Virus record (IMG/VR): IMGVR_UViG_3300032287_000691 | Span: 1 to 35,834 of that record | DNA length: 35,834 nucleotides | Source of the DNA: a virus | Strand: one strand, 5' to 3' | Shown: positions 1-35,834 of the stretch, one piece after another | Position numbering within the stretch: position 1 is the first letter of the stretch | Layout of the letters: each line of letters starts with the position of its first letter | The notes under the pieces: generated by a model | Seen by the model: only the letters and a program-made list of their open reading frames with translations | Database searches by the model: none | What the model was told of the DNA's origin: nothing | Position numbers and translations under genes: made by a program

Positions 1-635
1 AAAATACGTGAATCTTTATTCCAAGAAATTCTACGTGTCTTACCTGAATCAAGTGCACCTTTCAGTACGTTGATAGCGTCTTGATCTTCCCAGATATCAC
101 AATCATCAAACACTAACACATTCTTAGCGTCAGAAAATTTGTACAACTTAGCAAACAAGCCGATACCTGACATAGCACCTTTGACAACTTCAAAGCGAAC
201 TTTCTTGCCTGCAAGTTTATCAAACATGCTAGCTTTTTCCATTTGCAAATTTACACCATGTGACTTACCGATACCTGCAGGACCTGTCACAATCATAGCA
301 CGAATATCGCCGGCAATACATGCACGTGACATTTCATCAAGCACACCGAAACGTGAAGCAATACGGTCCATTGCTTCTGTTTCAGTTTCTTTAACTGCTT
401 CTTTTTTAAACTCTACTGTATTTGCTAACACTTGTTCTCCATTCAAAAATTCAATATCATTAATGTCATCAACAAGGACCTTGACTTCAGGGATGTTGAT
501 TGCGAATTGACCATCATTTTTGACAGTCACATAACTACCTTTTTTACCTGTCTGAAAACCTTTGACAAGTGTAAACTCAGTATTGATTACTGCTTGCTTG
601 CGATAAGAGCCTGAAAGAATGCGAATCGTAGACAT
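1..635 (-). CDS. AAA-type P-loop ATPase, 3' end cut by window edge
   Basis: The frame starts at ATG 633-635 and is open to base 1, giving the first 211 residues; the C-terminus lies outside the window. Residues 118-125 form a Walker A loop (GPAGIGKS) and residues 172-180 a Walker B strand ending in two acidic residues (NVLVFDDCD), so it binds and hydrolyses ATP. The N-terminal ~80 residues are a separate unrecognised segment, followed by a charged linker. This layout resembles AAA/MoxR-like ATPases carried by large T4-like phages, but the actual target is unknown. A strong sigma70-like promoter lies about 30 bases upstream (670-698), so it is probably an early gene. The fold is clear; the function is not. 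Confidence 0.75.
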   Translation of the reverse strand, partial: MSTIRILSGSYRKQAVINTEFTLVKGFQTGKKGSYVTVKNDGQFAINIPEVKVLVDDINDIEFLNGEQVLANTVEFKKEAVKETETEAMDRIASRFGVLDEMSRACIAGDIRAMIVTGPAGIGKSHGVNLQMEKASMFDKLAGKKVRFEVVKGAMSGIGLFAKLYKFSDAKNVLVFDDCDIWEDQDAINVLKGALDSGKTRRISWNKDSRI

Positions 636-669
636 AGTTTCTCCTGTGTGTTAATCAATCAATACAAGT

Positions 670-698
670 ATTATAGCACGAATGCCATTTATTGTCAA
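670..698 (-). promoter_or_regulatory. sigma70-like promoter for the ATPase gene
   Basis: On the minus strand the -35 box TTGACA (693-698) and the -10 box TATAAT (670-675) are both perfect consensus and separated by exactly 17 bases. The -35 begins just after the TAA stop of the upstream gene. The predicted transcript starts near 663 and gives a ~28-base leader to the ATG at 635. It is a host-polymerase type promoter, so expected early. Confidence 0.85.
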
Positions 699-699
699 A

Positions 700-1077
700 T
701 TATGCTACCTTGCGAAAATACTGATAGGGCAAGCCCAGTGTATAAGCCAAATAGTCATCATCACCCTGAGTGTCCTCAGCTTCGTGGATCCAGCGCATTG
801 CTGTTGCACGGTCCTTAGCACCCGAAAACATCAGGTCACTGATACGTTTCTCAAAAGAGAAAACAGCATGTTGCTCTGACGCAACACGGACCTTTTCTTC
901 ACGGTCAATTATCTCACCCAATTCTTTGAATTCGGCCTGAAAGTCTGCTTCGGTCCAAGCAGAAGTATCAATACCTCGGGGACGAATGCCAAACGCATCT
1001 TTATACATATCCCAGTAAATGCTAGAATACTGCTCTAAAGTTGTCAACTCTTCCCAAGATTTGAATTCTGTAGTCAT
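700..1077 (-). CDS. conserved phage hypothetical protein (125 aa)
   Basis: This is a soluble, acidic protein of 125 residues with a good Shine-Dalgarno (AAGGAC) before ATG 1077. The N-terminal part contains a YKDAFGIRPRGIDTS-type segment (about residues 25-40) that I recognise as recurring in small proteins of large phages, but no function is attached to it. The C-terminal half is predicted helical and charged. It has its own consensus promoter (1111-1139), and its stop codon touches the promoter of the next gene, so it looks like a stand-alone early gene. No catalytic motif is visible. Confidence 0.75.
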   Translation of the reverse strand: MTTEFKSWEELTTLEQYSSIYWDMYKDAFGIRPRGIDTSAWTEADFQAEFKELGEIIDREEKVRVASEQHAVFSFEKRISDLMFSGAKDRATAMRWIHEAEDTQGDDDYLAYTLGLPYQYFRKVA

Positions 1078-1110
1078 TTCTAAGTCCTTTTCTTTACTGT
1101 CTAAGATTCT

Positions 1111-1139
1111 ATTATAGCGCCAAATCCATTTATTGTCAA
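1111..1139 (-). promoter_or_regulatory. sigma70-like promoter for the 125-aa gene
   Basis: TTGACA (1134-1139) and TATAAT (1111-1116) are separated by 17 bases on the minus strand. The TGA stop codon of the upstream 70-aa gene is embedded in the -35 hexamer. Predicted start near 1104, leaving a ~27-base leader. Confidence 0.85.
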
Positions 1140-1348
1140 ATTTTGGCTATCAAATTAGCATGAATTTCGTTCATTTCCGACTGCTCTACGTAGAAATCGG
1201 ATCTAGGATCATAGTATTGGCCTTCTTTGTTGTCATAATACAACACTCTTCCGGAGAAATTGAACGGACCTTCTAGACCCTGACGAGGACCATATTTGGT
1301 ACGCATTTCATCCATCTGATACTTGTCAGCAACAACTTTGTAACCCAT
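1136..1348 (-). CDS. small hypothetical protein (70 aa)
   Basis: The ATG at 1346-1348 has AAGGAG six to seven bases upstream, so it is preferred over the in-frame TTG two codons earlier. The product (begins MGYKVVADKYQ) is small, soluble and charged with several Tyr/Asp-rich stretches; I do not recognise it. It sits behind its own promoter (1379-1407), and its stop codon lies within the next promoter's -35 box, the same compact layout as its neighbours. Probably an early accessory protein; no function can be assigned. Confidence 0.7.
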   Translation of the reverse strand: MGYKVVADKYQMDEMRTKYGPRQGLEGPFNFSGRVLYYDNKEGQYYDPRSDFYVEQSEMNEIHANLIAKI

Positions 1349-1378
1349 GAACAACTCCTTTTGACTGAATAAGACTCT

Positions 1379-1407
1379 ATTGTAGCACAGTGTCCAATTA
1401 ATGTCAA
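1379..1407 (-). promoter_or_regulatory. sigma70-like promoter for the 70-aa gene
   Basis: TTGACA (1402-1407) and TACAAT (1379-1384), 17-base spacer, minus strand. It lies directly after the TAA stop of the upstream 236-aa gene. Predicted start near 1372. Confidence 0.8.
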
Positions 1408-1408
1408 A

Positions 1409-2119
1409 TTATAGCAGGCCCTTCTCTTTACGAAATTCCAGTTGTCTTTCAACATACCTATCATATTGTCGGTGAGCATGATCGGACATTGTTTTGTTTG
1501 TAATAGTTTCTAATAAATGTTTTATTTTGTCTGGATTATTTACTATATCTTTAAAATTAATACGGTACAATGAGCCATGAAAGTGTTTGGAACATTCAGC
1601 TAACCATTTATTAAATGATTGTAAGTAACCAGTATAATATCCATTTTTTATACTATGATGATTTATTAAAAGTTTTTCTTGTTCTTTATTGAGTTTTTTA
1701 AGGTCTGATATAGAAAACAACTCATTAGATAATTGAGTAAAATAAGGAATACTAGCCGGTTGTTTGTGATAATGATTTGCATTAATAAAAAATAAATCAT
1801 CATCATCTGCGTGAATGGAAATTAACTTATAATCTAATTTGCAATTATAAAGTTTTTGTAGATCCGGAGAATCTACTAATGGTGCGATACTATTGATATT
1901 AGCAATGATATTATATTTTTCGGGGTTTTTATTACCTCTAGCAGATAATATAGACAATCCTGGTTTAGATTGTAAATATTTTCTATAATACCAATGACTA
2001 GTCCCGTCATCAAAATCCATATCGATATCATCATCCGATAATATATAGACCAATATACTTTTAATAAATTGGCCTGATGCACCTCCGGGATATATTACAC
2101 CATATACTATATTACCCAA
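1409..2119 (-). CDS. hypothetical protein, possibly sulfotransferase-like (236 aa)
   Basis: The only sensible start is a TTG at 2117-2119 that overlaps the stop region of the upstream UvsY-like gene, with GGAAG about nine bases before it; no ATG lies near the conserved N-terminus. The first residues carry a glycine-rich turn after a beta strand (VIYPGGASGQFIKS), as in P-loop-type sulfotransferase-like phage proteins. The C-terminus is a basic helix. A similar N-terminal pattern (CYMGGTCGDLV) occurs in the 176-aa protein at 27387-27917, so the two may be distant paralogs. Base composition is more AT-rich than the recombination genes beside it, which fits an inserted accessory gene. The assignment is weak. 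Confidence 0.5.
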   Translation of the reverse strand: MGNIVYGVIYPGGASGQFIKSILVYILSDDDIDMDFDDGTSHWYYRKYLQSKPGLSILSARGNKNPEKYNIIANINSIAPLVDSPDLQKLYNCKLDYKLISIHADDDDLFFINANHYHKQPASIPYFTQLSNELFSISDLKKLNKEQEKLLINHHSIKNGYYTGYLQSFNKWLAECSKHFHGSLYRINFKDIVNNPDKIKHLLETITNKTMSDHAHRQYDRYVERQLEFRKEKGLL

Positions 2120-2573
2120 TTGATATATCTTCCATTCCGGCTGTGCGTAGTTTTACAATGTGACCCATCTGCCACTGTTTAGCTTCTAGACCCTTTAATA
2201 TACCAAGCCATGTATTGCGTAATAGTGCGACTTCATTAATCAATACTTCAAAGTCAATCACTTCATCTTCACCATCAACATACTTTTCAGCGTCACGGCT
2301 TGTTAATGCCCTATTGTACGCTTCTAAATATTTTTGAAAATGCTTTCTGCGAATTTTTCGTAGTTGAATATTAAGATAGTTCAACACCGCTTCAATCTCT
2401 TGTAGTTGATTGAAACGATGTTCAGTAATACCGGGAATAGCGGCAATGTTCTTTTCAACATTACCGTATACCTTTACTTCTTTTTTTGCTGAAATTAATT
2501 CGGTCTCATAGTGTGTTATGAAATCGGGTATCACAGCTAGATCGACTGTGATCCTTGTATACCAATTTGACAT
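2112..2573 (-). CDS. uvsY: UvsY-like recombination mediator
   Basis: The protein is 153 residues, close to T4 UvsY (137). It is helical and charged with a basic central segment (LRKIRRKHFQKYLEAY, about residues 70-85) that could bind single-stranded DNA, and it ends in GLEAKQWQMGHIVKLRTAGME, which resembles the C-terminal pattern of UvsY proteins (a helix leading into an aromatic/basic ...KHI..MR.FEAG segment in T4). The location, one gene downstream of uvsX in the same coupled operon, supports this. UvsY loads UvsX onto gp32-coated single strands during recombination-dependent replication. Its start follows the stop of the upstream acidic gene directly (TAAATG). The name rests on pattern and context, not an alignment. 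Confidence 0.62.
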   Translation of the reverse strand: MSNWYTRITVDLAVIPDFITHYETELISAKKEVKVYGNVEKNIAAIPGITEHRFNQLQEIEAVLNYLNIQLRKIRRKHFQKYLEAYNRALTSRDAEKYVDGEDEVIDFEVLINEVALLRNTWLGILKGLEAKQWQMGHIVKLRTAGMEDISIG

Positions 2574-2825
2574 TTAATTCCAATCGTCTTGGTCTTCGTC
2601 TTCTTCATATTCTTCGTAGTCATCTTCAACATCATGTTGTTCAGCGTAACCTTTCAATGCCTTAAGCACATCTTTGTCACCCCTGAACGAATCTTTAATG
2701 TCGTCAGCTTCGTAGTTGTTATCAATCAACAAATTAATTAATGTGTCTGCGGCATCACTACGTTCATTCAAATCAATGTGGGAACGTAGTGCGTCCCAAA
2801 CTTCTGCAACAAAATCTAAACTCAT
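2574..2825 (-). CDS. conserved acidic protein next to uvsX (83 aa)
   Basis: Translation is coupled to uvsX by a TAATG overlap at 2825. The protein has a helical first half (MSLDFVAEVWDALRSHIDLN) and a very acidic tail of about 18 residues rich in Asp, Glu and Tyr. Acidic tails are common in phage proteins that touch single-strand binding proteins or mimic DNA. I recall similar small proteins beside uvsX in T4-like phages of aquatic bacteria but can name no function. The position between uvsX and the uvsY-like gene suggests a recombination role. Confidence 0.7.
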   Translation of the reverse strand: MSLDFVAEVWDALRSHIDLNERSDAADTLINLLIDNNYEADDIKDSFRGDKDVLKALKGYAEQHDVEDDYEEYEEDEDQDDWN

Positions 2826-3889
2826 TATGCAACATCCTCCTCCGATGATACATTACTTATCTTTGTTGTTGATTTTTGTGAATACTCAGTCATAACTTTG
2901 TCTAAGCATCCATCTGTATTTGCTTCCCATGCTTTACGAAACTTCTTAATGATTTCACCATCAAGTGTTGTATACACAAGACTGTTGCCTTCTTTTTTAA
3001 CAAGTTCAGCCTTCTCAATCATATCTAATAATCCTGAGTAAGGACTCATACCTGTTTCGTAAGGGATCTTAACTTGTACAGATTCAAATGGTTTTGCATA
3101 ACGAGTTTTCATAATCTTACATGCCGCACGAATACCTCGCACATCACTGATCTTATTACCATCTTCATCTTCTTTAAGTTTCAGTTTCTTCATAGCAACA
3201 ACAATACTTGATGCATAAACGAAACCTTGACCACCACTGATTTTGTCATCTGGATCAAACATATCTTGTGAAGCATATGTGTGATTAGTAGCGACCAAGC
3301 CAATGCCTAGTGAGCCAAACATATTAACACAGTTACGAACAAGTGCTGTTAGTGCTTTAGGCTTACGACCCATGTCACCTTTCATATCACCTGCTTCAAA
3401 CTGATTAACGTCGGTTGGAGTTAACAACATGCCCAATGAATCAATTACAAACAATACCTTAGGACGTTCTGTTTCTGGTAGTGCTTTATAATCTTTAACG
3501 AACATAGAAATAGTTTTTCCTACTTCGTCAATCATAGCCATATTAAGTTTTAACAATTTACTTTCATCAGTAGATACACCTAGCGCATGTAGCCATGCTT
3601 CATCTAGTGCGTTTTCTGAATCTACTAATACTACAAAGATTCCTTGTTGTTGTGCGTGTCTAACGAGGTTTCCTGAGCAGATGAATGATTTGCCTGCTCC
3701 TGACTCTCCGGCAAAGACAGTAACTTTACCAAGAGGTACGCCTTTATTAAAATCACCACTAATGAGATAGTTGAGAGCATAATTTCCTGTCGAGATCCAA
3801 TCAGTAGGATCGTTAAATCCTATTGATAGACCTTCAATACTTTTTGTAATATCTTTTCTAAATTTAGAAATGTCGAATGGTTTTGCCAT
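2825..3889 (-). CDS. uvsX: UvsX, RecA-like recombinase
   Basis: This 354-residue RecA/UvsX-family protein has Walker A GESGAGKS (61-68), a catalytic Glu in the VDSENALDE segment (90-97), Walker B VLFVID (145-150) and the ATNHTY segment corresponding to the RecA signalling motif. It forms filaments on single-stranded DNA and drives strand exchange for recombination-dependent replication and repair. Its length and the phage context fit UvsX rather than host RecA. AAGGATTATA precedes the ATG at 3889. The downstream genes (83 aa, UvsY-like) are coupled; gp32 lies just upstream. No motif is missing. Confidence 0.93.
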   Translation of the reverse strand: MAKPFDISKFRKDITKSIEGLSIGFNDPTDWISTGNYALNYLISGDFNKGVPLGKVTVFAGESGAGKSFICSGNLVRHAQQQGIFVVLVDSENALDEAWLHALGVSTDESKLLKLNMAMIDEVGKTISMFVKDYKALPETERPKVLFVIDSLGMLLTPTDVNQFEAGDMKGDMGRKPKALTALVRNCVNMFGSLGIGLVATNHTYASQDMFDPDDKISGGQGFVYASSIVVAMKKLKLKEDEDGNKISDVRGIRAACKIMKTRYAKPFESVQVKIPYETGMSPYSGLLDMIEKAELVKKEGNSLVYTTLDGEIIKKFRKAWEANTDGCLDKVMTEYSQKSTTKISNVSSEEDVA

Positions 3890-3900
3890 TATAATCCTTA

Positions 3901-4131
3901 TTATTTGTGTATGCCGTTAGTATATACACTAAACGTTTGTTTGTCTAGCATATCTGGACATTTTTCTGTGAGAATGTCAATTTCCCAGTCATTAGGGAAA
4001 TGTCGTAGTGCGGCCCTTGCGCGGTCTCTGATTAAACTCGGTACACGTGGTGTACGACCAGGATCACACAATTCCTCTAATAATTTTTTACCGGCTTTTA
4101 TAGCACGATAACGTTCGTCTGGTAATGTCAT
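3901..4131 (-). CDS. BPSL0761-like small conserved protein (76 aa)
   Basis: The N-terminus reads MTLPDERYRAIKAGKKLLEE and continues with a DPGRTPRVP segment and RARAALRHFP. This matches the pattern I know for a small family found in Burkholderia-type genomes (T-PDERYRA ... DP..TPRVP ... LRHYP), often named after BPSL0761. Function is unknown. It is soluble, with a basic middle. Between gp32 and uvsX it may have been captured into the recombination operon, and it supports a betaproteobacterial host. The recognition is from memory. Confidence 0.65.
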   Translation of the reverse strand: MTLPDERYRAIKAGKKLLEELCDPGRTPRVPSLIRDRARAALRHFPNDWEIDILTEKCPDMLDKQTFSVYTNGIHK

Positions 4132-4148
4132 AGTGTTATCCTAAGATA

Positions 4149-4162
4149 GGGGCCGAAGCCCC
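4149..4162 (-). terminator. GC hairpin with UUCG loop after gp32
   Basis: A five-pair GC stem (GGGGC/GCCCC) closed by a TTCG tetraloop lies between the gp32-like gene and the next gene. On the minus strand it is followed by TATCTTA, a poor U-tract, so it is more likely a partial attenuator or 3' RNA-stabilising hairpin than a full terminator. Confidence 0.55.
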
Positions 4163-4170
4163 CATTATGA

Positions 4171-5169
4171 TTAAGACTTGTTTTGTCTAGCACGAATCAT
4201 TGCTAGGATGTCTTGTGCTTTGTCACTACTTGTTGCTTTTGGAACTTCGATTGGAGCAGTTGCTGTCGCAGTTGCTTCTTCATCCCAAGGTGCATTTGAT
4301 GACTCTGCTACGGGTGCTGTTGCGGGTGCTCTAGTTTCAGTAGTAGCTGGTTGTTTTTCCGCTGTCGCTCCTGCAGGTGCCTCAACACCATATGGACGAT
4401 AATATGCACCCCAACGTTCAACATCATATGGTTGACCGTCTACTGATGCTTCAAACATTTCCTTGATAATACGCAATTCTGCTTCACCGGGCTTCTTAGG
4501 CAAGAAGTCTGCCAAGTTGAATAAGCCGTGTGCTTCAATTGCTGATGCCTCTGCTTCTGATAACGCAGATTCTTTACGTGCCCAATTACTTGTTGAGTAA
4601 TCAGCATAACCACCTTTACTTGTTTTCTTAATATTGAAATCAAGACCACGCAAGTAATCTGTTGGCAATTCTTCCATCTCTGGATCCATCAAACTTGATT
4701 TGATGATAGTAAAGATTTGTGGACTGATAACAAATCTACGAATTGGATTCGCAGGAACTTTGTCATCACCTAATGGGTTTTGTTTTACAAAACCTTGGAA
4801 GAGATAACTACGCTTCTTCCAATACTTGTTTGCCATTTCTTTCAATGTTTCGTCTTTATACCAAGGACGAACTTCTGCCAAGATAGGGCAACTGTCACCA
4901 TACATTTCTACGCATGGTACTTGAACGTCAATACGCTTAACGTTTGGATCGCCCTTAACGCCATTGAATGGCAATTTAATGATTTGACGCTCAACCCAGA
5001 AGAATTCATTCTTACTGTTGCCATCTGGCAAGAAACGAATTGTGGCTGTTGTGCCTTCGTCTATATTCCAGTGGGGGTAGATTGAGTTATCTGATTGGGT
5101 GTTAGAACCCTTTTGCTGTCTGTTTTCTTGTGCCGATATACGGGCACGAATGTCTGCTAATGATGCCAT
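4171..5169 (-). CDS. gp32-like single-stranded DNA binding protein
   Basis: The 332-residue protein has the gp32 layout of T4-like phages: a short basic N-terminus (MASLADIRARISAQENRQQ), a core OB-like domain with many aromatic and basic residues (WNIDEGTTATIRFLPDG, FFWVERQI), paired Cys residues in VPCVEMYGDSCPI that may belong to the zinc site, and a long Ala/Thr/Glu-rich flexible tail (about 265-332) of the kind that recruits partner proteins. It coats single-stranded DNA at forks and recombination sites. It is led by its own promoter (5245-5273) and sits upstream of uvsX and uvsY, its known partners. The zinc ligands are not certain. Confidence 0.85.
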   Translation of the reverse strand: MASLADIRARISAQENRQQKGSNTQSDNSIYPHWNIDEGTTATIRFLPDGNSKNEFFWVERQIIKLPFNGVKGDPNVKRIDVQVPCVEMYGDSCPILAEVRPWYKDETLKEMANKYWKKRSYLFQGFVKQNPLGDDKVPANPIRRFVISPQIFTIIKSSLMDPEMEELPTDYLRGLDFNIKKTSKGGYADYSTSNWARKESALSEAEASAIEAHGLFNLADFLPKKPGEAELRIIKEMFEASVDGQPYDVERWGAYYRPYGVEAPAGATAEKQPATTETRAPATAPVAESSNAPWDEEATATATAPIEVPKATSSDKAQDILAMIRARQNKS

Positions 5170-5244
5170 GATTTAATTTCCTTATAAATTGAGATGGTCT
5201 CGTTTTAATGTCGCTACTCCCAATGAGTAACTAACACAAGAGTA

Positions 5245-5273
5245 AGTATAGCATTACTTTCTTCTCATGTCAA
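5245..5273 (-). promoter_or_regulatory. sigma70-like promoter for the gp32/uvsX operon
   Basis: TTGACA (5268-5273) and TATACT (5245-5250) with a 17-base spacer. The predicted start near 5238 leaves a leader of about 70 bases before the gp32 ATG, longer than for the other promoters of this type. Confidence 0.75.
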
Positions 5274-5274
5274 T

Positions 5275-5285
5275 AGTATTTATGC
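5275..5285 (-). promoter_or_regulatory. T4-type late promoter box (candidate)
   Basis: GCATAAATACT matches the T4 late consensus TATAAATACT at nine of ten positions over the core. It lies directly before the -35 box of the gp32 promoter, so the operon could be read both early and late. Confidence 0.45.
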
Positions 5286-5295
5286 CAGATATGGT

Positions 5296-5320
5296 AAACC
5301 TCACCTTTTAAGTGAGGTTT
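5296..5320. terminator. hairpin between the 820-aa gene and gp32
   Basis: A nine-pair perfect stem (AAACCTCAC/GTGAGGTTT) with a seven-base loop lies just after the stop of the 820-aa gene. The T-run is on the plus-strand side (TTTTT after the stem); on the minus strand the stem is followed by ACC. It probably ends or weakens readthrough from the late gene and may block antisense transcription. Confidence 0.6.
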
Positions 5321-5328
5321 TTATGAAC

Positions 5329-7791
5329 TTATTTACCCAATAATCGCTTGATTGCGTCTAGGTCTTCTTGTCCTTCTGGCAATACACCTATAGGGCCTGT
5401 TTTACGATAAGGGGTAGATTGCTTCATAGTATCCATTCGACTCTTTGTCAAAGTGCCTTTTTTACCTGCTCTATCTGTTTTATAAACATCGTCAGGGCCT
5501 GCCAATGTTCTGTTACCTAATCTATCAAAACTCTGTGCCTTGCCAGTATTATATCTATGTTGTATTGTGATTCTTCTTAAAGCATCCATAGCATCCCCAA
5601 TAGAATTGAATGTGGCTTTAATATCACCATCATACTCGCCTGACTTATCTTCAAAATCCACAGCGATTTCACCAGTTTTTAGATTATGTTCTATTGTACC
5701 ATATGCATAATACCCGCCTTCACGGTCATCAAACTCGTATCTTTCAATATTAGGATCAGATGAATCATCTTGATGCCATCCATGTAAATTGCCAATTGCT
5801 TTGGCAAAGTTTCCTTCACCTTCTGCTACAGCTTGCGGAGCCATACCAATAAAGTTTTCATTAGCACCAACTAGTTTACCGATATTGTTATTCTTAACTT
5901 TCTCGGTTGGACCTAATTGACCCACACGCTTTTGATTAGCATCTAAACCTTCGTCAACTTCTTCTTCTTTATTACTATACTTGGCACGGATGTTTTGCAT
6001 TTTCTTTTCACTAGCATGTTCTTGACCAGCTTTGCGTAATGCGTCCATACCATCTTTACCATACTTCTTATCGCCCAAGTATGCTTGTAGTGCGCTTTCA
6101 TCTACTTCTTTTTCGTTAGGCTTAGCCATATTTGGTTTACCATGTTGTGCATGTGATGGGATGCCGGCTTTCTTTTGTAAGTCTTTTAATAAATCTTCAT
6201 CACTACCGTGACCTAACTTGTTCAATACTTTGCCACCGACATTCTTAATAGTGTCAATAATACCTTCATCAACACCACCCAATGATTGTTCAACTTGTCT
6301 GATCCAACCGCTAACATCACTAGAACCAATTTCATCAGTATCACCAACAAAATCAGCGACATCATTAATTGCTTGCAAAACTTTAACAGGGCCAAACTTC
6401 TGTAACAAATCTTGGCGTTGCATTAATATTCTGCGAGTGATAGCGCCGGCTACTGGATCGTTGTCCTCACCTTCAGGAATGCCAATTGGATTGTTGCTTG
6501 TTAGGCTTTCATCTTCGTCTACTAGATTACCTTCATCTTTTGCTCTCTGTAACATAGCAATTCTATCTCTAAAACCTTTTATACCTGATTTGATATTTGC
6601 GGCATCTGCTTTATCACCATAGTTAGCTTTTTTCAAATGCTTCAATGTAGTTTGTGCTTGATGACTTTGAGGTGTACCATCTTCGCCCTCATCTAAATCA
6701 TCTGCTGGAGCATCTTCAGCACCACCTTCACCTGCATCGCCAGGAGTCAATACATCTTCTTCTTCGCTAGCTTCACCACCATCGCCACCTTCAATTAAGC
6801 TATCAGCCCATTCAGCTAATGCACTAACTTCTTTCATCTCACCTAAGTTTTTTTGTAACTTAGATAATATTGGCATTACACTTTCAATACGTGGATCTAA
6901 AGTTTCTTGCACAAACAATTCATTTAGATTTGTTTCTTCAACTTCATCTTCCATCAATGTAGGTGTCCATGATTCAAAGTACGCTTCGTAACCACGTTTA
7001 CCAGTCATTCTACTTAATGACTCACGCAAGCCTTGATAGTGATTGATTGCTTCATTAACTAATTTTTGTGCTGATTCGTTGAATTGACCATTACGTGTAG
7101 CACGGACAAAGCCAGCCATCTTTTGATATTCTTCACATAGACTTTGAATGTGTCCCCAACGATCATCGTTAACTTTTCCACCTTCTGCGATATGTCTAGC
7201 ATATACTCGGGCAATGCCTGGCTTCTTAGTGTCAAGTAAGAATCTCTCACCCATTTGATTCTCTAGGAAAATCTTGTTGATGTTACGATAACGTTGTTCA
7301 CCTTCTTCGATTTGACGACTGTGTTCAATAACAATCTTAACGCTAGGTATATTGTCGCTGTAACTGCGACTCTTACCCATTGCGTGGTAACCTTCTGATA
7401 TTTTGTCTTTTTTGTTCATGTGTTCTCTCCGTGCCATATCGCCCTCTAAATGGGATCTGTCTTTTAATTTCCAACTTAATTGATTGTGCATTGCCCAAGA
7501 CTTTAATTGTTTCAGTAATCCAGTCCAACTATCATCGTATCCTATATCAGGAGTTGATCCAGCTGGGCTTTCTGTTACGTCATCACTATAGTAAACAGTT
7601 AATGCATGATTGTCATCAATCGTAGCAAAAACAGTTCCGTAATCTTTACCGTCCTTACTAAAAGTAAATTTGAATACGTCAGCTTCATCTTCTACTGGAG
7701 TCACATTTCCTGTAGCATCCAATGGTTTTGGCTTGTATTTTGATAGTCTTTTGTAAAGTTGTCGGTTTAATGTTTCTGAGTTAATTGGCAT
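5329..7791 (-). CDS. large acidic structural-type protein (820 aa)
   Basis: The protein begins with a small folded domain (about 1-110), followed by a region (about 145-290) with SVKIVIEHSRQIEEGEQRYR, GERFLLDTKKPGIARVYARH and FVRATRNGQFNES. I recognise this region from T4-like phages of aquatic bacteria, where it sits among virion genes. The middle (about 330-470) is low-complexity and rich in Glu, Asp and Gly; the C-terminal third holds another compact domain (about 655-750) and ends EDLDAIKRLLGK. It follows the terminase gene and has a late-type box (7799-7806) directly before its ATG, with no clear Shine-Dalgarno. A virion or head-interior role is inferred from these facts; no enzyme motif is seen. 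Confidence 0.6.
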   Translation of the reverse strand: MPINSETLNRQLYKRLSKYKPKPLDATGNVTPVEDEADVFKFTFSKDGKDYGTVFATIDDNHALTVYYSDDVTESPAGSTPDIGYDDSWTGLLKQLKSWAMHNQLSWKLKDRSHLEGDMARREHMNKKDKISEGYHAMGKSRSYSDNIPSVKIVIEHSRQIEEGEQRYRNINKIFLENQMGERFLLDTKKPGIARVYARHIAEGGKVNDDRWGHIQSLCEEYQKMAGFVRATRNGQFNESAQKLVNEAINHYQGLRESLSRMTGKRGYEAYFESWTPTLMEDEVEETNLNELFVQETLDPRIESVMPILSKLQKNLGEMKEVSALAEWADSLIEGGDGGEASEEEDVLTPGDAGEGGAEDAPADDLDEGEDGTPQSHQAQTTLKHLKKANYGDKADAANIKSGIKGFRDRIAMLQRAKDEGNLVDEDESLTSNNPIGIPEGEDNDPVAGAITRRILMQRQDLLQKFGPVKVLQAINDVADFVGDTDEIGSSDVSGWIRQVEQSLGGVDEGIIDTIKNVGGKVLNKLGHGSDEDLLKDLQKKAGIPSHAQHGKPNMAKPNEKEVDESALQAYLGDKKYGKDGMDALRKAGQEHASEKKMQNIRAKYSNKEEEVDEGLDANQKRVGQLGPTEKVKNNNIGKLVGANENFIGMAPQAVAEGEGNFAKAIGNLHGWHQDDSSDPNIERYEFDDREGGYYAYGTIEHNLKTGEIAVDFEDKSGEYDGDIKATFNSIGDAMDALRRITIQHRYNTGKAQSFDRLGNRTLAGPDDVYKTDRAGKKGTLTKSRMDTMKQSTPYRKTGPIGVLPEGQEDLDAIKRLLGK

Positions 7792-7798
7792 GATAATA

Positions 7799-7806
7799 TA
7801 TTTATC
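7799..7806 (-). promoter_or_regulatory. T4-type late promoter box (candidate)
   Basis: GATAAATA lies 7 bases before the start codon of the 820-aa gene. The core ATAAATA is a match; the following bases (TATT) are less typical. Confidence 0.4.
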
Positions 7807-7813
7807 TTATCTG

Positions 7814-9361
7814 TTAACTAATCACGGCAAAAAATGGCAGGGGAGCTATCATTTCGTCATGGTCACGTATCTGATTCTCTAAATCAAAGTGATAGTCACC
7901 CAACTGCTGTAGCATACGTGTAACCAATAAACTAGCCATAATCAAGTCATCTGTATCGCCAATTTTAGCGGCATAACTGCCACCATGGGCTACAAATGCT
8001 TTCAATTCACTTATAAGACTACGACTATTTACAGTCATTTTCTTGCTTTCAACTAATGTCTTAAACTTAGCACAACTTGTTAGTTTACTCTTATTGGTTG
8101 TATTGAACCCTCTACGCCCTTTACCTGCTTCACTGATAAAGATACCCGGGATATTACTTTCCCCGTATTCATTTAATGATACAATAGCGGCTTCTCCGAT
8201 ACCATTACATTCAATACTGTAATAGATACTGTTGGGTTCGTTTGTATATTCTGCTATATATTTGTTAATTTGTGCTAATAGTTTAATCTGACTAGGAATG
8301 TCTGTTTTGTTATGTTTCCATTCACCTACTTGAGTAGTAGTATTTGCTTCAAATATTTGTATTGCGGCCGGGTCACCACCTGTACCAAGACTTGGATCTA
8401 GACCCACACAATAAATGTTACCCTTTTTAGGTTGTTGATACCAACGAACTTGTCCTATACGGCTGACAGGCTCTATGCCTTCCATTGCAATTAATGTGTT
8501 TGGATTAATCAATGTCTCATCTGCAATAATGAACTCACAACCAATTTCTCGGTTGAATCGATCCTCACCTAACTGTGACTTCATCTCAGCCGCCCACTTA
8601 TCATCTCTACCGGGCTGTTCACTCCAATATGCTCTATACGCTCTAAAACCATTAACACCTAATTCAGTAGTATTACCGAAGTCATCTTCAGTCTTGTTAG
8701 CACCTTTCCAGATATAAGCAAATTGATCCTCATCACTGTTTGGAGTACTTGTGATAATAGCTTTACCACCAGTTGATAATGTTGGTGTGATAGCTGTCCA
8801 AAATTCTTTAGCGATACTTGGTCTAACGAATGCAAACTCGTCCAAGTATAATAGTGTAATAGACATACCACGACCTGTATTTTCAGTTGTAGTAGCTGAA
8901 ACGATACGAGATCCATTCTCAAAGTCTAGTGAACCTTTGTTGTATGTTGTTACACCGGCTTTGATATAGTCAGGACAGTTCTCATATGCATAGCGTATTC
9001 GTTGCATAATCTCCTGAGCACCTGTATACTTGTGTGCCGCAACTAAGATAGTACTGTCTGGTACAAACATGGCATACCAGAGTAAGTATCCTGCGGCTGA
9101 AGTTGATTTACCAGATTGTCGTGGCATCAAACTGATTGAATAACGATAGTTGTGGTATGTTTCAATCAATCGTTTTTGATAGGGCCAAGGATGATAGACC
9201 ATACTACCTTTAGTAGGGTGTTGTATCATAAAAAAGTTATCCATAAAGTATAGATAACCTGTATCTGGGTCACAGCATTTAATAAAATCCTGTAGTTCTT
9301 TATCAGTTTTGAAAACTGTTTTAGTATAGGGGTTTTTTACTAGTGAAGGTGCATTACTCAT
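7814..9361 (-). CDS. terminase large subunit, gp17-type
   Basis: This 515-residue DNA packaging motor has Walker A PRQSGKST (80-87), Walker B LLYLDE (170-175), a coupling segment ITSTPNSD (203-210) and a C-terminal RNaseH-like nuclease domain with GLDPSLGTGGD (Asp 322), an acidic IECNG segment and GDTDDLIMA near the end. It cuts the concatemer and pumps DNA into the prohead through the portal. Length and motif order match T4 gp17. No small subunit is seen next to it. A late promoter box (9365-9375) sits 4-6 bases from its ATG, and there is no clear Shine-Dalgarno. Confidence 0.95.
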   Translation of the reverse strand: MSNAPSLVKNPYTKTVFKTDKELQDFIKCCDPDTGYLYFMDNFFMIQHPTKGSMVYHPWPYQKRLIETYHNYRYSISLMPRQSGKSTSAAGYLLWYAMFVPDSTILVAAHKYTGAQEIMQRIRYAYENCPDYIKAGVTTYNKGSLDFENGSRIVSATTTENTGRGMSITLLYLDEFAFVRPSIAKEFWTAITPTLSTGGKAIITSTPNSDEDQFAYIWKGANKTEDDFGNTTELGVNGFRAYRAYWSEQPGRDDKWAAEMKSQLGEDRFNREIGCEFIIADETLINPNTLIAMEGIEPVSRIGQVRWYQQPKKGNIYCVGLDPSLGTGGDPAAIQIFEANTTTQVGEWKHNKTDIPSQIKLLAQINKYIAEYTNEPNSIYYSIECNGIGEAAIVSLNEYGESNIPGIFISEAGKGRRGFNTTNKSKLTSCAKFKTLVESKKMTVNSRSLISELKAFVAHGGSYAAKIGDTDDLIMASLLVTRMLQQLGDYHFDLENQIRDHDEMIAPLPFFAVIS

Positions 9362-9364
9362 AAT

Positions 9365-9375
9365 GAGTATTTATG
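9365..9375 (-). promoter_or_regulatory. T4-type late promoter box before the terminase
   Basis: CATAAATACTC agrees with the T4 late consensus TATAAATACTC in all but the first base. It is so close to the ATG at 9361 that the transcript would have almost no leader. Confidence 0.6.
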
Positions 9376-9378
9376 TGC

Positions 9379-9401
9379 CAAGAACTTAGTTAGTAAGTTC
9401 T
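9379..9401 (-). terminator. hairpin at the end of the GNV-repeat gene
   Basis: A nine-pair stem AAGAACTTA/TAAGTTCTT with loop CTAAC includes the TAA stop codon of the 550-aa gene. No U-tract follows (GGCAC), so it is more likely a 3'-end stabiliser than an intrinsic terminator. Confidence 0.45.
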
Positions 9402-11038
9402 TCCCAGCCCAACTTCCACAACAAATCGCTGTTGGCTTGAGTATACGATACTGCCAATGTTAATGTGCTAGGTGTACCACTAGCATCTCTCCATAATTGA
9501 ATTCGTTTCTTAACATCTTCGCTGATTTCAACTGCATCTCTACTACTGGTCAATCCAGCATATACTACTGTTCCATCAGTAATGGTGTTACTGTGTATAG
9601 AACTTTGAACTACTGTCCCTGCAACATTACTCCAACTAGTGGTAAAAGTAGCATTTTCAATCAATTGAAATTGACCATATCTAACATCAATCAGTAATAA
9701 ATCAATTTGTGACGGCACAACTACCGCATCAGGATATGCAGGATTCAATCTAATACTACAAAGTGATGTTACTGTGTTGGCAGCGGAAACTCTAGTGACA
9801 CTAGTACCATTATTAACATACCCTATTTTAGTTGACGGGGTAAACCCTCCTTCAGAAATAACAGTGCTACATATTTGTTTCATAGTGCTATTACCAGTCG
9901 TTGCGCCGGTATTTGTTATTTCATATCGTGGGTTTAATGATGCAGTTGTCATATAAACAGTTGTGTTTCCAGGCTGATTAGCATGTTGGAATGTGTGGCA
10001 TACAATAAATTGACCGTTGATTACAAAACCTGCACGAACGTTACCTACGCCCAACCATTCAATGTCACACCAAAATATTTGTGTCAATGTTGGATCTAAC
10101 ACAATACCGGACAATAAGGTATTTCCATTCCAATTAGCTTGTGGAATTCTTTCTTCAACTACTACTCCGGTTGTGCTACTACGAATAACAAGATTAAGTA
10201 TAGTACCTACTGCTTCAAAATACACACCATTATCAGTTGTAAAATAACCAACTCGTTGTCTTAGGTTCGCTTTAAGAGTAGCCATTGCAAATGTGTTCAT
10301 TGTTAATAAACTTTTGCCCGGCTGATATGCTTGAACAGTCTTGGATTGTCTAATCACACTACTACCACTAGTAGCAGAAACATTTAAATTAAATGAACTT
10401 TCGTTTTGAACATAAACTACATTACCACCTGTAGCAGTGATACTACTAAATTGGTCACCGTCAATGTAACGATTTTGACTGTCAAACAATGTATAGGGTT
10501 CACTTACTCTTAAACGACCAAACGCATCTAGGTTAGTTCCAGTGATTGCTACATTTGCGTTGCCACCTGTTATTGTAGTATTGACATTTCCTGATACTAC
10601 CCATGGGCTAGTACCTTGCTGTACAGTGACATTACCACCTGTGATATTAGCGTTGACATTGCCGGTGATTGCCGGCATAGTACCAATATTAACATTACCT
10701 GTAACACCTACGTTACCAGATACATTGGAATTTACATTACCTGACACTACCCATGGACTTGTTCCCTGAGCAACTGTAATGTTACCGCTTGTAATTGTTA
10801 CTGCACTATTACCATCAATACTGACAGGCATCCATGGAACTGTTAAGTTTCCTGATGTTCCTATTTCACTGATGTGTGCGTCAACATTACCGGGGATTGT
10901 AACATTACCACTAATGATAATATTACCTTCAAATCCGGTACGGAGAAAAACGTTGCCTGATGCTTCGTCTAATGCTAATGCTTGATTAATGTTGCGTAAA
11001 TACCACGGAGCAACATTGCTTGGTTCTGGATATGACAT
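9386..11038 (-). CDS. GNV-repeat fibre-like virion protein (550 aa)
   Basis: Residues ~30-170 are a run of short beta repeats built on SGNV, TGNV and GTSPWVVSGNVN units, which suggests a beta-solenoid or beta-helix stalk. It continues into NLDAFGRLRVSEPYTLFDSQNRY (about 170-195), a segment I know from structural proteins of T4-like aquatic phages, then a ~350-residue beta-rich globular part. This is the usual build of a trimeric phage fibre or head-decoration fibre. There is no signal peptide. A late box and a terminator hairpin lie directly upstream. The structural call is fairly firm; the exact location on the virion is not known. Confidence 0.7.
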   Translation of the reverse strand: MSYPEPSNVAPWYLRNINQALALDEASGNVFLRTGFEGNIIISGNVTIPGNVDAHISEIGTSGNLTVPWMPVSIDGNSAVTITSGNITVAQGTSPWVVSGNVNSNVSGNVGVTGNVNIGTMPAITGNVNANITGGNVTVQQGTSPWVVSGNVNTTITGGNANVAITGTNLDAFGRLRVSEPYTLFDSQNRYIDGDQFSSITATGGNVVYVQNESSFNLNVSATSGSSVIRQSKTVQAYQPGKSLLTMNTFAMATLKANLRQRVGYFTTDNGVYFEAVGTILNLVIRSSTTGVVVEERIPQANWNGNTLLSGIVLDPTLTQIFWCDIEWLGVGNVRAGFVINGQFIVCHTFQHANQPGNTTVYMTTASLNPRYEITNTGATTGNSTMKQICSTVISEGGFTPSTKIGYVNNGTSVTRVSAANTVTSLCSIRLNPAYPDAVVVPSQIDLLLIDVRYGQFQLIENATFTTSWSNVAGTVVQSSIHSNTITDGTVVYAGLTSSRDAVEISEDVKKRIQLWRDASGTPSTLTLAVSYTQANSDLLWKLGWEELTN

Positions 11039-11040
11039 GG

Positions 11041-11067
11041 AAAAATACTCACTTTCAGTGAGTATTT
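11041..11067 (-). terminator. intrinsic terminator after the methyltransferase
   Basis: A perfect ten-pair stem (AAATACTCAC/GTGAGTATTT) with a five-base loop, followed on the minus strand by TTTTT. It lies six bases after the stop of the methyltransferase gene and before the fibre-like gene. Its 5' arm contains the late promoter box, so a stop and a new start share the same bases. Confidence 0.7.
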
Positions 11068-11070
11068 ATC
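11060..11070 (-). promoter_or_regulatory. T4-type late promoter box before the fibre-like gene
   Basis: GATAAATACTC matches the late consensus except for its first base. About 20 bases separate it from the ATG at 11038. Confidence 0.6.
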
Positions 11071-11073
11071 GTT

Positions 11074-11766
11074 TTACTTAATGTCTAGTGGTCTTTGTTT
11101 TGTTACTAGAATACAATAGAACTTTTCTTTTGCAGTAAAATCATTACCTGTCCCGGGATCTTTACCGCCAATATCAAAATCTAGTTTTTCAAACTTATTG
11201 ATATCAAAGCCTGTACGTACTAATAGTGCGGCTAATTGTTGCTCACCTAAGATGCTATAGTGATTCAAGTTCCACTCATGTTTGCGATCACAATCGGGCG
11301 CAGGGACTTCAATGTACATTTTACCGCCTTGCTTCAATACACGATTGTATTCCATTAAGCTAAAGATAGGATATGGACTATGCTCTAATGCATGACGTAA
11401 AAATATAAAGTCAACACTTTCATCATAGTAACCATCTTTTTGCGGTAAGAAACTCAAGTCATACTTTGCAATCGTGTGACCGTTATCTTCACAAATCTTA
11501 ATATCGCCCGGACTTAGTGTAACTCCAGTAACGTCAGTATACTCACGTTCTTTCATTGCGTTTAAGAAGTAACCTGGACCACAACCTAAATCCATAATCT
11601 TAGCATTTTTAGGTAAATTAAGTGGGTCAACGTATTGTGTAACAACTTGTTTAGTAAGTGTGTCGTGCATTGGACTATTACCCTCATCATAGATGTGGGC
11701 AGTATATAACCATTCGTTGTAGAATTTTAATTTGACTAGGTCAAGGGTGTTATTAATATCAATCAT
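11074..11766 (-). CDS. class I SAM-dependent methyltransferase (230 aa)
   Basis: Motif I IMDLGCGPGYFL (about 57-68) and an acidic motif II region (TGVTLSPGDIKICED) identify an AdoMet-binding Rossmann fold. FIFLRHALEHSP (about 128-139) and GGKMYIEVPAPD (about 158-169) match the Methyltransf_11/23 pattern of small-molecule or sugar methyltransferases. The substrate is unknown. It sits between virion genes, so virion or glycan decoration is possible. Its 5' untranslated region can fold into a hairpin that holds the ribosome site (11767-11803). It is followed by an intrinsic terminator. Confidence 0.85.
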   Translation of the reverse strand: MIDINNTLDLVKLKFYNEWLYTAHIYDEGNSPMHDTLTKQVVTQYVDPLNLPKNAKIMDLGCGPGYFLNAMKEREYTDVTGVTLSPGDIKICEDNGHTIAKYDLSFLPQKDGYYDESVDFIFLRHALEHSPYPIFSLMEYNRVLKQGGKMYIEVPAPDCDRKHEWNLNHYSILGEQQLAALLVRTGFDINKFEKLDFDIGGKDPGTGNDFTAKEKFYCILVTKQRPLDIK

Positions 11767-11803
11767 TCTGAATCCTGTAATTTGATATAATTACTTATTC
11801 AGA
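11767..11803 (-). promoter_or_regulatory. leader hairpin over the methyltransferase ribosome site
   Basis: On the minus strand TCTGAAT (11797-11803) pairs with ATTCAGA (11767-11773), and within it GTAATT pairs with AATTAC; AGGA of the Shine-Dalgarno lies in the internal loop and 3' arm. The ATG follows immediately. It could lower translation or protect the 3' end of the upstream message. Confidence 0.4.
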
Positions 11804-11818
11804 TTAACATGTACTAAA

Positions 11819-12193
11819 TTATTTTCTTTTGTAGCCTTTAAAAGGCTTGACTGTGCTTTGAGTGTTAGTGCCCTCAAGCTCTTGACTACGCAAGTCTCCC
11901 TTATTTAAATCGTGGTAATCTGAACCTGCCGCTTTATATGCCATCATTAACATATCACTTTCTTGTTGTGTATAAGGTGCGGCAACATCGTATCTTCCAG
12001 CCCAACTTTCACTATCTATATCTGGTATAAAAGTACCATCAGTTGAGGCTGCAGCCATCATTATTCTATTCAGTTCATATATACGGTCGGCTGCATTTTC
12101 ATCACGGAACTTATGTAGGCCTTTTGTGGCCATTTGTTTTCTATTTCCTATTTTGCCGATTTTAGCTTCGGATATAAATTCATTTGCTCTCAT
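11819..12193 (-). CDS. putative internal head protein with capsid-targeting-like N-terminus (124 aa)
   Basis: The N-terminus MRANEFISEAKIG strongly resembles the T4 capsid targeting sequence (MKTYQEFI.E-A), which takes internal proteins into the prohead and is cut after the Glu by the gp21 protease. The body is helical with NRIMMAAASTDG and a SWAGRYDVAAPYT segment, and the C-terminus is KPFKGYKRK. It is a paralog-like partner of the next gene upstream (same start MRA.EFI.E, same end GYKR) and overlaps it by ATGA. An ejected or scaffold-type head protein is inferred; the match to the T4 signal is by eye. Confidence 0.6.
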   Translation of the reverse strand: MRANEFISEAKIGKIGNRKQMATKGLHKFRDENAADRIYELNRIMMAAASTDGTFIPDIDSESWAGRYDVAAPYTQQESDMLMMAYKAAGSDYHDLNKGDLRSQELEGTNTQSTVKPFKGYKRK

Positions 12194-12594
12194 CTTTTAT
12201 ATCCTTTGAATCCTTTAATCGGTGACTGAGTTAATGTATCGTCCATCTCATCACTGCTTGGAGTACTTGCTGATTTCTTGCCGGATTTTCCAACCTTCTT
12301 TAATGCTTGGTCAATAGTTTTACCAATGTCTTTATCAAACTCAGAGGATATTACTTGGTGTTCTCCCCAACTGCTTTCTGCTCTGAAATCAGGTTTGTAA
12401 CTATTTTGAACATTGTCAGTACCGCTTTCACCTCTTACTGCGGCAATTGCCACACCAAACCGATATAAATCATAGAAGTCGTTGTTCTTTAACTCCGGAA
12501 TAACATACGTATTAGGAAGAGACATAGATGCTACATCTAATCCATCGTGAACTTGATCCAATCTTTGTTCAGTAATAAATTCTTTTGCTCTCAT
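12190..12594 (-). CDS. putative internal head protein, paralog of the next gene (134 aa)
   Basis: It starts MRAKEFITEQRLDQ and ends GFKGYKR, the same terminal signals as its neighbour at 11819-12193. The middle (FYDLYRFGVAIAAVRG, SSWGEHQVISSE) shares the layout but little sequence. Cleavage after Glu9 would fit the (I/L)-x-E rule of T4-type prohead proteases. It is coupled on both sides by ATGA overlaps. The likely role is head cargo or an ejection protein; an unrelated small virion protein is the alternative. Confidence 0.6.
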   Translation of the reverse strand: MRAKEFITEQRLDQVHDGLDVASMSLPNTYVIPELKNNDFYDLYRFGVAIAAVRGESGTDNVQNSYKPDFRAESSWGEHQVISSEFDKDIGKTIDQALKKVGKSGKKSASTPSSDEMDDTLTQSPIKGFKGYKR

Positions 12595-13124
12595 GCTGGT
12601 TGTTCTGTAGTTATAGGAATTAATAGTTCTGTACCTAATACATCACCCGATAATCCCTCAAGTGAAAGTTCCATACCAGGGGCATTAGTGCTGAATGTAA
12701 TTTGTGCGGCAATGAAATGATATATGTTTGCATTTGCTAAAGGATTTACTAGTATGCGAACATTTCCACCAACTAAATCTACATTATATCTAGTGACTGG
12801 ATTATTGAAAAATAATGTTCCATGTCCGTTCCACTTAACATTAGATACATCATTTGAAATGGCTACATTTAATGTAATATTCTGGCTATCATTTGTGTTT
12901 GGATTATCTGAATTAATTTGAAAGGTACCTTGAGTAAACAAGTTAGCCGGAGTTTCAAATATTACTTGTCCGGCTGTATTTCCAAACGAATATGCATCAT
13001 ATGTAAATGTACCACTACTATATAATTGCGTAAAGTTATTATTAATCTTCTGGAAGGCCGTTCGTAACGGATCACCTTCGCCGTCATTAGCTACTGCGCC
13101 AATATTGATAATTTCTTGTGTCAT
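12591..13124 (-). CDS. baseplate- or fibre-type structural protein (177 aa)
   Basis: The first 35 residues, TQEIINIGAVANDGEGDPLRTAFQ then KINNNFTQLY (split here only for length), are a well-known N-terminal module of phage tail/baseplate and fibre proteins (pattern I.IG..ANDG.GDPLR.AF.KIN.NF..LY). The rest is a beta-rich domain of ~140 residues with many Asn and Thr. A late box (13143-13155) and AGGATTTACAA before the ATG support late expression. A structural role is well supported; the exact position in the tail is not. Confidence 0.75.
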   Translation of the reverse strand: MTQEIINIGAVANDGEGDPLRTAFQKINNNFTQLYSSGTFTYDAYSFGNTAGQVIFETPANLFTQGTFQINSDNPNTNDSQNITLNVAISNDVSNVKWNGHGTLFFNNPVTRYNVDLVGGNVRILVNPLANANIYHFIAAQITFSTNAPGMELSLEGLSGDVLGTELLIPITTEQPA

Positions 13125-13142
13125 TTGTAAATCCTAGCCTAT

Positions 13143-13155
13143 ATAGTATTTATCA
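13143..13155 (-). promoter_or_regulatory. T4-type late promoter box for the baseplate/fibre-type gene
   Basis: TGATAAATACTAT overlaps the TGA stop codon of the upstream lipoprotein gene and matches the T4 late core ATAAATACT. The leader to the ATG at 13124 is about 15-18 bases and contains AGGA. Confidence 0.55.
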
Positions 13156-13428
13156 GTTACCGAACAGACCTTTGGGTTGCTGTATGATAACTTGACGTTT
13201 ACTACGCTGGATTTCTTGTAATGCTTTAATAGCTTGTATCTTTACTTCGTTATCTGAACTCTTAACCATCTCAGTTAGTGCCGCAATACGTGCGGCTTCT
13301 GCTACTGTAGCATCTCTGCTTAATGATTTCTGTGCTTCTACATATGTACCATAATGATCTGGTGTAGCGCAACCCGTCAATAATAAACAAGCTACTAATA
13401 ATATGCTATTATTTTGCAATTTCTTCAT
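13153..13428 (-). CDS. small lipoprotein (91 aa)
   Basis: I take the ATG at 13428 because it gives a clean lipoprotein signal: MKKLQNNSILLVACLLLTGC with lipobox LTGC, Cys at residue 20. A longer frame starting at 13467 puts a basic soluble segment in front and overlaps the upstream gene more. The mature part is a helical region of ~70 residues rich in Ala and Glu, ending PKGLFGN. As the last of three membrane-linked genes in a row it may be part of the lysis or spanin set, or a periplasm-facing exclusion protein. Confidence 0.65.
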   Translation of the reverse strand: MKKLQNNSILLVACLLLTGCATPDHYGTYVEAQKSLSRDATVAEAARIAALTEMVKSSDNEVKIQAIKALQEIQRSKRQVIIQQPKGLFGN

Positions 13429-13675
13429 AAATCTTTTTTTGTGCGTTATACCAGTCTTGCCAGCCATCTACTTTAGCACTGCATTCCCAATATAATGAAT
13501 AGTTGTGAACAACAACTTTCATCATCTCAGTTATAGCTACTTTGTCACCCTCAATCTTTTTGAGGTCTTCACATTTCTTCATTAATTCAGGGGTAGCATT
13601 AGGGAACTTTTGTTTAACGGGAACTGTTGTAGTAGAACAACCGGCTAGCAATAGAGCAATTAAAAGATATCTCAT
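13409..13675 (-). CDS. lipoprotein, candidate o-spanin (88 aa)
   Basis: The N-terminus MRYLLIALLLAGC is a lipoprotein signal with lipobox LAGC (Cys13). The mature part (about 75 residues) has the conserved-looking stretch VVVHNYSLYWECSAKVDGWQDWY. It overlaps the preceding coiled-coil membrane protein by four bases (ATGA) and has AAAGGAG in place. An outer-membrane lipoprotein coupled to an inner-membrane coiled-coil protein is the usual spanin pair, which fuses the two membranes at lysis. The pairing is from architecture and context only. Confidence 0.65.
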   Translation of the reverse strand: MRYLLIALLLAGCSTTTVPVKQKFPNATPELMKKCEDLKKIEGDKVAITEMMKVVVHNYSLYWECSAKVDGWQDWYNAQKKIYEEIAK

Positions 13676-14130
13676 TTTGTTGCTCCTTTGTTTAACTCAG
13701 CGGCTTGATTGTGTAAGTCTATGATTTCTTTAGGGACAGGACAGTTTTCAATATACTTGATAACTTCTTCTTTTTTGACTACTTCTTTGTCAATGTACTT
13801 AATAATGTCACGGCCTTTTTCACGAATCACTTTAGTCTTTTCTACAATCTTTTCCTGTATTTCTACATTAGTATTAGCTGATTTTGCTTCAGCTTGTGCG
13901 ACTTTAGCTTCCATCTCTTTCACTCTAATTTCCCATTCTTTATAGTCAGCTAAGCCGCCCTCAAGATAGACACCAAAGACTAATACAATTAAGCTAATAA
14001 TTTGTATTGCTAGTTTATAGGTTTTAATAAAAGGAATGAATCCTAGGACGAATCCTGCTATTGTGCCCAAAATACCTAATCCAAAGATTATATGTATTGC
14101 GGCGTCGGGTAGTATTGATAGTATCCACAT
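13672..14130 (-). CDS. membrane coiled-coil protein, candidate i-spanin (152 aa)
   Basis: Two hydrophobic helices (about 8-33 and 40-58) are followed by a long heptad-like coiled coil rich in Lys, Glu and Ala (about 62-130, KEMEAKVAQAEAKSANTNVE) and a C-terminal segment with one Cys (ENCPVPKE). An inner-membrane anchor plus a periplasmic coiled coil, followed directly by a lipoprotein gene, resembles an Rz/Rz1 pair; two helices instead of one is unusual for Rz. The TATAAATA box at 14141-14148 lies just upstream. A holin-like role for the double helix cannot be excluded. Confidence 0.6.
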   Translation of the reverse strand: MWILSILPDAAIHIIFGLGILGTIAGFVLGFIPFIKTYKLAIQIISLIVLVFGVYLEGGLADYKEWEIRVKEMEAKVAQAEAKSANTNVEIQEKIVEKTKVIREKGRDIIKYIDKEVVKKEEVIKYIENCPVPKEIIDLHNQAAELNKGATK

Positions 14131-14137
14131 AGTACCC

Positions 14138-15385
14138 TTATTTATACAGAATTTTATATAACTCAGGATTTACTTCTTGTAATGATACATTTCTATGATT
14201 ATCAAATATTTCTGTAAATTTAGCAAATCTATCTAAATTATGTTCATAAGGTACATATTCTGTGCATTTAAGTTTCAATTCTTGCATCTTATCAAAAAAC
14301 CACTGATGCTGAAATTTACAATTATTGTCCATCCAATATTGAATCTTATCCCAACATTCTTTTTTGTAATCTAATGGTAAATATGTTATGTTTAATTGTT
14401 CCGGGTTATACAGAATAATAGGGGAAATATTTATTATAGTAGCATTGTTCATCCTATTAAAATTCTCTAGGTATTCAAACAGGTCAGTAATGTATCCTAA
14501 ATTTATATTTTGTATTACGGGTGTCACAGTTAAAGAAACATTTGATTTTTTATTTGATATCAATTTTTTAAGATTCTCATCAATCTGTTCCCATTTACTA
14601 GGATATCTAATATATTCTTGAATTGAACCTATCCCATCAATACTAGCAAAAAAAGTAACTTGTTTAAACTGACTAATAATATTTAAAAATTTATCTTGCA
14701 TATTAGTCATATTCGTATTTAATTTTAAGGTAATATTTTTTGCTTTATCTTGCTCAATAATATATTTTAAAATTTCATAATTTTTTTCGATTATCGATGG
14801 TTCTCCTCCCGTAACATAAAGTTCCTGTATATTATCAATTTGCGTTGATATATTGTTAAAAAATATATCCGTACTGTACCAATGATTAATATCAATAGGT
14901 TCTATTTTAATAAAGGATTCAATGTCAGTTCCTGTTTCTTTTAATTCAATTAATTCTTTTTCGTACTGAGTGGAATTTTCAGGACTACAACTTTTGCATT
15001 TTAAGTTACATAAATTACCAAATCGTAAATCAAAATACTCCACTGTCTCTTTTATTTCAACATCCTGTTTTGTTTTTTCTTTTAATAATTCTGACCATTT
15101 TGTATTATAATATGTTCTATAACTATTGTTTGATTTTTTTTCTGACTCATAACATCGATTACACCCATTGATAATTTTACCATCTAACATGTTTTTTCTT
15201 AAATCTTTTAAACTTTTAGAATTTATTATGTCTGATAAATTATCATATCCTAAGTTAAAAGGTACATTGTTTTGTTTATTAATTGTATCTAATGATATGC
15301 AACATGGTTTTACATCACCATTAGGTGATGTAGCAATATGCATCCAGGGTAATATACAAAAACTTTTATTATTTAAAATATCCAC
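14138..15385 (-). CDS. radical SAM protein with twitch/SPASM-like Cys motifs (415 aa)
   Basis: The radical SAM cluster motif is C126-x3-C130-x2-C133 (CNLKCKSC), followed by TGGEP (192-196), the SAM-binding segment. Extra Cys residues (C10, C28/C29, C75, C78) in an N-terminal FCILPWMHI...PNGDVKPCC region look like an auxiliary iron-sulfur site of the twitch type. Such proteins make radical modifications of peptides, sugars or other small molecules. It overlaps the aminotransferase gene by 17 bases, so it is read in the same cassette as the sugar genes. The substrate is unknown; a nucleotide-sugar or amino-sugar step is a guess from context. It is more AT-rich than the cassette genes upstream. 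Confidence 0.85.
   Translation of the reverse strand: MDILNNKSFCILPWMHIATSPNGDVKPCCISLDTINKQNNVPFNLGYDNLSDIINSKSLKDLRKNMLDGKIINGCNRCYESEKKSNNSYRTYYNTKWSELLKEKTKQDVEIKETVEYFDLRFGNLCNLKCKSCSPENSTQYEKELIELKETGTDIESFIKIEPIDINHWYSTDIFFNNISTQIDNIQELYVTGGEPSIIEKNYEILKYIIEQDKAKNITLKLNTNMTNMQDKFLNIISQFKQVTFFASIDGIGSIQEYIRYPSKWEQIDENLKKLISNKKSNVSLTVTPVIQNINLGYITDLFEYLENFNRMNNATIINISPIILYNPEQLNITYLPLDYKKECWDKIQYWMDNNCKFQHQWFFDKMQELKLKCTEYVPYEHNLDRFAKFTEIFDNHRNVSLQEVNPELYKILYK
14141..14148 (-). promoter_or_regulatory. TATAAATA box before the candidate i-spanin
   Basis: The exact T4 late core TATAAATA overlaps the last two codons and stop of the radical SAM gene, 10 bases before the ATG of the membrane coiled-coil gene. 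The Tyr-Lys-stop codons could also create it by chance. Confidence 0.4.
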
Positions 15386-16436
15386 AGACCTTGTCCTTTA
15401 TGTATTCTACTTCGTTGTCCATTAGTTCAGGATACATAGGTAAACTAAGCACACCGCGACTTAACATCACACTTGTACTTAGCATATCTGGTTTTGATAA
15501 ACTTTTTGCTGTAGGTAAATCACCTAAAACATATTCATAGTGAATCTTACTATCAATGCCATCAGTTAGTAAATGCGTATGCAAACTACTACGATCAGGT
15601 AAATACATTACAAACTTTTGATGTGCGTGAGGATCTTTTGTATCAGATAAACAAGTCAGTGATAAATCTCTGAATACGTCACACCAATACTTTGCTATTT
15701 CACTTCTACGCTTTTGCCACTCATCTATATACTTTACTCTGACTAATATTTGGGCACAATCTTGCTCACTCATCTTTGAATTAGTACCAACATCATGGAA
15801 GTAGGGTTTGTTGTTATCTCTATATTTTACTGCATATAGATATAGTTGTTCATTATTAGTTACGATTGCACCGCCGTTACCTGAGCTAGGTAAGTTCTTT
15901 GTAGGATCAAAACTGATTGACATGCCACTACCTACATCACCGTCTGATACTAACCAATGTTGTGCTCCGTCAACTATAACACCAAATGCATTTGAGTAAC
16001 TAGCATCAGGCCAGGGCTTGCGACCAGCAAAGCCCATTAAACAATCATATACTCCTGCACTAGAATGATTCATATCAATGATACCGTTCTTATCGGTATC
16101 AACTAAATCTACTTCCCAACCTGCAGTTAAGAATGCATTTAGTGTTGCTGGGTATGTTAGATTTGGGATACAGATTTTAGGATTACCATCCATGTTTTCT
16201 GTATGTTTAATCTTTTTCCATCGTGCAATAATCTCAAGTGCTTGTGTACCGCTATGTAAGGTGACAGCATACTTTGTTTTAGTACGATGTTTTAGCCATT
16301 CTTCAAACGAGCGGGTATAATGACCACCCACAAGTTGTCCGTCTTTAAGGGCACGGTGAGTTGCATCAAGCAACTCTTCACCGATGTTCTTATACTGTCT
16401 TGCTAGACCAAAATGGGGAATTACTAAGCCAACCAT
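15369..16436 (-). CDS. DegT/DnrJ/EryC1-family PLP aminotransferase (355 aa)
   Basis: The start at ATG 16436 (MVGLVIPHFG) is chosen over an in-frame TTG at 16448, which has poorer spacing. Fold-type I motifs are present: TLHSGTQALE (phosphate binding, about 59-68), VDGAQHW with the PLP-contacting Asp156, and SFDPTKNLPSSGNGGA with the Schiff-base Lys180. This family transfers an amino group onto keto sugars of nucleotide-sugar pathways. It sits between an NDP-sugar epimerase and a radical SAM protein with overlaps at both ends, so together they probably make a rare amino sugar for virion or host-surface glycan. The sugar itself cannot be read from the sequence. Confidence 0.88.
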   Translation of the reverse strand: MVGLVIPHFGLARQYKNIGEELLDATHRALKDGQLVGGHYTRSFEEWLKHRTKTKYAVTLHSGTQALEIIARWKKIKHTENMDGNPKICIPNLTYPATLNAFLTAGWEVDLVDTDKNGIIDMNHSSAGVYDCLMGFAGRKPWPDASYSNAFGVIVDGAQHWLVSDGDVGSGMSISFDPTKNLPSSGNGGAIVTNNEQLYLYAVKYRDNNKPYFHDVGTNSKMSEQDCAQILVRVKYIDEWQKRRSEIAKYWCDVFRDLSLTCLSDTKDPHAHQKFVMYLPDRSSLHTHLLTDGIDSKIHYEYVLGDLPTAKSLSKPDMLSTSVMLSRGVLSLPMYPELMDNEVEYIKDKVCGYFK

Positions 16437-17358
16437 AATATCTTTCAAAGCCTTCTTCTACATCTACCTTAGGATCATATCCAAAATCTCTACGAGCGGC
16501 ATCAATGTTTAATGCACCGCGACTTGGGAAGTCAGCGTCTTTATCTTTGACTTCAATACTACCTTTGCCTGCAATCTTAACTGCCAAGTTTGCGGCATCT
16601 AATAAACTACGACTATGGCTCTTTGTAATATTGTATGTTTTATTATTAGTGTTATTACTTAGTGCGGCAGCAACAATACCATCTGCGGCATCTTCTACAT
16701 ATGTAAAGTCTAGTGTTTCATTTGCACCATTAACTTTAAGTGTGCCTCCACGCATAGCAGTTAGCATAAACTTAGCAATAACACGATCCTCAACATCTAA
16801 TGGTCCATATACAGCACTAGGACGAATGATAGTATGACTGAAACAATTACGACGGCTATAGTCTTTAACAATATGCTCACCTGATAGTTTCATAATACCA
16901 TACTGACCTTGCGGTTTACAATTGTAATCTTCTGTTACATCATCAGTGAAGTCTCCATAGACCATTGAGCTACTGATATACAAGAACTTAGATACTTTAT
17001 GACTCTTGGCTGATTCACATAGATTCATCAGTCCTTCCATCATTGTTCTTGCACCTATTGCTGGATTAGCGTTAACAACTTTCTGCCGGGGAAAGCTAGC
17101 CATATGAATAATGATTGCAGGCTGATGTTTTTGTATCAGCCAATCAATACTATCTGCATTGCTTATATCAATATTGTATATTTGTTCTGTCTTAATTTTC
17201 TTAATGCGTTCATTCATTAAGTAATCTATTTCATCTTGCGGGATGATTCCATAAGTAGTGCAGGTGTCAGTAATGACAACATCATGTCCTAATGATTCTA
17301 GTTTACTAACTACGTGATGTCCGATAAGGCCGAGACCGCCTGTTACTAATATTTTCAT
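16390..17358 (-). CDS. NAD-dependent epimerase/dehydratase, NDP-sugar type (322 aa)
   Basis: The ATG at 17358 overlaps the stop of the upstream gene (ATGA) and starts the Rossmann fold directly: MKILVTGGLGLIGHHV has the GxxGxxG dinucleotide motif. The short-chain catalytic triad is visible as SSSMVYG (Ser) and YGIMKLSGE (Tyr-x3-Lys), followed by RPSAVYGP. This is the extended SDR family (GalE/RmlB-like). It should act on a nucleotide sugar, changing stereochemistry or removing water. The coupled aminotransferase suggests a keto-sugar pathway. Longer frames upstream run through the preceding gene and are rejected. Confidence 0.9.
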   Translation of the reverse strand: MKILVTGGLGLIGHHVVSKLESLGHDVVITDTCTTYGIIPQDEIDYLMNERIKKIKTEQIYNIDISNADSIDWLIQKHQPAIIIHMASFPRQKVVNANPAIGARTMMEGLMNLCESAKSHKVSKFLYISSSMVYGDFTDDVTEDYNCKPQGQYGIMKLSGEHIVKDYSRRNCFSHTIIRPSAVYGPLDVEDRVIAKFMLTAMRGGTLKVNGANETLDFTYVEDAADGIVAAALSNNTNNKTYNITKSHSRSLLDAANLAVKIAGKGSIEVKDKDADFPSRGALNIDAARRDFGYDPKVDVEEGFERYYGWLSNSPFWSSKTV

Positions 17359-17639
17359 TTGAATTTCAATTCGTAATATGTTATTTGTTCTGGTGTTAGT
17401 TCTGCTTTGATTGTATAGATATGTCCATATGAGGTATGGTCTATATGACGATACCAACTAGGTCTATCAAATGCATTATCCATTACCCATCTGCCGGCTT
17501 CGGTTTGTTGCCATTTCCAAATAGGTTCTGCTACATACAAATCAGGATCTTCAACATCCCCCATCTTAATTGTATGGACTAGATATTCAGATGTAATAAC
17601 TTCGTTACCATCAAGATTTTTACGAACTTTATATTTCAT
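17355..17639 (-). CDS. hypothetical protein (94 aa)
   Basis: The ATG at 17639 overlaps the stop of the upstream oxygenase (ATGA). The protein is small, beta-rich and rich in Trp and Tyr (EPIWKWQQTEAGRWV, FDRPSWYRHIDH), with a hydrophilic C-terminus that ends in the epimerase start. I do not recognise it. Strict overlaps on both sides mean it is translated with the cassette, so it probably serves the same pathway or was carried in with it. Confidence 0.65.
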   Translation of the reverse strand: MKYKVRKNLDGNEVITSEYLVHTIKMGDVEDPDLYVAEPIWKWQQTEAGRWVMDNAFDRPSWYRHIDHTSYGHIYTIKAELTPEQITYYELKFK

Positions 17640-18172
17640 GCTAAGTTTCCACAATAGTCAAAAACAATATGAATACGATTCTCCATACCTGCATTTAACG
17701 CTAAATGATGATGTTCAACACGCATTAAATAAGCATTACCAGCTGGCATGTGCCACATCTTACCATGTACAAATACAAACGCATCAGGATTAGTAATCAA
17801 TGGGATATGAACTCTCCATAGATCGGCATCATAATGTAATGAATACGTTGATCTGGGTTTCATCATTAACATTCTAACACGACCTACATCACGTATATTA
17901 AACGATTTAGCAATAGATTGCAAATATTCTGTGCCCGTAATCCAATCTTTGAAATCTACTTCACCGATCTTTTTTGGATTAGCGTCACTATAACGTAAAT
18001 CACTGATACCCTCAAAATCTCCTGCCCAACGCAACCCTTGTTGTGTTACGCCTGTTTGCGCTATGTCAATGAATTTTTGCAATGATGACTTTAACATCTC
18101 AACATCAACTGAGCCTAGTACTCTGACTGGACCGTCGACTTGAGGAGAATGAATCATTTCTTCACGTTTCAT
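17636..18172 (-). CDS. aspartyl/asparaginyl beta-hydroxylase-like 2OG-Fe(II) oxygenase (178 aa)
   Basis: The core SLHYDADLWRVHIPLITNP (about 112-130) carries a His-x-Asp iron-ligand pair and the RVHIPL strand, and HHHLALNAGMENRIHIVFD near the C-terminus carries the distal His and the Arg that should bind 2-oxoglutarate. WHMPAGNAYLM lies between them. This is the double-stranded beta-helix pattern of the AspH-like family, here without added domains. Phage members are common but their substrates are mostly unknown: a protein side chain, nucleotide or sugar are all possible. It follows thyA in the operon and is coupled to the 94-aa gene. Confidence 0.75.
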   Translation of the reverse strand: MKREEMIHSPQVDGPVRVLGSVDVEMLKSSLQKFIDIAQTGVTQQGLRWAGDFEGISDLRYSDANPKKIGEVDFKDWITGTEYLQSIAKSFNIRDVGRVRMLMMKPRSTYSLHYDADLWRVHIPLITNPDAFVFVHGKMWHMPAGNAYLMRVEHHHLALNAGMENRIHIVFDYCGNLA

Positions 18173-18174
18173 AA

Positions 18175-19074
18175 TTACACTGCCATGTTTGCTTTGATTG
18201 AACCGTGACTTTGATAGTTTACCAATGTAATATCATCCATTGTCATCTCAAATAGATTTGTTTTATTTGGATTCAATGACAATGTAGGTAACGGATATGA
18301 TTCACGACCTAATTGTTCTTTGACTTGTTCAATATGGTCTTTATAGATGTGCGTATCACCTGTACTGATAACAAGCTCACCTACTTTTAGACCAGTGTGA
18401 TGTGCCAATAGATGTGTAAGCAATGCATAACTAGCAATGTTAAAAGGTAAACCCAGAAACACATCAACGCTACGCTGATACATATGGCAAGATAGTTCTT
18501 TATTTTTATTGACATAAAATTGACTCATAACGTGACAAGGTGGCAGTGCCATTTGGTCTAACTCGCTCACGTTCCAGGCACTTAATATGTGTCTGCGCCC
18601 ATTAGGATCTTCAGTTAATCCTTTAATGAGATTTGCCAATTGGTCTACTTCTGTTCTATCTACTGCAAGCCTTGTGCCACCTTTGTGCGCCGGACCCATG
18701 TCTTTTTCGACACGGTCTTTGTTCCAGTGACGCCATTGTACTCCGTAGACACGACCGAGATCGCCCTCAAATTTCGCTTTCGGTTTCCAATACGGTGCAA
18801 GCGCATTTGGCGTCCAGATAGTAACCGTTCCTTCTGATGTACCGTGGGTAATCTCTGCCAATCTACGCTCAGAACTAGAGCCTTCAATAAACCAGAGAAG
18901 CTCACCGACGCAAGATTTCCAAGCAAGTTTCTTAGTAGTGACTGCGGGAAAACCCCCACGCAAATCAAAGCGAATATGACGTCCAAAAACACTATAGGTG
19001 CCAACACCAGTTCTGTCATCTTTAATTTCTCCATTGTCTAGTATGTCTTGTAATAATTCTAAGTATTGTTTCAT
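18175..19074 (-). CDS. thyA: thymidylate synthase ThyA
   Basis: The protein is 299 residues, somewhat longer than the ~264 of E. coli because of insertions around 75-160. It has the folate and dUMP sites: GRVYGVQWRHW, the catalytic Cys in ALPPCHVMSQFYV, QRSVDVFLGLPFNIASYALL with the Asn that selects dUMP over dCMP, GDTHIYKDH, and the usual C-terminal IKANMAV. It methylates dUMP to dTMP using methylene-tetrahydrofolate, producing dihydrofolate that the nearby DHFR recycles. Because that Asn is kept it should be a true thymidylate synthase, not a dCMP hydroxymethylase. It starts AAAC-ATG next to the stop of the upstream methyltransferase. Confidence 0.95.
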   Translation of the reverse strand: MKQYLELLQDILDNGEIKDDRTGVGTYSVFGRHIRFDLRGGFPAVTTKKLAWKSCVGELLWFIEGSSSERRLAEITHGTSEGTVTIWTPNALAPYWKPKAKFEGDLGRVYGVQWRHWNKDRVEKDMGPAHKGGTRLAVDRTEVDQLANLIKGLTEDPNGRRHILSAWNVSELDQMALPPCHVMSQFYVNKNKELSCHMYQRSVDVFLGLPFNIASYALLTHLLAHHTGLKVGELVISTGDTHIYKDHIEQVKEQLGRESYPLPTLSLNPNKTNLFEMTMDDITLVNYQSHGSIKANMAV

Positions 19075-19076
19075 AG

Positions 19077-19589
19077 TTATATCCTAAAGGACCAAATTGA
19101 TGTGTCTGCATAAAGAGTTACTTGTTGATTTAACCTATGTTCTAGCTCTTTAATATTACTAGAAATACATTCTTGTTCAGGTGTATTATTCATAGGGAAA
19201 TTATCATGTCCACACAACAATGCTCCTGATTTTAAATGCGGTAATATATGATTGATTCCGTCAATGTCAATTGGATTTTTATGTGCACCGTCTAAAAAGA
19301 AAACATCTATAGGAGGACCGTCATAACCAACAGTATACGGAAATCTACCCCTTACAAATTTAATGTTTGTGCAATCCTTGGTGTTTTCAAAAAACTCACT
19401 AAATTTAGCTCGGTCTATGCAGTACACGGTAACACTAGGATCACATGACTTAGCCCAGGTATATGCGCTTCTACCTTTATAAGAACCTATTTCAACGATT
19501 ACACCATTCAATGGAACTTGTTGAGCTAATTGTTCAATAACCTTTAATTCGGGTTCAGTCATAAAACCTTCAATATCTAAATTATACAT
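19077..19589 (-). CDS. class I SAM-dependent methyltransferase, Methyltransf_24-like (170 aa)
   Basis: The start at ATG 19589 has AAGGA seven bases upstream, so the longer frame from 19619 inside the DHFR gene is not used. Motif I is VIVEIGSYKGRSAYTWA (about 30-46), an acidic residue follows at CIDRAKF, and IDVFFLDGAHKN (about 95-106) is the DGxH signature of the family that includes sugar- and antibiotic-tailoring methyltransferases. CGHDNFP matches its next motif. Target unknown; a sugar or hydroxyl group in the glycan cassette is a reasonable guess. It lies between thyA and the DHFR gene. Confidence 0.82.
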   Translation of the reverse strand: MYNLDIEGFMTEPELKVIEQLAQQVPLNGVIVEIGSYKGRSAYTWAKSCDPSVTVYCIDRAKFSEFFENTKDCTNIKFVRGRFPYTVGYDGPPIDVFFLDGAHKNPIDIDGINHILPHLKSGALLCGHDNFPMNNTPEQECISSNIKELEHRLNQQVTLYADTSIWSFRI

Positions 19590-19603
19590 TTGATATTCCT
19601 TTT

Positions 19604-20074
19604 TTATTTTCGTTTCCAAATTTGATACACATGGTCATTGTTTTGTTCTTCATTAATCATATTAAAATTTTGTTTTAAGTATAACAAATCAATGAATACA
19701 TCGCAAGTATATTCGGTCAATGTCTTAGTTAAATGCACTTCGTCTATCATTTCCCAACATGCTTTTATTACTTGGGAGCCTCCGATTATCCAGCAATCGT
19801 CATCAATCACATTCTTCATTAACTCCAAGTTACTGAATGACATTACACCAAGTTTACCTGGTTCTACTTTTACTTGATTTTTACTCAGTACATAATTTTT
19901 TCTATCAGGAAGTGGCTTTACTGGTAAACTTTCAAAAGTTTTACGGCCCATAATAACTTTTTTACCAGTAGTCAATTGCTTGAATCTTGGCAAATCGCCC
20001 TCGATTTTACTCCAGGGCAATTTGTTTTCATAGCCTATTCCACCTTTAGTGTCACATGCTACAATAAGTTTCAT
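19604..20074 (-). CDS. dihydrofolate reductase
   Basis: At 156 residues this matches bacterial DHFR length. The order of motifs is complete: LIVACDTKGGIGYENKLPW (N-terminal strand and Met20-type loop), GDLPRFKQLT with the catalytic Asp, GKKVIMGRKTFESLP (NADPH and substrate contacts), LPDRKNYVLSK, and WIIGGSQVIK with the conserved Gly-Gly. It reduces dihydrofolate made by ThyA and so supports dTMP supply during phage replication. Its start overlaps the stop of the upstream 98-aa gene (ATGA). Confidence 0.95.
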   Translation of the reverse strand: MKLIVACDTKGGIGYENKLPWSKIEGDLPRFKQLTTGKKVIMGRKTFESLPVKPLPDRKNYVLSKNQVKVEPGKLGVMSFSNLELMKNVIDDDCWIIGGSQVIKACWEMIDEVHLTKTLTEYTCDVFIDLLYLKQNFNMINEEQNNDHVYQIWKRK

Positions 20075-20367
20075 AATTTACCTAAAAGTCTGTCCGTTTC
20101 TGGCTGTACTGTATCAGCAATACTTTGGACATTAAGTATAAACTCAACGCTAACAATTTGGTCATCTAATTCATTAAGTTTTCTACTTACTGCATCTTCT
20201 ACTTGATCTGGGTCTAATCCTTGCTGTAAGAATTTTTCTATGTTAATAGTCTGTTGACGTTTACCTTGAAGTTTAACAATTAGTTTTTTAATAAACTGTA
20301 CTGGTATTTTGTTTTTTTCAACATCTTCAAGGATGTGTTCCCATTTCTCAATGAACTCTGGACTCAT
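20071..20367 (-). CDS. conserved phage hypothetical protein (98 aa)
   Basis: The gene starts at a TAATG overlap with the stop of the 225-aa gene. The product is helical and charged; motifs such as MSPEFIEKWEHILEDVEKN, FIKKLIVKLQGKRQQTINI and a C-terminal SIADTVQPETDRLL segment look conserved. I recall close relatives in T4-like phages of aquatic bacteria, always as hypothetical. Coiled-coil potential is moderate. It is coupled to the DHFR gene downstream. Confidence 0.75.
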   Translation of the reverse strand: MSPEFIEKWEHILEDVEKNKIPVQFIKKLIVKLQGKRQQTINIEKFLQQGLDPDQVEDAVSRKLNELDDQIVSVEFILNVQSIADTVQPETDRLLGKL

Positions 20368-21044
20368 TATGCACTAACTTTTGCTTTTTTTGCCTTAGTT
20401 GTTTTCTTTGCAACCGGCTTAACTGGATCCATTTCTGCCGCTTCATTCATCAATCTAGCGGATTCAGCTAATAAACCTTTAGCTTCTGCTTCCATCTTCT
20501 GTGCCTGTTGTCTTAAATTGTTTGCAATAACGTTATCACCTAATGCATCACTTGATGATGCAGTTAGTGGTTGTGTTGCTGGTACTTTAGCGTCACGTGT
20601 TTTGCTTTCACGCATTCTACGTGCTACATCAGATGGAGTTTGCAGACCACGACTTTGGTCAATTTCTGCCATACGTTTAACAGCATCTTCGCCTTGTCTC
20701 ATTTCAGTTAAAATTTTATTAAGTTCATTTAATTTAATTTTAGTGTTTGAATTTGGAGTAACAACAATGTTTTCTGTTTGTACTTTTTTCAACAATCCTT
20801 CACGATGTAGTGTAAATAAGATTGGTTGGCCATCCATACCTAATGTACGATTAAGTGCATCAGATAACGATTCTGCATGTTGACCGATATCAGATTCAAT
20901 ACATTTGATAAGTGGATCATGGATGTGCTGGTTAAGTGTTTCGGTATATGTTACTAAACACATGTGTGGTTCACCTGGAACTTCGCGGAATATGATAGCA
21001 ACCTTGCGATCACCATGCTTACCGACGTGTTTTAAAAAACTCAT
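20367..21044 (-). CDS. conserved phage protein with Lys/Ala-rich tail (225 aa)
   Basis: The folded N-terminal part (about 1-95) begins MSFLKHVGKHGDRKVAIIFR and contains GEPHMCLVTYTETLNQHIHD; I recognise this pattern as a conserved hypothetical of T4-like phages. The second half is predicted helical (about 100-205, with many Ala, Glu and Arg) and the end is strongly basic (KKTTKAKKAKVSA), so DNA or RNA contact is possible. It has a good AAGGAG before ATG 21044 and heads a small operon with the 98-aa and DHFR genes. Confidence 0.75.
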   Translation of the reverse strand: MSFLKHVGKHGDRKVAIIFREVPGEPHMCLVTYTETLNQHIHDPLIKCIESDIGQHAESLSDALNRTLGMDGQPILFTLHREGLLKKVQTENIVVTPNSNTKIKLNELNKILTEMRQGEDAVKRMAEIDQSRGLQTPSDVARRMRESKTRDAKVPATQPLTASSSDALGDNVIANNLRQQAQKMEAEAKGLLAESARLMNEAAEMDPVKPVAKKTTKAKKAKVSA

Positions 21045-21088
21045 AATATTCTCCTTGAGTGTTATAGATATTTAATATATTTTTCTTA

Positions 21089-21111
21089 TACTACTTATTT
21101 TTTAAGTAGTA
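21089..21111. terminator. AT-rich hairpin upstream of the 225-aa gene
   Basis: A nine-pair stem (TACTACTTA/TAAGTAGTA) with a loop of five A on the minus strand. No U-tract follows on the minus strand. It lies in the 80-base gap after the 84-aa gene and could be a weak terminator or processing site. Confidence 0.4.
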
Positions 21112-21124
21112 ATTGTTTTGGGTA

Positions 21125-21379
21125 TCAAGACCAAGTCAATTCGTAAAAGATTGCTTCTTTTGGATCTTCAAATGCAGGGTTTCCCATTGTATGAAACACA
21201 AGGAAGTCATCAATTGCATCTTCAGCAAATGTAATGGAAAATCTACCCTTAAGTTTATTCAATATCCATAATTTACCATGAACAGTCAATGGTGTTTTAG
21301 ATATGATAAAATGTTTAGGAGTGTGTTTTAGTTCACGTTCTGTAAACCAAGTTACTGGATCAATTTGATATTCTGTCAT
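21125..21379 (-). CDS. hypothetical protein (84 aa)
   Basis: The product is a small soluble protein that begins MTEYQIDPVTWFTERELKH and has a central KLWILNKLKGRFSITFAEDA segment; the C-terminus is acidic. I do not recognise it. Its ATG overlaps the stop of the 143-aa gene (ATGA), so it is the last gene of the coupled run 23778-21125. The 80-base gap after it carries a hairpin. Confidence 0.65.
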   Translation of the reverse strand: MTEYQIDPVTWFTERELKHTPKHFIISKTPLTVHGKLWILNKLKGRFSITFAEDAIDDFLVFHTMGNPAFEDPKEAIFYELTWS

Positions 21380-21807
21380 TTAGTTAAATTATCCAACATC
21401 TTATACTTTTCATAGGCTTCTACCACTGCAGGTGTACTATTGTCATTAGTAGGTACTACTTGCATCCACAAACCATGACCTAATTTAGCAGGATGATTAT
21501 AAGGATAATAATGTCCGGCTGTTCTACTTGCATTATCGAATACCCTAGGTTGGTGTATCCTACCTGAATAATATAATCTAGTGGCTAGATTTTTTACTTC
21601 AGTAACGTCATAGTCACCTAAACCATATTGTGCAGGATTAAGAGCATGAGGATTGCCCTCTTCGTGATATTGTTCTACTACTAGCATAAAGGAGTCATAG
21701 TCAGGACACAATGTGCGAGTTACAATGAACATAACCTCATCCTCGGACACTTCACCTGCCATCAAGCTAAGTAAACAACCACCAAGGCTTGTGCCAATAT
21801 ACATCAT
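21376..21807 (-). CDS. conserved phage hypothetical protein (143 aa)
   Basis: The N-terminus YIGTSLGGCLLSLMAGEVSEDEV, followed by VMFIVTRTLCPDYDSF and later VKNLATRLYYSGRIHQPR, is a pattern I know from conserved small proteins of many large phages. The C-terminal PAVVEAYEKYKMLDNL also belongs to it. No catalytic residues can be named. It overlaps both neighbours by four bases (ATGA). The wide conservation suggests a regulatory or DNA-metabolism role, but I cannot say which. Confidence 0.75.
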   Translation of the reverse strand: MMYIGTSLGGCLLSLMAGEVSEDEVMFIVTRTLCPDYDSFMLVVEQYHEEGNPHALNPAQYGLGDYDVTEVKNLATRLYYSGRIHQPRVFDNASRTAGHYYPYNHPAKLGHGLWMQVVPTNDNSTPAVVEAYEKYKMLDNLTK

Positions 21808-22175
21808 ACAATCATCTTTCTTTCTTGTTTAACATAGTCACTATAGACTTTCTTGCCATTCTCTCTAATCCATTCTACAATGGGTTGAGGATTATCATTA
21901 AACGCTTCTGTAAGTTCTTTATACTTTAGTGTGCTAGTGAATTCGTAAATCTCATAAGCACGTTGACTATTAAACTTTGCACGAAGGATTAGCATTTGCA
22001 ATGGGATACCTGTGGGTTTTGCTGGGACTTGTTCTTCTTTAAGAATGGCAACAACTTGTTGTCTCTCCCATTCATTATACCTATCCATATGATAGTCAAC
22101 ATCATGTAAACTTTCAAGACCGTTACAGTCCCACACCGCGAGATAGTGTTTAGTTTTCTTTCTTGAGGAGTACAT
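21804..22175 (-). CDS. conserved phage hypothetical protein (123 aa)
   Basis: The basic start MYSSRKKTKHYLAVWDCNGLE leads into a helical protein with LQMLILRAKFNSQRAYEIYEF (about 59-79) and WIRENGKKVYSDYVKQERK near the end. Related small proteins occur in large T4-like phages without known function. It overlaps the 87-aa gene upstream by 26 bases and the 143-aa gene downstream by four. No motif for enzyme activity is seen. Confidence 0.7.
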   Translation of the reverse strand: MYSSRKKTKHYLAVWDCNGLESLHDVDYHMDRYNEWERQQVVAILKEEQVPAKPTGIPLQMLILRAKFNSQRAYEIYEFTSTLKYKELTEAFNDNPQPIVEWIRENGKKVYSDYVKQERKMIV

Positions 22176-22413
22176 ATAACGTTTCTACTTTACTTATTGC
22201 ATCATTCAGTGTTGGATTACTATCAGCCATGTACACAGCTTCTTTAAGATTAGCCCATCGTAATTTTAGTTCTTGTTCTTTTTGCCAAGCAGGATCGATA
22301 CTATGTAGTGTGCGAGAGTTGTGTGGCTCTCCCGACTTGCGGGAGTAGATTGTCTTACCACCATCAGGTGATTCATAAATGATTATTTCCTCACTAGATT
22401 TAATCATCGACAT
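22150..22413 (-). CDS. conserved phage hypothetical protein (87 aa)
   Basis: The segment IIIYESPDGGKTIYSRKSG (about 10-28) forms a predicted beta hairpin, followed by an amphipathic helical half (EQELKLRWANLKEAVYMAD ... AISKVETLYVLLKKEN). The start ATG at 22413 overlaps the end of the 36-aa membrane peptide ORF; a second ATG two codons later is the alternative. The family looks conserved among large phages but has no known role. Confidence 0.65.
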   Translation of the reverse strand: MSMIKSSEEIIIYESPDGGKTIYSRKSGEPHNSRTLHSIDPAWQKEQELKLRWANLKEAVYMADSNPTLNDAISKVETLYVLLKKEN

Positions 22414-22510
22414 CTTTTATCATTCCCAAGAATTTAACTAAGGCAATAACAAAAAGCCAACATAAGCCCAATATAAGTATTGAAAATATAATATAATCAA
22501 GCCAGCTCAT
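22400..22510 (-). CDS. small single-helix membrane protein (36 aa)
   Basis: The ATG overlaps the TAA stop of the VWA-protein gene by one base (TAATG), and the ORF ends inside the start of the 87-aa gene, so it fills an otherwise empty 96-base gap with the same coupling as its neighbours. The peptide has one hydrophobic helix of ~22 residues (YIIFSILILGLCWLFVIALV) between a short polar start and the tail KFLGMIKDVDD. It should be an inner-membrane peptide. Placement after a MoxR/VWA pair may mean it anchors that complex; this is inference. Confidence 0.6.
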   Translation of the reverse strand: MSWLDYIIFSILILGLCWLFVIALVKFLGMIKDVDD

Positions 22511-23778
22511 TATTTCTCATCATAGATAGCATATGTACCGAATGGGGGATTCGGATTCTTATCACCATGAATGATCCAAGTTGTATCACAATAATCAGCA
22601 TCACCCCAACTACCACAGGGATAACCATCAGTAAACACAATCAATCGTTTCGGATCAATAGCATTGTCTTTCAAGTATGTAAAAATACAATCAAAGTCAG
22701 TACCGCCTCCGCCCATTGGCTGATATTCTTCAATGCTTTCCATATTCTCACTAGAGAAGTCTTGTGGGTTATATGTATCAGTATCAAAACAGAATACATG
22801 GACCTTGTAACCATCGAATGAATCCATCATACCACCAATCTCACCTAAGAATTGCTGTGCTTGTTTGTTACTAATAGAACCACTCATGTCAATAGAAACA
22901 ACAACATCAATCTCTTCTCCCGGTGTCATGCCGGGCATGATAGCATCCATGTGCCAGCCTCTACGACTTGGGCGCATCCAACTATAGTCAGTACGAATTG
23001 CACTAGTCAAGTTAGTCTGAATCAGTTCACGCCAAGGCATAACTGGATTAGTAGCTTGCTTAATCAATCGTTCGACACCTAGTGGCAACTGACCTGCTTC
23101 AGCACTTTGTGCGGCATTAATAATTGCTTGCTTAACTTCCTGACGAATACGTTCTTTTTCTTCTTCAGATAATTTAGGACGACCTTTACCTTTACCCTCT
23201 TGATTGCCTTCACCCTCACCGTCATCACCATCCATGTGATCGTCAAGTAATTGGTCAATCAAATCATTGATATCAATCTTTTGAACATTCTTCATCAAGT
23301 CATCATAGATTGCTTCAGCGGCTTTGCCATCATACTTTTGCTCATACAAGCAAGGTACACTTGTAATGAATTGACCAACTTTGTGACGTTTCAAATCTGC
23401 ATTCACTGCATAGTCATCAGCAATGTTCCAGATTTGCGGGTCACGGTGATCTCTACGACCCATATGATCGTATACAACGTGTAACACTTCATGTGCTACT
23501 AAGAATTCAACTTCTTTAGGCTTCAACATCATAATGAAGCGGCTATTGTAATAAAACTTCTGACCATCAGTCGCCGCTGTGCCACACCATTCATCAGCAT
23601 TAATCAATTGCAAACGTGTAGCAAGATTACCAAAGAATGAATGACGTAGAAGCAAACCAATACGTGCTGTTACCAAACGTTCACGTGCGTCAAAGTCAAC
23701 TTTCTTATCAGTAGGTCCGATAAGATTTTCATACTTCTTACTACGTGTTCGCTTAGTGGGATTTAGTACTTCACTCAT
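22510..23778 (-). CDS. DUF2201-type putative metallopeptidase with VWA-like C-terminal domain (422 aa)
   Basis: The N-terminal half holds a zinc-protease helix, VAHEVLHVVYDH, with HEVLH at 96-100 and later NIADDYAVNADL, the pattern of DUF2201 putative metallopeptidases. After an acidic Gly-rich linker (about 175-205) the C-terminal half carries a VWA-like core with VVSIDMSGSISNKQ (MIDAS Asp-x-Ser-x-Ser, about 290-300) and GGGTDFDCIF and IVFTDGYPCG as the other metal-site loops. VWA proteins partner MoxR ATPases, and a MoxR gene (24028-25131) lies just upstream with only a 51-aa gene between. A consensus promoter precedes it. Protease activity and substrate are unproven. Confidence 0.85.
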   Translation of the reverse strand: MSEVLNPTKRTRSKKYENLIGPTDKKVDFDARERLVTARIGLLLRHSFFGNLATRLQLINADEWCGTAATDGQKFYYNSRFIMMLKPKEVEFLVAHEVLHVVYDHMGRRDHRDPQIWNIADDYAVNADLKRHKVGQFITSVPCLYEQKYDGKAAEAIYDDLMKNVQKIDINDLIDQLLDDHMDGDDGEGEGNQEGKGKGRPKLSEEEKERIRQEVKQAIINAAQSAEAGQLPLGVERLIKQATNPVMPWRELIQTNLTSAIRTDYSWMRPSRRGWHMDAIMPGMTPGEEIDVVVSIDMSGSISNKQAQQFLGEIGGMMDSFDGYKVHVFCFDTDTYNPQDFSSENMESIEEYQPMGGGGTDFDCIFTYLKDNAIDPKRLIVFTDGYPCGSWGDADYCDTTWIIHGDKNPNPPFGTYAIYDEK

Positions 23779-23804
23779 AATAGTCCTTTGTTGTTTATTC
23801 GTCT

Positions 23805-23833
23805 ATTGTAACACATATTTAATTTATTGTCAA
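23805..23833 (-). promoter_or_regulatory. sigma70-like promoter for the VWA-protein gene
   Basis: TTGACA (23828-23833) and TACAAT (23805-23810), 17-base spacer. The TGA stop of the 51-aa gene is inside the -35 box. Leader about 20 bases. Confidence 0.8.
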
Positions 23834-23985
23834 TTAAATGCAAGACCGCGATATCCTGCATCAAACGCAATTCGGGCATAGTCTTGTGCCGCTTCGATAG
23901 CATACAAGGCCATTCCTTGGTCCTTGGTCATTCCTTTTGCTCGGGCACTTTGACCTAATGCGTAAAAATATTTCTTACCTGTCAT
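23830..23985 (-). CDS. small hypothetical protein (51 aa)
   Basis: The ATG at 23983-23985 has AAGGATTATA in front. The peptide starts MTGKKYFYALGQSARAKGM and is helical and Ala-rich (MALYAIEAAQDYARIAFDAGYRG), with basic N-terminal residues; it looks like a small folded helical hairpin. I do not recognise it. It lies between the MoxR ATPase terminator (24000-24023) and the next promoter, whose -35 box contains its stop codon. No promoter of its own was found, so it may depend on readthrough of the hairpin. Confidence 0.6.
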   Translation of the reverse strand: MTGKKYFYALGQSARAKGMTKDQGMALYAIEAAQDYARIAFDAGYRGLAFN

Positions 23986-23999
23986 TATAATCCTTAGTT

Positions 24000-24023
24000 A
24001 AAAAAAGGGTGACTAGCACCCCT
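24000..24023 (-). terminator. intrinsic terminator after the MoxR gene
   Basis: Stem AGGGGTG/CACCCTT with loop CTAGT, followed on the minus strand by TTTTTTT. It starts four bases after the MoxR stop codon. This is the clearest intrinsic terminator in the left half. Confidence 0.8.
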
Positions 24024-24027
24024 CTGT

Positions 24028-25131
24028 TTAGTTACCTGCTTCAACAATGTACTTGCCGTACTTCTTGTGAAAGTCATCAAAGTGTTTCAACTGACTTGGC
24101 TCAATCGGCAACTTGTATGTTTTCAATGCAATCTTAGCACCCATCACAACCAACTCAGTCTCAAAGTTAGTCATAATATAACTAAAGAAGTTATCAGCCA
24201 TTTCGTGGAACTTCTTAGAATCAACTTTCTTAGATTCAAGTGCATCACGCAATTCATAGCACATTGAAATTGTCAATGAGTACATTGCCGAAATTTCTTT
24301 CACAGACAAGTCTTTCACTTTACCTGAAAGAATTTCGCTAGGCTCGGGCATCTTGCCTGCAATCTTGCGGTGAGCCATAAACTTAACAGCAAGACCTTCA
24401 CCGACTGCACCTGACACTAAGTTAAACATTGTATCAGTATCAATGTTATCCTCGTCATTCAACAAGTCAGAGACAAAGCACCATGAACGGGGTGTAGCAA
24501 ACGCACGTGAGCTAGATTTACTATCAAATTCGTACAAATCTTGTTTAGCAAATGACAAGTAACCCACAACGTCTTTGTGGATAGCTTTGTCAACAGCCCA
24601 GTTCTGCCATGACGTAAAGTCGGCTCGCATTTCCAAGTGCAAGAAACGATTAGCGAGGGGCATCGGCATACGATATGTAACACCTTTATCGCTATCACGA
24701 TTACCTGCCGCAACAATAACAACGTTATCGGGCAAGACATACTTACCTACACGGCGATTCAAAATCAACTGATAGCCAGCTGCCTGTACTGCAGGTGATG
24801 CACTGTTCATCTCATCTAAGAATAGAACAACGATCGGGTACTTGCTTGCAAGTTCTTCATCAGGCAAGTCAACAGGTGCCGCCCAATCCATCTTAGCAAT
24901 ATCTTTATTGAAATATGGGATACCACGAATATCTGTGGGCTCCATTTGGGCCATACGCAAGTCAATCATATAGCCGCCGAGTTCATCAGTAACTTCGGCA
25001 ACAACTTCAGATTTACCGATACCGGGAGGTCCCCACAAGAATACGGGGCGTTTTACTTTAAAAGCTGTCAACAATGCTTTGCGTGTTTGTACGCTAGTGA
25101 TTGTCAGATTGTCAGAAATTTGCGATGCCAT
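24028..25131 (-). CDS. MoxR-type AAA+ ATPase (367 aa)
   Basis: Walker A is GPPGIGKS (34-41), Walker B VVLFLDEMNSA (101-111) and sensor-like residues follow in VIVAAGNRDSD; DLRMAQMEPTDIRGIP lies between them, the usual MoxR/RavA layout. The C-terminal ~120 residues are a helical lid and tail. MoxR ATPases act as chaperones that open or activate partner proteins with VWA domains, and such a partner lies downstream (22510-23778). It has AAAGGAG before the ATG and a promoter 40 bases upstream, so it is probably expressed early. Its phage target is unknown. Confidence 0.9.
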   Translation of the reverse strand: MASQISDNLTITSVQTRKALLTAFKVKRPVFLWGPPGIGKSEVVAEVTDELGGYMIDLRMAQMEPTDIRGIPYFNKDIAKMDWAAPVDLPDEELASKYPIVVLFLDEMNSASPAVQAAGYQLILNRRVGKYVLPDNVVIVAAGNRDSDKGVTYRMPMPLANRFLHLEMRADFTSWQNWAVDKAIHKDVVGYLSFAKQDLYEFDSKSSSRAFATPRSWCFVSDLLNDEDNIDTDTMFNLVSGAVGEGLAVKFMAHRKIAGKMPEPSEILSGKVKDLSVKEISAMYSLTISMCYELRDALESKKVDSKKFHEMADNFFSYIMTNFETELVVMGAKIALKTYKLPIEPSQLKHFDDFHKKYGKYIVEAGN

Positions 25132-25170
25132 AATATCTCCTTTGAAATGGCTTGTTTAGAAACAGATGTT

Positions 25171-25199
25171 AGTATATATGAAAACTGATTTATTGTCAA
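25171..25199 (-). promoter_or_regulatory. sigma70-like promoter for the MoxR gene
   Basis: TTGACA (25194-25199) and TATACT (25171-25176), spacer 17 bases. It begins nine bases after the stop of the HExxH gene; leader about 33 bases. Confidence 0.8.
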
Positions 25200-25207
25200 G
25201 TGCTATG

Positions 25208-25618
25208 TTATTCTTCAAATGCCCTGCGTAGAATTAATTCCTGCTTTGAGAAGGCTTCAATCTCCCATGGTTGGTCCAAGTACTTTGTGCGTTTTGTGTA
25301 ACGCTTACCTGCCCAAATATTCACCCCATTTTGTTTGTTCTTAAGAACTCCTTTTGCTAGTTGTTTTACGTGAACCATTTCATGGGCTAGTGTCAACCCA
25401 ATATCTTTTAATTTTCTAGTAGGTTTGATAACTACCATATAACAACCGGTGTATGAAGATAGGTCAACTGTAATGCCATGATTATCATCACATTCATCCT
25501 TAATTCGGATTACAACCGCTTTAGTGCAATTCTCAAGTTTTAACTGAGATATCATTGAGGGCAGTATTGCTTCAACGAATTTCTTGTTGCGGCGACTGCC
25601 GTCTACTTTAAATTCCAT
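25208..25618 (-). CDS. SprT-like metallopeptidase-type protein (136 aa)
   Basis: The zinc motif is LTLAHEMVHVKQLAKG with HEMVH at 79-83; the downstream Glu in the PWEIEAFSKQE segment (about 118-128) is a likely third ligand. The N-terminal half forms a small beta sheet (IRIKDECDDNHGITVDLS). This layout is that of small phage HExxH proteins related to SprT-like or other minimal gluzincins. A role in cleaving a host protein is possible; nothing in the sequence names it. A near-perfect promoter (25650-25678) drives it. It is the second HExxH protein in this 4-kb block. Confidence 0.75.
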   Translation of the reverse strand: MEFKVDGSRRNKKFVEAILPSMISQLKLENCTKAVVIRIKDECDDNHGITVDLSSYTGCYMVVIKPTRKLKDIGLTLAHEMVHVKQLAKGVLKNKQNGVNIWAGKRYTKRTKYLDQPWEIEAFSKQELILRRAFEE

Positions 25619-25649
25619 TATAGAATTCCTTAATTAATTCAATACAAGT

Positions 25650-25678
25650 ATTATAGCACAGGGTCCATTTAATGTCAA
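25650..25678 (-). promoter_or_regulatory. sigma70-like promoter for the HExxH gene
   Basis: TTGACA (25673-25678) and TATAAT (25650-25655), 17-base spacer. The stretch CAATACAAGTATTATAGCAC around its -10 is identical to the promoter at 670-698. Leader about 25 bases. Confidence 0.85.
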
Positions 25679-25680
25679 AT

Positions 25681-25977
25681 TTAAGCAATGCTCTTGTAAG
25701 CTCTACTAAGCATAGCTTGCAAGAGAGTACTGGCCCGACTCACATCAAAATTTTCTTGACGATAGTGCCATTTTTTCTTACGTTCTGCAATTTCTAAGAG
25801 GTCCATTAATTGATACTTGTCTTTTAGATCACGTGTGCCCATAAGCATTTTCTGCATATCTACAATATCTAAACTGTACTCTACCCATTTCATTGTGCTA
25901 TCAATCTTTTTCTTAGGGATCATTAGTGGTCCCTCGACTGATTTCGTATACTTCAATACATAGTTTGCTATTTTCAT
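25681..25977 (-). CDS. hypothetical protein (98 aa)
   Basis: The ATG at 25975-25977 has AAAGGAC before it and lies downstream of the promoter; a longer frame from 26034 would start inside the promoter and is rejected. The product (MKIANYVLKYTKSVEGPLMI) is basic and helical in its second half (IAERKKKWHYRQENFDVSRA, LLQAMLSRAYKS). I do not recognise it. Small size, basic charge and its own strong promoter fit an early host-takeover protein, but this is only a type description. Confidence 0.65.
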   Translation of the reverse strand: MKIANYVLKYTKSVEGPLMIPKKKIDSTMKWVEYSLDIVDMQKMLMGTRDLKDKYQLMDLLEIAERKKKWHYRQENFDVSRASTLLQAMLSRAYKSIA

Positions 25978-26005
25978 AATAGGTCCTTTAGTAAAGTGAA
26001 AGACT

Positions 26006-26034
26006 ATTATAGTACCAAATTGAGTTATTGTCAA
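26006..26034 (-). promoter_or_regulatory. sigma70-like promoter for the 98-aa gene
   Basis: TTGACA (26029-26034) and TATAAT (26006-26011), spacer 17 bases; the -35 begins right after the TAA stop of the 84-aa gene (TAA-TTTGACA). Leader about 22 bases. Confidence 0.85.
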
Positions 26035-26035
26035 A

Positions 26036-26290
26036 TTACTTCATTAAATTGGCCATCAATACTAATTTTTCTAAGTGGTTGATTGCTGTATTGATTTCGG
26101 CTACTCTGTCATCAAGCATATTGTATTTGCCCGTTCTACGCAAATTTACTTCAAGTTTGCTTAATTCAGATACCATTTTGTCAATGTTTTTGTGCATACG
26201 ATGTAAGTCTGGATTGTATCCAATGCCATTCATTTGACTACTTAAGTCAATGCTAACTTGATTCCAATCGATTGCACGTTCTATTTTCAT
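26036..26290 (-). CDS. hypothetical coiled-coil protein (84 aa)
   Basis: The protein is helical throughout: MKIERAIDWNQVSIDLSSQM, then a heptad-like stretch (NIDKMVSELSKLEVNLRRTG) and a second helix (VAEINTAINHLEKLVLMANL). It probably forms a small coiled-coil dimer. The ATG at 26290 has no Shine-Dalgarno, and the promoter 7 bases upstream puts the transcript start on the A of the ATG. No family is recognised. Confidence 0.6.
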   Translation of the reverse strand: MKIERAIDWNQVSIDLSSQMNGIGYNPDLHRMHKNIDKMVSELSKLEVNLRRTGKYNMLDDRVAEINTAINHLEKLVLMANLMK

Positions 26291-26296
26291 GTAGTC

Positions 26297-26325
26297 ACTA
26301 TAACATGTTATGGTATTTATGTCAA
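26297..26325 (-). promoter_or_regulatory. sigma70-like promoter for the 84-aa gene
   Basis: TTGACA (26320-26325) and TATAGT (26297-26302), 17-base spacer, next to the porin terminator. The predicted start falls at or within one base of the ATG, giving a leaderless message. The bases after TTGAC also read ACATAAATACC, close to a late box. Confidence 0.7.
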
Positions 26326-26326
26326 C

Positions 26327-26350
26327 AAAAAAGGCTCCTTAGAGCCTTTT
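26327..26350 (-). terminator. intrinsic terminator after the porin
   Basis: Nine-pair stem AAAAGGCTC/GAGCCTTTT with loop TAAG and a following T-run on the minus strand. It shares the GGCTC/GAGCC core with the tmRNA terminator. A second small stem (CTAATCTC/GAGATTA) overlaps the porin stop codon. Confidence 0.85.
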
Positions 26351-26369
26351 GTTTTTAATCTCCCTGAGA

Positions 26370-27251
26370 TTAGAAGCGGTGAATTAGACCAACTCCAACT
26401 TGTGTTACATCGGCTGAAGCACCAACTTTGTCAATGTTGCGATAAGCAACTTCTAAGTCAGTACGCTTGCTGAAAGCATAACCAACGCCTACTGAGTAAG
26501 CTGTAATATCTTTATTTGTTTTACCATAACTTGCTTTAGCAGTATATGGACCAAATGCTCTTGCGGCACCGATCAAATCGCCTTTGCTGTTTACAAGACC
26601 TTTGTCATCACTATGTGTGTATGTCAAACGTGTACCTGCAACTTTAGTACTAAAACCAACTACTGTGCTAGTTTCTCTACCTTGTTCAAATTTAGCGGCT
26701 GTAATACCAACACCTGCAATTGAACCACTTGCACCATAGCTAGTTGCATCTTGACCAGTTGCACCTTGTGTGCGGTCAAAAGAAACTGTTAGACCTTTGA
26801 AAGGAGTAACTGTTGCGAATACACCATTGCTCACACGCAGACCACGTAAGTTGTGAACATCACCTGCAACAGAACCATATGTTGTTCCGAATACATCGTT
26901 GCTAGTGATTGCTAAAAACTCACTGTGAACATTGCGGCCGATATCAACTGAAACATTTTTAGATGCTACACCAATTGTACCTTGGCGATCACCTAATTGT
27001 GTGCCACTACCATTAATAGTGTTTGCACCAATGCTTGTTTCAACAACAACACGTGCCTTTAATCCACCACCTAAATTTTCTGTAGCAGAAATTGCGATGT
27101 TGTTTGTTGGCTCGCCGGCGATGCTTGTATTGCGAACAGCACCAGTTTTAGTGTTGTCTGCAAACTGAGCAACTTTACCAGAGATTGATACTTGTGCTGA
27201 TGCAACCATTGTAGTTGCGGCCAATAGTGTCGCTAATGCGATTTTTTTCAT
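26370..27251 (-). CDS. outer-membrane porin, Burkholderiales type (293 aa)
   Basis: It has a classic signal peptide (MKKIALATLLAATTMVASAQ, cleavage after ASA) and begins VSISGKVAQFAD, the usual first strand of the Gram-negative porin family of Burkholderiales. The rest has short alternating beta strands with Gly and polar turns, the ENLGGGLKARVVVETSI strand pair, a GDVHNLRGLRVSNG segment and a C-terminal Phe (VGVGLIHRF), the sorting signal for barrel assembly. At 293 residues it is shorter than many such porins (330-400), so loops may be reduced. A good AAAGGA lies before the ATG, and it is insulated by its own terminator. Encoded in a phage, it could replace or mask the host receptor porin or alter host uptake; phage PA-2 porin Lc is a precedent. 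Confidence 0.9.
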   Translation of the reverse strand: MKKIALATLLAATTMVASAQVSISGKVAQFADNTKTGAVRNTSIAGEPTNNIAISATENLGGGLKARVVVETSIGANTINGSGTQLGDRQGTIGVASKNVSVDIGRNVHSEFLAITSNDVFGTTYGSVAGDVHNLRGLRVSNGVFATVTPFKGLTVSFDRTQGATGQDATSYGASGSIAGVGITAAKFEQGRETSTVVGFSTKVAGTRLTYTHSDDKGLVNSKGDLIGAARAFGPYTAKASYGKTNKDITAYSVGVGYAFSKRTDLEVAYRNIDKVGASADVTQVGVGLIHRF

Positions 27252-27386
27252 AAGATTTTCCTTTAAAAATAAACCTGTCTTTCAACAAGTTAGACTAATA
27301 TTTATTGAGTTAAATACAGCCCAATAAAATAGTTCATGTAGCAAAGTATACTATTTGTTTACACAATAAGTAAGTCTATTTGGGTA

Positions 27387-27917
27387 TTAATGTTGATTGG
27401 ATAACCACTCATCATATAATTTTTCATTTAACGGTGTTTTTACGTACTTTGATAAATTTGATAAAAGATTTCCAGATAAGATATCTTCAAGCATTATTAT
27501 TTTATCAGTATGTGATGACAAATATTTATATGATTGAATAATACTATCAGCATGCCTATCAGGTGTCACATCATTGCCATACATATTTGTCCAAACGTTG
27601 TTTAAGGTATTTAAGTTCTTAAATCTAGTCGCACACCAAAGTGCTAAATCATAATTTTCAGTAACAATTGTTATAAATGAATGTTGATACTTCACATGCA
27701 AATCTGTCTTATGACTAGGAATACTAAGATACTTTGATTCCATTTCTTTAATATAATTTAATTGTTCGGCTTCAGTTTTGAGAAATAAACCACTTTTTAA
27801 TTTACTTCTATACATAGTGGTATGTATCCTTGATTTGTCAAGTTTTGAATCTGTGGAATCAATGACTGAAGTAACTAAATCTCCGCACGTTCCACCCATA
27901 TAACAAATTATGTCCAT
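27387..27917 (-). CDS. hypothetical P-loop-like protein, possibly sulfotransferase-related (176 aa)
   Basis: The N-terminus MDIICYMGGTCGDLVTSVID has a beta strand followed by a Gly-rich turn, as in small phage proteins related to sulfotransferases; the rest is mixed helix with TVTENYDLALWCATRF in the middle and a C-terminal LYDEWL. The second P-loop element expected for sulfotransferases cannot be placed. It starts four bases after a TATAAATA box (27922-27929) that follows the tmRNA terminator, and no Shine-Dalgarno is visible. Compare the 236-aa protein at 1409-2119. Confidence 0.5.
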   Translation of the reverse strand: MDIICYMGGTCGDLVTSVIDSTDSKLDKSRIHTTMYRSKLKSGLFLKTEAEQLNYIKEMESKYLSIPSHKTDLHVKYQHSFITIVTENYDLALWCATRFKNLNTLNNVWTNMYGNDVTPDRHADSIIQSYKYLSSHTDKIIMLEDILSGNLLSNLSKYVKTPLNEKLYDEWLSNQH

Positions 27918-27921
27918 GTCT

Positions 27922-27929
27922 TATTTATA
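27922..27929 (-). promoter_or_regulatory. TATAAATA late-type box before the 176-aa gene
   Basis: Exact T4 late core, between the tmRNA terminator and the ATG at 27917. Only four bases separate the box and the ATG. Confidence 0.45.
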
Positions 27930-27931
27930 TA

Positions 27932-27957
27932 AAGAAAGGCTCCGAAGAGCCTTTCTT
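27932..27957 (-). terminator. tmRNA terminator
   Basis: An 11-pair perfect stem (AAGAAAGGCTC/GAGCCTTTCTT) closed by a TTCG loop lies directly after the tmRNA coding piece, followed on the minus strand by an AT-rich stretch. It closes the tmRNA transcript; the 3' end of the coding piece is near its start. Confidence 0.8.
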
Positions 27958-28139
27958 GAGTTTCTGTTACGAGGTATGTCTTACCCTAGGTAGCCTTTAT
28001 CAAGCTGCCAATGCGAACTGTGAGTCGTTTGCGGTTACTTTTTTGCTTCTACGGCCGAGTTCCCCCAACCCTAACGGCTTCTGCTTTGCCGAGCTGTCCA
28101 CTAATTTACTTGTTGCCCTGTCGAATCTAGGTCAGGCCC
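27958..28139 (-). ncRNA. tmRNA coding piece with tag ANDSQFALAA
   Basis: It begins GGGCCTGACCTAGATTCGAC, the conserved tmRNA 5' end. The resume codon GCA is at 28030-28032, preceded by GTAACC; the tag ANDSQFALAA (28003-28032) is followed by two stop codons TGA TAA (27997-28002). The C-terminal ALAA is the ClpXP/ClpAP recognition end. The region between 5' end and tag has GC-rich runs able to form a pseudoknot. Mature 3' end is before the terminator. Confidence 0.88.
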
Positions 28140-28226
28140 ATCAAAAAGACTTTTTATAATCCAAAACATATAGTTGACTACAACTAAGATGCCCCACATA
28201 TAAAACCAATGCCAATTTTCAAACAT
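28101..28226 (-). CDS. small membrane peptide ORF inside the tmRNA intervening segment (41 aa)
   Basis: AAGGA stands five bases before the ATG at 28224-28226, which starts 12 bases after the CCA end of the acceptor piece. The 41-residue peptide has one hydrophobic, aromatic-rich helix (MWGILVVVNYMFWIIKSLF, about 10-28) and a soluble tail DGPDLDSTGQQVN, whose last 13 codons overlap the 5' end of the tmRNA coding piece (stop TAG at 28101-28103). It resembles the 36-aa membrane peptide at 22400-22510 in size and build only. Translation would need to happen on the unprocessed transcript. Real or chance ORF: open, but the start signals and helix favour real. Confidence 0.5.
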   Translation of the reverse strand: MFENWHWFYMWGILVVVNYMFWIIKSLFDGPDLDSTGQQVN

Positions 28227-28237
28227 GACAATCCTTA

Positions 28238-28320
28238 TGGTGGACCTGGGGGGATTCGCACCCCCGTCCAAGACACTTTTCTCTTTGCTTCATACAGCAA
28301 TAACTTTTAGTATAGTAGTC
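28238..28320 (-). ncRNA. tmRNA acceptor piece (CCA side)
   Basis: The end reads ...CAGGTCC-ACCA (CCA at 28238-28240), with a five-pair GGGGG/CCCCC T-stem and a seven-base T-loop TGCGAAT, in which the usual pyrimidine at position 55 is a G. The coding piece has TAGATTCGAC where tmRNAs usually have TGGATTCGAC. These two changes touch the bases that normally contact each other at the elbow. The 5' end near 28320 is estimated from the P2 pairing. Confidence 0.8.
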
Positions 28321-28419
28321 CGTAAACTACACACCAAACTTCTAAACCCAATTTGTACGCAATATACGCACCAAACATTGCTAAAGGGAGTTTATATATT
28401 AAAATTTTATTCATATACT

Positions 28420-28448
28420 ATTTAATCACAAACTACAAAAAATGTCAA
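28420..28448 (-). promoter_or_regulatory. promoter for the tmRNA
   Basis: TTGACA (28443-28448) and TTAAAT (28420-28425) with a 17-base spacer; TG one base before the -10 makes an extended -10. The start near 28413 lies about 90 bases before the estimated acceptor-piece 5' end. The -35 overlaps the stop region of the GT10-like gene. Confidence 0.65.
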
Positions 28449-29560
28449 ACACTTTGGGTAAAGTTTTTAATCACGTTGTGAAATTCGTCTATTCCTGTTT
28501 TACCCAATGAACAAAAGTGATTAAAATTATAATCAACTATCTCTTGTATCTTATCTGCATTATCAGGAATTTTTGCTACTAGTTCTTTTGCCACTAATAC
28601 TGTTTTTTCAACATGCGAATAGTCTCTATTCTCATACGTGTTGTAACTTTCATCAATGAATTCATTGAAAGTTTTAAAGCCAAATGATTTAACTAAGTCT
28701 AGTTGACCTGACCCTGCTTGAATTATAAATGGGTGATTGTTGACTATTGACCTATATATTTTTTCTGTCATAAGATATGGATACGAACTTCTGTCTACGT
28801 CAAATGTTTCACATATATAACTTACACTAGAATTTTTAAATATGTTTGGGTCGAACGGCCAGCCTGTGCTTGAGCTGATTCCTTCATTAGAATCTGTAAT
28901 ACGTGTATGGTCAGCAGGTCCTAAATATTTTAAAATGGTATTATAATAGTCAATGTTGTTATATTCCGGGTGATTATTCATCATACCTTGAATATCTTCT
29001 GGATATGCATTGATTCCCAATACTGCATCTTTCAACAAATCATGCTTATAAAAATAATATGATGCTAGAAAACGAGCAAATCTTGTTTTTAACTTACCTA
29101 TGAGCAAATTCAATCCATTTTTTCTATCATTAACTTTTGTACTATCGAACGGATGACCATGCATAATACACTTACAATAAGTGTCTAATAAATAATAATC
29201 CAGTGCATGTGTTTTGTATGGGGTTGAAATTGGTATTCCACATAAAATATCGGACAAATTGTGTAGCAATAATATGTCAGATTCATTTACTCTTTTAAGT
29301 TCCGGTATACGGTTGTGCATCTCATTGATACTATTAATATCAAGTGTTTCCCAAGATACATCAATGATTACTCTTGTAGGAAGATTGTTATCTAATCTAG
29401 CACATAATACTTCACGCATATCCTCATAGTATGAAAATATATTGATGTAAATAACTAGAGGGTCAGATTCATTTTTAGCAATAGTACTATTACTAATTAA
29501 GAGGTCCGATGGCATGAATAATGACGCACTCTGGTTTATATGTATCGGTGAAAATATCAT
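28445..29560 (-). CDS. GT10 fucosyltransferase-like glycosyltransferase (371 aa)
   Basis: The C-terminal third carries YPYLMTEKIYRSIVNNHPFI followed by an IQAGSGQLDLVKSFGFKTF segment and DESYNTYENRD, the pattern of phage proteins related to GT10/fucosyltransferases (TEK.Y...  ..HPF... ... GFKTF ... DESYD). The N-terminal two thirds hold no clear motif. It starts right after the giant repeat protein (29557) with a four-base overlap (ATGA at 29557-29560), so the two are translated together; they may act on or form part of a glycosylated virion or surface structure. Sugar and acceptor unknown. Confidence 0.65.
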   Translation of the reverse strand: MIFSPIHINQSASLFMPSDLLISNSTIAKNESDPLVIYINIFSYYEDMREVLCARLDNNLPTRVIIDVSWETLDINSINEMHNRIPELKRVNESDILLLHNLSDILCGIPISTPYKTHALDYYLLDTYCKCIMHGHPFDSTKVNDRKNGLNLLIGKLKTRFARFLASYYFYKHDLLKDAVLGINAYPEDIQGMMNNHPEYNNIDYYNTILKYLGPADHTRITDSNEGISSSTGWPFDPNIFKNSSVSYICETFDVDRSSYPYLMTEKIYRSIVNNHPFIIQAGSGQLDLVKSFGFKTFNEFIDESYNTYENRDYSHVEKTVLVAKELVAKIPDNADKIQEIVDYNFNHFCSLGKTGIDEFHNVIKNFTQSV

Positions 29561-30250
29561 TTGTATTTGTTATTAAAATATTCTTTTAACCACGGCCAAT
29601 CATACGATAATTTTAATTTCTCAAAATCACCATTGACTGATTCATAGTATTCTACCGCATGTTGAGCACCATCGGTTGAGTAATCAGAGAACTTGCCCAT
29701 ACCTGTTGTTAACCAAAACTCTAAACGTTTCTTACTAACTTCATCATCGTTGGCACGTAACTTCAATGCTTCACGGAAACTAGTACGCCATGTACTCCAT
29801 TCATCTGTGTTAAAGTTAGCAGTACCGGAAACGATCTCAACAATCTCATGTTCGTCATCCATTGTAAAGTCAAGACCCTTACCTTCATTAGCTAATGTGA
29901 GTTTCTTGTTATACGCAATCATAGCCATGTGACCGTATACTAATCCGTTAACTGGATTCTTAGCATGGAATACATAGTGCTTAGGTAACTGCATTCTATC
30001 TGGTTGCCAGTTCCAATCAAACTTAGGACTGACTTTCAACTTAGCAAACACAGTAAACATCCATGGTGTATTACTAGCTTCTGCTGCCGCATGATAGGCC
30101 GCTACACGACCATTAACACCGTCGACACGTACAACCCGATTAGGTAGTCCCTGTGTTGTCTTTACTAGATGCTCATAGTTTTCGTCTGCACCAGTCTCGC
30201 CATTACTTAAGAACACGATATCCATTGGAGTAGACTTAGCTAATATCTTG
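29557..30250 (-). other. GT-A-like C-terminal domain of the giant repeat protein
   Basis: The last 230 residues show a strand-loop pattern of nucleotide-sugar glycosyltransferases: MDIVFLSNGETGAD (first strand), VDGVNGRVAAYHAAAEASNTPWMFTVFAKLKV (helix and acceptor of a DXD-like site, no clear DXD), FDWNWQPDR and GLVYGHMAMIAYNKKL. Two earlier segments (IDMFFVDRGNSESQQRF, TVYIDHGNKPVPEN) start in the same way. This suggests that the repeat arose from the second half of such a domain. Activity is doubtful because the DXD metal site is not visible. Confidence 0.5.
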
Positions 30251-33200
30251 TTAGTTTGAATGTATGGATAATCGTACAACTCACGCTTGACATGATCTTT
30301 TACTTCTTTAGGTACAATGATTCTTGTACCACCAACACTAGTAACCTGAATAGCTTTTGTTTCTTTGCTCCAAAGATTCATTGGCTCTGTGTCAATTGCT
30401 TTTATTTCTTGATTGTCAATCATTTGAAACGTAGCATAAGGGAAATTAAAATCAGTATTAATACTAGAGACATGTGTATCACCTTCAGTAATAATAGTCG
30501 GTGCGGGTAATCGCTTCACTCGCATGTGTTGGTTGTAGTTAACTTTGATGTCTTCCAATTGTTCAACACTATCAATTAACTCACGTAGCTTATTCACATT
30601 GACCAAGAACGTGTCACCAAACTTTTGTTTATCACTAGGGAATACATGTAGTTGGTCACGTGCAAATGGATCACAAATGTATGTGAAGTCAAAACCATTG
30701 TAATCACAAATAGAACTAGTAACCCAAACATAATGTTCTTTCTTGTTGGGTAACTTTTCTAATAACTTCTTAAAGGTTTTGAGATAACTTTCATCATATT
30801 CAATGACCAATGTGTTCTCTGGAACTGGTTTGTTTCCATGGTCAATATATACTGTATCATACAATACATTTGTGGCAGTTGCTCTACGATCCTTAACAAA
30901 ATTAATATTACTCAAATGCTCAATAATTTTAACATATTTTGTGTCATCAGCAAAGTTTTCACGGTTAATCATAAACGTTGTTCCCCAGTGACTCCACTGA
31001 GTTCCAAATACATGAACCATCTTCATTTGCCAAGGATTAGGATAGTAGTTGAAATCAAATCCAGTATAATCTAATTCACTGTTTAGTATCCAGCATAAGT
31101 TACTACTTGCACGATTAATACAACGATTGATAGTGTCAACCCAACTATTTAAATAACGTGTCTTTTGTATTGTAGGATGTTGTAGTTTTAACAACTCAAA
31201 TCTTTGTTGTGATTCACTATTTCCTCTATCTACAAAGAACATGTCAATCTTTGTTTTAACTTCTAATGTTTTATCTTGTACATAGTTAACTTCTTTTTGA
31301 CCTTGACTATAAGTAAAGCCGTTAACAAAGTATGTTTGTGTGTTGATATTATCTCTAGTACCAAACGCATGTACATACATTGATTGCTCAATATCTGGTC
31401 TCCAATCAAAATCAAACTCACTATAATCCAAGTCAGGGTTTAACGCCCAGAACATTTCATTTGGATGCTTTGCAACCAAATCATCTAGCGTAGTTTCGAT
31501 GAGATATCTAGGGAAGATTTCTTCTTCAGCTTCTTCTAGTTCTACACGTTCTAAATAAATAACCTCACCGTTATTAGTGCTAGGCTCATAACGAGGGCCA
31601 TCATTCTGATTAGCAAGAGTACCAAATTGATAGATATAATCAGGTGCAGTAGCATCTGGATGCCAGCTAAAATCAAATAAACTTACATCAACACCTTCTG
31701 GGATGACCCAGTTATCTCTACTAGGAAGTATAACTGCTTTGATAGTATCGACAAACTTAGTTTCTGTTGCACCAGGTACAATATATTTAGGACCATTTGT
31801 CTTTTGCCATTGAGTACCAAATTGATAAATGTAGGGCGGGTCTTTAGGATTAGGTTTCCAACTAAAATCAAACGTAAGAATATCAATTCGCTTAGGCACA
31901 TCCCAATTAGACATGTCTTTACCTAATCTAGCAACTGGATTATGTATGTACTTAATCTGTGTAGCACCGTGTACTCTATACTCAACTGTTGGCATTATTT
32001 CTGGTGGATATTGATTATTACCAAACACATATATGTAGGGTTCCTCAGTCTTATCAGGATGCCATGAGTAGTCAAAATTAGCAACTTTGATATCATCTAA
32101 TATCGTAAAACCTATAGGTGATGGTAGTCTATTTCCCTTTATAATACTATTATCAATGTATTTTATCAAAGAGTCTTTGTGCGAGCCGGGTGTTACATAG
32201 CTAGGTCCACCTGTCTTTTGCCATTGAGTACCAAATTGATAGATATATGCTGATTCTGTATCATCAGGGTGCCAAGAATAGTCAATGCTATTTTCATCAA
32301 TATCTTTAGGCACAATCCAATTACTACGATTAGGCAACTTTTTAGCTTTTAACACACGTGTGTCAATATACTTAATAGGTGACATATCGTCAGTACCGGG
32401 CGTAATATATTTAGGTCCACCTGTCTTTTGCCATTGAGTACCAAATTGATAAATGTATGGCTGATCTTCTTCGTATGGATGCCAACTAAAGTCAAACGCA
32501 TTTACATCAATATCATCAGGTATAATCCAATTCTTCTTATTTGGCGCTGCCTTTGCTACTGGGGAATCAACATACTTAACTTCAGTAGCACCCTGTACTA
32601 AGTATCGAGGTCCGCCGGTCAATGCCCATTGAGTTCCGAATATGTATATATATGGTTTTTCTGTAGAGTCTGGATGCCAACTGAAATCAAACTCAGAAAT
32701 ATCTAAGTCATCTGGGATATCCCAAGATTTCATTGTAGTCTTAATTGCTACTGCTTTATTTTCTTCTACATATTTTACTTCTGTTGCACCATCGATTACG
32801 TAACGAGGTCCGCCGGTCTTTTGCCATTGTGTGCCAAACTCATAGATATAAAGAGGATCTTTAGGATTTGGTTTCCAACTAAAATCAAATTGTTCTTTAT
32901 CAATATTTTTAGGTATTTCCCAATTAGTCCTATCGTCTCCTAATGTAGCAACAATATCATTTATATATTTAATTTGTGTGGCACCAGGAACCGCATACTC
33001 AATCGTAGGCATAATTTCTGCTGGGTATTGATTGTTACCAAACACATATATGTAGGGATCTTCTGTAGTATCTGGATGCCATGTGTAATCAAAATCTTTA
33101 ATCTGATAATTATTCAATATAGAGAATCCACGTTTAGAAGGCAAACGTTTTGATTTTAAAATACGTGTATCAATGTATTTGATTGGACTATTATTGTGAA

Positions 33201-35834
33201 CACCGGGTGTAATATACCTTGGACCACCTGTCTTTTGCCATTGAGTACCAAATTGATAGATGTATGGCTCATCCTCAATATATGGGTGCCATGAATAGTC
33301 AATACTACTGTCATCAATGTATGCAGGAACTTCCCAGTTTGTTTTGTCCGGTAGTGCTTTTGCAACAGGTTCTTCCATATACTTTGTTTCAGTAGCACCT
33401 TCTACAGTGTAGATAGGGCCACCACTCAATGCCCATTGAGTAGCAAAGTGATAGATATAGGGAGGACTAGTGCTATCTGGATGCCAACTGAAATCAAAGT
33501 CAGCATCTATGTTTTTAGGTAATGTCCAGTTTTCTTTTGTAGCCAATGCCTTTGCTTTAGACAAGTTGATAAACTTGACTTCCGATGCCCCTGCAACTTC
33601 GTAGCGAGGTCCGCCTGTCTTTTGCCATTGAGTACCAAACTCATATATAAATGCAGGATCACGTGGGTGAGGGTGCCAACTAAAATCAAAATCAGTAGTA
33701 TCAATATTATCAGGTATAGCCCATGCAGATTTTATAGGTAAAGTCTTAGCTACCGGAAAGTTTACATACTTAGTTTCTGTAGCGCCATCAACTTGATATA
33801 CTGGTCCACCTTCTGGTTGCCATATTGTTGTAAATTCATAGTTGAATGGATCATCAGTGCTGTCTGGATGCCAACTAAAATCAAACGATGATTCATCAAT
33901 ATATTCAGGAATATACCAATTTAACTTGTTTGATTTTTTTATTGATTTGATGGTATCAACATATTTTGTTTCCGTTGCCCCTTCTACAATATATTTAGGT
34001 CCGCCTGTCTTTTGCCATTGAGTTCCAAACTCATATATGTAAGGTTGTTCTGTATTATCAGGGTGCCAACTGTAATCAAATATTTTATGTTCAACATCAG
34101 CAGGAGAAATCCAATTCTTTTTACTAGGTAATGCTACTACTTTTTGAAAGTCAACATATTTTACTTCAGTGGCACCTGGCATAACATATCTTGGTCCGCC
34201 TGTCTTTTGCCATTGAGTTCCAAATTGCCAAATGAGGTCTGCTTCTAATGGATCAGGTCTCCAGGTAAAATCAAAACCAGTTGTATCTAAATTATCAGGA
34301 ATAACCCAACGATCCCATTCAGGAGTTACTTCAACTAACTCGTCCATGTACTTCTTTTCAGTAGCACCGTCAACTTGATACTCAACAGTAGATTTAATCT
34401 TACCGTCAATGTATGAGTTACCCCAAACGTAGATATATGCAGGATCTTTTGGATTTGGCTTCCAACTAAAGTCAAACTTATCTTCATTAATAGGTTGAAT
34501 GATATGCCAGTTAGTTCTATCTGAATCTAAGGTAGCAACTATATCATTTACATATTTTATTTGAGTTGCACCTGGTACAGCATACTCAATTGTAGGCATT
34601 ACTTCAGCAGGATACAGATTATTACCGAACACATAGATATATGGTTCTTCTGTAGTATCTGGATGCCATGTATAATCAAAATCTTTAATTTTTAAATTAT
34701 CTAATATAGCAAAGCCTTTTTTACTAGATAAACGTTTTGATTTTAGAATACGTGTATCAATATATTTGATAGCACTATTTGCATGAACCCCAGGAGTCTT
34801 ATATACATGGCCACCTGTCTTTTGCCATTGAGTACCAAATTGATAGATATACGGTTCGTCTTGAGCATACGGGTGCCATGAATAATCAAAGCTATCTACA
34901 TCGACAAATGCAGGCACTTCCCAATTAGTTTTATCCGGTAGTGCCTTAGCAATTAGGTCTTCAACGTATTTGATTTCAGTAGCACCATCAACGTTATATA
35001 TAGGTCCGCCACTTAATGCCCACTGTGTAGGAAATACGTATGTATAGGGAGGACTTGTACCGTCCGGGTGCCAGCTAAAGTCAAAGTCTGTAATATCGAT
35101 GTTTGCAGGGATAGTCCATTTTTCTTTACTAGGTAATGTTTTTACTTTTTGTAAATCGACAAATTTAACTTCTGTTGAATTAGGTACAACATAGCGAGGT
35201 CCGCCGGTCTTTTGATGTTGCGTGCCGAATTCATAAGTGAATAAAGGATCACGAGGATGAGGATGCCATGTGTAATCAAAACCTGTATCATCAATGTTGT
35301 TAGGTATGATCCATTTAGACATGATCAGTTTAGTTTTAGCTACGAGTGAAGTAACATACTTAGTACTAGTAGAGCCCTCAATCTGATATACTGGACCACC
35401 TTCAGATTGCCAGACTGTCGTAAATTCATAATTGAACGGGTCATCTGTACTATCAGGGTGCCAACTAAAATCAAACGATAATTCATCAATATATTCAGGA
35501 ATATACCAATTTAACTTGTTTGATTTTTTTATTGCTTTTTGAGTATCAATATATTTTGTTTCAGTTGCACCTTCTACTAGATACATCGGTCCACCTGTCT
35601 TTTGCCATTGTGTGCCGAATTCATAGATATATGGAGTTTCTGTGCTATCTGGATGCCAGCTATAGTCAAACATTTTATGTTCAATGTCAGCCGGAGAAAC
35701 CCAATTCTTTTTATTAGGTAATGCTACTGCTTTTTGAAAGTTAATATACTTAGTTTCAGTTGCTCCGGGCATTACATAACAAGGTCCACCTGTCTTTTGC
35801 CATTGTGTACCGAACTGCCATAATAGAGGTGCTT
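29557..35834 (-). CDS. giant FDFSWHPD-repeat protein with glycosyltransferase-like C-terminus, 5' end beyond window
   Basis: The frame is open from the right edge to the stop at 29557, at least 2,090 residues; an ATG at 35772 lies inside a repeat and is not the start. About 25 modules of ~65-80 residues are seen, each built on VPGATE.KYVD ... W.IP..ID ... FDFSWHPD.T.PYIY.FGTQWQKTGG. The last modules diverge (FDFDWRPDIEQ, FDFNYYPNPWQ, FDFTYICDPFA), and the final ~330 residues (from about 1740) resemble a GT-A domain (MDIVFLSNGETGADENYEHL, RVAAYHAAAEASNTPWMF, FDWNWQPDR). Proteins with FDFSWHPD repeats recur in T4-like aquatic phages as unassigned large proteins. A surface or virion role is possible; the start is out of view. 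Confidence 0.75.
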   Translation of the reverse strand, partial: APLLWQFGTQWQKTGGPCYVMPGATETKYINFQKAVALPNKKNWVSPADIEHKMFDYSWHPDSTETPYIYEFGTQWQKTGGPMYLVEGATETKYIDTQKAIKKSNKLNWYIPEYIDELSFDFSWHPDSTDDPFNYEFTTVWQSEGGPVYQIEGSTSTKYVTSLVAKTKLIMSKWIIPNNIDDTGFDYTWHPHPRDPLFTYEFGTQHQKTGGPRYVVPNSTEVKFVDLQKVKTLPSKEKWTIPANIDITDFDFSWHPDGTSPPYTYVFPTQWALSGGPIYNVDGATEIKYVEDLIAKALPDKTNWEVPAFVDVDSFDYSWHPYAQDEPYIYQFGTQWQKTGGHVYKTPGVHANSAIKYIDTRILKSKRLSSKKGFAILDNLKIKDFDYTWHPDTTEEPYIYVFGNNLYPAEVMPTIEYAVPGATQIKYVNDIVATLDSDRTNWHIIQPINEDKFDFSWKPNPKDPAYIYVWGNSYIDGKIKSTVEYQVDGATEKKYMDELVEVTPEWDRWVIPDNLDTTGFDFTWRPDPLEADLIWQFGTQWQKTGGPRYVMPGATEVKYVDFQKVVALPSKKNWISPADVEHKIFDYSWHPDNTEQPYIYEFGTQWQKTGGPKYIVEGATETKYVDTIKSIKKSNKLNWYIPEYIDESSFDFSWHPDSTDDPFNYEFTTIWQPEGGPVYQVDGATETKYVNFPVAKTLPIKSAWAIPDNIDTTDFDFSWHPHPRDPAFIYEFGTQWQKTGGPRYEVAGASEVKFINLSKAKALATKENWTLPKNIDADFDFSWHPDSTSPPYIYHFATQWALSGGPIYTVEGATETKYMEEPVAKALPDKTNWEVPAYIDDSSIDYSWHPYIEDEPYIYQFGTQWQKTGGPRYITPGVHNNSPIKYIDTRILKSKRLPSKRGFSILNNYQIKDFDYTWHPDTTEDPYIYVFGNNQYPAEIMPTIEYAVPGATQIKYINDIVATLGDDRTNWEIPKNIDKEQFDFSWKPNPKDPLYIYEFGTQWQKTGGPRYVIDGATEVKYVEENKAVAIKTTMKSWDIPDDLDISEFDFSWHPDSTEKPYIYIFGTQWALTGGPRYLVQGATEVKYVDSPVAKAAPNKKNWIIPDDIDVNAFDFSWHPYEEDQPYIYQFGTQWQKTGGPKYITPGTDDMSPIKYIDTRVLKAKKLPNRSNWIVPKDIDENSIDYSWHPDDTESAYIYQFGTQWQKTGGPSYVTPGSHKDSLIKYIDNSIIKGNRLPSPIGFTILDDIKVANFDYSWHPDKTEEPYIYVFGNNQYPPEIMPTVEYRVHGATQIKYIHNPVARLGKDMSNWDVPKRIDILTFDFSWKPNPKDPPYIYQFGTQWQKTNGPKYIVPGATETKFVDTIKAVILPSRDNWVIPEGVDVSLFDFSWHPDATAPDYIYQFGTLANQNDGPRYEPSTNNGEVIYLERVELEEAEEEIFPRYLIETTLDDLVAKHPNEMFWALNPDLDYSEFDFDWRPDIEQSMYVHAFGTRDNINTQTYFVNGFTYSQGQKEVNYVQDKTLEVKTKIDMFFVDRGNSESQQRFELLKLQHPTIQKTRYLNSWVDTINRCINRASSNLCWILNSELDYTGFDFNYYPNPWQMKMVHVFGTQWSHWGTTFMINRENFADDTKYVKIIEHLSNINFVKDRRATATNVLYDTVYIDHGNKPVPENTLVIEYDESYLKTFKKLLEKLPNKKEHYVWVTSSICDYNGFDFTYICDPFARDQLHVFPSDKQKFGDTFLVNVNKLRELIDSVEQLEDIKVNYNQHMRVKRLPAPTIITEGDTHVSSINTDFNFPYATFQMIDNQEIKAIDTEPMNLWSKETKAIQVTSVGGTRIIVPKEVKDHVKRELYDYPYIQTNKILAKSTPMDIVFLSNGETGADENYEHLVKTTQGLPNRVVRVDGVNGRVAAYHAAAEASNTPWMFTVFAKLKVSPKFDWNWQPDRMQLPKHYVFHAKNPVNGLVYGHMAMIAYNKKLTLANEGKGLDFTMDDEHEIVEIVSGTANFNTDEWSTWRTSFREALKLRANDDEVSKKRLEFWLTTGMGKFSDYSTDGAQHAVEYYESVNGDFEKLKLSYDWPWLKEYFNNKYK
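32800..35834. repeat. higher-order tandem repeat of eight modules, period ~1,590 bp
   Basis: Modules 1-7 from the right edge (WHPDSTETPYIYEF, WHPDSTDDPFNYEF, WHPHPRDP, WHPDGTSPPY, WHPYAQDEP, WHPDTTEEPYIYVFGNN, WKPNPKDP) recur in the same order as modules 9-15, and the partial module at the edge matches module 8. One landmark in module 1 lies near 35656 and in module 9 near 34066, 1,590 bases apart (530 codons). A third copy starts near 32800 but is partial and altered. All shifts are multiples of three, so the frame is kept. Confidence 0.8.

Follow-up and report, generated by a model that had tools for sequence, protein, structure and literature searches.

The window, by which we mean the whole 35.8-kb virus record analysed here, carries a porin gene set between phage genes, and the question that this locus raises is what an outer-membrane channel would do for a phage. 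The original prediction described a complete porin with signal peptide and C-terminal phenylalanine, preceded by its own Shine-Dalgarno sequence and followed by a terminator, and this description was borne out by the following features:

26370..27251, minus strand: porin gene, an intact open reading frame of 293 amino acid residues with an ATG start, composed of a signal peptide (residues ~1-19) and a 16-strand barrel with the constriction loop L3 (residues ~109-138).
27259..27264, minus strand: Shine-Dalgarno sequence AAAGGA, 7 nt before the porin ATG; TAAAGGAAA is kept in the relatives.
26329..26350, minus strand: symmetrical terminator-like hairpin 3' of the porin gene, listed by the scanner for the plus strand only.

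The N-terminal sequence, MKKIALATLLAATTMVASA ahead of QVS, is a signal peptide of the typical kind, the C-terminus reads GLIHRF, ending in the terminal Phe, and the hairpin, when read on the minus strand, is followed by TTTTTTGTTG. The Pfam profile Porin_4 (PF13609) matches residues 7-274 with an E-value of 1.2e-20 and 75 bits, against a gathering cut-off of 27, and the features of this family, namely the signal peptide, the 16 strands, the inserted L3 and the C-terminal Phe, are all present in the sequence and in an AlphaFold2 model. By profile and fold, the protein is a member of the Gram-negative porins, and it would be expected to form a trimeric open channel in the outer membrane. The dN/dS ratio is ~0.18 in comparison with locus L011 and 0.27 in comparison with L015, which indicates purifying selection, and therefore the reading frame is not a product of chance.

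The position of the porin among phage genes, also part of the original prediction, was confirmed by the neighbouring genes of the virus record:

7814..9361, minus strand: large terminase subunit, which marks the phage lineage.
22510..23778, minus strand: DUF2201 metallopeptidase/VWA protein (PF13203, PF09967), a backbone gene.
24028..25131, minus strand: AAA ATPase (phrog_1297), a conserved backbone gene that lies outside the porin unit and serves as anchor.
26036..26290, minus strand: F2, an 84-residue gene kept as the downstream edge of the cargo locus in terminase-clade relatives.

The terminase and the metallopeptidase/VWA protein are closest to those of jumbo myophages such as PA5oct, Paride and Phosso, with ~40-51% identity, and the terminase is 83-97% identical in ten porin-carrying contigs and 57% identical in an eleventh. 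Using the AAA ATPase as anchor, 80 related loci were retrieved, and F2 was found in 26 of the 39 mapped porin loci. Elsewhere in the window, a Radical SAM/SPASM protein is encoded at 14138-15385 (minus strand) with a GC content of 25%, versus 37% for the record, adjoining DegT aminotransferase and NAD-epimerase genes (15369-17457); it looks like a recent import, perhaps for the modification of a surface sugar or peptide. The region 29557-35772 (minus strand) encodes a 2071-residue protein with many repeats of ~70 residues (W-F-D-F-S-W-H-P-D type), also present in other members of the clade.

Relatives of the porin occur in more than 40 IMG/VR contigs, the largest of which have 524,565, 352,012 and 348,701 bp: a first scan gave nine loci (61-85% identity), an alignment-based scan 32, and the scan of AAA-gene neighbourhoods a further 13 contigs. 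A single copy is present in each of the 17 contigs tested for this. A search of INPHARED with the window porin found nothing at an E-value of 0.01, and the sole match there to the clade-B porin of L036 is a stretch of 58 residues in an unannotated faecal fragment of 10 kb; in PHROGs no family matches the porin. Two restricted genome scans with short patterns found no relatives, though hosts outside this sample may hold a cellular sister clade. In a maximum-likelihood tree, whose cellular side consists of ten plasmid-borne porins only, 24 of the 25 phage porins group together (100/100) on a long stem, apart from the sampled Burkholderiales porins. The porin therefore belongs to a phage family and is not a stray host gene. 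The exception is the 335-residue porin of L060, which nests among the Burkholderiales porins and is a second acquisition, of host type. The betaproteobacterial flavour noted in the original prediction was recovered. The plasmid porins nearest to the phage family are nearly all from Burkholderiales, which is only a hint at the host of the phage. A structural role in virions, which the original prediction had named as speaking against itself, was seen in none of the homologues: PHROG comparison placed no porin homologue in a virion family, and the homologues are outer-membrane proteins with signal peptides. Our literature search, which covered few subscription journals, found neither the phrase 'phage-encoded porin' nor a paper on this porin family, and porins are not mentioned in the Limnohabitans phage paper or in the soil-phage phosphorus paper.

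The AlphaFold2 model, built with 33 phage homologues, is a 16-strand barrel (pLDDT 83.5, pTM 0.77). Its top match among solved structures is Omp32 of Comamonas/Delftia acidovorans (PDB 1e54, 2fgq), described as an 'anion-selective porin' (Z 29.4, rmsd 2.0, 269 residues aligned); the malate complex of Omp32 shares the top rank, and BpsOmp38 and PorB differ by no more than ~1 Z unit. Omp32 and the window protein are both of the betaproteobacterial porin type and share the fold over 269-270 residues, but their sequences are only 21% identical, and the phage-coded protein has much shorter exposed loops. Arg38, Arg75 and Arg133 of Omp32 form a basic cluster that we take to line the constriction. 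Two of these three eyelet positions are kept in the phage porin, Arg75 as Arg89 and Arg133 as Arg139, both invariant in the 26 distinct phage homologues aligned, whereas the counterpart of Arg38 is Asn in the window porin and Arg in clade B. On the predicted inward face of the strands, a crude charge count gave ten Lys/Arg and ten Asp/Glu residues, that is, a neutral face. The phage porin may work like Omp32, with anion selectivity as a putative trait. Three viral entries of BFVD (A0A6J5L4P1, A0A6J5LP82 and A0A8S5S2G8), on none of which we found a paper, are likewise porin-type barrels from viromes; the two OmpC-type entries are 14-16% identical to the window protein and the OprO/P entry 12%.

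The comparison of loops sets the phage family apart from cellular porins. With 293 residues, the window protein is shorter than the ten sampled Burkholderiales porins (317-401 residues), as had been predicted, and the difference is found mainly on the outside: exposed loops amount to 39-48 residues in the phage porins, in all three lineages, versus 58-140 in the ten cellular porins, with unchanged periplasmic turns. The whole family thus looks shaved on its outer surface; the host-type porin of L060 has longer exposed loops (70 residues). The expectation that the surface loops are altered was correct, in the sense that they were pared down and not exchanged for another set. Within the barrel, L3 is the most conserved stretch, with an entropy of 0.37 versus 0.90 for the remaining mature protein (clade A, permutation p 0.0002), and the exposed loops vary more than L3.

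Upstream of the Shine-Dalgarno sequence, two further elements were identified:

27286..27304, minus strand: porin-specific leader TAAATATTAGTCTAACTTG with a TAAATA element, resembling a T4-type late promoter.
27273..27290, minus strand: leader hairpin ACTTG...CAGGT, with 98% of cells paired and weak covariation.

With at most two mismatches allowed, the motif TAAATATTAGTCTANCCTG was found once per genome in 17 of 18 porin carriers, in every case immediately before the porin gene; six contigs that have no PF13609 porin above the cut-off all lack it. The leader also precedes the L060 porin, which was acquired separately, and the divergent porin type of L085. It is absent from a separate group of relatives (L007, L008, L022-L024, L035, L037 and L038), whose porins have a different setting, next to other phage genes. 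We rejected the hairpin as a proven RNA element, since the covariation is too weak. The TAAATA element is conserved. Of the 11 ATAAATA sites on the coding strand, eight are found no more than 60 nt ahead of an ORF start (binomial 1e-7), a figure that still includes the AT-rich bias of intergenic regions, and their total count is no higher than the Markov expectation; a role of TAAATA as late promoter element is only suggestive. A TTACTT-17-TATACT pair, noticed by eye at 27345-27373, is absent from the scanner list.

The porin, though under purifying selection, is far more divergent than several neighbouring genes. In comparison with L034, identity is 92% for the AAA gene and 45% for the porin, and in comparison with L016 the values are 87% and 73%; therefore, the porin and the backbone have different histories. 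Between L019 and L016, the flanking proteins are 99-100% identical, whereas the porin genes share 48-77% identity in their first 375 nt and 96-100% in the remainder, from which it follows that the porin gene was swapped, whole or in part, between phages. The shared leader and the shared downstream F2 would allow recombination to exchange porins with phage control retained.

The window porin and those of its nearest relatives stand alone, and no uptake gene was found beside them. Other relatives provide the porin with the company of transport genes, as pstS, SBP_bac_3 and SDF genes adjoin the porin. In L036, the order is SBP_bac_3, SDF symporter, an unknown membrane protein, a racemase (these four at L036:4527-7913) and the porin; the racemase passes the NCBIfam cut-off for cysteate racemase, and the SDF protein is of the dicarboxylate/amino-acid symporter type. 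Similar clusters are present in L018, L025-L028 and L039, where structural-like genes separate the cluster from the porin. A pstS gene lies near the porin in L056, L066, L094, L137 and L140, scoring above the NCBIfam equivalog cut-offs where tested, and a calcineurin-like phosphoesterase gene in L036, L056, L085, L137 and L140. The pstS and phosphoesterase genes lie nearer to the porin than random placement would give (Fisher p 0.003); their co-presence with the porin is not significant (10/25 versus 4/26, p 0.064). The phosphoesterase may be PlcP-like, NCBIfam giving only sub-threshold LpxH-like scores. Phosphoesterase loci (L056:1310-2176, L148:2542-3387, L151:2578-3474 and others) often also contain a glycosyltransferase gene and a Pho box, possibly as a set for the salvage of lipid phosphate, and contig G017 (524,565 bp) has two copies of the PlcP-like gene (82183-82947 and 184146-184970), resulting from duplication or from an assembly join. 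Among 51 contigs, eight of the 12 exact Pho boxes lie within 130 nt upstream of a pstS or phosphoesterase gene; a reversed control pattern is about as frequent overall, so that the evidence is one of position and not of count. Before the window porin no Pho box was found, and Pho control of this gene itself was rejected; auxiliary uptake genes do not always carry such a box.

Relatives without a PF13609 porin carry other envelope genes at the same locus: small outer-membrane proteins in L074 (together with pstS), L079, L084 and L127, and TctC in L086. The former are outer-membrane-like proteins of 181-202 residues (L074:2143-2691, L079:1302-1850, L084:3667-4212 and L127:3884-4489), possibly half-size barrels, and that of L084 weakly matches the C-terminal half of Porin_4; the latter (L086:4288-5202) is a periplasmic receptor of the TctC type (PF03401). 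In L145 (contig G034) desaturase-like and rubrerythrin-like genes, identified by eye, flank a small outer-membrane protein. Away from the porin locus, L147 (G037:62457-64763, minus strand) encodes a phosphate porin of the OprO/P type (PF07396, E-value 5e-43) directly downstream of pstS, the two apparently forming one operon.

Taking these observations together, we consider it probable that the porin is an auxiliary outer-membrane channel for nutrient uptake, trimmed of its surface loops; this reading is favoured because a conserved pore is combined with a stripped exterior and with the company of uptake genes. During infection, a compact porin with 16 strands and an Omp32-like fold would be expressed from the phage leader, and the signal peptide would direct its export and subsequent insertion into the host outer membrane. 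There it would keep or raise the permeability to small nutrients, probably anions (phosphate, dicarboxylates or amino acids), at a time when host porin synthesis has likely stopped while several hundred kb of phage genome have to be synthesised. With its loops pared, the porin would retain the pore and leave little for other phages to hold. The porin would then be the exchangeable outer-membrane item of a cargo locus for envelope uptake, which in relatives also includes binding proteins of the periplasm and a symporter of the inner membrane. A changed uptake by the infected cell, which the original prediction offered as a second option, thereby gains real support from the uptake neighbours in relatives, the conserved L3 and the Omp32-like fold. 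Against the nutrient channel count the solitary position of the window porin, its lack of a Pho box, the neutral crude charge and the non-significant co-presence with pstS or the phosphoesterase; fast divergence and mosaic structure, moreover, also fit an arms race over surface proteins.

In the option that the original prediction placed first, receptor replacement or superinfection exclusion, the phage porin would replace a host porin that serves related phages as receptor and, without the recognised loops, would render the infected cell invisible to competitors, in the manner of the Lc porin of the lambdoid phage PA-2. Lc is a near relative of enterobacterial OmpC/OmpF, is encoded by a temperate phage and is tied to receptor exclusion. 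Lc and the window protein are both phage-coded 16-strand porins, but the family described here comes from a different branch of porins; its loops are trimmed, it is carried by large jumbo-type phages and it keeps the company of uptake genes. The short exposed loops of all three lineages, combined with periplasmic turns of full length, the variability of these loops relative to L3, and the faster divergence and recombination of the porin in comparison with its neighbours are what this explanation would lead one to expect. Nevertheless, a mere mask need not hold L3 nearly fixed, the uptake genes and Pho boxes of the same locus are left unexplained, the longer-looped L060 porin is found at this locus behind the same leader, and masking would also need the removal or dilution of the host porin, for which we have no evidence. 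We therefore regard receptor replacement as unlikely to be the main role, and its Lc-like form found no direct support, the loops being pared and not swapped; the lack of loops could confer it as an added advantage, and could also stop the porin from serving as a phage receptor itself.

A compact barrel with its own leader would likewise suit a bulk membrane protein that keeps the outer membrane stable over a long infection or lets osmolytes escape and has no specific part in nutrition, and the small outer-membrane proteins of porin-less relatives agree with this; the conservation of L3 and the uptake-gene neighbours point to transport, and we judge such envelope maintenance improbable. That the porin is a passenger, recently and accidentally imported from a host and without function for the phage, could be suspected from its patchy presence in the wider clade, where 13 of 50 further contigs have a match above the cut-off. 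This reading is already contradicted by the purifying selection, the occurrence in more than 40 phage contigs, the dedicated leader kept across porin types and the deep phage clade, and we give it hardly any credence.

Two known systems help to place the nutrient channel that we favour. Cyanophage-type pstS is an auxiliary gene under the control of host PhoB (PMC10976474). Phage PstS and the porin are alike as nutrient-uptake cargo, and pstS with Pho boxes adjoins the porin in relatives, but PstS is periplasmic, whereas the porin belongs to the outer membrane and itself lacks a Pho box. OprO/OprP (PF07396) perform the job that we propose for the phage porin, but are a separate family, with no match in the window record and present only in the related contig G037. 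Tentatively, and at a confidence short of an even chance, we suggest that jumbo phages carry an exchangeable island for envelope uptake that may span the whole host envelope, with a loop-trimmed porin behind a dedicated leader, periplasmic PstS, SBP_bac_3 and TctC proteins, an inner-membrane symporter and PhoB-controlled genes for phosphate salvage, and in which the porin would be selected to feed the cell yet evade recognition by competing phages.

The effects of phages on nutrient uptake are mostly discussed in terms of periplasmic binding proteins such as PstS, and this porin family would show that viruses also act on passage through the outer membrane. With this family, nature provides porins that have lost their outer loops but kept the pore, which makes it testable whether porin loops serve transport or the surface and its receptors, and the occurrence of one leader before unrelated porin types offers a handle on how phages swap surface genes.
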